Virus record (IMG/VR): IMGVR_UViG_3300045950_000056
Coordinates: 1-53,719 of that record
Direction: 5' to 3' (one strand)
Source: a virus
DNA: 53,719 nucleotides
This document shows positions 1-53,719 of the stretch, one piece after another. The stretch's first letter is position 1. Each line of letters starts with the position of its first letter. A model generated the notes under the pieces. That model was not told where the DNA came from. It made no database searches and saw nothing but the letters and a program-made list of their open reading frames with translations. A program made the translations under genes and the position numbers.

Positions 1-68
1 CTGAGAACGGTCAGCAGCACATGGCCTGATAATTCCGATTCGCTACGGTCCGCCGGGATCAGACTCCA

Positions 69-480
69 ATGAGCGTTCGGGGGCCCGTGATTATCCACGT
101 TGTCTCTGCGCTCCATATCATTCAAGCTCTCGCACTGTTTCTCGGACAGGAGGCGGCCCGGGCGACTCCGATTGCCGGGCTGGCGACGTGGGTTCCGATC
201 CCGTGGCTCATCGGCATCTTGTTCCTCGCGGCGGCGGTCGGGGCCTCCTATCTCTTTCTCGCTCGGCGGGGATCATTGTGGTTTGCAGGAAGCGCTCCTG
301 ATCCTCGCGGCCTTCGGGGGACTCAAAGCCGCATGGTTCGGAGAATATCTGGACGGGACGGTGATCCCTCGGCTCCATATTCTCGCTGACCAAGTTGTCT
401 ATGCCATGTTAGCCATCGGGCACGCTTGGGCAATCGTGCAGGAGAAAGCCCGATGCCACGAGTGTCCACCTGGCGGATGA
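69..480 (+). pseudogene. Multi-TM membrane protein split by a frameshift
   Basis: No family recognised. One reading frame from ATG 69 encodes two hydrophobic segments (around VIIHVVSALHIIQALALF and IPWLIGILFLAAAVGASY) up to about base 285, then loses protein-like character. The +1 frame then continues with two more hydrophobic stretches (LLILAAFGGLKAAWFGEY and DQVVYAMLAIGHAWAI) and stops at 480. Joined, they give one coherent four-helix membrane protein of about 135 residues. The stop lies just before the ATG of the next TM/coiled-coil gene, so it belongs to the same operon. The break may be a sequencing error, a mutation or programmed shifting; the sequence alone cannot tell. Confidence 0.5.
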
Positions 481-481
481 T

Positions 482-697
482 ATGGTTGAGATAGCCGCCC
501 TTATCTTGGCTATCGTGGGCCCCTTCTTCACGGCATGGTTTGCCTACAAAGCCGCAGACCGCCGGAGTCAGAGTCGCTTTACGCACTTGGAGACGAACGA
601 CATGGTCCACCTCCGCGCCCGGCTCGATGGGATCGAAGAACGGCTCGGGCGGATTGAGACGTGGGTGTTCGAGCACCAGCGGAACCACCCCCAATGA
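482..697 (+). CDS. Small TM plus coiled-coil protein
   Basis: 71 residues. Residues about 3-23 form one hydrophobic helix; the rest is charged and heptad-like (LRARLDGIEERLGRIETWVFE), a probable coiled coil. Function unknown. The architecture resembles small phage membrane proteins found near lysis genes, which is inference only. It begins 2 nt after the previous stop and its TGA overlaps the next gene's ATG (ATGA), so translation is probably coupled. Confidence 0.75.
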   Translation: MVEIAALILAIVGPFFTAWFAYKAADRRSQSRFTHLETNDMVHLRARLDGIEERLGRIETWVFEHQRNHPQ

Positions 698-963
698 ATA
701 ATCAGCTGCCGAAATCCAATGGAGTGTACCGCTGGATCGCGGGTATTCTAGCCGCGCTCGCCACGGCGGGTCTCAGCTATGTGGCGTCGGATAACCGTGC
801 CAGGATTCAGGAACTCAGCACGGAAATCAGGCGAGTGTCTGCGATTCAGTCTCAACGCGGCGAGCGGATTACAGCGGTCGAGACCCAGCTTCTGGGGATT
901 CATCCGAGGCTTGACAAGATTGAGGCGAAGCTCGACGACGTGCTCGCTCGGCTCCGGCGGTAA
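694..963 (+). CDS. Small TM plus coiled-coil protein
   Basis: 89 residues from ATG 694, chosen because it gives an ATGA overlap with the previous stop; the frame stays open further upstream. One TM segment at about residues 12-31 (WIAGILAALATAGLSYVA) is followed by a long helix with regular hydrophobic spacing up to the C-terminus (ISAVETQ/DKIEAKLDDVL type). It has the same layout as the gene before it, so the two may be paralogues or interacting partners. No enzymatic motif. Confidence 0.75.
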   Translation: MNNQLPKSNGVYRWIAGILAALATAGLSYVASDNRARIQELSTEIRRVSAIQSQRGERITAVETQLLGIHPRLDKIEAKLDDVLARLRR

Positions 964-984
964 TAGCTTTGGTAGAACGGACAG

Positions 985-1084
985 ATGTTTGCGGCATGGG
1001 AAACGGTGTCGGGGGCGTTTGGCCTCGGCGTTTGGCCTCGCGGCGCTCCGCTACGCCACGGCCAAGGTCGTTAATATAGTTTAG
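985..1084 (+). pseudogene. 28-residue mini-gene broken by a 13-bp tandem duplication
   Basis: From ATG 985 the frame starts MFAAWETVSGAFGL, then shifts because GCGTTTGGCCTCG is present twice in tandem (1015-1027 and 1028-1040). Removing one copy restores a continuous frame ending AALRYATAKVVNIV with TAG at 1082-1084, a tidy 28-residue amphipathic peptide. As written, translation ends early at a TAA near 1074. Product unknown. Confidence 0.4.
1015..1040. repeat. Perfect 13-bp tandem duplication
   Basis: GCGTTTGGCCTCG occurs twice back to back. Because 13 is not a multiple of three, it shifts the frame of the small ORF that starts at 985. It fits replication slippage or an assembly artefact. 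Confidence 0.9.
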
Positions 1085-1100
1085 TATAGCTTAGTATATG
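1071..1100 (+). promoter_or_regulatory. AT-rich 10-bp tandem repeat, possible promoter
   Basis: TATAGTTTAG (1075-1084) is followed by TATAGCTTAG (1085-1094) and then TATATG. It is a sharp AT island in GC-rich DNA, contains several -10-like hexamers and ends at the ATG of the next zinc-ribbon ORF. No convincing -35 was seen, so a promoter role is only suggested. Confidence 0.35.
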
Positions 1101-1307
1101 ATCCCCCGCCCCTCGCCCGTCCTAACCATGGTCGCTCATTGTCTCTATCACCAGCGGGACCGGGGCGACCGGTTTGCCTATTGTGAGCGGCATGAGGCCG
1201 AATGTCTGGAGAGGGGGTCTCAATGGTGGTGCCCCTTCGGGCACGTCGCCCGGTCCAGTTCCGAGCCGCTGTCATGTCCGATCTGCGCGGGCCGATCCTG
1301 GGCCTGA
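1098..1307 (+). CDS. Zinc-ribbon-like small protein
   Basis: 69 residues from ATG 1098, or 59 from ATG 1128. Cys/His pairs are spread as C-x3-H, CERHEAEC, WWCPFGH and CPIC, which suggests one or two zinc sites. Function unknown; probably a small nucleic-acid or protein-binding adaptor. The CPFGH codons coincide with a hairpin of the repeat family described at 1229. It overlaps the start of the next, secreted, protein by 34 nt. Confidence 0.55.
   Translation: MIPRPSPVLTMVAHCLYHQRDRGDRFAYCERHEAECLERGSQWWCPFGHVARSSSEPLSCPICAGRSWA
1229..1244. repeat. GTGCCC-N4-GGGCAC palindrome, CTTC centre
   Basis: Arms GTGCCC/GGGCAC around CTTC. It is the most divergent centre of the family and lies inside the zinc-ribbon ORF, 29 nt before ATG 1274. 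It may be a chance match or a member of the family. Confidence 0.5.
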
Positions 1308-1579
1308 TTCTCGTTACGACAACGCCCGCTTCGGCGGTCCCAATCATTTTGACCGAGCCGCCCGTGCAGACGACTCCCGATGCGCCGTGTCGGGTCCTCT
1401 GGAAAGCCTTTATCCGGGACCACGGAGGGATTGAAGAACTCTGTTGGTCGGGGCGGCATTTGCTCCTGGAACGGGTCCTGTCGGCCCCTGACATGAAGCT
1501 CGAGCATCGGGATATTCGCTTCCAGGTTCCCATGCGGGAGTTGGCCCCGTGTCCCCCTCCCGTGTTGGAGGATCCGTAA
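1274..1579 (+). CDS. Secreted protein with signal peptide, upstream of L,D-transpeptidase
   Basis: 101 residues from ATG 1274. The N-terminus looks like a Sec signal peptide: hydrophobic PILGLILVT, then TTPASA|VP as a likely cleavage site. The mature part is unrecognised. The TAA at 1577-1579 is followed in the same frame by an open frame encoding an L,D-transpeptidase catalytic domain that lacks its own signal and good start. The two could be one exported enzyme interrupted by a stop. ORFs upstream that reach further (GTG/ATG at 1202) overlap the previous gene and are less likely starts. Confidence 0.6.
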   Translation: MSDLRGPILGLILVTTTPASAVPIILTEPPVQTTPDAPCRVLWKAFIRDHGGIEELCWSGRHLLLERVLSAPDMKLEHRDIRFQVPMRELAPCPPPVLEDP

Positions 1580-1600
1580 CTGCTCGCGCTCGTCGCCCGC

Positions 1601-2134
1601 TTGCCTGACGACCGGCGGCAGTTGGGGACGCTGGTCGCCCAGGACGTCACGCTCGGGATGTTGCAGGCACCCCATGGAATTCAGATCGACGACCTCGACG
1701 ATCCCTATGGCGACGATACGGAGATTCGCCCGTTCGGCCCCGTGCCCTGTTTCGGCAAGGCCGACAATCGCGGGGCGGCAGATCATAAGAATTCCACGCG
1801 GGACCCGACCCTGCCCTACGGGGATCACCCGCTGGGAATGTACCGGATTACCGGATGGGCTCCTTCCTCTCGGGCCGAATTCGCCACCTTCGGCCCGGCA
1901 GGGAAGCTCGTCCTGGACCCTTACGAAGGGCAGGCCCTCATTGCGAAGGCGAACGGGCGCTATGGCCTCTTGCTCCACGGCGGGGCGCTGGGAGGCCCCT
2001 ATCCTCGGGGGTTTCGGCCCACCTACGGATGCCTCCGACTCCTGGACCCCGACGTGCTAGAATTGGTGGCGTGGTGGCGGGAAACTCGCTGCGCGTGGTA
2101 TCGGGCCGAACGGGCCCTCCGAAAGGCAGCATGA
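1601..2134 (+). CDS. L,D-transpeptidase (YkuD-like) catalytic domain protein
   Basis: 177 residues from TTG 1601; the frame opens at 1580, directly after the in-frame TAA of the preceding ORF. The C-terminal half has the YkuD-type active site: LLLHGG (His126) and TYGCLRL (Cys144, Arg146). Known members cross-link or trim peptidoglycan peptides in the periplasm. No signal peptide and no ribosome-binding site are visible at TTG 1601, so export may depend on the ORF at 1274. Next to a holin-like gene and lipoproteins, a role in host-wall modification or lysis is plausible. The catalytic assignment is strong; the start is weak. Confidence 0.7.
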   Translation: MPDDRRQLGTLVAQDVTLGMLQAPHGIQIDDLDDPYGDDTEIRPFGPVPCFGKADNRGAADHKNSTRDPTLPYGDHPLGMYRITGWAPSSRAEFATFGPAGKLVLDPYEGQALIAKANGRYGLLLHGGALGGPYPRGFRPTYGCLRLLDPDVLELVAWWRETRCAWYRAERALRKAA

Positions 2135-2325
2135 TCTCTTACTGCTGTCCAGTCTGTCGTGGACGCGGGACAGTGGACGAGCAGTTTTATTCCAGCCTTC
2201 CGGTATCTGGTACGGCGGTCAATGAGGTTCCATGTCGCTCCTGTTCAGGAACAGGGATTGTGTGGTGGCCTGAGAATTCGCAGGTAGAAAGTGCCCGCGC
2301 GGGCACTGCAAAACAGGGAGGATAG
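2131..2325 (+). CDS. DnaJ-type zinc-finger mini-protein
   Basis: 64 residues, ATG 2131 in an ATGA overlap with the transpeptidase stop. Two CxxCxGxG motifs (CPVCRGRG and CRSCSGTG) match one zinc-binding hairpin of the DnaJ central domain, without J or C-terminal domains. Two similar mini-proteins occur at 15503 and 18360. The last residues (SARAGT) are encoded by the palindrome at 2291, suggesting the C-terminus runs into regulatory DNA. Confidence 0.65.
   Translation: MISYCCPVCRGRGTVDEQFYSSLPVSGTAVNEVPCRSCSGTGIVWWPENSQVESARAGTAKQGG
2291..2306. repeat. GTGCCCGCGCGGGCAC palindrome
   Basis: Perfect 16-bp palindrome, 21 nt before ATG 2328 and followed by a strong Shine-Dalgarno (GGGAGG). It is the prototype of the dispersed family. 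Confidence 0.9.
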
Positions 2326-2327
2326 AT

Positions 2328-2531
2328 ATGGGAACGATGATCCGCAACCGCTGGACAACGATTATGGGCGTCCTGGCTGGCGTGATGAGCTATCTCGTGA
2401 CCGTCGGCCCGGATCGGCTGCCCACGAGCCGCCAGGAGTGGGGCTACTTTCTGGTGAGTGCGCTGCTCGCCGGGCTCGGCATCAGCGCCAAAGATGCCAC
2501 GACCGGAAGCAGACCGGGAGCCCAGTCATGA
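2328..2531 (+). CDS. Holin-like small membrane protein
   Basis: 67 residues with two hydrophobic segments (about 12-27, IMGVLAGVMSYLVTV, and 41-53, FLVSALLAGLGIS) and a polar tail ending in the phage-typical KDATTGSRPG. Size and topology fit a class II-like holin or a small membrane protein of unknown role. It has a strong GGGAGG ribosome-binding site, preceded by the 16-bp palindrome. Its TGA overlaps the next ATG. The L,D-transpeptidase is just upstream and a lipoprotein just downstream, which supports a lysis cassette. Confidence 0.6.
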   Translation: MGTMIRNRWTTIMGVLAGVMSYLVTVGPDRLPTSRQEWGYFLVSALLAGLGISAKDATTGSRPGAQS

Positions 2532-2959
2532 CCGCCCGCCGCCGACCGCTCTCCATTCGACAGCTCGCGGTTCTGATTCTGCTGACCGTCTTGCTGCCAG
2601 CGTGTGGCAGTACGCTCTACTACACGGGCGAAGGACTCGCCGCGCTCGGCAACCGGTTTGCCGACACGGGCGAACTCTACAACGATCTCTACCAGGCCAA
2701 GCAGATCACGCCTGAGCAGTACGGGGTGTGGGCGGCGTTCGCCACCACGTTCAAAGCGGTCTATCCGCGTGCGACGGCGCTGTGGAAACGGGCCAAGGCG
2801 CAATACGATCAGGAACTTGCCCGGAAAACCGCCGACCCGTCCATTCTCCGGGAGGCGAAGCAGGACTTAGGACAAGCCGAATCTCTCTTGCGCTCGCTCG
2901 CCCTCGGTCTCTCGCGCTTTACCCGGGATCTCGTAGGCCAGATTAAGAAAGGAGACTAG
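2528..2959 (+). CDS. Lipoprotein
   Basis: 143 residues from ATG 2528 (ATGA overlap). Basic N-terminus, hydrophobic core LAVLILLTVLL and lipobox LPAC with Cys at about 27: a type II signal peptide. The mature part is helical and charged (YNDLYQAKQITPEQYGVWAAF). Possibly an outer-membrane spanin-like or envelope protein; no family recognised. Confidence 0.7.
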   Translation: MTARRRPLSIRQLAVLILLTVLLPACGSTLYYTGEGLAALGNRFADTGELYNDLYQAKQITPEQYGVWAAFATTFKAVYPRATALWKRAKAQYDQELARKTADPSILREAKQDLGQAESLLRSLALGLSRFTRDLVGQIKKGD

Positions 2960-2961
2960 CC

Positions 2962-3147
2962 ATGGCGCTTCCGTTGCTTGCCATTTTGCCAGCCGCCTCG
3001 GCGGCGCTCAAGCTGAGTCGAGACCTCTATGAGATGATCCGCAACGATCCCGACACGCCCGCCGAGGTCAAGGAAAAGACGGATGCGACCCTGCGGAAGA
3101 TCGAGGAAGCCGAGGAACGAGTGGCCGATTTACCGATTCTATCGTGA
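2962..3147 (+). CDS. Small helical protein
   Basis: 61 residues with an AAAGGAG ribosome-binding site. Hydrophobic N-terminus (LPLLAILPAASAALKL), then a charged helix ending EEAEERVADLP. It lies 2 nt after the lipoprotein and probably works with it. Unknown function. Confidence 0.7.
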   Translation: MALPLLAILPAASAALKLSRDLYEMIRNDPDTPAEVKEKTDATLRKIEEAEERVADLPILS

Positions 3148-3213
3148 TCGAGCGGCGGATTCGGCTCGCCGAATTCGGTACTTTGCCACGCATATTATTC
3201 GTGGGGATATACC

Positions 3214-3393
3214 GTGATCCGCTGGCTTAAGATTCTCCTGCTTCGCCTGCTCGCTCGGTGGGCTACGAAGCGAGCCGAGCAGATGGCCGAGATAGGAGAG
3301 AGCGAGCAAAAGGAGCGCCAAGCCATCCAGCAAACCACCGAGGATGAACGGGCGGCTCTCCGGCAGGATCCGAACCGATTTTGGCGTAGTTGA
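3214..3393 (+). CDS. Small TM/charged protein
   Basis: 59 residues from GTG 3214 (GGGG ribosome-binding site). Reads WLKILLLRLLARWATKRAEQ, then a Glu/Gln-rich helix and the ending DPNRFWRS. Basic amphipathic N-terminus followed by a charged helix; spanin- or holin-accessory-like by position only. It ends at 3393 in a TTGA junction next to the following gene. Confidence 0.55.
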   Translation: MIRWLKILLLRLLARWATKRAEQMAEIGESEQKERQAIQQTTEDERAALRQDPNRFWRS

Positions 3394-3395
3394 GA

Positions 3396-4070
3396 ATGAC
3401 TTTAGGATCTGATGTCGAAAGACTGCTTCGCGTCCCTTCTCGCTGGAACAGGCTTCTCGGACTCTGGACCTCCAGCATTAAGCTCGCAGCTATCGTCGCC
3501 CTTCGGAAGGAACTTACACGCGGTCGCCGTTTATTATTGGAAGAACAAGTCTGCGCCCTCCTTGCCCAAGCAGCCGATCAGCAGTTTCGGCTTGAAGGCG
3601 TGAAGAACATTGTTCCCCGCATTGGTCGGTCACCCTCACGCCCATTCCGTATTGGGCGCTGTCTTCCCTGTCAACGATATTTCATCACGCTCAAACGTGG
3701 ACGCTCATTCTGCTCACGGGCCTGTATGGGCAAGAGCGGGCGTTGCGGCAGGCCCCGAAAACTTCCGTCTGGACCGATCTTGCTCCAGCTCTACGTGGCT
3801 GAGCAGTGGTCAACACCTGAGATCGCTAGATGCTATGGCGTCACTGATCCCCATACCGTGAGAACGGCACTTCTCCGATTTGGAGTGACACTCAGGAGGC
3901 GCACGAACGCCCGAAGATGCTCTGTGCGTCAGTGCCATGCTCCCGTGTTCAAGATTCGTCACGCGAAAAACGGGAGTTGGTATGGTCGCCGCTGCGAGCA
4001 ACATTGGCGCGTTCATCGCACGATGCTCTCCAGACTGTACCGACGAAATGCCCTCTGGCGAGCAGCATGA
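3396..4070 (+). CDS. Zinc-finger/HTH DNA-binding protein
   Basis: 224 residues from ATG 3396 (an upstream TTG at 3390 is possible). Central zinc pair CLPC...FCSRAC, then a helix-turn-helix-like stretch (STPEIARCYGVTDPHTV), then a second Cys/His cluster (CSVRQCHAP...CEQHW). The layout is that of a DNA-binding regulator or of the accessory domains of homing-type nucleases, but no nuclease motif is visible. It sits inside the envelope module, so it may be a later insertion. Confidence 0.6.
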   Translation: MTLGSDVERLLRVPSRWNRLLGLWTSSIKLAAIVALRKELTRGRRLLLEEQVCALLAQAADQQFRLEGVKNIVPRIGRSPSRPFRIGRCLPCQRYFITLKRGRSFCSRACMGKSGRCGRPRKLPSGPILLQLYVAEQWSTPEIARCYGVTDPHTVRTALLRFGVTLRRRTNARRCSVRQCHAPVFKIRHAKNGSWYGRRCEQHWRVHRTMLSRLYRRNALWRAA

Positions 4071-4318
4071 GACGAGGTACTGCTCTCATGTTTCTCGCCC
4101 TCGGGCTCGCCGGATGCGCCTCGGCCCCCTGCCCGTCCCTCCGTGCCCGCCCGGCGGGGCACTTTTATCCCACGACGGTCGAAATCCAGAAGAACAGCCT
4201 CACCGAGCAGGTCAAGGGCTTCGCGCTGACGGAAGCTGATCTTCAGGGGCTTCTGAGCTACGTCGTTCAAATCGAGGCGCAGTATCGACAGTGTGCGGGG
4301 GGACGAGGATCATGGTGA
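4067..4318 (+). CDS. Small lipoprotein
   Basis: 83 residues, ATGA overlap with the preceding gene. Signal MRRGTALMFLALGLAGC with lipobox LAGC, then a Pro-rich stretch (APCPSLRARPAG) and a helix. Small Pro-rich lipoproteins next to lysis genes are often outer-membrane spanin subunits (Rz1-like); that is inference here. Confidence 0.65.
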   Translation: MRRGTALMFLALGLAGCASAPCPSLRARPAGHFYPTTVEIQKNSLTEQVKGFALTEADLQGLLSYVVQIEAQYRQCAGGRGSW

Positions 4319-4638
4319 CTTGCCTACGAAATCAGCTTTGTCGCTATCTCATGGGAGCGCTAACCTTACAGGAGTTTCGAGAGTGGTTTTCCCCTCAAGC
4401 GTGGAACGTCGATCAGCGGGAATCTCGGGACACGGCTCGGCTTGTGCATGAGATTGATCTAGTGCTAGCCGAGTACGATCACGGACACTGGACTGAGGAT
4501 GAACTAAAGCAACACTTCGTACCTGTTCTCGCTACTCTGGTTTACTGGCTAGATCGCCCCTTGGTTTACAAGTCGGATACTGCTGCGGTGGGAAATCAAT
4601 GCGTCCTGTTTCCGCTTCGGTACCCTGGCGGGCATTGA
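4312..4638 (+). CDS. Conserved-looking hypothetical protein
   Basis: 108 residues from ATG 4312, overlapping the lipoprotein stop. Features: LCRYLMGALTLQEFREWF near the N-terminus and LAEYDHGHWTEDELKQHF in the middle, a soluble, helical acidic protein. I recall similar short proteins encoded widely in bacteria without known function. It is the last gene before the promoter region. Confidence 0.6.
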   Translation: MVTCLRNQLCRYLMGALTLQEFREWFSPQAWNVDQRESRDTARLVHEIDLVLAEYDHGHWTEDELKQHFVPVLATLVYWLDRPLVYKSDTAAVGNQCVLFPLRYPGGH

Positions 4639-4639
4639 C

Positions 4640-4673
4640 ACGTTTTGTCACTTTGCCTAGTGACAGAAAACGT
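4640..4673. promoter_or_regulatory. Inverted repeat, putative operator
   Basis: ACGTTTTGTCAC (4640-4651) faces GTGACAGAAAACGT (4660-4673); the arms are complementary apart from a 2-nt insertion. It lies about 60 bp upstream of the strong promoter at 4733. There is no U-tract, so a protein-binding site is more likely than a terminator. Confidence 0.5.
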
Positions 4674-4732
4674 CACTGACCCCAGGTTCGCAAGTACGTA
4701 GAATCCTTGCGAGAAAAAAATTCAGGACGGCC

Positions 4733-4761
4733 TTGACACGCTTAGAGCCGTAGGCTACAAT
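4733..4761 (+). promoter_or_regulatory. Sigma70-type promoter
   Basis: TTGACA (4733-4738), a 17-bp spacer, and TACAAT (4756-4761): the best consensus promoter seen in the window. Transcription would start near 4768, 16 nt before ATG 4784, and drive the rightward early region. Confidence 0.8.
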
Positions 4762-4783
4762 CCGTGATGTAGGGGCAACCCAT

Positions 4784-5188
4784 ATGGACCACCTGGAACA
4801 GTGCAATCACCTCGAAACTCTAAGTCTACCACCCCTTCACCGGGCGGTCGTCGCGCTGCTCAAAAGAATTTGTGAGGAGGAAACGGACTACAATAGCCGA
4901 GACCGTCTATTGTGGGCGCTTCTCACAGCACTCCGCTCCTGCGATGACCGGTCACCAACTATGTTTGAATTCAAGAGCTTGACCACGGAACGGATAAGAT
5001 ATTTAGCAGTCCGCAATGGCGCTTTCGATGTTTTCGATAGCCAGCCTCTATCTCCTAGTGAACGCAAACGCCGCGATGATCTGCTACGCGCTGGATCAGC
5101 ACATTTCTTTGTCCATTATCATGATGCAGTCGAAGCCATCCGGCGTATCTTTCATTACGACTTAGAGACTGAAATGCCGCTGTCGTAA
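4784..5188 (+). CDS. Unknown protein, first gene of early operon
   Basis: 134 residues directly behind the strong promoter. Helical and charged; C-terminal part HFFVHYHDAVEAIRRIFHY. No motif recognised. Its first bases, ATGGACCACCTGGA, recur at 5205 and in inverted form at 5287, so its own translation start matches the leader element downstream. As the first early gene it could be a regulator or host-takeover protein; this is not shown. Confidence 0.7.
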   Translation: MDHLEQCNHLETLSLPPLHRAVVALLKRICEEETDYNSRDRLLWALLTALRSCDDRSPTMFEFKSLTTERIRYLAVRNGAFDVFDSQPLSPSERKRRDDLLRAGSAHFFVHYHDAVEAIRRIFHYDLETEMPLS

Positions 5189-5206
5189 AGGGCTATCGAG
5201 GGTCAT

Positions 5207-5320
5207 GGACCACCTGGAAGAGACCAAGCACGACGATTCGGGGCACCCCGTTGAGTCGAGACAGCGGGGGGCAGGGAGCTCTACTCTCCAGGTGGTCCGC
5301 CCTGCCAGCCCCGTTTTTTT
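5207..5320 (+). terminator. Attenuator-like leader with mutually exclusive hairpins
   Basis: Two structures compete. Long-range pairing: GGACCACCTGGAAGAG (5207-5222) with CTCTCCAGGTGGTCC (5284-5298), 15 pairs with one bulge. Terminator-like stem: GGGG plus GGCAGGG (5266-5276) with CCCTGCC plus CCCC (5300-5312), directly followed by a T7 tract (5314-5320). The right arm of the first structure sits in the loop of the second. This is the usual geometry of transcription attenuation between the 4784 gene and the winged-helix gene at 5352. Confidence 0.55.
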
Positions 5321-5322
5321 CA

Positions 5323-5338
5323 GTGCCCGCGCGGGCAG
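5323..5338. repeat. GTGCCCGCGCGGGCA palindrome copy
   Basis: 15 of 16 bases match the family. It directly follows the T-tract of the attenuator and lies 13 nt before ATG 5352. Confidence 0.85.
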
Positions 5339-5351
5339 CGGGGCGACCGAC

Positions 5352-5807
5352 ATGGCGGGGCCACCCGAGGCAAGAACGATCCGGCGCGGCAATCGGGCTG
5401 TCGCTGGATCAGGGGATAGTGGCGTGGTCCCCGCCATAAAACGAACACGTTCGCTTGTCGTAGAAGTGAGGCGGAAGGCGACGGAGGCCGCACATCTACG
5501 GGCTCGGCTAAGACAACTAGAAACCGAATTGGCTGAGTTGCGGGCTGCCGTCCAAGACTATGAGCTACGACCCTATCGGCATTCTTCCATCGTTGGGCGT
5601 GCGGTGGAAGTGATCAGAGAACTCGCCCGACCTATGACAGCCGACGAAATAATCGCCATGTTGCATATGGAGGGGCACACGGTTGATCGGAGAACCTTGA
5701 TTCAGTCATTAGGTCGGGCAATCCGCACCGGGCGGGTATTCTTACGCCGCAATGGGCGCGGCTATTACGAGTTGACCGACGTGGCACCAAACCGCCATAA
5801 CTTGTGA
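5352..5807 (+). CDS. Coiled-coil/winged-helix DNA-binding protein
   Basis: 151 residues from ATG 5352. The frame is open from 5205, but the first 49 codons cross the terminator-like hairpin, so the later start is preferred. Residues about 40-70 are a coiled coil (HLRARLRQLETELAELRAAV). About 75-140 look like a winged helix: VEVIRELARPMTADEIIAML, a recognition helix, then the wing GRVFLRRNGRGYYEL. Probably a DNA-binding regulator, possibly acting on the palindromes or the repeated 12-mer. Confidence 0.6.
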   Translation: MAGPPEARTIRRGNRAVAGSGDSGVVPAIKRTRSLVVEVRRKATEAAHLRARLRQLETELAELRAAVQDYELRPYRHSSIVGRAVEVIRELARPMTADEIIAMLHMEGHTVDRRTLIQSLGRAIRTGRVFLRRNGRGYYELTDVAPNRHNL

Positions 5808-5855
5808 GTACACCGATGCGCTTGAGCCGTTCGTCGAAGTGAGAGGTTCGTGTGT

Positions 5856-5871
5856 GTGCCCGCGCGGGCAC
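5856..5871. repeat. GTGCCCGCGCGGGCAC palindrome
   Basis: Perfect copy, alone in the 78-nt gap between two genes and 14 nt before ATG 5886. Confidence 0.9.
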
Positions 5872-5885
5872 TTTAGGATGACCGG

Positions 5886-6170
5886 ATGCCACTCTACTGC
5901 TTATGTGAGGCAAACAACGATAAACCGGATTCGCAACACTACGGCGCTCCGAATCGGTACGCCGCAATGGTGGGCCAACCAGGTGACTTCCCGCCATTGG
6001 CACTCCGCCAAAAGATGGTCTGCATCAAGACGGGTGCACAGCAAGTGCTCCTGTACGCCAAGGATGATAAGCCGAACATGTGGGAAGGCGGAAGGCCAAC
6101 GAAAGACCATTATCCGAATGTCGATGTGTTCGAGTGTCCGCATTGCCGAGCGCGAGTGGTGCGTCAGTGA
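5886..6170 (+). CDS. Small zinc-binding protein
   Basis: 94 residues; AGGA at 5875 is a suitable ribosome-binding site for ATG 5886. Cys at CLCE near the N-terminus and ECPHCRARV at the C-terminus may form one zinc site. Between them is PTKDHYPNVDVF. Function unknown. The competing frame from 5839 is less protein-like. Confidence 0.65.
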   Translation: MPLYCLCEANNDKPDSQHYGAPNRYAAMVGQPGDFPPLALRQKMVCIKTGAQQVLLYAKDDKPNMWEGGRPTKDHYPNVDVFECPHCRARVVRQ

Positions 6171-6214
6171 AGATGAACACCGCGAAAAAGGGGCACTAGA
6201 TCGGGGGAAGGAAC

Positions 6215-7540
6215 ATGCAAAAACTCAAGAAGAAGAGCAAGATCACCATCAAGAAGAAGAGGCAAGACAATAAATCTGGACTACCAGCCGTAGCGCAACC
6301 GCCCACGCCAACGAGGCGACTGGTAGTCAGGTCGCCAGATGGTCTCTCGCCGCGCTCCCTTGAAGAAGCGATGGCCCTTGCAACTCAGCTATCGGATTCG
6401 GCATTAGTCCCGAAGGAGTATCGAGGCAAGCCCGGCGATATCCTTATTGCCATCGGCCTCGGGCATGAGGTCGGCCTCAAGTGGGCCCAGGCCCTCCAGT
6501 CCATCGCGGTTATCGGTGGCCGCCCGACGATCTGGGGGGATGCCGGGCTCGGGCTCGTGATCCAGCACCCCGATTACGAATGGCACAAGGAGACCGACAA
6601 CGCTCAAACACAGACGGCGACCTGTGCAATCAAGCGGCGCGGACTCGATCCAGTGGTGCGGACGTTCTCGCAGGCCGATGCCGAGCGGATCACCGTTTGG
6701 GAGCGAGACGCGCAAGGCAACACTCGGCAGGTCCGACTCGCCGACAGGCCAGTCTGGAAGGCGGGCTATGGCCAGCGAATGCGCCAGATGCGGGCGCGCT
6801 GGTGGGCCATGAAGGACAGCTTCCCCGATGCCCTCAAGGGTATCGAGGGGCGGGAATGGGTAGAGGATGATCTCTCGGTCACCCGCGAGGCCGAGAGGCC
6901 ACCGCTTGAGGACTTGATGCCCAAGAAACCAATCATACCTGCGGCGCGGAGTCACGGTGAGCGGCGAGACGAGTCTATGCGGCAGACTGGCGGGGAGGGG
7001 ATGACGGAGCCGCAGAATATCGGGCCATCCCTGAATCAGGCAGGCGTCTCAGCGAGGGGGTCGGAGCCGAGTTCACCGTCGCCGCAAGGTACCCTTCTGC
7101 TTCTCACTCCCGATCAGCAAGAGCGGCATGCGCTGCTCGGGAGGATCGACGAGCTTGTCAAACAGAAGAAAGCCAAGGCCCAGTGGTTCGGGGGTGTGGT
7201 CGCGCAATACGCGGGTGGCGATCTGGCTACGGCGTCCCTCGACAGCCTGCTGGCGATCCACGATCTGCTGACGGGCATTCCTGACCCGCCGAATAAGGAG
7301 CCCCATCCCCGCAAGAATCACGTGGTCACTTTCGAGATCGGCGGGCGGTCCTATACGACTGCCGGGATCGAGAAGACGACTCTGCTGGCGATCTTCGACG
7401 CCGAGGCCAAGCTGGAGAAAATCCAGAAGGGCCTTGCCAGGACGATGCTCGTGAAGCACTTCGGCGTGGAGCACCGCACCGACCTCACCGAGGAGCAGGC
7501 GCAAATCTACGTCCGCAAGCTCCAGGAGGCGATCCAATGA
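6215..7540 (+). CDS. RecT-family single-strand annealing protein
   Basis: 441 residues with a strong GGGGAAGGAA ribosome-binding site. Residues about 50-225 carry the RecT pattern: PKEYRGKPGDILIAIGLGHE, then the typical ALQSIAVIGGRPTIWGDA and a C-terminal block with MRQMRARWWAMKDSFPDALK. RecT proteins bind ssDNA and anneal homologous strands during phage recombination. The Lys-rich N-terminus and a 200-residue C-terminal extension are longer than in classic RecT (about 270 residues). The nuclease gene two positions downstream is its expected partner. Confidence 0.85.
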   Translation: MQKLKKKSKITIKKKRQDNKSGLPAVAQPPTPTRRLVVRSPDGLSPRSLEEAMALATQLSDSALVPKEYRGKPGDILIAIGLGHEVGLKWAQALQSIAVIGGRPTIWGDAGLGLVIQHPDYEWHKETDNAQTQTATCAIKRRGLDPVVRTFSQADAERITVWERDAQGNTRQVRLADRPVWKAGYGQRMRQMRARWWAMKDSFPDALKGIEGREWVEDDLSVTREAERPPLEDLMPKKPIIPAARSHGERRDESMRQTGGEGMTEPQNIGPSLNQAGVSARGSEPSSPSPQGTLLLLTPDQQERHALLGRIDELVKQKKAKAQWFGGVVAQYAGGDLATASLDSLLAIHDLLTGIPDPPNKEPHPRKNHVVTFEIGGRSYTTAGIEKTTLLAIFDAEAKLEKIQKGLARTMLVKHFGVEHRTDLTEEQAQIYVRKLQEAIQ

Positions 7541-7707
7541 TGAACATGTGGGACCGCTTTGTGTGGGGAGTGGGTGCCACTCTGCTTACTGGGGTTGCGT
7601 TTGTTACGTGCGTGTTTATTATTGTGTTATTCATCGCCGGAACTACGGCAATCTTCTCCGAGAAATTGGTCTATTCCAAAGAAACGGGCTGGGGCTGCAA
7701 AAAATGA
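7537..7707 (+). CDS. Short single-TM protein
   Basis: 56 residues, linked on both sides by ATGA overlaps (ATG 7537 with the RecT stop, TGA 7707 with the next ATG). One long hydrophobic helix (TLLTGVAFVTCVFIIVLFIA) with a short polar tail. The overlaps at both ends argue that it is real despite its size. Unknown function. Confidence 0.65.
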   Translation: MMNMWDRFVWGVGATLLTGVAFVTCVFIIVLFIAGTTAIFSEKLVYSKETGWGCKK

Positions 7708-8297
7708 CGCACCGGGGTCGGACGATAGGCGGCATCTACTACCCGTCGGTGACGGAAATCCTGGCGGCGGTGGGGCTTGGCCCACAGTATGATGGGATGC
7801 CTCCAGATCGTCGGGCTTACGCGATGGCCCGAGGTTCAGCCGTCCACAAGGCGATTGAACTTGAGTGGGCTGGGCAGCTTAGCGGCTACCAACTCCACGC
7901 TGGCACAGTAGGCTATGTGGACGCCTTTCGGCGATGGCGCGATGAGGTGAAGCCCACACTCATCGCGGCTGAGCCCGAGCTAATCAGCCACCGGTGGCGC
8001 TTCCTCGGGCATCCTGATCTTGTAGCAGACCTTGGTGACTCGCGTATCGTGGTGGTGGAATATAAATGCGGGAAGGTTCCCCCTGAAGCCGTGTACCAAG
8101 CCCAAGCGTATCGAATTCTCGCGCTTGAACACTATCCAGGACCAGTTCCTGTGATTGCCCTTGAACTTCATCCCGATGGCTCGTACCGGCATTGGGTCCT
8201 TGATCTGCCCCAAACAGATCAGGTGATCCATGCGGCGATTATTGTCTATCGGGAGCAGCGTTATCTTGGCCGATCCGTGGAGAAAGGAGGCGCATGA
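7704..8297 (+). CDS. PD-(D/E)XK exonuclease (RecB/Cas4-like)
   Basis: 197 residues from ATG 7704 (ATGA overlap). Motifs: RGSAVH (43-48), GHPDLV (102-107), VVEYKCG with E119/K121, and YQAQAY (131-136), the order seen in RecB-family nucleases. It would resect dsDNA ends to give ssDNA for RecT. The frame extends upstream to 7548 but would overlap the TM gene, so 7704 is chosen. Confidence 0.8.
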   Translation: MTHRGRTIGGIYYPSVTEILAAVGLGPQYDGMPPDRRAYAMARGSAVHKAIELEWAGQLSGYQLHAGTVGYVDAFRRWRDEVKPTLIAAEPELISHRWRFLGHPDLVADLGDSRIVVVEYKCGKVPPEAVYQAQAYRILALEHYPGPVPVIALELHPDGSYRHWVLDLPQTDQVIHAAIIVYREQRYLGRSVEKGGA

Positions 8298-8986
8298 TGA
8301 GCGAAGCGGTAATGACCCTTCAGCGTCAAGGGAATAGCCTTCTGGAAGAGGTAAGCTCCCTTGTGGTCCTGGATCAAGAGAGCGCGGCCATTGCCTCGGG
8401 CTATCGGCAAGCCGTCAAGGGGTATCTGAAACGGGTCGAGGAGTTGACGGCTCCCGTGATCCAAGCAACGAAACAAGCCGTTGCGGCGGCGATGGCTCAA
8501 CGGGAGGGGCTACGCCAGCCTGGCGTGACCGCCCAAACGACCTTGGATCAGAAGCTTCTGGCTTATGACCGCGAGGTCGCCAGACAGCGGGCTGAAGCCC
8601 AGCGCCTTGCCGAAGAGGAACGGCAGCGGTTGGTGGACGAGGCCAAGCTCCAAGCTGCCCTCGACGCTGAGGCGAACGGGCATCCGGGGCAAGCAGAGGC
8701 CATCCTCGCCGCGCCCGAGCCACCCATGCCAGTCCTGGCCCCGCCAGCGGCAATGCCAGAGCCAGCCAAGACGGAAGGGGTCTGGTATCGCTCGACGTGG
8801 GAAGCTCATGTGGTGGACTTCCGGGCACTGGTCCAGGCATGGCTTGACGGCAAAGTGCCCGAGCTGGCACTCCTGCCTGGCCAGGTGGCGCTCAACGACC
8901 TTGCCCGCGCCAAGCGGTCGGTGGATCTTGGCATCCCTGGCGTAATCGGCGTGGAAAAGCGAAGTGTGGCGGGCAGGGCGGGATAA
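8294..8986 (+). CDS. Coiled-coil protein of recombination module
   Basis: 230 residues with a GGAGG ribosome-binding site and ATGA overlap. The N-terminal half is a long helix rich in Arg/Glu/Ala (DREVARQRAEAQRLAEEE). A Pro/Ala linker follows at about 140-160, and then WYRSTWEAHVVDFRALVQAW and a small domain. Phages often encode such helical proteins beside RecT/nuclease pairs; the role is unknown. Its TAA overlaps the ATG of the helicase ORF. Confidence 0.7.
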   Translation: MMSEAVMTLQRQGNSLLEEVSSLVVLDQESAAIASGYRQAVKGYLKRVEELTAPVIQATKQAVAAAMAQREGLRQPGVTAQTTLDQKLLAYDREVARQRAEAQRLAEEERQRLVDEAKLQAALDAEANGHPGQAEAILAAPEPPMPVLAPPAAMPEPAKTEGVWYRSTWEAHVVDFRALVQAWLDGKVPELALLPGQVALNDLARAKRSVDLGIPGVIGVEKRSVAGRAG

Positions 8987-10539
8987 TGGACGCATGCCGG
9001 GTATTAGTCCACATCCTCACTCACTGCTACAACGACTGCGCGGCAGGTCTGTCGCCTGGCGGCGCAAGCCCCCAAGCCCCCTTCCGCCAAGGCTCACGGC
9101 GTCTCTTGAGTGCCCGCACGGGCACTTACACGACGTTTCTCCAGCGGAAGTCCCACTCCGGACTTGACTCGGGGTTCGTGCCTCTCTGGTTGCCGGACAT
9201 GCTCTTCGATTTTCAGAAGGCGCTCACGGAGTGGGCTATCCTGAAAGGCCGAAGCGCCCTCTTCGCGGATTGCGGGATGGGTAAGACGTACATGCAACTC
9301 GTCTGGGCCGAGAATGTGGTCCGTCAGACGAACAAAGCCGTGCTGATCCTGACGCCGCTTGCGGTTTCTCAGCAGACCGTCGAGGAGGGCGAGAAATTCG
9401 GGATCGAGGTCCGCCGAACCACCGACGGGACAATCAAACCTGGTATCAATGTCACGAACTACGACCAGCTTCACAAATACGATCCAGCAGAAGTTGTCGC
9501 CGTCGTCTGCGACGAAAGCTCGATCCTGAAACATTTCGGCGGGGCGACACAAAAGCTGCTCACGCGGTTCGTCTCCAAACTTCCGTACCGGCTCCTCTGT
9601 ACGGCGACGGCGGCCCCGAATGACTTTCACGAACTCGGGACCAGTAGCGAGGCCCTAGGCGTCCTCGGCTATACGGACATGCTGAGCCGGTTTTTCGCTC
9701 TCGCCGACAGCGGCCACTGGCGGCAGGACGCTGTGAGGCTCGCGCAGCAGGCGAAAGCTGGCCACCACTACGCGAGGCTGGCCTATCGTGTGTCCCAACA
9801 GATCGGCCAGTGGCGGTTGAAGCCGCACGCGGAAATCCCGTTCTGGCGATGGGTCTGCTCCTGGGCGCGGGCTTGTCGGAGTCCTGCGGACCTTGGGTTT
9901 GCTCAGGACGGCTTCGCGTTGCCCGCATTGATGGAGCGCCACTATATCGTGACGCCCTCCCGTCCTCCAGACGGGATGCTCTTCACCATCCCTGCCTTTG
10001 GGTTAAGTGAGGAGCGGGACGAACGCCGCCGGACACTGGACGAGCGCGTGGACTTGGTGCGACGCCTTGTTGATCATCCCGAGCCAGCCGTCGTGTGGTG
10101 CCATCTGAACGTGGAAGGTGACCGTCTCGCCGAGGCGATTCGGGGCAGTGTCCAAGTGAAGGGATCAGACAGTAACGAGGCCAAGGAAGAAGCCTATCGC
10201 GCGTTCAGCCGTGGCCAAGTGCGTGTCATTATTACGAAGCCGAAAATCGGGGCGTGGGGCCTGAACTGGCAGCACTGCGCCCATGTCGTGACCTTTGCGT
10301 CCCACAGCTACGAGCAGTATTACCAGTCTGTGCGCCGATGCTGGCGGTTCGGCCAGCACCATCCGGTGACTGTCGATATCATCTCCACCGAAGGGGAAGT
10401 GCATGTGCGGGATAACATGGTCCGAAAGATGGCGGCGGCGGACCAGATGTTCACAAGCCTCGTTCGCTATATGCATGAGGCTGAGCCTGTGACCAGGGTC
10501 CACGCCGACCAGGACGTAGACGTGCCCTCATGGCTGTGA
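8986..10539 (+). CDS. SNF2-type DEAD/DEAH helicase
   Basis: 517 residues if read from ATG 8986. Domains in order: DFQKALTEWAILKGRSAL then Walker A ADCGMGKT at about residue 97; PLAVSQQTVEEGEKFGI; DExx-like VVCDESS; motif III LLCTATAAPND; C-terminal RecA domain with VVWCHLN, ITKPKIGAWGLNWQ and motif VI YEQYYQSVRRCWRFGQ. Such ATPases remodel or translocate on dsDNA and are often encoded beside methyltransferases in phages. The conserved part begins just after the palindrome at 9110, so the first ~45 codons may not be translated and the true start is uncertain (ATG 9199 is another option). Confidence 0.8.
   Translation: MDACRVLVHILTHCYNDCAAGLSPGGASPQAPFRQGSRRLLSARTGTYTTFLQRKSHSGLDSGFVPLWLPDMLFDFQKALTEWAILKGRSALFADCGMGKTYMQLVWAENVVRQTNKAVLILTPLAVSQQTVEEGEKFGIEVRRTTDGTIKPGINVTNYDQLHKYDPAEVVAVVCDESSILKHFGGATQKLLTRFVSKLPYRLLCTATAAPNDFHELGTSSEALGVLGYTDMLSRFFALADSGHWRQDAVRLAQQAKAGHHYARLAYRVSQQIGQWRLKPHAEIPFWRWVCSWARACRSPADLGFAQDGFALPALMERHYIVTPSRPPDGMLFTIPAFGLSEERDERRRTLDERVDLVRRLVDHPEPAVVWCHLNVEGDRLAEAIRGSVQVKGSDSNEAKEEAYRAFSRGQVRVIITKPKIGAWGLNWQHCAHVVTFASHSYEQYYQSVRRCWRFGQHHPVTVDIISTEGEVHVRDNMVRKMAAADQMFTSLVRYMHEAEPVTRVHADQDVDVPSWL
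9110..9125. repeat. GTGCCCGCACGGGCAC palindrome copy
   Basis: Arms GTGCCCG/CGGGCAC, centre CA. It sits directly after a TGA (9107-9109) and immediately before the conserved part of the helicase reading frame. Confidence 0.85.
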
Positions 10540-11495
10540 TCGAGCAGAGCGTGACTAACCGCTACGCGCTCTACTTAGGCGACTGCGTAGAGGTCATGGC
10601 AACGCTGCCAGACGCCTCTGTGGACATGTCGATCTATTCGCCTCCATTCGGGGGCCTCTACCAGTACAGCTCCGACGAGCGGGACATGTCGAACTGCGTC
10701 ACGCGCGAGGAGTTTTTTGAGCATTACGAATTTGCCGTGCGCGAGATCACGCGGTTGACCAAGCCGGGGCGCATGACGGCTGTTCATTGCGCGGACATTG
10801 CGAGTGGGAACACTGGACTCGATCACCTCTACGATTTCCCCGGCGACCTCATCCGCCTCCATGAGCGGATCGGATGGAAGTTCTGCGCCCGATATCATGT
10901 TTGGAAAGAGCCCCTGACGGTTCGCAACCGGACGATGACGAAGGCGCTGTCCCACAAAATGCTGACGCTCGACTCCACCCGGTGCAACATCGCCAATGCG
11001 GATCAACTGCTGCTCTTTCGGAACCGAGGCACGAATCACGTGCCAGTCTCCCATCCCAACGGTCTGCAACACTACGCTGGTGCGCGCCCGATTCCGTCCG
11101 ACGTGCTCGCTTACCGAGGCTGGCGCGGGTCGCAGATTGAGAATCGCTACTCTCACTGGATCTGGCGGCAGTACGCCTCGGCCTTCTGGGACGACGTACG
11201 GATCGACCGGGTGCTGCCGTATCGGCAGGCCAAGGATGAGGATGATGAGAAGCACGTCCACCCGCTGCAACTGGACGTCATCGAGCGCGGACTGATCCTC
11301 TGGTCGAACCCTGGCGAGACGGTCCTCACGCCGTTTATGGGCGTGGGATCGGAAGTATATGCCGCGCTCTCATTAGGGCGTAGGGCGATTGGGATTGAAC
11401 TGAAATCAAGCTATTATCAGCAAGCCAAAGCGAATATCAAATCGCTCGGTCGGCTCGCGGATCAAGACGAGTTGGCACTCGATGGGCAGCCGTGA
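10530..11495 (+). CDS. DNA N4-cytosine/N6-adenine methyltransferase
   Basis: 321 residues, start overlapping the helicase by 10 nt. Catalytic motif SPPF (37-40) comes before the AdoMet motif FMGVGSEVYAA (from about 269), the beta-class order. SPPF points to N4-cytosine or N6-adenine. No restriction nuclease is adjacent, so it is an orphan enzyme, possibly protecting phage DNA from host restriction, working with the SNF2 helicase or marking DNA for packaging. Assignment strong, specificity unknown. Confidence 0.85.
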   Translation: MAVIEQSVTNRYALYLGDCVEVMATLPDASVDMSIYSPPFGGLYQYSSDERDMSNCVTREEFFEHYEFAVREITRLTKPGRMTAVHCADIASGNTGLDHLYDFPGDLIRLHERIGWKFCARYHVWKEPLTVRNRTMTKALSHKMLTLDSTRCNIANADQLLLFRNRGTNHVPVSHPNGLQHYAGARPIPSDVLAYRGWRGSQIENRYSHWIWRQYASAFWDDVRIDRVLPYRQAKDEDDEKHVHPLQLDVIERGLILWSNPGETVLTPFMGVGSEVYAALSLGRRAIGIELKSSYYQQAKANIKSLGRLADQDELALDGQP

Positions 11496-11571
11496 CCGTC
11501 CTCATCTTGGGAGGCAACCTATTCGATCCGTAGTCGTGTTCCGATGGGCCAACGAGCGTCGAGTGAACGGG

Positions 11572-11676
11572 ATGCCCACGCCGACGATGCTGGCGAAGCA
11601 GGCCTACGAGCTTGTATGCTCGCATCCGCTTTATCCGCTATCCTGGCTCATGCGAAAGAAACGGGTAAACGCATGA
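11572..11676 (+). CDS. Short hypothetical ORF
   Basis: 34 residues from ATG 11572 (MPTPTMLAKQAYELVC then a basic end); the frame is open from 11482. Its TGA overlaps the next ATG (ATGA), the junction typical of this genome. The overlapping +2 frame is also open, so support is modest. Confidence 0.4.
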   Translation: MPTPTMLAKQAYELVCSHPLYPLSWLMRKKRVNA

Positions 11677-12296
11677 CGCGCATCGACCCGGACGGCCTTC
11701 GCCCCTACGAGACGCGCGACTTGCGGCTGCGCCAAGGCGCGAAGTTCCTGGCTGTCGAAGCCCTCGCGTGGGCGCGGGTGGCCCGAGAGGCCATCGAGTC
11801 GGAAGACTATCTCCGGTTCGGCTTTGAGAATGTCCGGGACTACTTCGACCAGCGGGTCGGGGTGGCCTACCGGACAGCGGCGAAGTATATCGCCGTCGTG
11901 AATGCTCTCGATGCTTTGCCACCGGCGGTTCAGCCGCGCGCGCAGACCGCCATTGCGGAGATCGGGATTCACCGGGCGGCGGTGCTGGCGCCGGTCCTGA
12001 CGGCGAAGACGTGGGAACGGTGGGTCGCGCAAGCCGCGATCTCTCGGGAGGCCGCGCTCCAGGAGGCCGTGTCGGCCAGCCTCGGACGGGAGCAACGAGG
12101 TGGGCTGCCTGACAACCCCGGCGAGCGGGCCTACCGCCATCTCCTCCACTACTTGCCAGACGAGGAGCGGGACCGGTTTGACCGCGTATTTCGGGCCGCG
12201 ATGAAGGTAGCCGAGACGGATAACCCGGTTCGCGTGTGGTTGTTGATGATCGGACTCCTCGAAGCGGACCTTGTGGCCCAGGGGGTGAAGGTATGA
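11673..12296 (+). CDS. Helical putative DNA-binding protein
   Basis: 207 residues from ATG 11673. N-terminus LRLRQGAKFLAVEALAWARV, then FENVRDYFDQRVGVAYRTAAKYIAV, whose helix pattern resembles a DNA-binding helix-turn-helix, and further helices (ISREAALQEAVSASLG). It resembles phage/plasmid accessory proteins with a helical N-domain, but no ParB motif is visible. It lies in the recombination/replication operon. Confidence 0.65.
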   Translation: MTRIDPDGLRPYETRDLRLRQGAKFLAVEALAWARVAREAIESEDYLRFGFENVRDYFDQRVGVAYRTAAKYIAVVNALDALPPAVQPRAQTAIAEIGIHRAAVLAPVLTAKTWERWVAQAAISREAALQEAVSASLGREQRGGLPDNPGERAYRHLLHYLPDEERDRFDRVFRAAMKVAETDNPVRVWLLMIGLLEADLVAQGVKV

Positions 12297-12442
12297 GCAC
12301 CGGCCAATGGTTCCCGACAAGTGAGCAGTTTTCCGATCTCGCCGGTCGGCTCTTCGAGGCCTACCGCGAGCTGTGCAAAACCGATGAATGCAATTGCATC
12401 ACCAGACGATCATGCTCTTCGATGCTCAGTCTGGTCAAATGA
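12293..12442 (+). CDS. Small Cys-containing protein
   Basis: 49 residues bounded by ATGA overlaps at both ends. Contains FSDLAGRLFEAYRELCK and CNCITRRSC. No family recognised. The coupling suggests a real cistron of the operon. Confidence 0.55.
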   Translation: MSTGQWFPTSEQFSDLAGRLFEAYRELCKTDECNCITRRSCSSMLSLVK

Positions 12443-12771
12443 TCCGCCAGACGACGCTCCGACGGCAGGGTAAGGTTACTCGGCGGCGCACTGCGGCAGC
12501 CCGAAACCTGCGCGCCCAACTGCTCGCCCGATCTGGCGGTCGGTGCGAAGTCCCGTGGTGCCGCCGGACTCGCCGGTTGGATACCCATCACGTCGTCAAG
12601 CGGAGCCAGGGCGGGCACGAAACGATGAACAATCTGGTCCTCCTCTGTCGCCGGTGCCATGAGGCGACGGATCGGCCATTGGAGAAAGGCAGACTCGTAA
12701 TTAGCGTTGTCCTCGTCATGAACCACCCCAAGTTCCGGCTTTACCTTAATGGGGAATGGGCTTGGAGATGA
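12439..12771 (+). CDS. HNH endonuclease
   Basis: 110 residues from ATG 12439 (ATGA overlap; the frame opens earlier at 12388). Cys pairs C36/C41 and C70/C73 hold the fold; LDTHHVVKRSQGG and NNLVLLCRRCH give the HNH catalytic pattern (His50/51, Asn65, His74). It would nick or cut DNA with a metal ion. Location between recombination genes and RusA suggests DNA processing rather than homing. It is small and has no DNA-specificity domain apart from its basic N-terminus. Confidence 0.8.
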   Translation: MIRQTTLRRQGKVTRRRTAAARNLRAQLLARSGGRCEVPWCRRTRRLDTHHVVKRSQGGHETMNNLVLLCRRCHEATDRPLEKGRLVISVVLVMNHPKFRLYLNGEWAWR

Positions 12772-13127
12772 TACGTTTCTTTATTCCGGGCCTACCTCAA
12801 GCGAGTCAGACCGGCTCCGTGATCCGCGGCCGAGGACGCATGGCGGGGCGACTGATCCCGCTTCGGCGCGGGCAAGGATGGCGAGATCGCTGTGTGTTGG
12901 CGGCGAAAGCGAATCGCCCGACCAGCGGGCCGTTCGATGGTCCCGTGTCCATTGAGCTAGAGTTCACGTCCGAGGGAGCCTACGTGTGGTGCGAGCCTGT
13001 GCCGTCGGCCAGGAGCAGCATCCGAGGCGACATCGACAACCTCGTCAAGGGCTGCCTCGACGCTTTCCAGGGACAGCTGTATCACCGGGATAGTCAGGTA
13101 GTCAGGCTGATCGCGGTCAAGAAATGA
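12768..13127 (+). CDS. rusA: RusA-like Holliday-junction resolvase
   Basis: 119 residues with GGAG before ATG 12768. Carries the RusA signature RGDIDNLVKGCLDAFQ (Asp88, Asp90, Asn91, Lys94, Asp98) and HRDSQVV (Asp108). RusA dimers resolve four-way junctions. This completes a recombination set with RecT, the PD-(D/E)XK nuclease and the HNH enzyme. Length is typical. Confidence 0.85.
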   Translation: MIRFFIPGLPQASQTGSVIRGRGRMAGRLIPLRRGQGWRDRCVLAAKANRPTSGPFDGPVSIELEFTSEGAYVWCEPVPSARSSIRGDIDNLVKGCLDAFQGQLYHRDSQVVRLIAVKK

Positions 13128-13420
13128 CGCTTCGCTTTGCCCTTCTCATTATCGTGATGGTTGTCCTCACCATGCTGGCCGTCGTGATTGCATACGGTGC
13201 CGTGGAAGAGGTTATGCGAGCCCTTCAGGCCGAGCGCCGAGCCCTCGAATCCGAACGCGAGGCCTACCACCGGATTCTCGCGCTGACCTCGGAGCTCTTG
13301 GAACAGGAAGCCCGAGCGCTCTGTTGGGAAGCGGAGGCCCGTCGGCCTCGGGAGCCAGGAACCCGAGGCCGGTTCGTTGAGTGCATGAAGCGCAAGACCA
13401 AACGGGGCATCAAGCTATGA
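13124..13420 (+). CDS. TM plus coiled-coil protein
   Basis: 98 residues, ATGA overlap with rusA. TM helix at about 5-27 (ALLIIVMVVLTMLAVVIAYG), then a Glu/Arg-rich coiled coil (LQAERRALESEREAYHRIL) and a basic tail (KRKTKRGIK). Similar in plan to the membrane/coil genes at 482 and 694. Function unknown. Confidence 0.65.
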   Translation: MTLRFALLIIVMVVLTMLAVVIAYGAVEEVMRALQAERRALESEREAYHRILALTSELLEQEARALCWEAEARRPREPGTRGRFVECMKRKTKRGIKL

Positions 13421-13608
13421 GGCGGTGCGAGTGCGGCCGGCGCGTCTCGATCCTCCTGCATCCGGGTCGCAATAAGCGGAGCCGCGCGGCGCGGGCGGGG
13501 CGGCGGGTCGGGCTCCAAGATCACACGCTCTGTCATCAGTGTTGGCTTCGGCTCCTTAGTCAGCAGGTCGCTGAACGACTCACGCCGCGCCCGAGCACTC
13601 GGTCATGA
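13417..13608 (+). CDS. Small zinc-ribbon protein
   Basis: 63 residues, ATGA overlaps at both ends. CECG near the N-terminus and CHQCW later form a CxxC/CxxC ribbon separated by a basic loop (RNKRSRAARAGRR). Nucleic-acid binding is plausible but not shown. Confidence 0.65.
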   Translation: MRRCECGRRVSILLHPGRNKRSRAARAGRRVGLQDHTLCHQCWLRLLSQQVAERLTPRPSTRS

Positions 13609-14420
13609 CGGTTCCAGTTCCGGTCGGCCCACTCTGCTCCTGCGGTCGCCTCCGGGTTCCGAATCGGAGTCGGTGTGCGCGGTGTTTGAAGTATCAGAGC
13701 CGGTGGAACCGCCAGAGGCGCAACAGGCTGCGGGCAATCGGTCGGTGTACCACATGCGGAATGCGCCCCCATGCGCCCCGGCGGGTGCAGTGTTCACGAT
13801 GCCGTCGAAGCAAAAACCGCTATCAACAAGCATTGAATCGCCGGAAGAAACAGGAGGGGAGTTGTCGCCACTGCGGATTGCCGTCGGCGCCGTTGGTTTT
13901 TTGCGAACTTCATCGGCAAGCGAAGAATCAGACCAGCTTGACTCGTCATCGTGTGTTGTGCCGGTGGTGCCACAAGGCGATCCGACCTCGCCACGGAGGA
14001 CGAATGAATCGGCTGCACGATGGGCGATGCTTCGAGCGCTTCCACCGGGCCTCGCGGGCGCGCATGATCCTCCACCACCGTGAGCTGAACCGGCGACAGT
14101 GGGCCCGGGCCACCCCGATTCAACGTCAGCGGCATTCCGCCCTCGTCTGGGCGATCCAGCGAGAACACCGAGCGATGGGACTATGCCTCTCTTGCTCGCG
14201 CCCGGCGATCACGAAAACCTCCTGTGCCGTCCATCTCCCGCCGCTTCACTGCCGGAGTTGCCGGGCAGAGATTCCGCCACTCGAGCGAACGCATGGTCGG
14301 CGATATTGCCTGGCCTGTCGGCCCCGCTCATTCTGGCGCCAGCCAGCCCGCGCGGGCACTGAGGAGAACTTCCATGAGCACACCGAGGGCGAAACCCAAG
14401 AGACCCCGAAACTGGAATGA
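13605..14420 (+). CDS. Multi-zinc-finger basic protein
   Basis: 271 residues with at least six Cys pairs in tandem: CSCG, CARC, CTTC, CSRC, CRHC, CRWC, CLSC, CRSC, CLAC, separated by Arg-rich linkers. It looks like an array of small zinc ribbons made for nucleic-acid binding. A shorter relative lies at 51951. The C-terminal 25 residues pass through a palindrome copy and overlap the next gene by 47 nt, so the natural end may once have been earlier. Confidence 0.65.
   Translation: MTVPVPVGPLCSCGRLRVPNRSRCARCLKYQSRWNRQRRNRLRAIGRCTTCGMRPHAPRRVQCSRCRRSKNRYQQALNRRKKQEGSCRHCGLPSAPLVFCELHRQAKNQTSLTRHRVLCRWCHKAIRPRHGGRMNRLHDGRCFERFHRASRARMILHHRELNRRQWARATPIQRQRHSALVWAIQREHRAMGLCLSCSRPAITKTSCAVHLPPLHCRSCRAEIPPLERTHGRRYCLACRPRSFWRQPARAGTEENFHEHTEGETQETPKLE
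14344..14359. repeat. Palindrome copy (CAGCCCGCGCGGGCAC)
   Basis: 14 of 16 bases match the family. It is followed by GAGGAG and ATG 14374, 14 nt downstream. Confidence 0.75.
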
Positions 14421-14736
14421 TCGGATTCGGAATGCACACAAGCGCGGTGGCTTCACTGCGCAGGATCGAAAGTTAGCGGCTGACTGGAAGACGTGCGCCG
14501 TCGGGGAACAGCGGCAGAAGTATCCAGACGTGATTCGGTTTGAACCTGTACCTCTGGACTTCTTTGCCCCAGTGAATGTTCCAACTGATTTACAGTTGAT
14601 AAAATTGGGCGGCTGGCAGCAGGGGTTTTATCGGGCTGTGGAATACGATAATGTAGCCGAGGCGCGGCGATTGCTCCGCCAGATTGAAGTGCGCGCCTTG
14701 GAGTTGAAGAAGGAACACGAAAGAAAGGCGAGCTAG
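14374..14736 (+). CDS. Hypothetical protein
   Basis: 120 residues, GAGGAG ribosome-binding site. Basic N-terminus (PRAKPKRPRNWNDRIRNAH), GGFTAQDRKLAADWKTC in the middle and a helical C-terminus (ARRLLRQIEVRALELKKE). It precedes the replication-initiator-like gene and shares a TAGTG junction with it. No family recognised; a replication accessory role is possible. Confidence 0.65.
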   Translation: MSTPRAKPKRPRNWNDRIRNAHKRGGFTAQDRKLAADWKTCAVGEQRQKYPDVIRFEPVPLDFFAPVNVPTDLQLIKLGGWQQGFYRAVEYDNVAEARRLLRQIEVRALELKKEHERKAS

Positions 14737-15506
14737 TGCCACGGATTCGCCGGTGGCATCCGGTAAGTCATGAGTTCGTCCGGGACCCGGAGGTCCAAGA
14801 GTTGCGCCGTCTCTACGGGGACTGGATGGGCTACGTGTGGCTCGAAATGCTGGCGATTGCCGACCGAAATGAGGGGAGAATCAAGGGGAATTCGCGGCAA
14901 ATTGCGAGCAGTTTGTCGTGGATTTCCCTCCGAAATCGGCCCAGTTTGTCGTGGAAATCCATTCAATCTGCATTACAATTCATGGTGAAACGCGGCTGGA
15001 TTCTAGAGGAAAACGGGTACTTTCTCACATGTAACTATGCGGAATACCATCCATCGAGGGGAACAGTGAAATCCCGAGCGGGAACGGAAGAGAATCCCCC
15101 CATAACTACCTTCACTAACATAACTAACATACCGAACCTAACTAACGAACCAGGAAACAAAAGCTCTGTCGGCTCACGCCGACCTCGGGAGCGTTCGGCC
15201 CCTGGAAGCCTGGACGGATTCGACGCCCTGTGGGCGGTCCACCCAGGACCGAAGGGACCGAAGTCGGATGCCGTCGCGGCGTACCAGCGGATCAAGCCGC
15301 CGCCCGAAGCGCTCGCCGCGCTCAAAGCTCAGGTGGAGCGGAAGGCCGAGTGCGACCGGATCGGCGTGTTTTGCCCTCAGCCGCCGCATCTCCACCGCTG
15401 GATCACGAAACGCCGGTGGGAGGACGAGTTGACGCCGTTGCCTGCTGCGCCGATGTCCCACGCCGAGAGATTGGCGCGGGAGGCGAGAGAGGAGAGACAA
15501 CCGTGA
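14736..15506 (+). CDS. Phage replication initiator/organiser-like protein
   Basis: 256 residues from GTG 14736. The N-terminal ~110 residues look like a winged-helix replication domain (LYGDWMGYVWLEMLAIADRN, SIQSALQFMVKRGWILEE). A Thr/Asn/Pro-rich linker follows, and then a C-terminal block FDALWAVHPGPKGPKSDAVA ... ITKRRWEDE, which is common at the end of phage DnaD/O-like replication proteins. It probably recognises the origin and recruits the host helicase. Confidence 0.65.
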   Translation: MPRIRRWHPVSHEFVRDPEVQELRRLYGDWMGYVWLEMLAIADRNEGRIKGNSRQIASSLSWISLRNRPSLSWKSIQSALQFMVKRGWILEENGYFLTCNYAEYHPSRGTVKSRAGTEENPPITTFTNITNIPNLTNEPGNKSSVGSRRPRERSAPGSLDGFDALWAVHPGPKGPKSDAVAAYQRIKPPPEALAALKAQVERKAECDRIGVFCPQPPHLHRWITKRRWEDELTPLPAAPMSHAERLAREAREERQP

Positions 15507-15748
15507 GCGAGATTGAGTGGACAGATCGGTATCATGCTCTCGGCATTCCAGATCCCGAGCTAGCCGCGATGTGCGACGGACCATGCGAAGGGACTGGGTG
15601 GGTTCCTGTTTACAGTGACGAAGCCGATCCCCGCTATGCAGCATTATGGCAGGAAGCGGAAGCCAAGGCTCCAACTGGCGAAGCAGGCGGGGGGCACTTG
15701 GTTGACTGCCTAGACTGCCTTGGTACAGGAAGGAAACTAGGACGATGA
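15503..15748 (+). CDS. DnaJ-type zinc mini-protein
   Basis: 81 residues from GTG 15503 (GTGA overlap). Cys motifs CDGPCEGTG and CLDCLGTG frame an acidic middle section, again half of a DnaJ zinc domain. It is placed between two replication proteins, so it may help assemble the replisome; this is inference. Confidence 0.6.
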   Translation: MSEIEWTDRYHALGIPDPELAAMCDGPCEGTGWVPVYSDEADPRYAALWQEAEAKAPTGEAGGGHLVDCLDCLGTGRKLGR

Positions 15749-16425
15749 CGTCGAAAGAAGCGCTCGCTGTGCTCGTCGCAGTCTATCCGGTCCTAGAAAG
15801 TCAGCTTCGCCCGCCGACGGAGAGGGCGTACCTCCGGAAAATGGCGGACATCCCTGGGGCGCTGTTGGAGGCAACGATTACGGCTCTCACAGACAGGCCG
15901 ACGCGCTTCCCCCCGGCCCCAGGAGAAATTCGGCACATGGCGGCGTCGCTTGCAGGGCTCCTCCCGATGAGCGCAGACGAAGCCCTGGCCATCGTGCGGG
16001 CCGCTGACATGGAGCGCCCGGTGTTCCGCCGGGATCGGCTCAGTCCAGACGGATCGGTAAAGCGGGCAGGCGAGTACGCCTACACCGAGAGAGAGTGGGC
16101 ATGGCCTGACGATCTTCCCGCCGGGCAGTTGGGAGTGATCCTCGCTACCTTGGCTCGGGTGGGAGATCCAGTCGGTCGGGATGGGGCGCCGATCTTCGGC
16201 TGGGAGCAGAGCTTCCGTTCGACCTACCAGCGGGAGGCCGAGATTAGCACCAGGGAGGCTCTAGCTGATCTGTCTCGGGCCGCGCTTCCCCCGCCTCGCC
16301 CGATGCTCCCCCGTCCGGCTCCTCGTGCTCTGCCAGAGGCGACCGACGGCCCGTCCCTGACCGAGGTCCGCCAGCTGGTCGGGCAGGTGGTGGCTCGCCT
16401 CAGCAGACCCCCACAAGGGGCGTGA
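15745..16425 (+). CDS. Helicase-loader-like replication protein
   Basis: 226 residues, ATGA overlap. The N-terminal pattern YPVLESQLRPPTERAYLRKM, IPGALLEATITAL and FPPAPGEIRHMA is the layout of phage helicase-loader/inhibitor proteins that bind DnaB. The middle is unrecognised and the tail is Pro-rich. With the preceding initiator-like gene it would form the phage's replication start pair. It is the last gene of the long rightward early operon. Confidence 0.6.
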   Translation: MTSKEALAVLVAVYPVLESQLRPPTERAYLRKMADIPGALLEATITALTDRPTRFPPAPGEIRHMAASLAGLLPMSADEALAIVRAADMERPVFRRDRLSPDGSVKRAGEYAYTEREWAWPDDLPAGQLGVILATLARVGDPVGRDGAPIFGWEQSFRSTYQREAEISTREALADLSRAALPPPRPMLPRPAPRALPEATDGPSLTEVRQLVGQVVARLSRPPQGA

Positions 16426-16473
16426 ACGCCTTGGTCGCGGTAGTGTCCTAATTTAACCGGCGTTGGCATCAGA

Positions 16474-16608
16474 CTGTTCCGGAGAAGCAGCAAGGGTTAC
16501 TTTTCTCCTCGTCAGTTTTACCAGAAATGGTGCTCGCCGAAATGCAGAATGGTCGCCTACTGGACGAGACGCCTTAAAGAGCCCATCAAAACCGGTAGTG
16601 CATTATAG
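16474..16608 (+). pseudogene. Zinc-finger gene fragment without a start codon
   Basis: An open frame from just after a TAG (16441-16443) to TAG 16606-16608 reads SSKGYFSPRQFYQKWCSPKC, then RMVAYWTRRLK: a convincing zinc-finger tail like those in phage nucleic-acid-binding proteins. No ATG, GTG or TTG precedes it; CTG 16474 is the only candidate. It is likely a decayed remnant within the 195-nt gap. Confidence 0.4.
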
Positions 16609-16620
16609 GACTGGCAAACT

Positions 16621-16962
16621 ATGGGCCGGAAATGGCAGAGAAGTAGGGACCTCTCGGTTGCGACATATACGGGAGACACAATTGTCGCCGCAATCGTATG
16701 CGGACCTCTCGCGGTGCATCGGGCTATCGGTCATCCCCGGCATTGGTCAATCACTCATGTACCGTCTCGCCTCGCCATTCCGACCCAGCCGAACGGTAGG
16801 GTGCTGCTCTTCAGAACTCGACGACACGCGATGTGGGCAGCCGAATATCTGCTGCGTGTAGCGGATTGGACTCAACCACCAGACACCATCCGGGCTCATC
16901 TCCGTCGCCGATGGTCGGCGATCGTGAAGCGCATCAAAGAACCTGGGTCAGGCCACCGCTAG
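16621..16962 (+). CDS. Hypothetical protein
   Basis: 113 residues. The C-terminal half (PSRLAIPTQPNGRVLLFRTR, then HAMWAAEYLLRVADW) is protein-like with mixed beta/alpha character; no motif known. It is the last rightward gene before the leftward block, ending near a C10 run at 16971-16980 and a palindrome. Confidence 0.5.
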   Translation: MGRKWQRSRDLSVATYTGDTIVAAIVCGPLAVHRAIGHPRHWSITHVPSRLAIPTQPNGRVLLFRTRRHAMWAAEYLLRVADWTQPPDTIRAHLRRRWSAIVKRIKEPGSGHR

Positions 16963-17341
16963 GCGGGTATCCCCCCCCCCAGTGCCCGCAGGGGCACTCA
17001 TGCATCTGGTTCCTCTTGTTCTCGCCGCTCAAGTTCGTCCAATAGCCTGTCATGCTCGTCCTCGCCCATGGGCCGTTCTTAGCCCGGTACAATCTGTCGA
17101 GCATCGCATCTATCAGCGACCCCTCTACGCCCAGCAGCGGGGCGCGTTCCCATAGCGGCGACCGAAGCACAAGATCGGCGAGTTGCACATCCGTCAATTT
17201 CCTCAATTCTTGATCTAAGTTGGCTGCGAAGAGCAATGTCCGGGCTGCCTTTGCCTTCACATCTTCAGGGGTCAATGCACCAATACCCCTCATAAGTAAC
17301 GCGAAAGGCCCCGAGCACTTTCCCTCACGTACACTTTCCAA
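16934..17341 (-). CDS. Hypothetical protein, start and end uncertain
   Basis: 135 residues from TTG 17341; ATG 17293 would be the first ATG. The core GIGALTPEDVKAKAARTLLF, ELRKLTDVQLADLVL is clearly protein-like. Upstream codons also look coding but lack a start codon, and the last ~40 residues run through the palindrome and the C10 run, where another frame looks better. Probable small phage protein whose ends are disturbed. Confidence 0.5.
   Translation of the reverse strand: MESVREGKCSGPFALLMRGIGALTPEDVKAKAARTLLFAANLDQELRKLTDVQLADLVLRSPLWERAPLLGVEGSLIDAMLDRLYRAKNGPWARTSMTGYWTNLSGENKRNQMHECPCGHWGGGYPPSGGLTQVL
16982..16997. repeat. GTGCCCGCAGGGGCAC palindrome copy
   Basis: Arms GTGCCC/GGGCAC, centre GCAG. 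It lies next to a C10 run in the convergent gene junction and, on the minus strand, directly after the TGA of the 23-codon ORF at 16998. It is the one copy without a clear gene start downstream. Confidence 0.8.
16998..17069 (-). CDS. Acidic 23-residue micro-ORF
   Basis: Reads MGEDEHDRLLDELERREQEE plus PDA: a strongly charged helix typical of coding sequence. It may be a separate micro-gene or the true C-terminus of the 17341 ORF after a frame change near GGCCCATGGGCG. The stop touches the palindrome. Confidence 0.35.
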   Translation of the reverse strand: MGEDEHDRLLDELERREQEEPDA

Positions 17342-17348
17342 GGGATGT

Positions 17349-17552
17349 TCATATTCTTCCCCGTTTTCCCGTGCCCTCTCTCACCAGCCGGGCGTACAGG
17401 GTGCCCAGGTTCACCTGGTATTCCCGCCGCCGACCATGCTCCCGGAGGCTGAGGATGCCTCCAGGGTAGAGCGTGACGGCCAGGACGGGCCGGATGCCAT
17501 GCGGCACTTGGACCGCCGTCCGCCGCGTGACGGGCTTCTGGAGCTGGGTCAT
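17349..17552 (-). CDS. Small hypothetical protein
   Basis: 67 residues from ATG 17552, just behind the stop of the upstream gene, with AGGG nearby as ribosome-binding site. Contains LYPGGILSLREHGRRREYQV, a pattern I associate with short phage proteins of unknown function. Ends RLVREGTGKRGRI. Confidence 0.6.
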   Translation of the reverse strand: MTQLQKPVTRRTAVQVPHGIRPVLAVTLYPGGILSLREHGRRREYQVNLGTLYARLVREGTGKRGRI

Positions 17553-17555
17553 GCC

Positions 17556-17866
17556 CTACTCTCTGAACCGGATCGTATGGCCCATCGCCCGGAACGCTCG
17601 GCGCAACTTCTGCTTACGGACTTCGTCCGAGATGGTAAGGGCGTCGTTAAGGTTGTAAATCTCGGAGGCTGCGCTCGTGATGTGGCCTTCTCTGCTAATC
17701 CAGTTGCGCCGTTCCTGGCCTGGGAATCGATGCCAAGACCGTAGCAAGTCCACGTCGGCCAACTTGTTGTCGGGGATTCCGAGAGCCCTGGCAAAGAATC
17801 CCACGCAACACCGCTTATGGTCCAGGAGAGACGATACCACTCGGAGACTTTCACGGTGAAGATCAT
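17556..17866 (-). CDS. Phage hypothetical protein, apparently frameshifted
   Basis: ATG 17866 has an ATGA overlap with the upstream gene and reads MIFTVKVSEWYR. The -1 frame then continues with SLLDHKRCCVGFFARALGIP, ADVDLLRSWHRF and a C-terminus EIYNLNDALTISDEVRKQKL, RRAFRAMGHTIRF to the stop at 17556. The second part matches a common phage family built as CCxGF...E.N....S..E....L...F...G. The switch lies in the CTCTC run at about 17827-17833. As deposited, only GTG 17840 starts the conserved frame (94 residues). Confidence 0.6.
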
Positions 17867-18057
17867 CGCGTCCCTCTTGGTGCCCGCGCGGGCACTCCTT
17901 TGCTACACCGATGCTCGGGCTTCACGTATTCCTTCGGGGCTCCAGCAGCGCCAGCGCCCGTTCGGGTTGATTGCTCAAGCACCGTTGCAATGCGCTCAAG
18001 GGCTTGGGCAATTCGTTCCGTGGGCTCCGAAGGCTCTCGGGTATCTGCCTCACTCAT
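17863..18057 (-). CDS. Small coiled-coil protein
   Basis: 64 residues from ATG 18057, overlapping the upstream stop. Residues about 10-30 are helical (EPTERIAQALERIATVLEQS), followed by Gly/Ala linker and a KEYVKPEHRCSKG end. The last residues are encoded by the palindrome at 17880. Unknown function. Confidence 0.55.
   Translation of the reverse strand: MSEADTREPSEPTERIAQALERIATVLEQSTRTGAGAAGAPKEYVKPEHRCSKGVPARAPRGTR
17880..17895. repeat. GTGCCCGCGCGGGCAC palindrome
   Basis: Perfect copy, 13 nt before ATG 17866 on the minus strand with AGAGGG between. Confidence 0.9.
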
Positions 18058-18367
18058 GGCTCTCTCTCCCCCACCGGCGCTCGAATTCGCTCCCAGCCCA
18101 CTCCTCAACCCACGGGCCAAACACCCCCATGGCGATAAGCCGGTCAACAAAGGTGTCAGTGGTATCCCCGTGCCTCCAATCGACTGAACTACAGGTCCAG
18201 AGGCAGCATGTCCGGTGAGCGTCGCAGTCACCTTGAGAGTGACTAATCGCCCGGCCATGGTCGAGGCAGAGGTGCATCACGCCGTAGGCGTGGATCGTGC
18301 ACGTATCGCAGCTCAACCCATCTGTATAGGTCTGTAACTGTGCGGCTTTTCGGCGTGTTCTAGACAT
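18050..18367 (-). CDS. Cys/His-rich protein
   Basis: 105 residues from ATG 18367, overlapping the upstream stop. Ten or so Cys/His residues (CDTCTIHAYGVMHLCLDH, CDAHRTCCLWTC) point to zinc binding. The C-terminus is acidic and helical (FVDRLIAMGVFGPWVEEW). No known family. A half-palindrome lies 29 nt upstream of the ATG. Confidence 0.6.
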   Translation of the reverse strand: MSRTRRKAAQLQTYTDGLSCDTCTIHAYGVMHLCLDHGRAISHSQGDCDAHRTCCLWTCSSVDWRHGDTTDTFVDRLIAMGVFGPWVEEWAGSEFERRWGRESHE

Positions 18368-18671
18368 GGCTCGCCTTCTCGGGTGACTGAGACTTCGCGG
18401 GCACTCCCCCCCGCCCATGGCAGTCCAAACACTGCGCCCGTTCGGTGTCGCCGCCCGAGCCGAGGACCCAGCGGTCCCCGGTGCCCTGGCAGGTTTGACA
18501 GAGCGTCAGACCCGTCCAGCCGGTAACGGCCAGCATGGTGAAGAGCCATGGCAGCCCGATCAGGGCCACGCGGCTGACTCGTCCGTCTTGAATGAGCAGA
18601 CACAGGCTCGGCGCCTCTTGCACGAGCTTCCCGCTCTTACCGTTTCGTTCCCACCGGGCTAAGACTCTCAT
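18360..18671 (-). CDS. DnaJ-type zinc protein with TM segment
   Basis: 103 residues. A hydrophobic stretch (VALIGLPWLFTMLAVTGWTG) precedes CQTCQGTG and CLDCHGRG, two DnaJ-like CxxCxGxG repeats. It may be a membrane-anchored zinc hairpin. Third such mini-protein in the window, with those at 2131 and 15503. Confidence 0.6.
   Translation of the reverse strand: MRVLARWERNGKSGKLVQEAPSLCLLIQDGRVSRVALIGLPWLFTMLAVTGWTGLTLCQTCQGTGDRWVLGSGGDTERAQCLDCHGRGGVPAKSQSPEKASHV
18396..18405. repeat. Half-copy of the palindrome
   Basis: CGCGGGCACT matches one arm of the family; the other arm is absent. Upstream of the leftward ATG 18367. Confidence 0.4.
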
Positions 18672-18683
18672 GGTGCCCCCCCC

Positions 18684-19391
18684 TTAATCCTCTAATAGCA
18701 TTTTCAGTTCGTGAACCTGCCAAGCTCGTTCGGCGTCCCGGGCGGCGTCCCCGGTAGCCCCGGCGGCCTTGGCGGCGGCCACGGCGGCGGCCCAAGCGGC
18801 GTCCCGGGCGGCGTCCCCGGTAGCCCCGGCGGCGGCCTTGGCCGCGGCCACGGCGGCGGCCACGGCGGCGGTCCAAGCGATGTCGGCGTCTCCGGCCGCG
18901 GCCACGGCGGCGGCCCAAGCGGCGACCACGGCGGCGGCCCCCGCGGCCCTGGCGCTGGCTAACTCTTCTTTTGTGGCCGTTTTATTGGCGTATCGAGTTG
19001 CGACCTCTAGTGCCGCCCACGATTGCGGATCGGGCTCTCGGCCCGCTGCGCGCTCTCGGTCGAGGGCTCGGGAGGCGCAGGCGACCGCAAAGAGGCGCGC
19101 CGTCTGCTCGGTCCAGGCGTCGCACCGGCTGAGAAGTCTGGCGCGCCTGACGACACACTTATTGTCTTGGCGCAGCAATTCGCCGTCTATCTCGACTCGC
19201 CAGATCGTTGGGCCTAGCCAGATGGGGAGCTGGTCGATTGTGCAGACGTGTAACCCGTGTTTGCACGGGATCAGGGGGGGGCCGGCCACTTCAACCCACT
19301 CGCCGGGCTGGCCGTCTTTGGGCAACGGCCAGCGCCCGGTGCCGCCGTTGATACTCTCGCCGTTTGGGCCGAGGACTTTGTAGTAGATCAT
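18684..19391 (-). CDS. DUF7666-like protein with Ala-rich repeats
   Basis: 235 residues, GGAGG ribosome-binding site. The N-terminal ~90 residues (YKVLGPNGESINGGTGRWPL, PLIPCKHGLHVC, WRVEIDGELL) resemble the phage DUF7666 family. The rest is a low-complexity Ala helix with units like AAWAAAVAAA and GATGDAARDA, built from 66-bp-period DNA repeats. Such proteins occur in phages and bacteria without known function. The repeats can vary in number by slippage. Confidence 0.65.
   Translation of the reverse strand: MIYYKVLGPNGESINGGTGRWPLPKDGQPGEWVEVAGPPLIPCKHGLHVCTIDQLPIWLGPTIWRVEIDGELLRQDNKCVVRRARLLSRCDAWTEQTARLFAVACASRALDRERAAGREPDPQSWAALEVATRYANKTATKEELASARAAGAAAVVAAWAAAVAAAGDADIAWTAAVAAAVAAAKAAAGATGDAARDAAWAAAVAAAKAAGATGDAARDAERAWQVHELKMLLED
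18731..18833. repeat. 37-bp direct repeat, 66-bp period
   Basis: Identical 37-mers at 18731-18767 and 18797-18833, beginning CGGCGTCCCGGGCGGCG, with related degenerate units to about 18950. They encode the 22-residue units of the Ala-rich protein. Confidence 0.85.
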
Positions 19392-19432
19392 TGGTTTCCT
19401 CCAGGTTAGCCAGTCAAGAAAAAAAGTCCCGC

Positions 19433-20587
19433 TTACTCCAACAACGCCAGTAATGTATCGTAAATAGCTGTCGCTATTGCACTATCCAGCGCATTACCCA
19501 CGAGGTCGGCGGCCCATGAGAATGGAGCAAGAAATAAGAATGAATCCGGGAAGCCCTGGATCCTGGCGGCTTCCCGCAGCGTCAGGGCGCGGTTCTCGGT
19601 TGGGTGCCAGAATCGCCCGCTGCCGGGGTTGGCGAAGTAGCATGTGATGGTTCGGGCGAGACCAAGGCGGTGGAGACGGCCGTAGCTCTGCGAGTAGTGA
19701 TCAAGCCCGCCCCGCCAGCGACCGCCCTCCGGCACGCGGCTCATGCGGCGCAGCTGGCCGCGCGTATGCGCCCACGGTCGATGTGACAGCCTCTCCGCCT
19801 CAGCCATCCCGATGGGCGGCAGGCCGGTCAAGATCTCCCCCACGTAAGGAATCGTCCGCCGGCCAAGGCCTTCATCGTCAAAGGGCAGCCCCTTGCGCAA
19901 GCGCTGGGTCGCGGGCGCCTCCCCGAGCATCGAGACCCGATCGCCGTCGAGGCGCTTCATGGCCTGGTCGCGATAGCAGAAATACCGGCGTTCGCCGCCA
20001 TGCGACGCTCGCGCGATTCGGGGCGCGACGCCAACATCACGATGGATGCCGATGTACACGAGGCGCTGGCGGCACTGGGTGCTGCCGCGGAGCGCCGCGT
20101 TGATGATCCCGGCCGTCCAGGCGTAACCCGCGCGCTCAAGCCGGCGCGTGAACGTCCGGAACTGCGGCGCGCCGGCCCCCAGGGGTACGTTCTCCATCGC
20201 GATGGCCAACGGCTTAAGCGCGACAGCGAGGTCAGCAAAGCGGAGCAGGTGCGAGTTCCGGGGATCCCCGGGATCGCGGGCGCCGCCGTCGCTGAACCCC
20301 TGACACGGCGGACACCCGAGAAGGATGTGGACGCGACCCCCGGCCAGGGCCTCGATTCGATCCGGGCTCAACCGCCGGACGTCCGCCCTGACGTAGGGCG
20401 CGGTTGGGAAATTGTAGAGGTACGTATCCCGGGCGAAGTCATCGTTGTCGACGAAAAGGGCCAATCTGCACCGCTTCCAGCACCTGAACGGCTCCGCCGA
20501 TCGCGCCGTCCCCGCGTAGAGCTCCGCGAGACGGAGCGGCGCAAAATGCCTCACGATTGGCGCTCTATTCATCTCTCCTCCGCTCAT
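19433..20587 (-). CDS. dcm: C5-cytosine DNA methyltransferase
   Basis: 384 residues. Motif I-like LRLAELYAGTARSAEPF, catalytic GCPPCQGFS with Cys95, MENVP (131-135), QCRQRLVYIGIH (motif VIII) and C-terminal LVGNALDSAIATA (motif X). All key motifs for 5-methylcytosine formation are present. It is divergent from the Vsr-like gene, whose ATG lies 13 nt away, so the two share a promoter region. The pair suggests methylation with matched T:G mismatch repair. The gene symbol is by class; target sequence unknown. Confidence 0.85.
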   Translation of the reverse strand: MSGGEMNRAPIVRHFAPLRLAELYAGTARSAEPFRCWKRCRLALFVDNDDFARDTYLYNFPTAPYVRADVRRLSPDRIEALAGGRVHILLGCPPCQGFSDGGARDPGDPRNSHLLRFADLAVALKPLAIAMENVPLGAGAPQFRTFTRRLERAGYAWTAGIINAALRGSTQCRQRLVYIGIHRDVGVAPRIARASHGGERRYFCYRDQAMKRLDGDRVSMLGEAPATQRLRKGLPFDDEGLGRRTIPYVGEILTGLPPIGMAEAERLSHRPWAHTRGQLRRMSRVPEGGRWRGGLDHYSQSYGRLHRLGLARTITCYFANPGSGRFWHPTENRALTLREAARIQGFPDSFLFLAPFSWAADLVGNALDSAIATAIYDTLLALLE

Positions 20588-20599
20588 CTATACTGCGAC

Positions 20600-21307
20600 A
20601 TGAGGCCGGTCGCGATGGACCCATTGAGCCCAAAGGAGCGCAGTCGTCGGATGATCCGCGTTCGCTCAACTGAAAACCGGTCAACCGAATGGAAGTTCCG
20701 CTCGGCGCTCATCCGGCAAGGACTCAGGAACTGGGTAATGCACCCGCGCTCAATTCCTGGCGTGCCAGACTTTCTCTTCCCGCCACGTAAGCTAGCGATC
20801 TTCATTGACGGATGTTTTTGGCACCGTTGTCCCAAGTGTCGTCGACGCCTGCCAGCGACCAACCGCGCATACTGGTCTCGAAAAGTGAAATCCAACGTGG
20901 CGCGCGCGCGGAGCGTCACGCGCCAGCTCCGTCACGAGCGCTTCGCCGTCGTTAGAATCTGGGAGCACGAGCTCCGCTCTCTAGGCTCGCTCCAAAAACT
21001 CTTCCGCGCCTGCGCTACAGCCCGAGTCGTTTCTACTGGACGCCATCCGCCGAGGAGTAACCCCAGGAGCTTCGCTGTCGGTGCTGGGATCGCCCGCCTG
21101 CCTGTCTCCCAGCGGGTTACCGTGACGCGGTGGACCCCGACGAGGCGGGCAAGCCCGGCCTGGCTGACGCGCAGGCGACCCCGGATCGCCCGGCAGTGGG
21201 TTGGGGTCATCTCCACATCCATCCGACGATTCCTGATATCCCCGCACTTGCAGCATTTCATGTGCGGCTTCCTCCGGATAGTGTCTGGCGGCACGTCGAG
21301 ACAGTAG
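20600..21307 (+). CDS. vsr: Vsr-like very-short-patch repair endonuclease
   Basis: 235 residues from ATG 20600 (ATG 20615 also possible). The first 125 residues fit Vsr: SRRMIRVRSTENRSTEWKFR, IPGVPDFLFPPRKLAIFIDG with Asp57, CFWHRC and VVRIWEHEL with the catalytic-site Trp/Glu. Vsr nicks 5' of T in T:G mismatches left by 5mC deamination. Normal Vsr is about 150 residues. Beyond ~140 the frame is the antisense of the HTH gene and probably an unstopped extension. Confidence 0.75.
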   Translation: MRPVAMDPLSPKERSRRMIRVRSTENRSTEWKFRSALIRQGLRNWVMHPRSIPGVPDFLFPPRKLAIFIDGCFWHRCPKCRRRLPATNRAYWSRKVKSNVARARSVTRQLRHERFAVVRIWEHELRSLGSLQKLFRACATARVVSTGRHPPRSNPRSFAVGAGIARLPVSQRVTVTRWTPTRRASPAWLTRRRPRIARQWVGVISTSIRRFLISPHLQHFMCGFLRIVSGGTSRQ

Positions 21308-21324
21308 CAATGGTCACACGTCAT
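20932..21324 (-). CDS. Zinc-ribbon/XRE helix-turn-helix regulator
   Basis: 130 residues from ATG 21324 (GGAGG ribosome-binding site; ORF opens at 21357). Zinc ribbon CDHCYC...HMKCCKCG, then an XRE HTH (residues 44-90: CRAIRGRLRVSQAGLARLVG, VTVTRWETGRRAIP). The MqsA/HigA-like layout suggests an antitoxin-type or lysogeny-type repressor. The last ~35 residues overlap the Vsr catalytic region in antisense and are not protein-like. Likely controls the divergent 21560-21721 region. Confidence 0.7.
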   Translation of the reverse strand: MTCDHCYCLDVPPDTIRRKPHMKCCKCGDIRNRRMDVEMTPTHCRAIRGRLRVSQAGLARLVGVHRVTVTRWETGRRAIPAPTAKLLGLLLGGWRPVETTRAVAQARKSFWSEPRERSSCSQILTTAKRS

Positions 21325-21339
21325 ACCCAACCTCCACCA

Positions 21340-21357
21340 GTGCCCCTGCGCGGGCAC
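21340..21357. repeat. 18-bp palindrome copy (GTGCCCCTGCGCGGGCAC)
   Basis: Family arms with a 2-nt longer centre. On the minus strand it fits exactly between a TAG (21358-21360) and the ribosome-binding site of the HTH gene. Confidence 0.8.
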
Positions 21358-21429
21358 CTAGCATCCGCTCCGAGATGCTTCATGAGCCAACCGGTCAAAC
21401 CACGGAGAGTCGAGCCAGATGTTACTCAT
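21358..21429 (-). CDS. 23-residue micro-ORF
   Basis: Reads MSNIWLDSPWFDRLAHEASR then SGC. ATG 21429 overlaps the end of the upstream small ORF. Protein-like composition, but very short; candidate leader or toxin-like peptide before the zinc-HTH gene. Confidence 0.4.
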   Translation of the reverse strand: MSNIWLDSPWFDRLAHEASRSGC

Positions 21430-21559
21430 GTTTCCGGCTTGCTCGTCCAAACCAGCGATTCAGCCAGACATGCCACGGACGCATCCGTCGAACGCGAAAC
21501 ATCGTGATAGTATGCCCTGGCCACGGGGACCATGAAAGGACGCGAATAGTTGAGGCCAT
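21422..21559 (-). CDS. 45-residue basic Trp-rich ORF
   Basis: ATG 21559 behind a GGAGG (spacing about 13). Composition is basic and rich in Trp/Arg (MRPWHVWLNRWFGRASRKHE). First cistron behind the leftward promoter at 21630-21657. The opposite strand ORF 21375-21725 is also open, so support is limited. Confidence 0.4.
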   Translation of the reverse strand: MASTIRVLSWSPWPGHTITMFRVRRMRPWHVWLNRWFGRASRKHE

Positions 21560-21561
21560 TA

Positions 21562-21598
21562 CGCGGGCACCGCCTCCGTTCAGTGCCCTTGCGGACAC
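21562..21598. repeat. Degenerate palindrome plus half-site
   Basis: GTGCCCTTGCGGACAC (21583-21598) and the half-site CGCGGGCAC (21562-21570) lie upstream of the leftward ATG 21559. Both are weaker matches to the family. Confidence 0.5.
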
Positions 21599-21629
21599 TC
21601 ACAGCGTTGCCGGGTCATTTTGGACAGAG

Positions 21630-21657
21630 GATATAGCCACTGGTTACGTCTTGTCAA
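21630..21657 (-). promoter_or_regulatory. Leftward sigma70-type promoter
   Basis: On the minus strand TTGACA (21657-21652), 16-nt spacer, TATATC (21635-21630). It would drive the two small ORFs and the zinc-HTH regulator. Confidence 0.55.
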
Positions 21658-21690
21658 GTGAAAAAATCGCGCGACAAAATTTCCTTGACA
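21652..21690. promoter_or_regulatory. Inverted repeat in divergent promoter region
   Basis: TGTCAAG (21652-21658) and CTTGACA (21684-21690) flank the palindrome TCGCGCGA (21667-21674). Each outer arm contains a TTGACA reading in opposite directions, so this may be a divergent operator/promoter. The rightward -10 is weak. Confidence 0.45.
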
Positions 21691-21721
21691 CGCCACCGCA
21701 CATCCGAGAGGATGAACAGCG

Positions 21722-22096
21722 ATGACTGTACCCGACCGCGCATCCGAGCTCCCTAGCCCTGTAAGAGTCCTCCTGCCCTCTGGGGCCACTGTGGAGGCTC
21801 AGGCAGTAGGTCTCCCCTCCCCCAGGGTCAACGTCGCAACAGAATCACCTCCTCTCGGAGGCGTCAGACCCGGTGCTGGACGGCCCCGGAAGTATTCCGA
21901 TAACGCCTCCCGACACCGTGCCTTTCGGGCACGCCACCGGACACCCTGGAAGCCGATCTTGCGTGCGCTGAGGCGGCACGAGAAACGCTTGCAGGCTAAG
22001 GGGATTCTCGTGAAGGGCCAGGAGCAGAGCAGGGGAACATCCAGCGTGACAGGCGGGGATCTGAGGACGAACGGAGATGCGGCGCAACTCACTTGA
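21722..22096 (+). CDS. Small basic protein with AT-hook-like motif
   Basis: 124 residues. Pro/Ser-rich N-terminus, then GVRPGAGRPRKYSDNASRHR, where GRPRKY resembles an AT hook, and a basic helix (ALRRHEKRLQAKGILVKG). Probably binds DNA. It is the first rightward gene of the divergent region. Confidence 0.55.
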   Translation: MTVPDRASELPSPVRVLLPSGATVEAQAVGLPSPRVNVATESPPLGGVRPGAGRPRKYSDNASRHRAFRARHRTPWKPILRALRRHEKRLQAKGILVKGQEQSRGTSSVTGGDLRTNGDAAQLT

Positions 22097-22185
22097 TGGC
22101 GACCGTCGCGCCGTCTGGTTTTGCCTGCTAGCGGTGTGGGCTCTGGTTCTGCGGAATTCCTTTAGCCCCTTAAGGAGTGGCAGAA

Positions 22186-22290
22186 ATGACACAAGAAGAG
22201 GGGGCGCTACCCTCCAGAGAGCGCGCCAGCGAACCTGCGTCCCCCACTGGAAAGACCGTGGTGGGATTCGAACCCACGGCGGCGTGGTAA
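22186..22290 (+). CDS. 34-residue ORF overlapping the tRNA antisense
   Basis: AAGGAG precedes ATG 22186; reads MTQEEGALPSRERASEPASP, then TGKTVVGFEPTAAW. The last third is antisense to the tRNA 3' half, which explains GFEPT. Plausible ribosome-binding site but doubtful coding. Confidence 0.25.
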   Translation: MTQEEGALPSRERASEPASPTGKTVVGFEPTAAW

Positions 22291-22347
22291 CGCACGCCGC
22301 ACCTAGCGGCGAGCTAGGCGCCTTAGGCCACTCTCAGCCACCCGGTC
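22254..22347 (-). tRNA. Class II tRNA (Ser-like), anticodon loop CTCGCCG
   Basis: 94 nt. T arm GTGGG-TTCGAAT-CCCAC is perfect. Anticodon stem CCTAG/CTAGG is perfect with loop CTCGCCG, giving anticodon CGC. The variable arm is long with an 8-bp stem (GCGGCGTG/CACGCCGC), and the D arm resembles tRNA-Ser (GGCTGAGAGTGGCCTAAGGC). The acceptor stem GACCGGG/CACGGTC has one mismatch, and no CCA is encoded. A long variable arm with an Ala-type anticodon and C37 is abnormal, so it may be a degraded or recoded tRNA-Ser. Confidence 0.7.
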
Positions 22348-22412
22348 AAGTCAGGGGCGCCCGAAACCTTGCCAAGGGAAGGGCGCCCTTGGTGCTTCTC
22401 TTGCTAACATAA

Positions 22413-22812
22413 TGACGGATTATCAGACGCTGGGAAATCAAGGGCTTGTGGGTACGCCAGTTACCCTACAATCCAGTGTAGGCTCATCCCGAGTGCGTGG
22501 TGGCGAAAATGAGACTGTCATGACATGTGTCAGATACGAGACACTCAATGGGGCGCCTATTCTCCATGGGTGGCGAGCGGTGTTTCACGTGGAACACGAA
22601 GTGGGTGTTATGGCCATGGTGTAGTGTTCTCATGGGCGCTGACCCATATACAATCACCCCCTTTGGCGTCAGTTTTGGCGGCAGTTTTTCTCCAGAAAGG
22701 CGATTCACAAAATGACCTTGGGAATTGCACAGCCGGCCCCCTCGCTCGAAAATTTCCGATATACCCAAAATCCAGTTGGGGGTAGGGGGGGCCTGCGAAG
22801 TCGGGAGGGAAG
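22413..22812. other. Gene-poor region with parS and small palindromes
   Basis: About 400 bp without a convincing gene. It holds the parS site, a palindrome TGTCATGACA near 22517, CCTACA/TGTAGG arms near 22470 and more A/T than its surroundings. Candidate centromere, origin or control region. No terminator was identified. Confidence 0.5.
22581..22596. promoter_or_regulatory. parS: parS (ParB-binding centromere site)
   Basis: TGTTTCACGTGGAACA; the complementary strand reads TGTTCCACGTGAAACA, the canonical chromosomal parS of many bacteria. Each half is an accepted half-site. No ParA or ParB gene was recognised in the window, so the host ParB would be the binder. Confidence 0.8.
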
Positions 22813-23091
22813 ATGTCCACGGCATATGATCTTCTAGCCCTCGCGCTGCTGCTAATTGGGTTCGCGGCAGTTTATTATGTCGGTCGAAAACATGGCGAGC
22901 TTTCGGCACCGACGGGCTGCGTGGGCGTTCACCATCTGTGGCGCGGGGGATCATGGATCTGTGTCTGCCGGAGCTTCAGAGTGGACCCTGACGCCCGTCT
23001 ATTGATCCCGGTCCCGAATACTGCCGAGACTGAAACCGGCGCAAGAGCCATGAAGCACGACCAGAGGAGGCGCACCAATGACCCTTGGTGA
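22813..23091 (+). CDS. TM protein with Cys-containing domain
   Basis: 92 residues with a GGGAGG ribosome-binding site. N-terminal TM helix (LLALALLLIGFAAVYYV), then CVGVHHLWRGGSWICVCRSF and a polar tail. First gene of the late region. Unknown function. Confidence 0.65.
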   Translation: MSTAYDLLALALLLIGFAAVYYVGRKHGELSAPTGCVGVHHLWRGGSWICVCRSFRVDPDARLLIPVPNTAETETGARAMKHDQRRRTNDPW

Positions 23092-23224
23092 AGAGATCAG
23101 AGAACTGGACGTCGAACCGCTCCAGTGGCCCTCGGCCCTCCCGGCGCAACAGCCCGTATCCGTGCCAGAGCCAGCGCCAGAGGCTATCCCAGCCGAGGTT
23201 GAGGGGGCGCATCATGCCAGTTGA
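23078..23224 (+). CDS. Small acidic Pro-rich protein
   Basis: 48 residues from ATG 23078 with a perfect GAGGAGG. Reads MTLGEEIRELDVEPLQWPSA, then Pro/Glu-rich to HHAS. It overlaps its neighbours by 14 and 11 nt. Unknown. Confidence 0.6.
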   Translation: MTLGEEIRELDVEPLQWPSALPAQQPVSVPEPAPEAIPAEVEGAHHAS

Positions 23225-23885
23225 TCCGCTCTCCCGGGACCCCCTCGGCCAATTCCTTCGACAACTCCAACAAGCCCAACTCCAACAAGCCCTACAACAG
23301 ACATCTGCGACTGCAAGCACGGTAACCGCATCCTGGAGCAGTCCAATGGCGGGCGGACCGTTCACAACAAGCACGTTCACAACGACAACGGGCACCTCTT
23401 CCATCTACGTCCCCCACACATCCCACGGGAGTGCGCGACCAGAAACAGTCCTCGCCGGTCCGATTCTAGCGTATCGGTACTATTTCATGTGGGAAGCTCC
23501 GGGACAGGAATTGCGGTTGTATCCGCTGACTACCAGAGAGGGCCTTCCCTACGGAAGGGTTCTGGCCGCCACGCATGACTCCTCAGGAGCGCCCGCGCCA
23601 GCCAGAGGATGTTCCTGCGGCTATTATTCGATGAAAACCATGAAGCTCCTGATGGACTACCCGCTCCCGAACCCCCTCATCCCAGTCATCTATGCGCTCG
23701 TCGCCTGCTGGGGGCGCGTCATCGAACACCGCGACGGCTACCGGTCTCAGTACCAGTATCCCGTGCGCGTCTGGCTGCCTCGACCTGAGATTCCTGGATT
23801 TCCTCGCTCCCCGCATCTCGATCGGATGCTGGCGACGATTCAGGACCGGTACGGATGTGAGATCGGGCCTCCTCCCCCCTCGTAA
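23214..23885 (+). CDS. Hypothetical protein
   Basis: 223 residues from ATG 23214. Gln-rich start (FLRQLQQAQLQQALQQ), Ser/Thr linker, then a conserved-looking domain GCSCGYYSMKTMKLLMDY ... WGRVIEHRDGYRSQYQYP. That end pattern (W-G-x-V-x-E-H-x-x-G-Y-R) is one I have seen in small bacterial and phage proteins; function unknown. Confidence 0.7.
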   Translation: MPVDPLSRDPLGQFLRQLQQAQLQQALQQTSATASTVTASWSSPMAGGPFTTSTFTTTTGTSSIYVPHTSHGSARPETVLAGPILAYRYYFMWEAPGQELRLYPLTTREGLPYGRVLAATHDSSGAPAPARGCSCGYYSMKTMKLLMDYPLPNPLIPVIYALVACWGRVIEHRDGYRSQYQYPVRVWLPRPEIPGFPRSPHLDRMLATIQDRYGCEIGPPPPS

Positions 23886-23890
23886 CGTCG

Positions 23891-24253
23891 ATGCCCCGCC
23901 GATCCACGGGTCCGCAGATCATCGTCACCGGCCCGACGACGGTGGAACACGCCTGTCCCATCTGCGGGACCATGGTGGAAACGAAATGGCCCCGGAACGG
24001 CCCGTATCGGATCTTTTGCGGCAAAACGGCGTGCACGCGAGAAGCCGAGAAGCAACGGCGACGGCAGCGGCGGCAGGCACGCGGGCAGTACTGGCCGCGA
24101 CGCAGCCGGACGCGGCTCCGAGACTTTTTGCGGGCCGTGGACCAGATGCCAGCCATCCCGCTCACCTCGCTTCCGCCGATTGTGGTCTCCCGACCCCCCA
24201 CCTTCGCCCCGTCCGTGCTCCCATGGCATACTAGGGACCAGCATGGATCATGA
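23891..24253 (+). CDS. Zinc-binding protein
   Basis: 120 residues. Zinc pair CPICG ... FCGKTAC near the N-terminus, then a basic helix (REAEKQRRRQRRQARGQYW). Like other small CxxC proteins here it may bind nucleic acid. ATGA overlap with the next gene. Confidence 0.65.
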   Translation: MPRRSTGPQIIVTGPTTVEHACPICGTMVETKWPRNGPYRIFCGKTACTREAEKQRRRQRRQARGQYWPRRSRTRLRDFLRAVDQMPAIPLTSLPPIVVSRPPTFAPSVLPWHTRDQHGS

Positions 24254-24681
24254 GCCCGGAGGGGATGGTGGCGACGGAGGACCTTGCGGCATGGCTCCGG
24301 TCCCCGCTCCCGTCCTTCCAGCAGGCGCTCTGGCGGATGGGCGTCCCGCCAAGCGAACATCTGCCCGTCGAGGTCGCCCTCGGCATCTGTCTTCGATGGT
24401 GGATGCGTCGCGCCAACTACCGCCGGGGGCTGCACCCGGAGACGGTCGAATGGCTCTGCGGCCACCTCCGCTCCCGATTGGACCATTCTCCGGGGGCTCC
24501 GGGCTCATTAAGGCCGGCATCCCACTTCTGGTCGCCCATCTCTATGACACCATCAATGAACTCAAGCGCCTCGCCATCCTTGCCGAATCGGCGAAGCAGT
24601 TCCACATCGCCGGGGAACTCCACCACGACGCCGGACTCCTCGCCATCCGCCAGCAGGAACTCGGTGTCGGACGATCGCTGA
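24250..24681 (+). CDS. Hypothetical protein with overlapping C-terminus
   Basis: 143 residues from ATG 24250. The first ~85 residues (EDLAAWLRSPLPSFQQALWR, ALGICLRWWMRRANYRRGLH) are protein-like and helical. The last ~58 are Ser/Pro-rich and overlap the next gene in another frame, so translation may normally end or shift near 24490. Unknown; could be a small-terminase-type component by position. Confidence 0.5.
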   Translation: MSPEGMVATEDLAAWLRSPLPSFQQALWRMGVPPSEHLPVEVALGICLRWWMRRANYRRGLHPETVEWLCGHLRSRLDHSPGAPGSLRPASHFWSPISMTPSMNSSASPSLPNRRSSSTSPGNSTTTPDSSPSASRNSVSDDR

Positions 24682-24836
24682 AAGTTCAAGCGCAGGTGCT
24701 CCATTCGCAGGCGGATCTCGTGCCGTGGCGGGACCTGCCGCCCGAGGTGCAGAAGAAAATTGGGGATGCGCTCGACGCCGTGAAAGGGCTCACCGACGCC
24801 GTGGAAGCCGAATGGATCGAACACGATGAGACTTGA
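24450..24836 (+). CDS. Helical hypothetical protein
   Basis: 128 residues from ATG 24450, inside the preceding ORF by 232 nt. The protein-like part starts at about residue 15: LIKAGIPLLVAHLYDTINEL, KRLAILAESAKQFHIAGELH, ending acidic. Helical; a small terminase or virion assembly factor is possible but unproven. The true N-terminus is uncertain. Confidence 0.55.
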   Translation: MALRPPPLPIGPFSGGSGLIKAGIPLLVAHLYDTINELKRLAILAESAKQFHIAGELHHDAGLLAIRQQELGVGRSLKVQAQVLHSQADLVPWRDLPPEVQKKIGDALDAVKGLTDAVEAEWIEHDET

Positions 24837-25200
24837 TCGACTCTCAGATGGATCACTTCTGATCGAGGACCGATGGGATCGGTTCCGCCAGGCGTGGCGA
24901 GCGGCCCTGACTCAGCTCGTCCTGGATGATGGGCGACCGGCCGTGCGCCTGGACCGCGAGCGCGTGCTCACCATCCCCGTCCCGATCTGGGATCGGATGC
25001 GCCGCCATGTGCAGCAGCGACTCTGGGGGCTCCCGAGCAAACGGGAGCGATGGTGCGAAGGGTGTGGAGCGACGATGACGGTCGTGAAGGAATTTGAGCG
25101 CATCTGGACCTTTCGCTGCCCGACGTGCCACTCGGTGGAAATCCAAGGAAAAAACCGGATCGGCGGCACCGTCGGCGGGGGCGAACGGGAACGCCCATGA
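24826..25200 (+). CDS. Zinc-ribbon protein
   Basis: 124 residues. N-terminal part (WDRFRQAWRAALTQLVLDDG) then CEGCG ... FRCPTC, a classic ribbon, and a Gly-rich tail. Unknown target. ATGA overlap downstream. Confidence 0.65.
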   Translation: MRLDRLSDGSLLIEDRWDRFRQAWRAALTQLVLDDGRPAVRLDRERVLTIPVPIWDRMRRHVQQRLWGLPSKRERWCEGCGATMTVVKEFERIWTFRCPTCHSVEIQGKNRIGGTVGGGERERP

Positions 25201-25466
25201 CTGACATCCTGCTCGCCGTCGCGGTCCTGCTGTCACTCCTGAATGCGGCGGCCGCGCTCATTGTCTATCTTGAATTCACGAATCTCAAACGCCAATGGAC
25301 CGAATTCCGCCACGTCCTGGATCGGGCGGCGGCGGCCCCTCCAGCGGTCCGCGACGATCTCTTGACCCGTGGTCTCTCTCAACTCGCCCAGCCGAGCCCG
25401 CCCACGCCCGAGGACGATCAGCCCGATCCCTCCCACACCCCGACCACATGGCAGGCGTGGGGATGA
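25197..25466 (+). CDS. Single-TM protein
   Basis: 89 residues. TM helix LLAVAVLLSLLNAAAALIVY, then a coiled segment and a Pro-rich end. ATGA at both ends. Unknown. Confidence 0.65.
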   Translation: MTDILLAVAVLLSLLNAAAALIVYLEFTNLKRQWTEFRHVLDRAAAAPPAVRDDLLTRGLSQLAQPSPPTPEDDQPDPSHTPTTWQAWG

Positions 25467-25651
25467 CTGTGGACGCCATCGGCCAGCGGATCGTGCTCTG
25501 GATTGCGGAACGCAGTGATCTGCCTAGTGCCGTGATCGAACGAGTACTCGCCCTGCAAGCGGACTACTGGATCGCGCATCAAGATGAACTGGCCGGGCTA
25601 CTTCAGTGTGAGCGATGTGCTCGGGAGACGGAGGATGGCCCAGACATTTGA
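25463..25651 (+). CDS. Small helical protein with CxxC
   Basis: 62 residues, ATGA overlap. Reads IVLWIAERSDLPSAVIERVL, ending CERCARETEDGPDI. It overlaps the start of the transglycosylase by 17 nt. Unknown. Confidence 0.6.
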   Translation: MTVDAIGQRIVLWIAERSDLPSAVIERVLALQADYWIAHQDELAGLLQCERCARETEDGPDI

Positions 25652-26738
25652 TCGAGAGATTCGGGCGGCGGCCCGTGAAACCGGAATTCCCGAGGACCTG
25701 ATCCGGTCGGTGATCAAGGTCGAATCGAATTTCAACCCTCGCGCGGTCGGTGCCCAAGGTGAACAGGGCCTCATGCAGCTGGGACCTGATCTCGCCCGGT
25801 CGCTCCCCGATCCCTTCGAGCCTCGCGCGAACATTCGGCGAGGGGCCCAGTTCCTTAAAGAACTGCTCGATCGGTTTGGGGATCAAGAATTGGCGCTGGC
25901 GGCCTACAACGCGGGACCGACGCGCGTGAGTCGACTCGGGCGACGGATATTCTCAGAAATCCCGAGTGTGCGGAGGTATGTGGATCGGGTGCTCGGGCGG
26001 ATGACGGCCATCGCCGAATCGCCTGAGCCGCGCTTGGCTCCGCCGACTCCGGGACGCCCATCGGAACGCCCGACCCGTCCGACGTTGTCCCGAGAACCCA
26101 TCGTCGACCGTCCGCTGATCTCAGCGGGCGAGGCGCCGAGACCCTCACGCCCCCCGTTGCCAGAACCTCCACGGGTCTCCGTGCGGCCTCCCTTGGAGGA
26201 GACGGCCAGTCAGCTCGTGCCTCGACCGATCCCCCCACGGGTGCATCGGGAGGGTCCGCCGAGAGCGGGCCCCCCGCCACCAGCGAGAATTCCTGTCGCG
26301 TCCGTGCTGGCCCATCTTCGCCCCCGGGAAGCGCAGGCGGAGATTCGGCGCCCCGTGCCCGGCCACACCGAATCATTCCCGGTTCCCATCCCGCCCACGT
26401 TCGAGCCCCTCGAACCGGTCGAGATGCCGGCCGGTCCATTCCGACCTCGCGCAGATGTGCCCGAAGGGCCACCCCCGGGAGTGCCCCAACCCGCCGATTT
26501 GGAACGCCTCGGACTCCGGCTGAGTCCGCTAGCGACGATCTCGGACCGTCCAGCTCCGATCGCCGTGGTCATTCCGGTTCCCTCACCCCCGCCACCGACT
26601 CCTCCGCCTCTGGCGGACCTCACCGAGGCGGGACGCGAATGGCACCGGCTCTACGCGATGATGCACCGCCAGATGGTCGATCAGGCGTTCGCCCGCCTCC
26701 GGGAGCGAGAAGCCGAGTCCCTCATCCAGGCGCCCTGA
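25635..26738 (+). CDS. Virion-type lytic transglycosylase (SLT domain)
   Basis: 367 residues from ATG 25635 (GGAGG ribosome-binding site). Residues 1-115 are an SLT lysozyme-like domain: catalytic Glu30 in IKVESNFNPRAVGA, GLMQLGP (45-51) and AAYNAGPTRV (89-98). It cleaves peptidoglycan glycan strands with anhydro-muramyl products. No signal peptide, so it is likely delivered with the virion at infection. The remaining 250 residues are Pro-rich and unusual. Its stop overlaps the terminase start. Confidence 0.8.
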   Translation: MAQTFDREIRAAARETGIPEDLIRSVIKVESNFNPRAVGAQGEQGLMQLGPDLARSLPDPFEPRANIRRGAQFLKELLDRFGDQELALAAYNAGPTRVSRLGRRIFSEIPSVRRYVDRVLGRMTAIAESPEPRLAPPTPGRPSERPTRPTLSREPIVDRPLISAGEAPRPSRPPLPEPPRVSVRPPLEETASQLVPRPIPPRVHREGPPRAGPPPPARIPVASVLAHLRPREAQAEIRRPVPGHTESFPVPIPPTFEPLEPVEMPAGPFRPRADVPEGPPPGVPQPADLERLGLRLSPLATISDRPAPIAVVIPVPSPPPPTPPPLADLTEAGREWHRLYAMMHRQMVDQAFARLREREAESLIQAP

Positions 26739-28465
26739 TGCCCTGGCCGACGGCATCCCTGAAACACCCGGACCTCGAACGCTATCACTGGATTCGGGAA
26801 TTGCACCGGTGTGAGCGGCGGTTCGACTATCTCTGCGCGTCGTACCTCCACATCAAATCCAAGGACGTGATCGGATTTCCGACGCTCCGGTTCAATCCCG
26901 TGCAGCGAGTGCTCTGGGAGCGGATGCGGGCCCAACTCCGGCGGGAGGGATGGGTGCGGCAAGTATGGGGCAAAGCCCGCGCGGTCGGCGCCTCCACGCT
27001 GGCCGAGGCGTGGACCTTTTATAACACCGCCTATCAGGATAATCGCAGCGCGATCATGCTCGTCCACGACGAGCCCACGTCATTTGAGCGGTTCGACGTG
27101 ATTCATACGTTCCTGGATGCGCTGCCCGATCCGTTGAAACCGCTGTGTTCGTACCGCTCCAAAACGCGCATGATGTTCAAGAACCGGAATTCCAAGATCA
27201 AGACGGGCCATGCGCGGAATCCGAACGTCGGAGCCTCTGAAACCATTCATATCAGTCACGAGACCGAATGGGCGCGATATCCGAACCCGGAGGAGGTGCA
27301 AGCCTCTCTCGCGCCGACCTATTCCGAGGCGAAGGGCGCGCAGTTTTCTTCGGTGATCCGGGAATCGACCTCCGTGTACGGCGGGACGTGGTTCAAGGAG
27401 TTCGCGGAGGCCAGCCGAAAGGGCGAGACCGAGTACGAATTTCATTTCGTCCCGTGGTTTCTCCATCAGAGCTATACCGCGCCTGTGCCCGAGGACTTCG
27501 AGCTGACGGTGGACGAGCAGGAACTGAAACGTCGCTATCAGCTCACCGATGGACAGCTGGCGTGGCGGCGCAAAAAGCAAACCGAATATGTCACCAATCC
27601 GCAGTTGATCGACCAGGAGTATCCCTACAGTTGGGAGGATAGCTGGCGACTCCCGAAAGGGACGCGGCGCCTCCTGGATGAGGCGCTCTTGACGGCCCTG
27701 AAACAGGGGGTCCGCCCGGCGACGCGCATGATGCCGACCTCGACGGGCTTGGAGGCGATGCTGGGAGGACCGGTGGACGTCTGGGCCGAACCGGAGGAGG
27801 GCGTCTTCTATGATTTCGGGCTCGATCCGGCCGAGGGGGCCTCCGACGCCTCGGACTGGACGGTCGGATGCGTGATCCGGCGGGATACGCTCGAACAGGT
27901 CGCGCAGTTTCGCCTCCATCTCAACCCCGCGGCCCCGGAATTCTTCGATCTGGTGTATTGGCTTGGCATGGCCTATCATGGGGCCCAGTTCTGCCCGGAT
28001 ATCACGGCGGGATGGGGCCATGCGGTCATGCGGGAGATGATGCACCGGAACTATCCGACGATCTGGCGCTGGCGGCACTTCGATGACGCGAAAGGCCGCG
28101 CGAGCCAGAAGCTCGGCTTTCTCTTTACGCCGCAGTCCAAGCGGACGCTGGTGACCACGACGGTCGCCGCCCTGACGGCGGGCCATGTTACGATTCACTC
28201 AGAAATTCTGTGGAATGAACTGGTCGAATTCCTGTGTCTCGGCCTCGATCAGTGGGGGGCGGCCCCGGGACACCATGATGACTGCGTGGTCGCCTGGATG
28301 CTGGCGATCCTGGCCGCGCGCGGCGAGCAATCCACCCTGATCCCGGCGGATCCCCCCGTGGTCGCCACAACCATCGGGAAACCCTGGGCGGTCCATGATG
28401 TGGACGCGGATTTGCCCGCAGCGGCCCTGGCGTGGTTAGACACTTCACCGTGGAGGATTCGATGA
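26738..28465 (+). CDS. terL: Terminase large subunit
   Basis: 575 residues from ATG 26738. ATPase: Walker A-like GKARAVGAST (78-87) and Walker B-like IHISHETE (170-177). RNase H-like nuclease: FGLDPAEG with Asp363, CPDIT with Asp421 and GHHDDCVVAW with Asp514/515. It powers DNA packaging into the prohead and cuts concatemers. The Walker A is of the deviant terminase type. No clear small subunit is adjacent; candidates are the helical genes at 24250-24836. Confidence 0.85.
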   Translation: MPWPTASLKHPDLERYHWIRELHRCERRFDYLCASYLHIKSKDVIGFPTLRFNPVQRVLWERMRAQLRREGWVRQVWGKARAVGASTLAEAWTFYNTAYQDNRSAIMLVHDEPTSFERFDVIHTFLDALPDPLKPLCSYRSKTRMMFKNRNSKIKTGHARNPNVGASETIHISHETEWARYPNPEEVQASLAPTYSEAKGAQFSSVIRESTSVYGGTWFKEFAEASRKGETEYEFHFVPWFLHQSYTAPVPEDFELTVDEQELKRRYQLTDGQLAWRRKKQTEYVTNPQLIDQEYPYSWEDSWRLPKGTRRLLDEALLTALKQGVRPATRMMPTSTGLEAMLGGPVDVWAEPEEGVFYDFGLDPAEGASDASDWTVGCVIRRDTLEQVAQFRLHLNPAAPEFFDLVYWLGMAYHGAQFCPDITAGWGHAVMREMMHRNYPTIWRWRHFDDAKGRASQKLGFLFTPQSKRTLVTTTVAALTAGHVTIHSEILWNELVEFLCLGLDQWGAAPGHHDDCVVAWMLAILAARGEQSTLIPADPPVVATTIGKPWAVHDVDADLPAAALAWLDTSPWRIR

Positions 28466-29034
28466 CGACCCTGGACTCCGATTCGACACGCCCGATCACG
28501 ATTCCTGAGACGCTCCGTCAGAAGGCATCGGCGCTGGCCGAACGGCTCCAACAGCCTCTTGAGCCTCTCTGCGAGGCGGCCCTGCAGGCGGGATTACGGA
28601 TGCTGGACGGCGATCTTGAAATGGCCGCCGAGGTGTTCTTGCACCACATCCATCCCGATCAAGCCGCCTTGATTCGGGAACTCTGCCGGGAATACCAGCA
28701 ACCTGCCGCCGCATTTCTCCTCCAGTACATTCAGTTGGCCCATGACCGCCGGGAAACCTCGAGTTTCATGCCGGAGGGGCAATACCAGCAACTCCGGGAT
28801 TCAATCGCCCCGATGCCAGACGGCGACACGCGTGTCTGTGAATGGTGCGGTCAGCGATTTCCCCTGACTCGGCGGGGACAAAAATATTGTCCCCCGCCCG
28901 CCGAGGGGGAATCCTGCGGACGGAAGGCGTTCCTGGATGATCTGCACCGTCGACGACCCCAAACCCGAGCGGTCGTGAATCCGAATGCGCCAAAAGCGCT
29001 CGATCTCTCGACGATCCAGCGTCACCCTCGGTAA
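28462..29034 (+). CDS. Hypothetical protein with C-terminal zinc ribbon
   Basis: 190 residues, ATGA overlap with terL. Helical N-terminal two thirds (LRQKASALAERLQQPLEPLC), then CEWCGQRF ... KYCPP ... SCGR, a zinc ribbon. It sits between terminase and portal, so it may be a packaging adaptor. Confidence 0.65.
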   Translation: MTTLDSDSTRPITIPETLRQKASALAERLQQPLEPLCEAALQAGLRMLDGDLEMAAEVFLHHIHPDQAALIRELCREYQQPAAAFLLQYIQLAHDRRETSSFMPEGQYQQLRDSIAPMPDGDTRVCEWCGQRFPLTRRGQKYCPPPAEGESCGRKAFLDDLHRRRPQTRAVVNPNAPKALDLSTIQRHPR

Positions 29035-29038
29035 CTAG

Positions 29039-30760
29039 ATGGCGACCCTGACCCTTCCTGACGTGATCCGATTGGAGGGTCGTCGAAAAACGCCAGAAGA
29101 GGATCAGGCGTTGAAGGTCCTCGATACGCTCTTTGACGAGGCGAAGCGGGCGAAAGATCACTGGGTCAAGCAGGAGGACATTGACCGCGATCTGAAGCTC
29201 TATCGCGGCCAGGTGGGACCTCCGAACCGCGAGCCGCACTTCAAAGCTAACTTTGTTGAAGCGTTCATCGACCGGATGACCGCCCAGTTGACCGATAACC
29301 GCCCGATTATCCGAGTCGAATCCCGAAAAGACGGGCTGAAAGGCGTCGCGGATGTCGCCAACAAGGTCGTGCGGGCCATCTGGGACGACGAAGATGTCCA
29401 GCGGCAGACCTTCAAAATGTGCCATAACGCCGCCGTCACCCGCTCGTCGGGATTTTACACGGGCTATGATCCGCTTCTGGATCAAGTGGTCCTGGAACTC
29501 GTGCCGATCTCCCAGGTGTGGATTGACCCGGCCGTGTCCGAGGCCGCGCGGGTCAGCAAACACGCCGAATACGTCATCATCGAGCGCATCCGGTCCTTGG
29601 AAGAAGTGAAGGCACGATTCGGCCGACGGGCGGACGGGCTCACGGCCGATTCGGACATTGATGTCGTCCCACAGGAGCGCCGGTCGGTGGCCTCTCCGCT
29701 GACCGATATTGTCTTTGGTCGGCGTCTTCGGGGCGGAATGGGCGTGCCACGGATCAAATTGAGGGAACATCTGCTCCGGGATTGGGCCGTCTCGACCGAG
29801 AACGGCTCGGTCCGCCTCAGCAATCCCGGAGGCCGCATCCTGATCCGGTCGAAGGATCGGCTGCTCTACGCGGGACCGAACCCGTACTGGGACAGCGAAT
29901 TCTGTCTGGACTGGTTCGACTGGCGGGTCGATCCGCAGCATCCCTGGGGGGCCTCCGAGCCCGACCGGCTCCGGCACCTCCAAATTTCCTTTAACGAGAT
30001 CATGGACGGACTCGTTGAAAACCAACTCCTGAGTAATTTCCTGGCCTTGGTCGCTGATTTCGACGCCTTCAGCCCGGAGACCTGGACCAAGCTCCAACAG
30101 ATCAGCTCGAGCCTGATTCTCAGGAAGCAAAACCGGAATGCCTCGGCAGTCCTGACGCCGCCGCCGACGTTCGGAGCCGATAAAATCGCCCTCGCGCGAC
30201 AACTCTTCACGTTCGCCCAACTCCTGACGGGCGTGACCGATGTCACGCTCGGCGAAAGTCCGGGATCGCTCCAGTCTGGCGTCGCGCTCGAAGGGCTCCA
30301 GGAGGGGGCGAATCTCATGACGCGCTCGCGGGCCTCTCGGTTGGAGGATTTTTTTGCCCGCATCGGGCAGAAACTCCTCGCCCGGATTTTTCAGTTTATG
30401 ACCTCGGATCGTGTCGTGTCGTTGGTGGGTCCGACCGGGGCCGCTTTGGAATACGCGATCAAACGCCAGGAATTTTTCACCCGCGACGACGGGAACGCCA
30501 TCCCGGAACACGAGCGGCGCCAGGTCTTTCGGGATCTTCGCTTCGTTGTGTCACCGGGCTCCTCGGCCATTGGGAGCCGAGTCCGTCGAGTGGAAGCGAC
30601 CCTGAAGCTCAAGGAAGCGGGCGTCGCCTCAAGCCTGGATGTGCTCCAAGCTGGCGATTTTCCAGAACCGGAGGGCATGATCGAGCGGGCCAAGAAGGAA
30701 TTGATGGAAATGGCCCCCGTCCTCAACCTGTTAGGATCAAGACGTGGCCCTGCCAGTTGA
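29039..30760 (+). CDS. Portal protein
   Basis: 573 residues right after the terminase block. N-terminal EDIDRDLKLYRGQ, FVEAFIDRMTAQLTDNRPII, VANKVVRAIWDDEDV and a C-terminal GSSAIGSRVRRVEATLKLKE pattern fit phage portal proteins of the podovirus/P22-like type. Forms the 12-subunit DNA channel at one vertex. Order (terL, zinc protein, portal, scaffold, capsid) supports this. Confidence 0.8.
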   Translation: MATLTLPDVIRLEGRRKTPEEDQALKVLDTLFDEAKRAKDHWVKQEDIDRDLKLYRGQVGPPNREPHFKANFVEAFIDRMTAQLTDNRPIIRVESRKDGLKGVADVANKVVRAIWDDEDVQRQTFKMCHNAAVTRSSGFYTGYDPLLDQVVLELVPISQVWIDPAVSEAARVSKHAEYVIIERIRSLEEVKARFGRRADGLTADSDIDVVPQERRSVASPLTDIVFGRRLRGGMGVPRIKLREHLLRDWAVSTENGSVRLSNPGGRILIRSKDRLLYAGPNPYWDSEFCLDWFDWRVDPQHPWGASEPDRLRHLQISFNEIMDGLVENQLLSNFLALVADFDAFSPETWTKLQQISSSLILRKQNRNASAVLTPPPTFGADKIALARQLFTFAQLLTGVTDVTLGESPGSLQSGVALEGLQEGANLMTRSRASRLEDFFARIGQKLLARIFQFMTSDRVVSLVGPTGAALEYAIKRQEFFTRDDGNAIPEHERRQVFRDLRFVVSPGSSAIGSRVRRVEATLKLKEAGVASSLDVLQAGDFPEPEGMIERAKKELMEMAPVLNLLGSRRGPAS

Positions 30761-31214
30761 GGTCGGGATGGCGGTCGGGCGGGATATCGCGGAGATGCCC
30801 CCTACGCTCCGGTTGGCCGTGGCCTTTGGGGCGGGATTGCGGGAACTCTCGCAAATTCTCAATCCCAAACGCTCGCAGATGGCGGTGCCGAGTGCTGCCG
30901 GGGCGACGGGCCCTCTCGACCGGATGCTCATGCTCGCCAAACTGGCGGGCGCTCAACCGCCGCTTGGCCCTCCTGGCATGACTCCCTCGCTCCTCGGGGG
31001 ACCGATGGCGGAGGTGATCCCTGGTGGGCCGACTGGGGGCCCTCCGGGCCTTCCCGGTCTTCCAGGACCCATCAGCCCGGGAGCTGGCGGTAGTCTTGGG
31101 CCTGCGCCGATGGCATCCATGGGTCCTCTGGGGCCAGCTGGACCTCCTCCCATTCCCCCCGCACTGATGATGGCGCTCCAACGGCATCTGGCCTCGGCAG
31201 CGGGGATCGTCTAA
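30744..31214 (+). CDS. Gly/Pro-rich structural-region protein
   Basis: 156 residues from GTG 30744, overlapping the portal end. Helical N-terminus (LRLAVAFGAGLRELSQILNP), then collagen-like Gly-Pro runs (GGPPGLPGLPGPISPGAGG) and a short helix. Unknown; low-complexity linker proteins often occur between portal and scaffold. Confidence 0.6.
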   Translation: MALPVEVGMAVGRDIAEMPPTLRLAVAFGAGLRELSQILNPKRSQMAVPSAAGATGPLDRMLMLAKLAGAQPPLGPPGMTPSLLGGPMAEVIPGGPTGGPPGLPGLPGPISPGAGGSLGPAPMASMGPLGPAGPPPIPPALMMALQRHLASAAGIV

Positions 31215-31409
31215 ATGGCCCGAAATGGCAGACTCTCACGCGCCTTCCGAGAAGTGTCGGAGCACGAACCCCGGATTGTCCGTCACACGAGACGGGCGTT
31301 TGGTCCCGAGCGGGCGGGCAAGCAACGGACCGCCATCGCGCTTGACAAGGCCCGTCGGGCCGGGGCGCGCATCCCCCGCCGACCGATGCGTCGGGACATT
31401 CGAGCGTAG
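31215..31409 (+). CDS. Small very basic protein
   Basis: 64 residues with about one third Arg/Lys (RHTRRAFGPERAGKQRTAIA). Starts at the base after the previous stop. Possibly DNA-binding or an RNA-binding head factor. Confidence 0.6.
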   Translation: MARNGRLSRAFREVSEHEPRIVRHTRRAFGPERAGKQRTAIALDKARRAGARIPRRPMRRDIRA

Positions 31410-31461
31410 AATAGAGAAGATGACGGGAGGCGAGTTCGACACGACCTGACAGGAGGAGCCG

Positions 31462-31575
31462 ATGGCGAAACATGACGCGCACGTCCCCACGAAACCGATG
31501 CCAAAGACGAAGGTGATTAAGTCGCCGCTGATGGAAACGGTCCGCAGCGGGAACATCTCCACCAAACGCGGCTAG
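31462..31575 (+). CDS. 37-residue basic protein
   Basis: AGGAGG precedes ATG 31462; reads MAKHDAHVPTKPMPKTKVIK, SPLMETVRSGNISTKRG. Very short but with an ideal ribosome-binding site, and last before the terminator. Unknown. Confidence 0.6.
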   Translation: MAKHDAHVPTKPMPKTKVIKSPLMETVRSGNISTKRG

Positions 31576-31674
31576 GACCGGGCCGCAGAACGGCAATCCT
31601 GGGCATCCTGCGATGACATAACCTGAATCGCCCACCGCGAGACCGACGGGTCACGCGGGGCGCACGAAGCCAGA

Positions 31675-31721
31675 GAAAACCCCCGATCCCTTGCAGGGGA
31701 GTGGATCGGGGGTTTTCTTTT
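31675..31721 (+). terminator. Strong rho-independent terminator
   Basis: GAAAACCCCCGATCC (31675-31689) pairs perfectly with GGATCGGGGGTTTTC (31703-31717), 15 bp, loop 13 nt, followed by TTTT. With A-tract upstream it could act in both directions. It lies in a 183-nt gap and separates the packaging operon from scaffold/capsid genes. Confidence 0.9.
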
Positions 31722-31758
31722 GGGCGGGGCGCAGGTCCGGGGGAATTGCACGGAGCGA

Positions 31759-32580
31759 ATGATGGCAGACGAGAAGACGAAGGACGACAAGCCGAAAAAA
31801 AAGTATCTCGACCGGTTCGACACCGAGGACGAACTCGTCCAGGCATTCTCGGGGCTGGAGAAGAAGCTCGGGGAGCAAGGGAACGAACTCGGCCAAACGC
31901 GAAAACAGGCTGAGGAGGCGCTTGCGGCGATCAAGCAGTATGCCGAGTACGTCGCGCAGGCCAAGCCCATCGTGGACTGGTACGGTGCGAACGAGCAGGA
32001 CATCCGGGCGTGGGTCGCAGGCAAGGGAACAGGTCCGAAAGAACCTCACAAATCCGCGTCGGCTTTGCTGACGCCAGAGGAAGAGGGGGCGCTCCTGACG
32101 AAGGCCGAAGAGCGCCTGACCAAGAAGCTGGCCGACCAGAACGCCCAGTGGCAAGCGATGGCGAAACAGATCATGGATGGCTGGAACAACCAGCTCAAGG
32201 CGCATACGGATGTCTGGTGGCGCACGATGCAGTTCGTCGCCGAGCCAGAGAAGATTGAGCGAGCGAAAGCCTTTCATGAGGAGGCCATCAAGTTTGCCGA
32301 TCCGAAGAACTTCGACGCGATGAAGATCGCGCAGGACTTTCTGGAGTCTCGGGCAAAGCTGGCCGAGCGCGACCAGGATCTGTCGAAGCGGGATGCGAGG
32401 ATCGCTGAACTGGAGAAGGCGGCGGTCCCGTCGTTTGGGTCGCATCCGGCCCCGACGTTGTTCCCCGCCGAGCCCCCGGCTGCGAAGACGAAGGAGGAAC
32501 GGCAAGCCGCGGTTCTGGCGAACGTGCAACAGGAAGTGGGCGCAGACGCCTGGCGGGACTTCTTCCCGTCTCGGAAGTAA
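31759..32580 (+). CDS. Scaffold-like coiled-coil protein
   Basis: 273 residues from ATG 31759 (31762 possible). Lys/Glu-rich start, long coiled coil (LEKKLGEQGNELGQTRKQAE; LSKRDARIAELEKAAVP), and a C-terminal helical tail (DAWRDFFPSRK). Position directly before the capsid gene is that of an assembly scaffold, which would be removed from the mature head. Confidence 0.65.
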   Translation: MMADEKTKDDKPKKKYLDRFDTEDELVQAFSGLEKKLGEQGNELGQTRKQAEEALAAIKQYAEYVAQAKPIVDWYGANEQDIRAWVAGKGTGPKEPHKSASALLTPEEEGALLTKAEERLTKKLADQNAQWQAMAKQIMDGWNNQLKAHTDVWWRTMQFVAEPEKIERAKAFHEEAIKFADPKNFDAMKIAQDFLESRAKLAERDQDLSKRDARIAELEKAAVPSFGSHPAPTLFPAEPPAAKTKEERQAAVLANVQQEVGADAWRDFFPSRK

Positions 32581-32621
32581 TGGGGATGGCTGCGTCCACG
32601 AGTCGAACAGGAGGATAACCG

Positions 32622-33572
32622 ATGGCGATTCCGACTCGGACGCAGACCCTCAACACATTCGTCGCCGCGACGCAGGAATCCCGGCGACCCGGGCTGATCG
32701 ACAACTTCTTCAAATCCGCACCCACCGTGATTCGGATGCGGTCGAAACACGCCGTCCGATTACGCGGCGGCGAGATCATCAAAGTGCAGCACATCTATCA
32801 GAATTTCGATGCCTCCTCGTATGGTCGGGGCACCGAATTCTCGACCGAGGTCAAAGAGTTCGCCACCTCCATGGTGTTCAACTGGAAGTTTGCCTACGCC
32901 CCCGTGAATCTCGACACCATTGATGTGGATCTGAACGATTCGCCCGAGCAGGTGTTCGACCTGGTGGACGCCGCCCTGGAAGTGGGCGAGCTGTCCCTCA
33001 TTAACGACCTCGGAGAGCAGCTGTTCGGCGACGGAACCGGAAACAGTAGTCTCGACTTCGACGGCCTGGCCAACGCGGTGTCCACCAGCGGAAGTTACGG
33101 CGGGATCACCCGAGGCGCGGATGCCCAAGGTAGCTCGATCAAGGCGGCATTCGAGGATGCCACCGGAGGCACGCTCAGCCTGGCCTTGATGAATTCCAAT
33201 TTCGGGAGCGCGGTCGTCGCCCGGAAAAAGCCCGATCTGATCCCTACCACGCAGACCTTGTGGAACCGGATCTGGGAGCGGTCGCAACCTTCGGAACAGA
33301 ATAATGGCGGAGACGACCTCCGGGAGATCGGACTGGATACCGTGCGATTCAACGGAGCCGACGTGGTGGTGGATTCGCACTGCCCGTCGGGGTTCATGTA
33401 TTTCCTGAACACGGACTACTGGGAATTCTATGTGCACCAGAAATGGGATTTTCGGTTCCGAGGGTTCATGGAACCGACCAACCAGCAGCGGCAGATCGGC
33501 CAGCAGATTGTCTGGGGCAACTTCGTCTGCCGGGGTCCACGGTTCCAAGGCGTGATGAGCGGACTGAGCTAA
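32622..33572 (+). CDS. Major capsid protein
   Basis: 316 residues with GGAGG. Start MAIPTRTQTLNTFVAATQES, then KHAVRLRGGEIIKVQHIYQN, NLDTIDVDLNDSPEQVFDLV, DLGEQLFGDGTG, and the C-terminal CPSGFMYFLNTDYWEFYVHQ pattern (phage capsid A-domain end, with F-L-N-T/D-x-Y-W). HK97-fold capsid protein by pattern and position. Confidence 0.8.
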   Translation: MAIPTRTQTLNTFVAATQESRRPGLIDNFFKSAPTVIRMRSKHAVRLRGGEIIKVQHIYQNFDASSYGRGTEFSTEVKEFATSMVFNWKFAYAPVNLDTIDVDLNDSPEQVFDLVDAALEVGELSLINDLGEQLFGDGTGNSSLDFDGLANAVSTSGSYGGITRGADAQGSSIKAAFEDATGGTLSLALMNSNFGSAVVARKKPDLIPTTQTLWNRIWERSQPSEQNNGGDDLREIGLDTVRFNGADVVVDSHCPSGFMYFLNTDYWEFYVHQKWDFRFRGFMEPTNQQRQIGQQIVWGNFVCRGPRFQGVMSGLS

Positions 33573-34010
33573 ATGAGTGCGTCCCGGACATGGGCGACGG
33601 AGGCTCGACGGACACTGGCCGTGCCCGTGCCAGTTCGCTCCAAGACGCTGAACGTCGTGCTGACGACGCCGCTCGGGGGCCAGCCCGTGCCAGACTGGGG
33701 CGTCCGCTGCCTCTGTCATGTCGTGGCGAATCACTGCTGGCGGGTGGCGGCCGAGCAGTTCTGCACGGAGATCGTGGTGCATCATCCCTCCCATCGGCAC
33801 CCCTTCGACATGACCGAGCTGCTCGGGTACACCGTGCGGCATCTCGGCTACTGGCCCCAGGTGCAACGGGTCAATGGCCGCGTGATGCCGTTGATGGCGA
33901 CGCGGGGATTTCAGGCGCTCGGGGCGACCCTGGAGCGCCACCGGCCCGTGGTCGCGGTTCCCATCGCCGTTTCCAGCGAGGCTGGCGGCAAGGAGGTTTC
34001 ACATGGCTAG
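33573..34010 (+). CDS. Hypothetical head-region protein
   Basis: 145 residues immediately after the capsid gene. Contains HVVANHCWRVAAEQFCTEIV, ELLGYTVRHLGYWPQVQRVN. No family recognised; probably a head or neck component. Overlaps the next start by 8 nt. Confidence 0.65.
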   Translation: MSASRTWATEARRTLAVPVPVRSKTLNVVLTTPLGGQPVPDWGVRCLCHVVANHCWRVAAEQFCTEIVVHHPSHRHPFDMTELLGYTVRHLGYWPQVQRVNGRVMPLMATRGFQALGATLERHRPVVAVPIAVSSEAGGKEVSHG

Positions 34011-34779
34011 TGACAAGTCGCTCGTCCTGAATGTGGGGCACATCACCGGTCTGTCGATGCACGACATCGACGGCGACGACAAAGAGCCTCGGGCCCGACC
34101 CGGTACGATCGGGGCCTTCGTCGATGCCTATGGGTATCGCGTGGCGAAGTATTGCCGGTTGCACCAGTCTGGGGGCTGTGCGATTGGCGAACTCCAATCG
34201 AGACCGGCGAACGTGTCGGTCACGGACATCACCAGCGGATCGACGACGCACGCCGTCACCACGGACCTGACCGCCGATGTCCATGCGGGCAAACTCCTGT
34301 ACGTTCTTGACAATGACGATTCGGCTGGTGCGGCGCCAGAAGGCGAGACTTCGATCATCCGTAGTAATTCGGCCACTCGCATCGACGTGGAGAAAGACTA
34401 TCCCTTCAGCGTGGCGCTCGCGGCCAACGACGACCTGCGGATTATCTCGAACTGGCAGGTTGAGGACGCCGCGGATGGCGACCCCGCCAACGGAGACGGC
34501 GCGGCGGTCGGGGTGTGCCTCGGGCGAAATGGGGTCAGCGACAAGCAGTACGGGTGGTGGCAGATCGAAGGGTATGTCGTCGCCAAGACCAAGGCGTCCG
34601 CCATTACGGCCTATAATCCGGTCGTGGCCGATGCCGCGCAGATTGGACCCTTCGGGACCGATGGACAGGAGCTCTGGGTGGGCGTGGCCCTCGCGGCCTT
34701 CACGGCGGATCAGACCGCCCAGCGGGTGCCGGTCAATCTGAAGCTCTTCACCTCGGCAGGCACCGGCACCGCGCCGTAA
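34003..34779 (+). CDS. Predicted virion protein
   Basis: 258 residues, GGAGG. Beta-rich composition (SVTDITSGSTTHAVTTDLTA, YGWWQIEGYVVAKTKASAIT). Looks like a capsid decoration or stabilising protein; that is based on position and composition only. Confidence 0.6.
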   Translation: MASDKSLVLNVGHITGLSMHDIDGDDKEPRARPGTIGAFVDAYGYRVAKYCRLHQSGGCAIGELQSRPANVSVTDITSGSTTHAVTTDLTADVHAGKLLYVLDNDDSAGAAPEGETSIIRSNSATRIDVEKDYPFSVALAANDDLRIISNWQVEDAADGDPANGDGAAVGVCLGRNGVSDKQYGWWQIEGYVVAKTKASAITAYNPVVADAAQIGPFGTDGQELWVGVALAAFTADQTAQRVPVNLKLFTSAGTGTAP

Positions 34780-34809
34780 CGGCGTGACGGGCGCGCAGAG
34801 GAGAACACT

Positions 34810-35571
34810 ATGGCGTTGAAAGTCACGCTCGATAAAGACACCTGGCAACCCTACGGGCACGCGGTCGAAGTGACGGGGACCATCGACTTCGACTCGTCCT
34901 ATCCGAAGGGGGGCGAATCCTTCAAACCCGCTGATCTCGGGTTGCGGCAGATCGACAGTATCCTCTTTGATGACCGCAACGGGATCGGCTTCGACTACGA
35001 CTACACCAACAATAAAGTCCGGGCGATTCCGGGGGCCCGGCATACCGTGCTCACGATCAACACCACCGCCGTCGGCAATGTCGGCACTGGCGAAGATGAC
35101 CTCATGACGTTCACGCTCAAGGGCGCCACCCTCGGCACGAACGGCATGGGGGTGCGCGCGACCGGATGGGGCACGGCGGCCAACAACGCCAACGCCAAAA
35201 CCGTCAAGGGAATCTTCGGGACGACTACGCTTCTGACGACGGCCCTCACGGCCTCCCAGGCGGGCGTCTGGCGTGCGGTGATGGAGATCATTCGGACCGG
35301 CGCCGCGACGCAAGAAGTGGGGGCTCACCTCTTGCAGGGAGGGGCCACCACGATTGTTGACGTGGAGCAGTCGGCCCCCGCCGAAACCCTGGCCAACGAT
35401 TTGACCATCAAGTTCACCGGGACCGGGACCGCCGACAATGACATCGTGCAGGAAGGCATGATCGTGGAATGGTTCGTCCCGGAGGGCACGGGCACCGTCG
35501 GGGCCGAAGCGATGGACACGTCCGATCTCTCTGGATTGACGGGGGTGCGGTTCCGAGCGCGAGGGGTCTAG
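34810..35571 (+). CDS. Predicted virion protein with jelly-roll-like domain
   Basis: 253 residues. N-terminal DTWQPYGHAVEVTGTIDFDS; the middle part (NVGTGEDDLMTFTLKGATLG, TGWGTAANNANAKTVK, VWRAVMEIIRTGAATQE) has the pattern of a structural insert common in environmental phage head-fibre/tail proteins. Likely decorates the head or tail. Confidence 0.6.
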   Translation: MALKVTLDKDTWQPYGHAVEVTGTIDFDSSYPKGGESFKPADLGLRQIDSILFDDRNGIGFDYDYTNNKVRAIPGARHTVLTINTTAVGNVGTGEDDLMTFTLKGATLGTNGMGVRATGWGTAANNANAKTVKGIFGTTTLLTTALTASQAGVWRAVMEIIRTGAATQEVGAHLLQGGATTIVDVEQSAPAETLANDLTIKFTGTGTADNDIVQEGMIVEWFVPEGTGTVGAEAMDTSDLSGLTGVRFRARGV

Positions 35572-35574
35572 CCG

Positions 35575-35916
35575 ATGCCTGTGCTGGGTCCTGGCGACCT
35601 CATCAAACAGGATTCCCTCGCTGGCCTCACCCTGATCGTGAAGCACAAAACAACCCTCCTTGCCGCCAGAGCGATCAACACGACCGCCGCAGACGCCTAT
35701 GTGCAATTCTTCGACGCGGCGGCCGTGGCCGATGTCACCCTTGGAACGACCAGGGCCGATTGGGTCATCGTGACCGACTTTCCGATTGAAGTCAGCTCCG
35801 GGGATGGCCTCCCGACCAACGGGCTCAATTTCGAGAAGGGCATTGTCGCCGCCTCCACGACGACGGCGGTTGGATCGACTACGGCGACGCAGCATCTTCG
35901 ATTGGTGGTGGGCTGA
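35575..35916 (+). CDS. Small predicted virion protein
   Basis: 113 residues. Beta-rich and low in charge (LTLIVKHKTTLLAARAINTT, SSGDGLPTNGLNFEKGIVAA). The TNGL..E.GI pattern recalls small virion proteins I have seen in similar clusters. TGATG junction with the next gene. Confidence 0.6.
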   Translation: MPVLGPGDLIKQDSLAGLTLIVKHKTTLLAARAINTTAADAYVQFFDAAAVADVTLGTTRADWVIVTDFPIEVSSGDGLPTNGLNFEKGIVAASTTTAVGSTTATQHLRLVVG

Positions 35917-36446
35917 TGGACATGCGGGAAGCGGCGGCCATCCTCCGCAATGTCTACAAAGAATGGGAAGCGCTCCGGCGGCTTCAAGAGGCAGTCGAAG
36001 CCGTCGTCGGGCTCGATGATGTGGCCCGCTCGGCTGAGGAGCGGCGCCGAGCCATCGAGACCGAACTCGCGGAGCGGGAGCGTCTCCATCAGGAGCGGAT
36101 GCAGAAGATGGAGGTCGGTGAGGCTGAGGCCCAACGCGCCTCCGATCAACGGCTCTTGGACTCGCAGCGACGTCATGATGCCGAACACGCCGCCCTCACG
36201 GCCTCGCTGACCCAGCTTCGGACCGAGGCCGAGATCCTGGCGAAGCGTATGGAATCCAGCCGAATCGCGGAAGACCGAGCTCTGCTTCAGGCTTGCGCCG
36301 AGGCCGAGAAGGTCAAGCGCGGGCTCATCCAGGAGCACGGAGACCTCGTCGCACGGCTCCAGGCCGAGCGTGAGTCCCTGGAGAGCCGAATTGCCGCATT
36401 GCGTACCGATCTTGCGGCCCTCCGTGAACGATTGACCGTTCCCTAG
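35916..36446 (+). CDS. Coiled-coil protein
   Basis: 176 residues, almost all alpha helix with heptads: EERRRAIETELAERERLHQE through LESRIAALRTDLAALRERL. Unknown; a chaperone or connector for tail parts is possible. Confidence 0.65.
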   Translation: MDMREAAAILRNVYKEWEALRRLQEAVEAVVGLDDVARSAEERRRAIETELAERERLHQERMQKMEVGEAEAQRASDQRLLDSQRRHDAEHAALTASLTQLRTEAEILAKRMESSRIAEDRALLQACAEAEKVKRGLIQEHGDLVARLQAERESLESRIAALRTDLAALRERLTVP

Positions 36447-36475
36447 GGTCGGATCGGGCGCTCGGGGAGTACTGA

Positions 36476-38260
36476 GTGGCCGATAACACGACCCTCAACG
36501 CCGCCGCTGGAGGCGATGTCATTGCCACCGACGACATCGGCGGCGTCAAATTCCAGCGCGTCAAGCTGATCCACGGCGCCGATGGCGTCAACGCGGGCGA
36601 CGTGGCGGCCACCAATCCGCTGCCGATCCTCGTCACCACGACGGCGGATGCCGCCGTGAAACCGGGTGACGCGGCCAACAATGCGATCCGGGTCAACGTC
36701 GTCGCGGGCGGCGCGGGGGGGACTTCTCTCGCAGACGAAGCGGCCTTTACCGAAGGCTCGACCTCGTTCACCCCCGTCGGAGGGGTCCTGAATGACACGA
36801 TTGTCTCTGATCCATCAGAGGATCAGGCCGCCGCGTTCCGCATTACGGCCAAGCGCGCCCTCCACACCAATCTCCGGGATGTGTCTGGCAATGAACTCGC
36901 ATCCGCCACCGCGGCTCCCGCAGGCACCGAGCGCGGGCTAATCGTCCGCAATATCCCGAACGGGACCCAGACCATCAGCGGCACCGTCACCGCCAACGCG
37001 GGGACGGGCACCTTCACGGTCGATTCGGAATTGCCCGCCGCCTCGGCACTGGCCGATGCCACCGCGAATCCGACCGCGCCAGCCGTGGGCACGTTCCTCC
37101 ATGCATTCGATGGGACCGATTGGGAACGTCTCCGGTGCGACCCGACGACCCGGAGGCTCGAGGTCGAAGTCGAAAACACTCCGACCGTCACGGCCAATGC
37201 GGGGACGGGAACCTTCACTACCCAGGACACGGCGTCAAAAGTGGACGACGCGGCCTTTACGCCCGCCACGGATCGCGTCGTCATGGTGGGCGCAGAATTC
37301 GACGATACCACGCCCGACAGCGTAGATGAAGGCGATGCGGGCGCGATGCGGATGTCCGCGAGGCGAGAACTCTATATCCAGGTTCGGGATGCAGCGGGGA
37401 ACGAGCGCGGCGCAGCGGTCACGGCGGCGAACGCGCTCAAGATTGATGGCTCAGCGGTCACGCAGCCGGTCTCGGGGACGGTGACAGCGAACGCCGGGAC
37501 TGGAACCTTTACGGTTGATTCAGAACTTCCAGCGGCAGCGGCCTTGGCCGATGCGACCGCCAATCCGACGGTTCCAGGCGTCGGCACGTTCCTCCACGGG
37601 TTTGACGGGACGGACTGGGAGCGCCTCCGCTGCGATCCCACGACCCGGCGATTGGAAGTGGAAGTGGAAAACACGCCGACGGTGACAGCGAACGCCGGGA
37701 CGGGAACCTTCAGTGTCCAGATCGGGGCGGAAACCGCGAATCGCGTGGAAGTGATGGGCGATGTGGCGCATGACGCGGCGGCCGCTGGCAATCCCGTCCT
37801 GATCGGCGGGCGGGCCAATCAGACCGAACCCGCCGCCGTCGCCGATGCGGATGCGGTCTATAGCTGGATGGACCAGCAGGGCCGAACCGTCGTCGTGCTC
37901 AACTTTCCGGCCAATGTGGCGGCTGACGACACGCACGGACCCAAAAGCGTCACGATTACGGCAACGACCAATACGCAGTTGCTCGCCGCGCCCGGCGCCG
38001 GTCAGTCGATCTACGTCACCAGGGCGAAAGCGAGCAATACTTCAGCGACTAAGACGATCTGTAACTTGGTCGAAGGCGGGACGGCAGGCGGAACGGACGG
38101 CACCATCCGGGATTCCGCGAGCCTCGCGGCGGACGGCGGCGGCTACGTCGACCGCTTTGATCCGCCCTGGAAACTCGCGGCCAACACGGCGTTATTCGGT
38201 CGGCTCGGTACCAGCGTGACCGACGTGCGCGTCAATCTCATGTATTTTGTGGCTCCGTAA
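36476..38260 (+). CDS. Repeat-containing virion protein
   Basis: 594 residues from GTG 36476. Beta-type repeats: TVTANAGTGTFTVDSELPAA, LADATANPT, FDGTDWERLRCDPTTRRLEV occur twice (about residues 170-245 and 335-410), with further TANAGTGTF units. The C-terminal quarter (GPKSVTITATTNTQLLAAPG, KASNTSATKTICNL) looks like a separate beta domain, ending in MYFVAP. Likely a tail/appendage or head fibre protein. Confidence 0.65.
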   Translation: MADNTTLNAAAGGDVIATDDIGGVKFQRVKLIHGADGVNAGDVAATNPLPILVTTTADAAVKPGDAANNAIRVNVVAGGAGGTSLADEAAFTEGSTSFTPVGGVLNDTIVSDPSEDQAAAFRITAKRALHTNLRDVSGNELASATAAPAGTERGLIVRNIPNGTQTISGTVTANAGTGTFTVDSELPAASALADATANPTAPAVGTFLHAFDGTDWERLRCDPTTRRLEVEVENTPTVTANAGTGTFTTQDTASKVDDAAFTPATDRVVMVGAEFDDTTPDSVDEGDAGAMRMSARRELYIQVRDAAGNERGAAVTAANALKIDGSAVTQPVSGTVTANAGTGTFTVDSELPAAAALADATANPTVPGVGTFLHGFDGTDWERLRCDPTTRRLEVEVENTPTVTANAGTGTFSVQIGAETANRVEVMGDVAHDAAAAGNPVLIGGRANQTEPAAVADADAVYSWMDQQGRTVVVLNFPANVAADDTHGPKSVTITATTNTQLLAAPGAGQSIYVTRAKASNTSATKTICNLVEGGTAGGTDGTIRDSASLAADGGGYVDRFDPPWKLAANTALFGRLGTSVTDVRVNLMYFVAP

Positions 38261-38267
38261 GGGGGAC

Positions 38268-38369
38268 ATGATCGACGAAAAGTCCTTGACCGGCTTAAGA
38301 CTTTTGCAGCGAGAACACAGCCGGAATCTGTTCACGACATCATTGGAACACGGACGCTCCGCGTTCTAA
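38268..38369 (+). CDS. 33-residue ORF in hairpin-rich gap
   Basis: GGGGG ribosome-binding site before ATG 38268; reads MIDEKSLTGLRLLQREHSRN, LFTTSLEHGRSAF. The gap also holds a hairpin (38336-38376) that overlaps its end. It may be a real micro-gene or chance. Confidence 0.3.
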   Translation: MIDEKSLTGLRLLQREHSRNLFTTSLEHGRSAF

Positions 38370-38376
38370 TGATGTC
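38336..38376. repeat. Long imperfect hairpin
   Basis: GACATCATTGGAACACGG (38336-38353) and CCGCGTTCTAATGATGTC (38359-38376) pair at 16 of 18 positions (one G-U, one A-C), loop ACGCT. No U-tract. It stands 18 nt upstream of the ACG codon at 38394. Confidence 0.7.
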
Positions 38377-38470
38377 GAAAAGGGGGTGGTCATACGGCTA
38401 CGCATAGAATCCCCATCCTCGGGTGGGCGACGGTTCCTGACACGTCGGGCAACGTATTCTTCGAGCCGTA

Positions 38471-38905
38471 TTGAACACGGTCAAAGCAACCAACGACGTG
38501 TGGAGTCACCTCGTCCTGATCTACAACGACACGGCGACAAAGCTGAACTGTTTCGGGCGGTTCACGGTGCCGAAGAACTACGTCGGCACGGCCAAGATCA
38601 TCGTCGTCTGGACGGCCACGGCGACGACCGGCAACGTCGTGTGGGATTTCGATTACCGCGCCGTCGGCGGGAATGATGCGGAGTCCTTGGACCAGACGGG
38701 ATTTCAAGAGTCCGTGACGGTGACCGATGCGGCTCCTGGAGCTGCCCATCGGCGGCTGGAAGCGTCCGCCACCCTGACGGCGGCGAACCTTGCGGTCGAT
38801 GACGAGGTGGAGTTTCAGATCAGCCGAGACGGGGCCGACGCGAGCGACACGATGGCGGCGGCGGCAATGCTGTTTGAGGTCCTGTTCGAGTACGCGGACG
38901 CCTGA
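38471..38905 (+). CDS. Predicted virion protein with disrupted 5' end
   Basis: 144 residues from TTG 38471. The family I recall starts with M-A-T-H-R-I-P. Here THRIPILGWATVPDTSGNVF continues to FEPY at 38471 in another frame, behind AAAGGGGGTGG and an ACG (38394) where ATG is expected. A -1 shift at TATTGA then gives NTVKATNDVWSHLVLIYNDT. The rest (VPKNYVGTAKIIVVWTAT, WDFDYRAVGGNDAESLD, VLFEYADA) is intact. Probably a tail or head surface protein; its 5' end is either mutated or mis-assembled. Confidence 0.6.
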   Translation: MNTVKATNDVWSHLVLIYNDTATKLNCFGRFTVPKNYVGTAKIIVVWTATATTGNVVWDFDYRAVGGNDAESLDQTGFQESVTVTDAAPGAAHRRLEASATLTAANLAVDDEVEFQISRDGADASDTMAAAAMLFEVLFEYADA

Positions 38906-38906
38906 G

Positions 38907-39665
38907 ATGGCTCGGCTCTTTAACGATGCGGCGTCGGAGATACTGAGCGTGGATCAAGCGGCGATTACCGCCGCTCCGTTTACATTCTGCGCGTGGGGCT
39001 ATTCGGACGACGCGACGGCGGCGCAATGTGTCATCTCAGTGGGGGACAAAGACACCACGAATACCCGATGGGCCTTGAAATTCTCTGGCAATGCCGCGAA
39101 TGATCCCGTGCGGTTTGATGTGAGAGGCGGTGGGAGCCAGACGGAGTTTGCGACGACTACTGGATATTCCGTGAACACGTGGCACCATGTCGCGGCTGTC
39201 GAAGCAAGCGCAACCGACCATCGGGTGTTTATCGACGGCGGCAGTAAAGGCACCTCGACCACGAGCGTCTCGCCAGCGGGTGCTGATCGGACCTCGATTG
39301 GTCGTCTCGCCGATGGCACGGGGGGGCAATTCTTTAGCGGTCGGATTGCCCATGTGGCGATCTGGAATGTGGCCCTCACGGACGATGAAATCCTCGCCCT
39401 CGCCCGGCGGCTTCACCCGGTTCGCATTCGACCGGGCAGCTTGGTCGGCTACTGGCCCGTGGGCGTTGGGTCACCTGATCCGAACTGGGCGGCTGGCACG
39501 ACGGCCCTCAACATGACGGTGACCGGCACGACCATCGCGGATAACCCTCCCATCATGTCCTGGTTCGGTCTCGGGCATGGCTGGCGAGGGGCGTTCGCGG
39601 CTCCCGCCCCGGCGGGCGTCTCGGCGGGACTGCGAACGCTGGCCCTCACGGGCGCGGGCATCTAA
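38907..39665 (+). CDS. LamG/concanavalin-like virion protein
   Basis: 252 residues from ATG 38907. The N-terminal 180 residues have a LamG-like pattern: PFTFCAWGYSDDATA, NTWHHVAAVEASATDHRVFI, DRTSIGRLADG, GRIAHVAIWNVALTDDEILA. Such domains bind glycans. The C-terminal part is unrecognised. Likely surface or adhesion component. Confidence 0.75.
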   Translation: MARLFNDAASEILSVDQAAITAAPFTFCAWGYSDDATAAQCVISVGDKDTTNTRWALKFSGNAANDPVRFDVRGGGSQTEFATTTGYSVNTWHHVAAVEASATDHRVFIDGGSKGTSTTSVSPAGADRTSIGRLADGTGGQFFSGRIAHVAIWNVALTDDEILALARRLHPVRIRPGSLVGYWPVGVGSPDPNWAAGTTALNMTVTGTTIADNPPIMSWFGLGHGWRGAFAAPAPAGVSAGLRTLALTGAGI

Positions 39666-39667
39666 CC

Positions 39668-39808
39668 ATGCTCCTGCCTCTCCATCTCAACACCGAACAG
39701 ATGCTCGGCCCGGTCGATGCAAAACTCGATGACCGGCTCCGGCGAGGACGGCGCCGAGCGCTCTGGTGGCCGCTCTTCTGTGACACGCTCTGGCGCTTGG
39801 TGACGTGA
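39668..39808 (+). CDS. 46-residue protein
   Basis: ATG 39668 to TGA 39808, TGATG junction with the connector. Reads MLLPLHLNTEQMLGPVDAKL, RRGRRRALWWPLFCDTLWRL. Basic, Trp-rich; unknown. Confidence 0.55.
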   Translation: MLLPLHLNTEQMLGPVDAKLDDRLRRGRRRALWWPLFCDTLWRLVT

Positions 39809-40749
39809 TGGCAACGCGGCTCGACGTGCAAACGGACGTGAAGACTCTCCTCGGTACGGACGCCTCACTGGCGACCGCCGAACTGAACACATTGATCCAG
39901 CTGCGCTACGAGCAGTTGTATGAGCACTGGCCGTGGTCCCGGCGCCGGCGAGACTTCACCGTGAGCCTCGTGGCACAGACCAAATCTACGAGTACCACGT
40001 TGGCGACCGTCACCAGTGGGTCGCCGACCGTGACGTTTGCCGGAACGCCGATCACCTCCGCGATGGGCGGACGGCAAATCCATCTCGGCGGCGAGCCGCA
40101 GTATTTCTTCATCAAGTTCGACTCCACCTCTCAGATCACGCTTCAAGATGGGGAATCCGCCGATGTGAACTGGCCTCGGGCGAGCGGAGGGAGCAAGTCG
40201 TGGGATGTATTCCAGACGCTCTATACGCTCCCGACCACGGCGGACGGCATCGTCTCATTAGCGGGGGACTTTCCCATTGACGAAGTAGATGGCGGGCGTC
40301 CGCAGCTCGATATCCTCGACCCGGATCGGTCCACGACCGGGAGCCACCCGACGCACTGGTGCTATGCCGGCGTGGATTCGAGTAACGTGCGGGAGATCGA
40401 GGTGTGGCCCATTCCGACCGCAGCGATTCTGCTGCGGGGCCAGTTCACGCGAGAGGCCCCCACGCTGTCGGACACGACGAAGCTCGATATTCCGCGATCT
40501 CTCGTCACCTACGGCACGACCGTCGATGCGTGCCATCTGCTCCATGCAAAACAGGGCTCCCAGGAGACGATGTGGGAGAACAAGGCTCTGTTCTTCGAGC
40601 GGAAACTGAAGGAACTCCTGAGTGATTTCAAGTTCGTGGACCTCGAACGCCAATCCCCGCCTCGATCCATCGGGCGGCGACGGAGTACGTTGTCGCGGCT
40701 CCACGGGACGGATTTCGAGGTGACCCATGATCTGGAACTGCTCGGGTGA
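39808..40749 (+). CDS. Head-tail connector-like protein
   Basis: 313 residues from ATG 39808. N-terminus TRLDVQTDVKTLLGTDASLA, LIQLRYEQLYEHWPWSRRRR fits the helical start of adaptor proteins that join portal and tail; the middle is beta-rich and the end is helical with WENKALFFERKLKELLSDFK. Assigned from position and fold pattern only. Confidence 0.65.
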   Translation: MATRLDVQTDVKTLLGTDASLATAELNTLIQLRYEQLYEHWPWSRRRRDFTVSLVAQTKSTSTTLATVTSGSPTVTFAGTPITSAMGGRQIHLGGEPQYFFIKFDSTSQITLQDGESADVNWPRASGGSKSWDVFQTLYTLPTTADGIVSLAGDFPIDEVDGGRPQLDILDPDRSTTGSHPTHWCYAGVDSSNVREIEVWPIPTAAILLRGQFTREAPTLSDTTKLDIPRSLVTYGTTVDACHLLHAKQGSQETMWENKALFFERKLKELLSDFKFVDLERQSPPRSIGRRRSTLSRLHGTDFEVTHDLELLG

Positions 40750-40943
40750 CGGAGGCGACGATGGCGAAGCGATGGATTCAGGGAGCGATCAAGAGCCCAG
40801 GGGCCTTAACCAAACAAGCCGCTCGGGCGGGCCAATCCCCGATGGAATTCGCGCGGGCGCACCGATCCGACTCCGGGACCACCGGGCGCCGGGCACGGCT
40901 CGCCATCACGCTTCGCCGGATGTCCAGAAAACGGAGGCGATAG
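40746..40943 (+). CDS. Small basic protein
   Basis: 65 residues from GTG 40746, or 60 from ATG 40761 (AKRWIQGAIKSPGALTKQAA). The K-W-I-Q-x-A-I-x-x-P-G-A-L-T pattern is common in short phage structural-region proteins of unknown role. Very basic tail. Confidence 0.7.
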   Translation: MTEATMAKRWIQGAIKSPGALTKQAARAGQSPMEFARAHRSDSGTTGRRARLAITLRRMSRKRRR

Positions 40944-40946
40944 TCT

Positions 40947-41960
40947 ATGGCGCTCCCGAATAAGATCATCAGCACCGTTCCGGCTGGGAGCGACGCCCCC
41001 TCCGTGATTGACGACCGGATCAAGGACCTCGCTCTCGGCGTCATCGACATTCTGGGCATTCCCGACAACACCAACATTTCGGCGGCGGGGCTCAATTTCG
41101 CGGCAGCGGGACTTCAATATGTGCTCTTCCAGGATGCGGCCGCGAACCCGGCAGCGGCTGGCCGACTCCAGCGGAATGCCGCGAATCTCCTCTTCCATGA
41201 TGGCACGGCCGCCCGGACCTTCGTCTCGACCGACGGGACTCAAACCCTCACGAATAAGACCCTCAGCGCCCCTGTGCTGAGCGGCACGGCCACTGGGACG
41301 TACACCCTCGGGGGAACGCCCACGATCAACTCGCCCACCATTTCGAGTCCCACCTTGAGCGGCACGGCCACTGGGACGTACACCCTCGGGGGAACGCCCA
41401 CGATTTCGAGCCCAACACTGAGTGGGACGGTCGCTGGAACCTATACCATCGGGGGTACGCCGACACTGGGCGCCACGCTGAATCTGAATTCCCAAACCCT
41501 GTCCGGTGCCGCGACGTTCTCTGGAGCCTTGACGCTCTCGGCGGCTGGCACAGCGCTCACCGTCAACAACAATGCCACCATCAGCGGCACCTCCACGCTC
41601 GGCACGACGGTCGTCAGCTCAGCGGCCGACAGCCCGATGGATATTACGAGTACCCTGGCGACGAGCGGGGCCCAACTCAAGATCACTGGATCCGCCAGCT
41701 CGAACGGCGTCAACCTGAAACTTGTCGGCGACGGAGCGACAACGCCCACCAAGTATATCCGCGTCCAAGGAGGTCAATTAGAAGTCCTCAATGATACTTA
41801 CGCCACCATCCTTACGCGGATCATCGAGGCCCCAGCGGATGGAAAGACCTGTCTCTCGGTCTATCGGAATGTTGGGGGCACCTCCGCGCTCCACGAGGTC
41901 ACGATGGGAGCCGTGGATTCCGGCGGGCCTGGATTCAAGCTCTTGCGGGTTCCGAACTAA
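40947..41960 (+). CDS. Tail-fibre-like repeat protein
   Basis: 337 residues. DGTQTLTNKTLSAPVLSGTA and repeated SGTATGTYTLGGTPTI/SSPT units are typical of trimeric tail-fibre shafts. N-terminus (NKIISTVPAGSDAPSVIDDR) would attach to the virion; C-terminal 120 residues form a beta domain (LVGDGATTPTKYIRVQGGQL). Probably a receptor-binding appendage. It contains a 49-bp direct repeat. Confidence 0.75.
   Translation: MALPNKIISTVPAGSDAPSVIDDRIKDLALGVIDILGIPDNTNISAAGLNFAAAGLQYVLFQDAAANPAAAGRLQRNAANLLFHDGTAARTFVSTDGTQTLTNKTLSAPVLSGTATGTYTLGGTPTINSPTISSPTLSGTATGTYTLGGTPTISSPTLSGTVAGTYTIGGTPTLGATLNLNSQTLSGAATFSGALTLSAAGTALTVNNNATISGTSTLGTTVVSSAADSPMDITSTLATSGAQLKITGSASSNGVNLKLVGDGATTPTKYIRVQGGQLEVLNDTYATILTRIIEAPADGKTCLSVYRNVGGTSALHEVTMGAVDSGGPGFKLLRVPN
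41278..41404. repeat. 49-bp direct repeat in tail fibre
   Basis: Two identical 49-mers starting TGAGCGGCACGGCCACTGGG at 41278 and 41356 (period 78 bp, 26 codons), with degenerate third unit after. Confidence 0.85.
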
Positions 41961-43501
41961 TGCCTCGCGGACTGACCAAAACGGTTCTCCCGGCCGCACC
42001 CGGTGGAGTGATCGAGCGCGTCAACCCAGCGACGATCCCGGACGGCAAACTCCTGGCCTCCAAGAACTGGATCACCCGAGAGGGTACGGGGCGACCTCGA
42101 CCGGGCTACGAGCTGATCGGGAGCCAGTTGACCGCTGCCGACCCGGTCCTGGGCTTCGGCTTCCGGGGCACGCTCGCCACGGAATCCAACATGGTGGTCC
42201 ATACCGCCTCGGCGGCCTACTCGTGGAACGGCTCAGCCTTTTCGGCTATCACGGGGACCTGGACCAGCTCCAACGCGAACAACCACGTTCGCTTCACGGT
42301 CTTCCAGCAATCGGGGACGTTCATTTTGATTCGTACGAATCTCCAGAATGCACCCGACAAATGGACTGGAAGCGGATCGTTTGTCGATCTCGGGGGAACC
42401 CCGCCCGTCGCCCGGGATCTCACGACGACAAACGGGCGCGTCGTGCTCTTCTATGCCAACAACGAGCCCCGCCGGGTGCAGTGGTCGGGGTTTAACACCG
42501 CCGAGACGTGGGGCGCGGCGGATTTCTCGGACCTCACCGATACCCCCGATGAGATCGTGGGTGGCCGGGCCTTCGGACCCTTGTCCATGGCGATCTACAA
42601 GCAGGATTCGGTCTGGCTCGGGCAAGCCCAGGTCGCCGCCGCGCCCTTTCAGTTCCAGCTCATCGGGTTTACGCCGGGTCCGGTGAGCCCGGCCGCCATC
42701 GTCCCATGGCGGGAGGCGCATTATTACTTCGCCAAGGATTTGTCGGTCTACCGATTCGATGGGGGCCGAGTCCTGCCGGTCGGCGTGGATCTGCCGAAGC
42801 ATCTGCAACAAACGCTCGACTGGCCGAATCGGGATCGTATCTTCGGGTTCGTCCTCCCGCTCCCGGAACCGGAACTCTGGTTTGTGTATCCGCAAGAATC
42901 CGATGGCGCGATGAAGCGGGGCATTTCGATCAATCTCGCCACCAACGCCATGTCCCCGCACCAGTTCGCCCATGAGATTACGGCAGGATCGGAATGGATC
43001 GCTCGGCCCGTGCTCACCATCGACGGCCTGGATACGATCAGCGCGACCATCGACGGCTTGGATGCCTTCTACCCCACTATCGACTCGATGGGCACGCGAG
43101 CCAGCGTGACCTCCGTGATCGGAGAATCGACGGGGCGCGTGGATCGCTTCGGGAGGTCGGTCGATGACCGGGGCACGGCGATTGACTGGGAATTCACCCA
43201 TCCCTGGCGACCCGCCGGGGAGCTGGGGAATCGCTGCTACCTCGACGGAATCGCCAGTTATTGGAAGAAAACCCCCGCGTCGTTGACGGTGACGGTCGGT
43301 GTAACGATCACGGATTCGCTGGGCGATGCTGACACGGAGTCCACCGCGACTTTTAACACCTCGACGGACTCGAACCATCTCTCCACCTTTCCGAATAAGA
43401 CGGGTCAATGGGTGAAGGTGCGGCATGCCGCCAGTTCCCAAATCGCGGGGTTGGAACACCGGGGCGCCGCGATTCTCGCGTGGCCGAGGGCGATGGTCTA
43501 A
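41960..43501 (+). CDS. Tail nozzle/tubular-like protein
   Basis: 513 residues. Start GLTKTVLPAAPGGVIERVNP, then a beta-rich body: YSWNGSAFSAITGTW, YANNEPRRVQWSGFNTAETW, GRAFGPLSMAIYKQDSVW, with a C-terminal EHRGAAILAWPRAM. Layout resembles the long beta-propeller-like tail proteins of podoviruses. Assignment by composition and location, not by a decisive motif. Confidence 0.6.
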   Translation: MPRGLTKTVLPAAPGGVIERVNPATIPDGKLLASKNWITREGTGRPRPGYELIGSQLTAADPVLGFGFRGTLATESNMVVHTASAAYSWNGSAFSAITGTWTSSNANNHVRFTVFQQSGTFILIRTNLQNAPDKWTGSGSFVDLGGTPPVARDLTTTNGRVVLFYANNEPRRVQWSGFNTAETWGAADFSDLTDTPDEIVGGRAFGPLSMAIYKQDSVWLGQAQVAAAPFQFQLIGFTPGPVSPAAIVPWREAHYYFAKDLSVYRFDGGRVLPVGVDLPKHLQQTLDWPNRDRIFGFVLPLPEPELWFVYPQESDGAMKRGISINLATNAMSPHQFAHEITAGSEWIARPVLTIDGLDTISATIDGLDAFYPTIDSMGTRASVTSVIGESTGRVDRFGRSVDDRGTAIDWEFTHPWRPAGELGNRCYLDGIASYWKKTPASLTVTVGVTITDSLGDADTESTATFNTSTDSNHLSTFPNKTGQWVKVRHAASSQIAGLEHRGAAILAWPRAMV

Positions 43502-45456
43502 TGCCGGGACTCCCGCAAACTCCTGATCTGCCGCGTGTCCCCGCCGATGACCGAGGGCTTCGGCTCTGGGCGGACTCCCATTCCCGGACGTTCGGCCGGT
43601 TATGGACGCATCTCACGCATGTCGTGAATGCGCTCAGCCAGACGGGCACAGCGGCCCAGAAGCCCAGTACGCCGGACCTCAATCATATCTTCTACACGGA
43701 GTCGGATACGAAGAAGACGTTTGTCGGGGTGGATGGCGCGTGGGTGCAGGTCGGGCGAAACCTCACCGTTCGGAAGAACAGCGGGGCCGATGTGGGGACG
43801 CGGCCACGGCTCAACCTGATCGAGGGGACGAATATCGGCCTCACGGTGGCTGACGATGCGGTCGATGATGAAGTGGATGTCACGATGACGGGCCGGGTGA
43901 CCGTCCGAAAGAACACCGGGGCCAACGTGGGCAGTCGCCCTCGGCTGAATCTCATCGAAGGCTCGAACATCACGCTGACGGTGGCCGACGATACGCCCGA
44001 CGACGAGATCGACGTCACGGTCGCGGCCGCCGGGGGGGGCCTCACCGGATCTGGCGTTGCCAATCAGGTCGCCTTCTGGACCGGCGCGACTTCGCTCGGC
44101 GGGGATACGGCGCTCACCTACAATGCGACGACCGATACGCTCACGGCCGCCATTATCTCGGATATCCGCATCGTGGATAATGTCAAATTCACCACGATCC
44201 AGCAGGCGATTGACAACCTCCCGGCGGCCGGCGGGATCGTGTATGTGCCACAAGGGACGTATGCGATCACCGCTGCCATTTCCATCACGAAACCGCTCAT
44301 CCTCATGGGGGCTGGGCCTCAGACGACTGAGATCACGACGACCTCGGCAACCATCGACATGCTCAGCATTGCGACGACGGCCCCGGTGTGCATTCGAGAT
44401 ATTCGGATTCGGAAAACTGTAACGGCGACCGCCGGGGCCGGTATCCGGGTCGCTGGATCAGGGGCCGATTGGAACCAGGACAGCCGAATCACGAACGTCC
44501 GCATCGAATCCCAGTGGGACGGCCTCGACTTCCAGGACGCCTCAGCCTGGACTGTCAGCGATTGCTTGATCCTGGAATGGCGCAACTTCGGCATTCGGGT
44601 TCGCAATACGCTCTCGCCCGATTCGGGGGACTCGACCATCTACGGCAACCTCTTGAGTTCTGCGGTGGCAGGGGCCGTGGGCATCCAGCAAGAATCCTCG
44701 GGAGGGCTGCGGATTGTCAGCAATAAGATCATCGGGCACGCCATCGGCTACCGGCTCAACGTGGCGACCGGGGTCTCGACCAGTGTGCTCCTGATCTCGG
44801 CCAATTCCATTGAAAACCAAGTGGACCGCTGTATCCAGCTCACCCGCACCGGGACCGGCGCGTTCTCTCAAATTTCCATCACCGGCAACCAGTTGGGGAC
44901 CGCCAGCACTCTGATTGAGGTGCTGGGAGGGGCCGGGGGGATTTCGCGGCTCGCCATCACGGGCAACACCTTGCAACTGGCCGCGAGCGGCAACGGCATT
45001 CTCTTGACCAACGGGGATGACGTGGGTATTTCGGCCAATGTCTTCCTCGGCGCGGCGAGCACGACCGGCGTCAGCGTGGGGGCTGGAGCCGCGAATGTGA
45101 AGATCGGGCGGAATACGTTCGCCAGCGTGACCACCGATGTCAGTCTCCCCTCAGGGACGAATGCCCACCACGTCGATCCGATCATCCAACGCGGAACGGA
45201 GACCATCACCACAAGCACCTTGGCGAATTACGGGACATTCTTTTCTGGGGATGCGACCGTCACGTTCCCCTTCGCCTTTCAAGCGGCGCCGCAGGTCTTT
45301 CTCACCGCCGAGAACGATGCGAATGGAGCCCTCTGCGGCGTCGTGAAGTCCGCGCCCTCCACGACCAGCGTGGCGATCAAAGGCATCGGCATCACGGCCA
45401 ACGTGGCGATCACGATTCACTGGGAAGCCGTGGGCACGAGGCTCCGGGGAGACTGA
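43501..45456 (+). CDS. Tailspike: beta-helix with lectin-like C-terminus
   Basis: 651 residues from ATG 43501. N-terminal segment with two repeats (VRKNSGADVGTRPRLNLIEG and VRKNTGANVGSRPRLNLIEG), then pectate-lyase-like right-handed beta-helix (FTTIQQAIDNLPAAGGIVYV, PQGTYAI, repeated N/S-x-I turns to about 560), and a C-terminal domain with VTFPFAFQAAPQVFLTAEND and IHWEAVGTR like H-type lectin/gp53-like tips. It should bind or depolymerise host surface glycan. Confidence 0.75.
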   Translation: MPGLPQTPDLPRVPADDRGLRLWADSHSRTFGRLWTHLTHVVNALSQTGTAAQKPSTPDLNHIFYTESDTKKTFVGVDGAWVQVGRNLTVRKNSGADVGTRPRLNLIEGTNIGLTVADDAVDDEVDVTMTGRVTVRKNTGANVGSRPRLNLIEGSNITLTVADDTPDDEIDVTVAAAGGGLTGSGVANQVAFWTGATSLGGDTALTYNATTDTLTAAIISDIRIVDNVKFTTIQQAIDNLPAAGGIVYVPQGTYAITAAISITKPLILMGAGPQTTEITTTSATIDMLSIATTAPVCIRDIRIRKTVTATAGAGIRVAGSGADWNQDSRITNVRIESQWDGLDFQDASAWTVSDCLILEWRNFGIRVRNTLSPDSGDSTIYGNLLSSAVAGAVGIQQESSGGLRIVSNKIIGHAIGYRLNVATGVSTSVLLISANSIENQVDRCIQLTRTGTGAFSQISITGNQLGTASTLIEVLGGAGGISRLAITGNTLQLAASGNGILLTNGDDVGISANVFLGAASTTGVSVGAGAANVKIGRNTFASVTTDVSLPSGTNAHHVDPIIQRGTETITTSTLANYGTFFSGDATVTFPFAFQAAPQVFLTAENDANGALCGVVKSAPSTTSVAIKGIGITANVAITIHWEAVGTRLRGD

Positions 45457-45463
45457 CCTGACA

Positions 45464-46633
45464 ATGGGGTTTTTCGTCCAAGACCACCGAACGCAGTTTC
45501 AATTCGGCGAACTGACTGGCGCTCTCGGTCCAGCGGGCGTCGTGGCGTCCTTGAACTGGCGTGGCACCCCGCTCCTGCCGCCTTCATTCAGGGGAGAACG
45601 GACGGATCGGGTGCTGCAATGGACCTGGTGGTCGCATGAGATTCGGACCTCGGAAGGACCGACGGAAGAGAATCCCTCTGGAGAGAACCGATACAATCTG
45701 ACCCAGGCGGGGACATTCGGGGATGGGGACCGGACGGTTGCGGGGCTCCCCCGAACGAGAGACACGAATGGGCTCTCTCCGACCCATGCCGTGAACCTGA
45801 CGCCGATGCAGGCGACCATCCTTGCCTCGCCGCGGGATCAGTGGCGGACTCCTGCTCAATCGGTGATCCAGCATTCCGTCGGAAGCTGGACGCAGTATCG
45901 ATGGGAGGATCCGATCCTCTGGTGCCAGACAAAATGCCTCATCGGCCCGCTGATTGTGAACGGACGCGAACTGGAGGCATTCCCGCACTTGTACGTGGAA
46001 TCCTGGTGTCCGTTCTCGGCTACGGTCTTTGATGCCGTGATCGTGAGAGCCAGCGAGTGGGGATCGCCGCAATGGTGGTATCGGGTGGGCCAGAACGTGC
46101 CGACCTACCCGAGAATCCACGCTCCAGACAGCGACGGAGCTGTGATTCTGACGGGGCCGTCCGCCAGTCCGGCTCTGGCTGTTCTCTACGGGCGCACTCC
46201 AGCCCGCCCAGATGGGGACCACGTACTGAATATGATGGACTGGAATTCCGGCCCGAATGACCGAGGGGTCGCGGTTCTTCCCGGCGTCGATTGGCGCACG
46301 GTCAGATCCCATCGGGTCGTGGATCGAACCGTGGGGTTCTTCGTCGCGGATCGGCTGGATGAAGGGTTTATGGAGACGCTTCGCCAGCGGGTCTCCATGA
46401 TTCCGTCGCCGACGGTCTATGACCTTCCCGGGGAACTCGCGCCCGTGCTGGAACCGCTCTTGACCTCTCCGGGCGTCAGAATCGCCACGCCGATCCCATG
46501 GGTCGAGCCGGTCCCCTCCCCACCGCCGAGTCCACTCAGTATTGTCGTCGGAGAGCGGGAACGACTTCTTGCCGAGCTGGCGACGATCCGGCACTGGCTG
46601 GACCTGGTGGAGCAATTTTTGAAAGCCGCGTAG
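45464..46633 (+). CDS. Hypothetical virion-region protein
   Basis: 389 residues. Beta-rich (LQWTWWSHEIRTSEGPTEEN, RWEDPILWCQTKCLIGPLIV, FPHLYVESWCPFSATVF) with a C-terminal helix (ERERLLAELATIRHWLDLVE). No family recognised; tail accessory protein by position. Confidence 0.65.
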   Translation: MGFFVQDHRTQFQFGELTGALGPAGVVASLNWRGTPLLPPSFRGERTDRVLQWTWWSHEIRTSEGPTEENPSGENRYNLTQAGTFGDGDRTVAGLPRTRDTNGLSPTHAVNLTPMQATILASPRDQWRTPAQSVIQHSVGSWTQYRWEDPILWCQTKCLIGPLIVNGRELEAFPHLYVESWCPFSATVFDAVIVRASEWGSPQWWYRVGQNVPTYPRIHAPDSDGAVILTGPSASPALAVLYGRTPARPDGDHVLNMMDWNSGPNDRGVAVLPGVDWRTVRSHRVVDRTVGFFVADRLDEGFMETLRQRVSMIPSPTVYDLPGELAPVLEPLLTSPGVRIATPIPWVEPVPSPPPSPLSIVVGERERLLAELATIRHWLDLVEQFLKAA

Positions 46634-46663
46634 CTATGATAGGATTTCGGATAGGTGTTCCCG

Positions 46664-47140
46664 ATGCTTGAGATCGTTCGGGTTCATCGGACCAGGAAGG
46701 GGACGGACGGATATCTCCCCATCATCATGGACCGCGTGAGGGCCATGAGTCACCGATACGGCACGAACCCCGCGCCGCTGGAGCAGCAGATTTGGACCAT
46801 GTACGCGCAAGGAGCGGTGGCCCTCGGGCTGTGGGTCGCGGTGGAGGATGGCCTAGTCACGGGGCATCTCGTCGCCCAAATCCAGCAATGGGACGGCGAG
46901 TGGGTCGGCTGGGTGTACCAAGCTGAATTTGACGGTCCCCCGCTTCGGCAAACGGTCTGGGACCACTGCTTGATCGAACTCGACGACTGGATTCGAGAGG
47001 CCAATCTCGCGCTGAACGGCCAGGCGGTCATCAGGACGTTGATGATGGTCACGCCGCACAACCCGAAATTCTTTGAGCGACGAGCTGGATTTCATCTGGA
47101 TCGCTACTTGATGCGGCGACCCGTGAAGGGAGAAGGATAA
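46664..47140 (+). CDS. GNAT-like acyltransferase
   Basis: 158 residues from ATG 46664 (GTG 46655 possible). WVAVEDGLVTGHLVAQIQQW and QAVIRTLMMVTPHNPKFFER, RAGF are GNAT-like core strands and the acetyl-CoA-fold end. GNAT-like proteins are known next to internal virion genes of podoviruses. Substrate unknown. Confidence 0.65.
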   Translation: MLEIVRVHRTRKGTDGYLPIIMDRVRAMSHRYGTNPAPLEQQIWTMYAQGAVALGLWVAVEDGLVTGHLVAQIQQWDGEWVGWVYQAEFDGPPLRQTVWDHCLIELDDWIREANLALNGQAVIRTLMMVTPHNPKFFERRAGFHLDRYLMRRPVKGEG

Positions 47141-47143
47141 CCC

Positions 47144-47803
47144 ATGGGCGGTGGACGGTCTACGACGACCTCGGAAGCGAACTTCCCTCCCGAATTCAGG
47201 CCACTGGCGACCTCTGCCGTGCAGCAGATTCAGGCTCTCCAAGACCTCCTGCCTCTAGCAGAATTCGGTCAGCCCGTCGCCCGGCCAGTCGCCGGGCTCG
47301 CCCCATTCACGCGAGCCGGATTTGAACTCGCCTCCATGGTTCCCTTCAGCAGTGCGGCAGAACAGGGGCTCCTGGACCTCTCCATTCCTATCGGTCAACT
47401 CGCTCGGCAATCGCTCGGGGCCGTCGGGGAGCCTGTGGCGGCCACTCGCGCCGCCCTCGCCATGCTGGCCCCGCAACTCGGGACAGGCCCGACGGGTCCG
47501 CGCCCGACGGGCACAACGGAATCCAACCCGCTCTGGGTCCCAACCCCATTTATGCCATCGCCATTCACGGGTCTCACCGAAACGCCCGCGCAGGCTCGCG
47601 CATTCGGGGCCAATCCAGGGAACGTGCCATTCTTCACACTTCCGCCGATCATGCTGCCACAACTGCCTCGTCCAGTTCCTCCGATGCCGGGGCTTCCGGG
47701 TCTCGGCATTCCCGGATTACCACCAGGGCCACCTGGCCTGTCAGGAACCTTTAGCTCTGCCATGCTCGACCCAGGCTTCTACGCGCCGGGATATATGGTC
47801 TGA
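47144..47803 (+). CDS. Pro-rich internal-virion-region protein
   Basis: 219 residues. Helical first half (FPPEFRPLATSAVQQIQALQ, IGQLARQSLGAVGEPVAATR), then Pro-Gly rich (PVPPMPGLPGLGIPGLPP). No motif. TGATG junction with the next gene. Confidence 0.6.
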   Translation: MGGGRSTTTSEANFPPEFRPLATSAVQQIQALQDLLPLAEFGQPVARPVAGLAPFTRAGFELASMVPFSSAAEQGLLDLSIPIGQLARQSLGAVGEPVAATRAALAMLAPQLGTGPTGPRPTGTTESNPLWVPTPFMPSPFTGLTETPAQARAFGANPGNVPFFTLPPIMLPQLPRPVPPMPGLPGLGIPGLPPGPPGLSGTFSSAMLDPGFYAPGYMV

Positions 47804-48432
47804 TGCCTGACGCGGCAGGAAACCTCACCCCCGCCGAAATCGGAGCCCAAATCTCGGGGTTCTTCGCCCCGCCAGGAGGGGTCAGTCCGCTCACGCAGGC
47901 CGCCATCCAGGCGTTTCAGCAGCAGACCCTTCCGACGATCCAACAGCAGTTCCAGCTCATGGGCCTCGGGCACTCTCCGGCCCTTGGTGTGGCGACAGGC
48001 TCGGCGCTGACGCAGGCGCTGGTTCCATTTCTCCAGGGAGACCTGGAGAACCGTCTTGCAGCCCTCCGACTGGCTCAGCAAGGGCTTGATCTCAGCCAGA
48101 CCGGAGCGACGAGGGCCGCCCAGATCGCTCAGATTCAACAACAGATGATGCTTGATCCAGTCCGGCTCGCCGGGAGTCTTGTGTCGGGTCTCGCGCAACC
48201 ATTCGGCACAGCCGCCAATCTTGGTCTCCAGCGGCAACAGCTTGCGCTGGAAGCGTTTGGAGCCGCCGGGCAAGCGCAACAGGGCGTGGCCCAATCGGCG
48301 CTGGACCAGCAGATGGCGGATTTGCTTCGTCGCCAAGCCCTCTCCGAGTCGTCGAGCACTGGGCTGTTCGGGTCCAGTGTATTGCCCCCGACGCTTCAAC
48401 AAATCGCGAGGACACGAACGAGCGGGAAATAA
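47803..48432 (+). CDS. Helical virion-region protein
   Basis: 209 residues, Gln/Ala/Leu-rich helices (FQQQTLPTIQQQFQLMGLGH, LALEAFGAAGQAQQGVAQSA). The composition is like ejected internal virion proteins. Unknown function. Confidence 0.6.
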   Translation: MPDAAGNLTPAEIGAQISGFFAPPGGVSPLTQAAIQAFQQQTLPTIQQQFQLMGLGHSPALGVATGSALTQALVPFLQGDLENRLAALRLAQQGLDLSQTGATRAAQIAQIQQQMMLDPVRLAGSLVSGLAQPFGTAANLGLQRQQLALEAFGAAGQAQQGVAQSALDQQMADLLRRQALSESSSTGLFGSSVLPPTLQQIARTRTSGK

Positions 48433-48450
48433 CAACGGGGGGATCAATCC

Positions 48451-48906
48451 ATGGCTGGCGGAGGCGATACGGCCAAATATGCGGCGCTGGCGGGTCTTGT
48501 GACCGCCGGGATCGCCGCGCCCTATCTGTTGCCAGCTCTCGCTCCAGCGGCAGCGGGAGCCGCAGGCGCCGGGGCGGGGGCTGGCACGGCTGGCTTGACG
48601 GCCGCTGAACTCGCGGCTGTCGAATTTGCGTTAACAGGTGCCGCCGGGGCTGGTGGGGGTGCGCTCGCAGCGGCCCCATCTGCCGCGACCGCCACGACCG
48701 CATCGGCCCTCGATCAGATGTCGAAAGGAGCCCTACTGGGAAGCGCGCTCGGCCAGTCGTTGGGACTCGGCCGACCATCGCCTCCACCGCCAAGCGTTCC
48801 TGACATTGGTCGAAGCGGAGCCTCGACCCCGACGGCCAATCAGCAACTTCAACTCCTCATGCAACTGGCAGAGCTTCAGCGGAACCGAGGCAAGAGGCTC
48901 TTCTAG
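48451..48906 (+). CDS. Ala/Gly-rich hydrophobic protein
   Basis: 151 residues; long Ala/Gly hydrophobic region (APYLLPALAPAAAGAAGAGA and GAAGAGGGALAAA), then polar helix (LQLLMQLAELQRNRGKRL). Could insert in the host inner membrane during ejection, by analogy only. Confidence 0.6.
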   Translation: MAGGGDTAKYAALAGLVTAGIAAPYLLPALAPAAAGAAGAGAGAGTAGLTAAELAAVEFALTGAAGAGGGALAAAPSAATATTASALDQMSKGALLGSALGQSLGLGRPSPPPPSVPDIGRSGASTPTANQQLQLLMQLAELQRNRGKRLF

Positions 48907-50519
48907 TGAATGGTCAGCTCCAGTCGAGTCTGCCCTTTGCCCTTGGAATGGCGGCGACGCTGGCGAATCCGAGATCGAATGTCGCCCAGTCCTTGATCGG
49001 GTTGGCCGAGCTGTCGGCCCGCCAGCGTGAACGGCAACGAGAAGAAGAGGAAGTCCAGAGTGAGCACGCCTTCTTCCCGAAATTCGTTGAGGCGGCCAAG
49101 ACGGGACAACTGTCCTCGTTAGATGTCCAGGCGGTTCCGAGGCGCTATCACGGTCCCATCGTGTCGTTGAGTGCTGCCGCGAGAAGGCAAGAACAGGAAC
49201 AGGCCCGCCAAGCCCTCGGCGTCGAGGAAGCCGCGTCGTTTCAATCGCTGATAGGCCAAGCCGAGGTTGATCCCCTCTCGGCTCCGCAGATTCTTCGAGC
49301 CGTGGCCTCGATCCACCCGACGACGCCAGAAGGAGTCACGGCCAGGACGCAAGCCATCGAGCGCTTGAGTCCGAGCGCACGACATGTGCAGGGTCTCTTC
49401 CGCCAGGTCGAAGCGGCCCATCTGGCGCCCGTGCCAGAAAGTGCAGCCGGGGTGATGGTGCCACAGGTTCCCGAGGTCGTGATGGAATCCGTGAAGCGGG
49501 AGGCCAGCTTGCCGATCCCGACGACCATGGAAGAACGTCAGGCCCAGCTAGTGCGTCTCAGGGTCAGGCCAGAGGATCACGTGAATCAAGCGATGATGGC
49601 TCACCTGACCCAGACCGGAGATGTCGCGGGCTTCCTGGCTGAAGCGGCCCGGACGGGTCCCAGAGCCTTCGAGCAAGCAGGGACGATCCTGCCTCGGCTT
49701 GGGTTCGCTCCGTTGTCGTTCGCCAATCTCCCGCAGTCACATGTCGGGGCCCTGATCGAAGTTGGGAGAGCGACCAGCACACCCCCGGAGACCGTGATCG
49801 CGAATCTCCGATCTCCAGATCCAACGGCGCGGGCTCAGGCATTCGATCTCTACCAGAAAGCGGCTCAGCTCGTTCGATCTCAGGAACTGGACGCTATCGA
49901 CCGGCGGGCCGAGGCGGAAGCCAAGGCCCAATTCGCCTTCGTGCCCATGACCGAACAGGTCATGGAACAATACGTCCATCCGATGACGCTGGCTCCGCCG
50001 ACTCCGGGCATGTCTCGGCGCGACGCCAGGGAGGCGGGACTGGTCTACGTCGGCCCCGATGGACTCGCCACCGTTCGTCGGTTTCGGGACATGCTCTCAC
50101 GGTTCGACGACATGGAACGGATCGGCAAACAGATTTTCACGTCGGATCAACTGGCGCCGATCACACAGTTTCGGACCAACCTTGAAGGATTCTTCGCCCG
50201 ACCAGAGGTGAAGAATTTTCAACGGCACGTCAGCACGGTCTTTACGATTGCCGCCCAGGAACAGGGCAAGCGGTTGAGCGACATGGACTTTCGCGTCTAC
50301 GCGCAGGTCCTTCCGGGCATGGAGACCTTTCGAGAAACCAAAACCTCGTTCGAGTCTGGGATGCGCCAGATTCGAGTTCTCTGGATGAAGAGCTTCCTCC
50401 GATTTCTGGGTCGGCCCGATACGGTGGTGCATTTCCGAGACCGCCAGAGCGGCGCCATCGGATTATCCCCCCTCGACAGCTTTAATCCGACCACGATGGA
50501 ACGTCTCCAGGACTTCTAA
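48906..50519 (+). CDS. Large helical internal-virion-like protein
   Basis: 537 residues from GTG 48906. Mostly alpha helix with charged segments (RQREEEEVQSEHAFFPKFVE; LDAIDRRAEAEAKAQFAFV); C-terminal domain with FFARPEVKNFQRHVSTVFTI, DMDFRVYAQVLPGMETFRET. Position after tail genes suits an ejection protein. Confidence 0.65.
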   Translation: MNGQLQSSLPFALGMAATLANPRSNVAQSLIGLAELSARQRERQREEEEVQSEHAFFPKFVEAAKTGQLSSLDVQAVPRRYHGPIVSLSAAARRQEQEQARQALGVEEAASFQSLIGQAEVDPLSAPQILRAVASIHPTTPEGVTARTQAIERLSPSARHVQGLFRQVEAAHLAPVPESAAGVMVPQVPEVVMESVKREASLPIPTTMEERQAQLVRLRVRPEDHVNQAMMAHLTQTGDVAGFLAEAARTGPRAFEQAGTILPRLGFAPLSFANLPQSHVGALIEVGRATSTPPETVIANLRSPDPTARAQAFDLYQKAAQLVRSQELDAIDRRAEAEAKAQFAFVPMTEQVMEQYVHPMTLAPPTPGMSRRDAREAGLVYVGPDGLATVRRFRDMLSRFDDMERIGKQIFTSDQLAPITQFRTNLEGFFARPEVKNFQRHVSTVFTIAAQEQGKRLSDMDFRVYAQVLPGMETFRETKTSFESGMRQIRVLWMKSFLRFLGRPDTVVHFRDRQSGAIGLSPLDSFNPTTMERLQDF

Positions 50520-50521
50520 CC

Positions 50522-51964
50522 GTGGCGGACCCCTTGATTGTCTATGAGTCCCCGAGTCCACCGCCGGATCGTCCGGTCGGAACTGGAACGGTCCTCAAAC
50601 GACGCCTCTTGCAAGCCGCGACCGAAGGCGTGGCGCGAGGGCTGGCGCCGATTGTCGGGCCGACCATCGGGCGGGCGGTGCCAGAGTTTTTTCTCCCGCA
50701 AACCGAAACGGAACTCCTGATCGACCTCGCCACATTCCCAGCCGGTGGGCCGATTGGGACTGTCGCCAGGCGGGTCGCGGCGCGGACAGGATCGAAGGCC
50801 CTGACGGGACTCGCGGGTCTCGGCGCACGGGTCGGGGCCCAAGCGGGTGGCGGCGCGGTCGGGGCCACACTCGAAGGCGAACCAGCCACTCGGGGAGCCG
50901 TCCGAGGAGTCGCCACCGGATTGACGGGAGAAGCGGTCGGGAAGCTGTTTGAGAAATTAGTGGGAATTCCGATGACGCGGGGATTGCTCGAACAGGTGGA
51001 TCTCCGTCGATTCGTCCGAGTGTTGCCCAAGGTCGCCCCGGATTTCCCTACGGCGAAAAGCGCCGCAGACCTGACCGAGATCATCGTTGGCACGTTAGGT
51101 CAGGATGCCATGCGCGAGGGTCTCCGGCAGAGAACCGCCCAGGTTGCCCAATCGCTCGGCAACACTCCGATCCTGTCCGAGACATTTGAGCGTCTGCTTC
51201 CAGGGTTGGGCTCTGAAGGGATGGACATTCTCCAGCGAGCCGCGAATCGAGTCGCGACGGTCACCGGGCGATCCGTGGCGGGGGCTCCTCCTGGGCCAGC
51301 CCGGCCGAGCTTTCGGTTCGAGGACCTGGTGGAGGCCCTGCCGTTGATTCGGAAACGCACGTTTGCGCCGACCGGAGCCCCGAAAACTGGCGAGACGGCG
51401 ATTGATCTCATGACGCTTCGGGAACAGGCCATTGGGGAGTTCAAACAGCAGATGCCGCCTGGGGCTGTCGCCGCCTTCGATACGGCGTTGCGGGAATATC
51501 GACGCCATGCGCGGATTCTCGATGTCCTCTCGGAGAACGCGGGCGAGCTCCTCACGCCACAAGGGGGAGTGAATCTCGGTGTCCTCATGAGGACGGTCGG
51601 GGGTGACCCGGACACCAGGCGGGAACTTCAGCGGGCGTTTCTCAGCGACCCGAAGAAACTGGAGGCGTTTTTCCGGGTCGTCTTCCGTGGCGGGCAACCG
51701 TTTGAACGGGATGTCCCGGGCCATCTGCCCGTCCGCATCGGAACTGGCAATCCCAATCGGCCTCCCTCATTCTTTCTCGGATTGCCGAAATTCCCGGAAC
51801 TGGCTGGCGATCTGCCTGCCGCGATCCGTGTCTTTGCGAATCCCCGAGAACTCCTCACGATGTTCGGGGCCGTGCCACTCTCGAAATTCGTCTTCCCCCC
51901 TGTGACTGCGCCCCTCCCAGTGTCGCCCTCGCTGGCTCCTCCGAGTCGCCGTGATCTCCCATGA
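50522..51964 (+). CDS. Large internal-virion-like protein
   Basis: 480 residues from GTG 50522. N-terminal hydrophobic Gly/Ala stretch (GLARGLAPIVGPTIGRAVPE and ALTGLAGLGARVGAQAGGGA) followed by helices (EFKQQMPPGAVAAFDTALRE) and a Pro-rich tail. Resembles phage ejection or tail-internal proteins; no catalytic motif. Overlaps the next GTG by 14 nt. Confidence 0.6.
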   Translation: MADPLIVYESPSPPPDRPVGTGTVLKRRLLQAATEGVARGLAPIVGPTIGRAVPEFFLPQTETELLIDLATFPAGGPIGTVARRVAARTGSKALTGLAGLGARVGAQAGGGAVGATLEGEPATRGAVRGVATGLTGEAVGKLFEKLVGIPMTRGLLEQVDLRRFVRVLPKVAPDFPTAKSAADLTEIIVGTLGQDAMREGLRQRTAQVAQSLGNTPILSETFERLLPGLGSEGMDILQRAANRVATVTGRSVAGAPPGPARPSFRFEDLVEALPLIRKRTFAPTGAPKTGETAIDLMTLREQAIGEFKQQMPPGAVAAFDTALREYRRHARILDVLSENAGELLTPQGGVNLGVLMRTVGGDPDTRRELQRAFLSDPKKLEAFFRVVFRGGQPFERDVPGHLPVRIGTGNPNRPPSFFLGLPKFPELAGDLPAAIRVFANPRELLTMFGAVPLSKFVFPPVTAPLPVSPSLAPPSRRDLP

Positions 51965-52277
51965 CCGGGCGAGCTACCGGAGACGATATGAACGGAAGCG
52001 CCGGAAGGCGTTCCGCCGCACTGGACGCTGCACATGTTGTGGGGGGCAACGGGAAGACTCCAAGTTCCGGTTCTGCCTTCTCTGCCGGACCCGGAAACGC
52101 TACCGGCGTACGGCGCGGAAGGCCGAGGAAACCACCTACAAACGGGAGTCCCGGCGGCTCCTCCGGCTCCATGGACTCTGTTTGGGCTGTAAACAGCCCA
52201 GTCCCACGCAATACTGCCCAGCCTGCCGTCGCCGACGGGATTCTCGGCCCGCGCGGGGAACGGCTTCGGACCTGTGA
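51951..52277 (+). CDS. Zinc-array basic protein
   Basis: 108 residues from GTG 51951. CTCC, CLLC, CLGC, CPAC pairs between Arg-rich linkers. Shorter relative of the zinc-array protein at 13605. Probably nucleic-acid binding. Confidence 0.6.
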   Translation: MISHDRASYRRRYERKRRKAFRRTGRCTCCGGQREDSKFRFCLLCRTRKRYRRTARKAEETTYKRESRRLLRLHGLCLGCKQPSPTQYCPACRRRRDSRPARGTASDL

Positions 52278-52602
52278 ACGCTGCGGGGCACCGATTACAT
52301 GGAACCGATCCCGCGTACATCCCTCTGGCTGGATTGATCCGGTGAGTTACTACGCTCGTCGCTATTGCGGGCCGCAATGCGCCGGGGAGGCCCGCCGGAT
52401 GGGACGCCTCCCCATCGCCGCAGTCCGCTCATGGGTCTCCGATGCGGCCTGTTTTGCCGATGTGCGAACCTGTCCCAAGTGTGGATCGACGGCGCTCTAC
52501 TACACGCCCGTCTCAGTCAACTGCCATCTCTGCGGCTCCACGACCTTCGTCCGGGACGGCGATTGGGAGCATGAGCCCTACCGGCTGACCACGAAGGCAT
52601 AG
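52171..52602 (+). CDS. Zinc-ribbon protein
   Basis: 143 residues from ATG 52171, the first ATG in frame near the coding part; the frame is open from 51961. Protein-like from about 52255: CERCGAPITW, YCGPQC, CPKCGS, CHLCGS, two ribbons. The first ~30 residues overlap the previous gene in another frame, so a later non-ATG start or a shift is possible. Confidence 0.55.
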   Translation: MDSVWAVNSPVPRNTAQPAVADGILGPRGERLRTCERCGAPITWNRSRVHPSGWIDPVSYYARRYCGPQCAGEARRMGRLPIAAVRSWVSDAACFADVRTCPKCGSTALYYTPVSVNCHLCGSTTFVRDGDWEHEPYRLTTKA

Positions 52603-52634
52603 CCTATGTGCGACCTGCTCAAGCGGGGTAATCG

Positions 52635-52976
52635 ATGACCCGGGCTCTTCATCGAAAGGCCCCTCGATGGCTCTGGCGGGTTGGCTTGGCGGCGACCTCC
52701 ATGGCCCTCCTGGGCGGGCTGTGGACGGGGACGAGAAGCAGCCTGGCATGGCTCAATGGCCGGTGGGACCAGCGGGAACCGGTCCTGACCGTCCAGCGGC
52801 AGGTCCAGGAGTTGGAGTATCGGACCCTCCTCCAACAACGCCAGCTGCTTCTGGCCGAGCGGTTTCGAATTAAGAGTGTGCAGCGGCCGCTGACACAAAT
52901 CGAACGTGAGCGTGTGGAGGAGTTGGAGCGCCAGATCAGTGAGATCAACGCTGAACTGGCGAGGTTCAAGCGATGA
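52635..52976 (+). CDS. TM plus coiled-coil protein
   Basis: 113 residues. TM at about 15-31 (VGLAATSMALLGGLWTG), then coiled coil (VQELEYRTLLQQRQLLLAER, ERVEELERQISEINAELARF). Same type as the genes at 482 and 694, and to the left of them if the ends join. ATGA overlap. Confidence 0.7.
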   Translation: MTRALHRKAPRWLWRVGLAATSMALLGGLWTGTRSSLAWLNGRWDQREPVLTVQRQVQELEYRTLLQQRQLLLAERFRIKSVQRPLTQIERERVEELERQISEINAELARFKR

Positions 52977-53377
52977 ACACGGCTCTCGCGTCCTTGCTCA
53001 TGCTGACCTATCTGGCGCTTCCCGGACAGCCAGCACCGAAATCGGGAGTGCCCTATCCCGTGGAGCCAGGGCTCCCCGCCACTGCTCGCATCCTTGCGGA
53101 GCGCCAGATCGTCTGCGACGACCAGCACGTCGGCATCCGTTCAATCTACGATCTCGATGGGAACGAGAACACGTTCGAGCTGGTCATATGGTCCACAGCC
53201 AGGGTCAGTGTGTGGGTTTACTGGGATCGTGACCGCCAGCCCGACGGATCAGCGAAGGCTGGGACTGTCTATCTGATCTATCCAACTATTCCGCTCGAAA
53301 CGATGACGGCAGAGGTGCTGCGCGAGCGCTTTCCGGGCGGCATCTGCCAGGTGTGGCGTGACGCGCCCTCGTCATGA
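52973..53377 (+). CDS. Secreted protein
   Basis: 134 residues. Signal peptide ALASLLMLTYLALPGQPAPK. Mature part YDLDGNENTFELVIWSTARV, VWVYWDRDRQPDG is beta-rich. Unknown; envelope module. Confidence 0.65.
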   Translation: MNTALASLLMLTYLALPGQPAPKSGVPYPVEPGLPATARILAERQIVCDDQHVGIRSIYDLDGNENTFELVIWSTARVSVWVYWDRDRQPDGSAKAGTVYLIYPTIPLETMTAEVLRERFPGGICQVWRDAPSS

Positions 53378-53595
53378 GCCAAACTGATCTGACCAATCGC
53401 TGCTTCGCACCAAAGGGAACATTTCATGATATCAAGAACCTTGACAGCGTTCCCTGTTCTCGGCCCGCAACTGGGCTCTGCTGTTTCTGCAAGCTGACAC
53501 TGGAGTCAGTGCCCGTGACCGCTGGAGCTTCGAGTCGGTACGTGTGGGAGTGTTGTAGATGCGGAAAACAGAGTGAAATCCATGACCCCCGCTGA
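53374..53595 (+). CDS. Small zinc-binding protein
   Basis: 73 residues. CCFCK and ECCRCGKQ pairs form a probable zinc site. Start in ATGA overlap. Unknown. Confidence 0.6.
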   Translation: MSQTDLTNRCFAPKGTFHDIKNLDSVPCSRPATGLCCFCKLTLESVPVTAGASSRYVWECCRCGKQSEIHDPR

Positions 53596-53704
53596 TCTCG
53601 ATTGGTTGGCGTTGTTCGCGTCGATGCTGATCCCGGTCGCGGGGGTCCTTGCGGTGTTTCTCGGCGTGACATGGCTTTCTCGGGTCTTTGAAGATCGGGG
53701 ATAG
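53582..53704 (+). CDS. 40-residue TM protein
   Basis: ATG 53582 to TAG 53704; LFASMLIPVAGVLAVFLGVT is a TM helix, with acidic start and short basic/acidic end. Overlaps the previous gene by 14 nt. Last gene before the end of the window; may belong to the module that continues at base 69. Confidence 0.6.
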   Translation: MTPADLDWLALFASMLIPVAGVLAVFLGVTWLSRVFEDRG

Positions 53705-53719
53705 ACTCGTGGCGAGACT

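Follow-up and report, generated by a model that had tools for sequence, protein, structure and literature searches.

The locus raises the question of why a phage without recognizable partition proteins should carry a parS site of the bacterial chromosomal type. The window, i.e., the complete IMG/VR record IMGVR_UViG_3300045950_000056 (53,719 bases, classed as linear), contains an exact copy of TGTTTCACGTGGAACA (Table 1), as claimed in an earlier note on this DNA. By sequence, the site has the 16-bp form of chromosomal-type parS (TGTTYCACGTGRAACA); it differs at one position from the palindromic TGTTTCACGTGAAACA, which is given as the consensus of bacterial chromosomes by Livny et al. (2007; as cited in PMC10197239), and retains both half-sites and the CACGTG core. 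Unlike its bacterial counterparts, it is located on viral DNA, occurs in single copy, and is not accompanied by parAB. The next-best place in the window has four mismatches to TGTTTCACGTGAAACA. Under a first-order Markov model, about 2 × 10^-5 matches to the four TGTTYCACGTGRAACA forms together would be expected in 53.7 kb, and every CACGTG-centered site in 200 simulated windows had at least three mismatches. Both results bear out the low probability of a chance match asserted in the earlier note. The parS is real and not a chance match, and it is probably functional.

Table 1. Features of the window discussed in the text
Feature	Position	Strand	Remarks
parS (exact TGTTTCACGTGGAACA)	22581–22596	+	
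AT-richer, apparently gene-free gap holding parS	22396–22812		G+C content 53% vs. 62% overall
tRNA gene	22253–22347	-	Neighbor of parS only; ARAGORN call tRNA-Ala(CGC), long variable arm
Terminase large subunit	26639–28465	+	PHROGs; query for relatives
Portal protein	29039–30760	+	PHROGs; query for relatives
C5-cytosine methylase	19433–20587	-	
Vsr mismatch endonuclease	20618–21307	+	
ORF with Cys pairs	20932–21357	-	Candidate regulator
250-aa protein	11544–12296		

The gap that holds the site is bounded by a tRNA gene and by the first small ORFs that precede the structural genes; here the left half of the genome gives way to the structural half. The ORFs that cover it are short (62, 70, 86, and 156 aa), and the 86-aa frame has no match in PHROGs. 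Third-position G+C, computed for two of the four, is 45% and 55%, compared with the 74–78% typical of the genes of this phage. The stretch of about 400 bp beside the tRNA, previously described as gene-free, is apparently just that, because the covering ORFs lack a gene-like codon-position composition. Promoter-like and terminator-like patterns occur near parS; the promoter-like match is a single, weak consensus hit. The neighboring tRNA has the shape of a Ser/Leu tRNA yet an anticodon loop CUCGCCG, which is read as CGC (Ala); position 73 is a U, and CCA is not encoded. It may be degenerate or an unusual phage tRNA. No exact match to its 3' end occurs in the genome collection searched, and an Rfam search yielded no matches.

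The family matches are those of a tailed phage, which the relatives of its terminase and portal mark as podovirus-like. They comprise a RecT-like annealing protein, a PD-(D/E)XK nuclease, a helicase, DNA methylases, Vsr, RusA, HNH, an L,D-transpeptidase-like protein, a lytic transglycosylase, terminase, portal, and the major head protein (PHROGs). HMM searches of the six-frame translation of the whole record for ParB_N (PF02195), HTH_ParB (PF17762), and the ParA family AAA_31 (PF13614) were all negative, and neither ParA nor ParB appeared when the larger ORFs were scanned against Pfam and PHROGs. By these searches, the record lacks both genes expected of a self-encoded ParABS system, the ParB CTPase/HTH gene and the ParA ATPase gene, in agreement with the earlier note. 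A 250-aa protein considered as a remote ParB was rejected, having no usable family match and a predicted structure of too poor quality (pLDDT 51). Family searches also recognized no integrase or plasmid replication initiator, many of the small ORFs being without a match or outside the scan; among the scanned ORFs, many of them without a family match and the small ones left out, the only matches bearing on plasmid replication or repressor-based lysogeny are phage replisome-organizer-like. The genes of the C5-cytosine methylase and the Vsr endonuclease form a divergent pair; the end of the Vsr frame is overlapped by an ORF in which Cys pairs and an XRE-type helix-turn-helix (VSQAGLARLVGVHRVTVTRWETGRR) can be discerned by eye.

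Searches with the portal and terminase recovered a few distant lineages (39–58% identity for the portal and 44–53% for the terminase large subunit) that share the structural gene order, one of them distributed over several contigs. The portal and capsid of the nearest lineage (lineage A) are 57% and 72% identical, respectively, to those of the window phage. A search with the terminase alone found one fragment; a capsid scan found no relatives, the genome collection searched contained no relative of the portal, and phage records contained no DNA-level relative of the 20–26 kb stretch. A canonical parS with at most one mismatch is absent from the relatives found by portal and terminase, all of which are distant and several of which are fragments, which places its gain or loss after the divergence of the window phage from them. 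Absence from relatives, which the earlier note would take as refuting its proposal, is thus observed, but counts only weakly because the relatives found are so distant; conservation within the phage group would in any case support, and not strictly define, an orphan parS of the phi29 type. The sequence TGCTTCACGAGGAACA in lineage A was not counted as a parS because it has two mismatches and a broken CACGTG core. The terminase large subunit of lineage A (L143, positions 9272–11998) contains an in-frame insertion that starts with CLSGDTRI, ends with VHN before S, and looks like an intein; the window terminase is free of this insertion.

The site recurs in other viruses. In IMG/VR, at least 120 stretches contain the exact TGTTTCACGTGGAACA. 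The T..T-flanked subset, which represents 17 of 134 sampled sites, by itself accounts for at least 120 stretches, and extrapolation from this subset yields about 900 or more contigs with the exact 16-mer. By comparison, the reversed motif was found in 1 contig, and a shuffled motif matched in composition, core, and degree of symmetry in 17 contigs from 5 lineages, so that chance should explain no more than a few per cent of the sites. Clustering of the first 120 loci listed gives 85 lineages, as opposed to the 5 of the shuffled control. Among 50 parS-bearing contigs at least 15 kb long, ParB_N was detected in 4, HTH_ParB above the cut-off in none, and ParA in 1; 42 of the 50 have exactly one parS, as does the window phage. 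At low-GC loci, i.e., those in which ORFs are informative, parS is non-coding in 56% of cases, compared with 18% of random positions. Counts, lineages, ParB-less contigs, and non-coding bias together establish that a lone parS without ParB recurs among viral contigs of many unrelated phages. One 116-kb contig (L046; IMGVR_UViG_3300037518_000322) has 24 parS sites clustered by a ParA gene and represents either a phage-plasmid or a host origin region. Some parS records, possibly including this one, may contain host DNA, which is unlikely to explain the bulk of them.

Named isolates show the same recurrence. BLAST searches with the motif and A..T flanks returned 164 records, led by phages of Pseudomonas, Arthrobacter, Bacillus, Stenotrophomonas, and Listeria, and the palindromic form returned 315, led by phages of Listeria, Microbacterium, Arthrobacter, and Gordonia; of the two controls, one gave no records and the other one lineage only, in a Lactococcus tape-measure gene. 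The ten commonest names in either tally do not include Escherichia, Salmonella, or Klebsiella, which is consistent with the fact that these genera are not known to have a chromosomal ParABS system. In Bacillus phage phi29, the identical TGTTTCACGTGGAACA occurs four times, and the annotation of this phage includes neither ParA nor ParB. In 7 of 34 named-phage lineages, parS lies within 3% of a genome end, compared with 2 expected (P about 0.004), in a post hoc test on representatives picked by hand; the trend is a lead toward a role in the protection of entering DNA. The sites of phiPsa374 (L269, position 389) and Vibrio phage phi 3 are located in terminal repeats, and unrelated phages with a site in a terminal repeat or within 3% of an end include Arthrobacter Lucy, Gordonia Orchid, and Ruegeria V10. 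The literature searched, which excluded preprints and most subscription journals, contained no survey of parS across phages.

The 16-mer is probably a loading site for the chromosomal ParB of the host that would tie the phage genome to host segregation. Use of host ParB is supported by the analogy with phi29 and by the very large enrichment of ParB-less parS among viral contigs, although such enrichment across a collection is not proof of function in this particular genome. ParB-CTP clamps load at parS and then slide (PMC12704722). We infer that a ParB of the appropriate specificity is present in the host; its clamps would load at the parS of the entering phage DNA and spread onto the adjoining sequence. 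A phage genome covered in this manner could become cargo for the ParA of the host and, in many hosts, also recruit SMC. The likeliest benefit to the phage would be the positioning of its genome, or its co-segregation with host DNA, under conditions that delay lysis, e.g., during slow growth, dormancy, or sporulation, as reported for phi29 in Bacillus. Of the proposals in the earlier note, use of host ParB by means of a lone parS is retained and titration of host ParB may occur, whereas partition as a plasmid-like prophage finds no support: no partition gene, integrase, or plasmid replication initiator was recognized in the family searches, and the closest precedent, phi29, is a virulent phage.

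Other roles for the interaction with ParB are conceivable. The site may serve as a decoy that draws host ParB, together with SMC, away from the chromosome or obstructs segregation and division of the host, without aiding the phage genome to segregate. Such interference is known from SGI1, whose orphan parS mimics bind the ParB of an IncC plasmid, destabilizing the plasmid and stabilizing SGI1 (PMC10954446), and the copies of parS would multiply with phage replication. However, the single site in most phage contigs would be weak for titration before replication, the more so as chromosomes commonly have several parS; a decoy is unlikely. Slightly less likely still is a local regulatory or architectural role, in which ParB bound next to the tRNA and upstream of the structural genes would affect transcription or protect incoming DNA ends, without any involvement in segregation. 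The position of the gap between the two halves of the genome, the promoter-like and terminator-like patterns close by, and the excess of named-phage lineages with a site near a genome end would fit such a role, but the sole promoter-like match is a weak one, and the end trend is post hoc and comes from hand-picked representatives of named phages.

It is also conceivable that the site does nothing for the phage. The tRNA and the AT-richer gap might be a relic of DNA captured from a host or plasmid, with a parS that is now functionless. The lower G+C content of the gap, the unusual tRNA, and the absence of the site from relatives are in line with this origin; however, a perfect 16-mer would decay unless the capture was recent, selection is suggested by the recurrence of a lone parS across many phages, and the genome collection yields no exact match to the 3' end of the tRNA. 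A relic is quite improbable. Least probable is a chance match: some are inevitable among millions of contigs, but the rarity of the control motifs of equal composition speaks strongly against it. A loading site for host ParB remains the preferred explanation.

The wide recurrence of ParB-less parS is a more interesting result than the single site. Tentatively, a lone host-type parS may represent a general, convergently acquired plug into the ParB/SMC machinery of the host, used by many unrelated and often virulent phages and situated, in some groups, on the first DNA to enter the cell; the window phage would be one instance. So far, phi29 has been treated as a special case of sporulation. Should phages of hosts with a chromosomal ParB commonly carry ParB-less parS, host chromosome segregation would be a widespread but little-noticed phage target, and parS could help to predict the hosts of phages.

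Among known systems, SGI1 is likewise a mobile element that carries centromere mimics without Par proteins, but the ParB that it targets belongs to a plasmid and has another site, and SGI1 is an integrative element and not a phage. Extrachromosomal prophages of mycobacteria are described as carrying partition systems (PMC7157519). Common to them and the window phage is phage DNA that uses, or in the window phage would use, ParB/parS-type partition. The mycobacterial prophages presumably encode their own Par proteins, whereas none were recognized here. The closest counterpart, and a precedent for an element of this kind, is phi29. According to Meijer et al. (2005; as cited in PMC9437464), Spo0A halts its lytic cycle, and the trapping of the phage chromosome in spores involves Spo0J (ParB). 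Three of its four sites are inside genes and one is between genes, whereas the window phage, nearly three times the size of phi29, has a single site in a gap; the reported link to sporulation is that of phi29. By HMM searches and motif scan, the window phage nevertheless has the orphan parS of the phi29 type, a host-type site in a phage without ParA or ParB: both carry the identical 16-mer, and neither has recognized or annotated Par proteins of its own. Phage phi29 is reported to rely on the ParB of its host, and by analogy, the same use may apply here.
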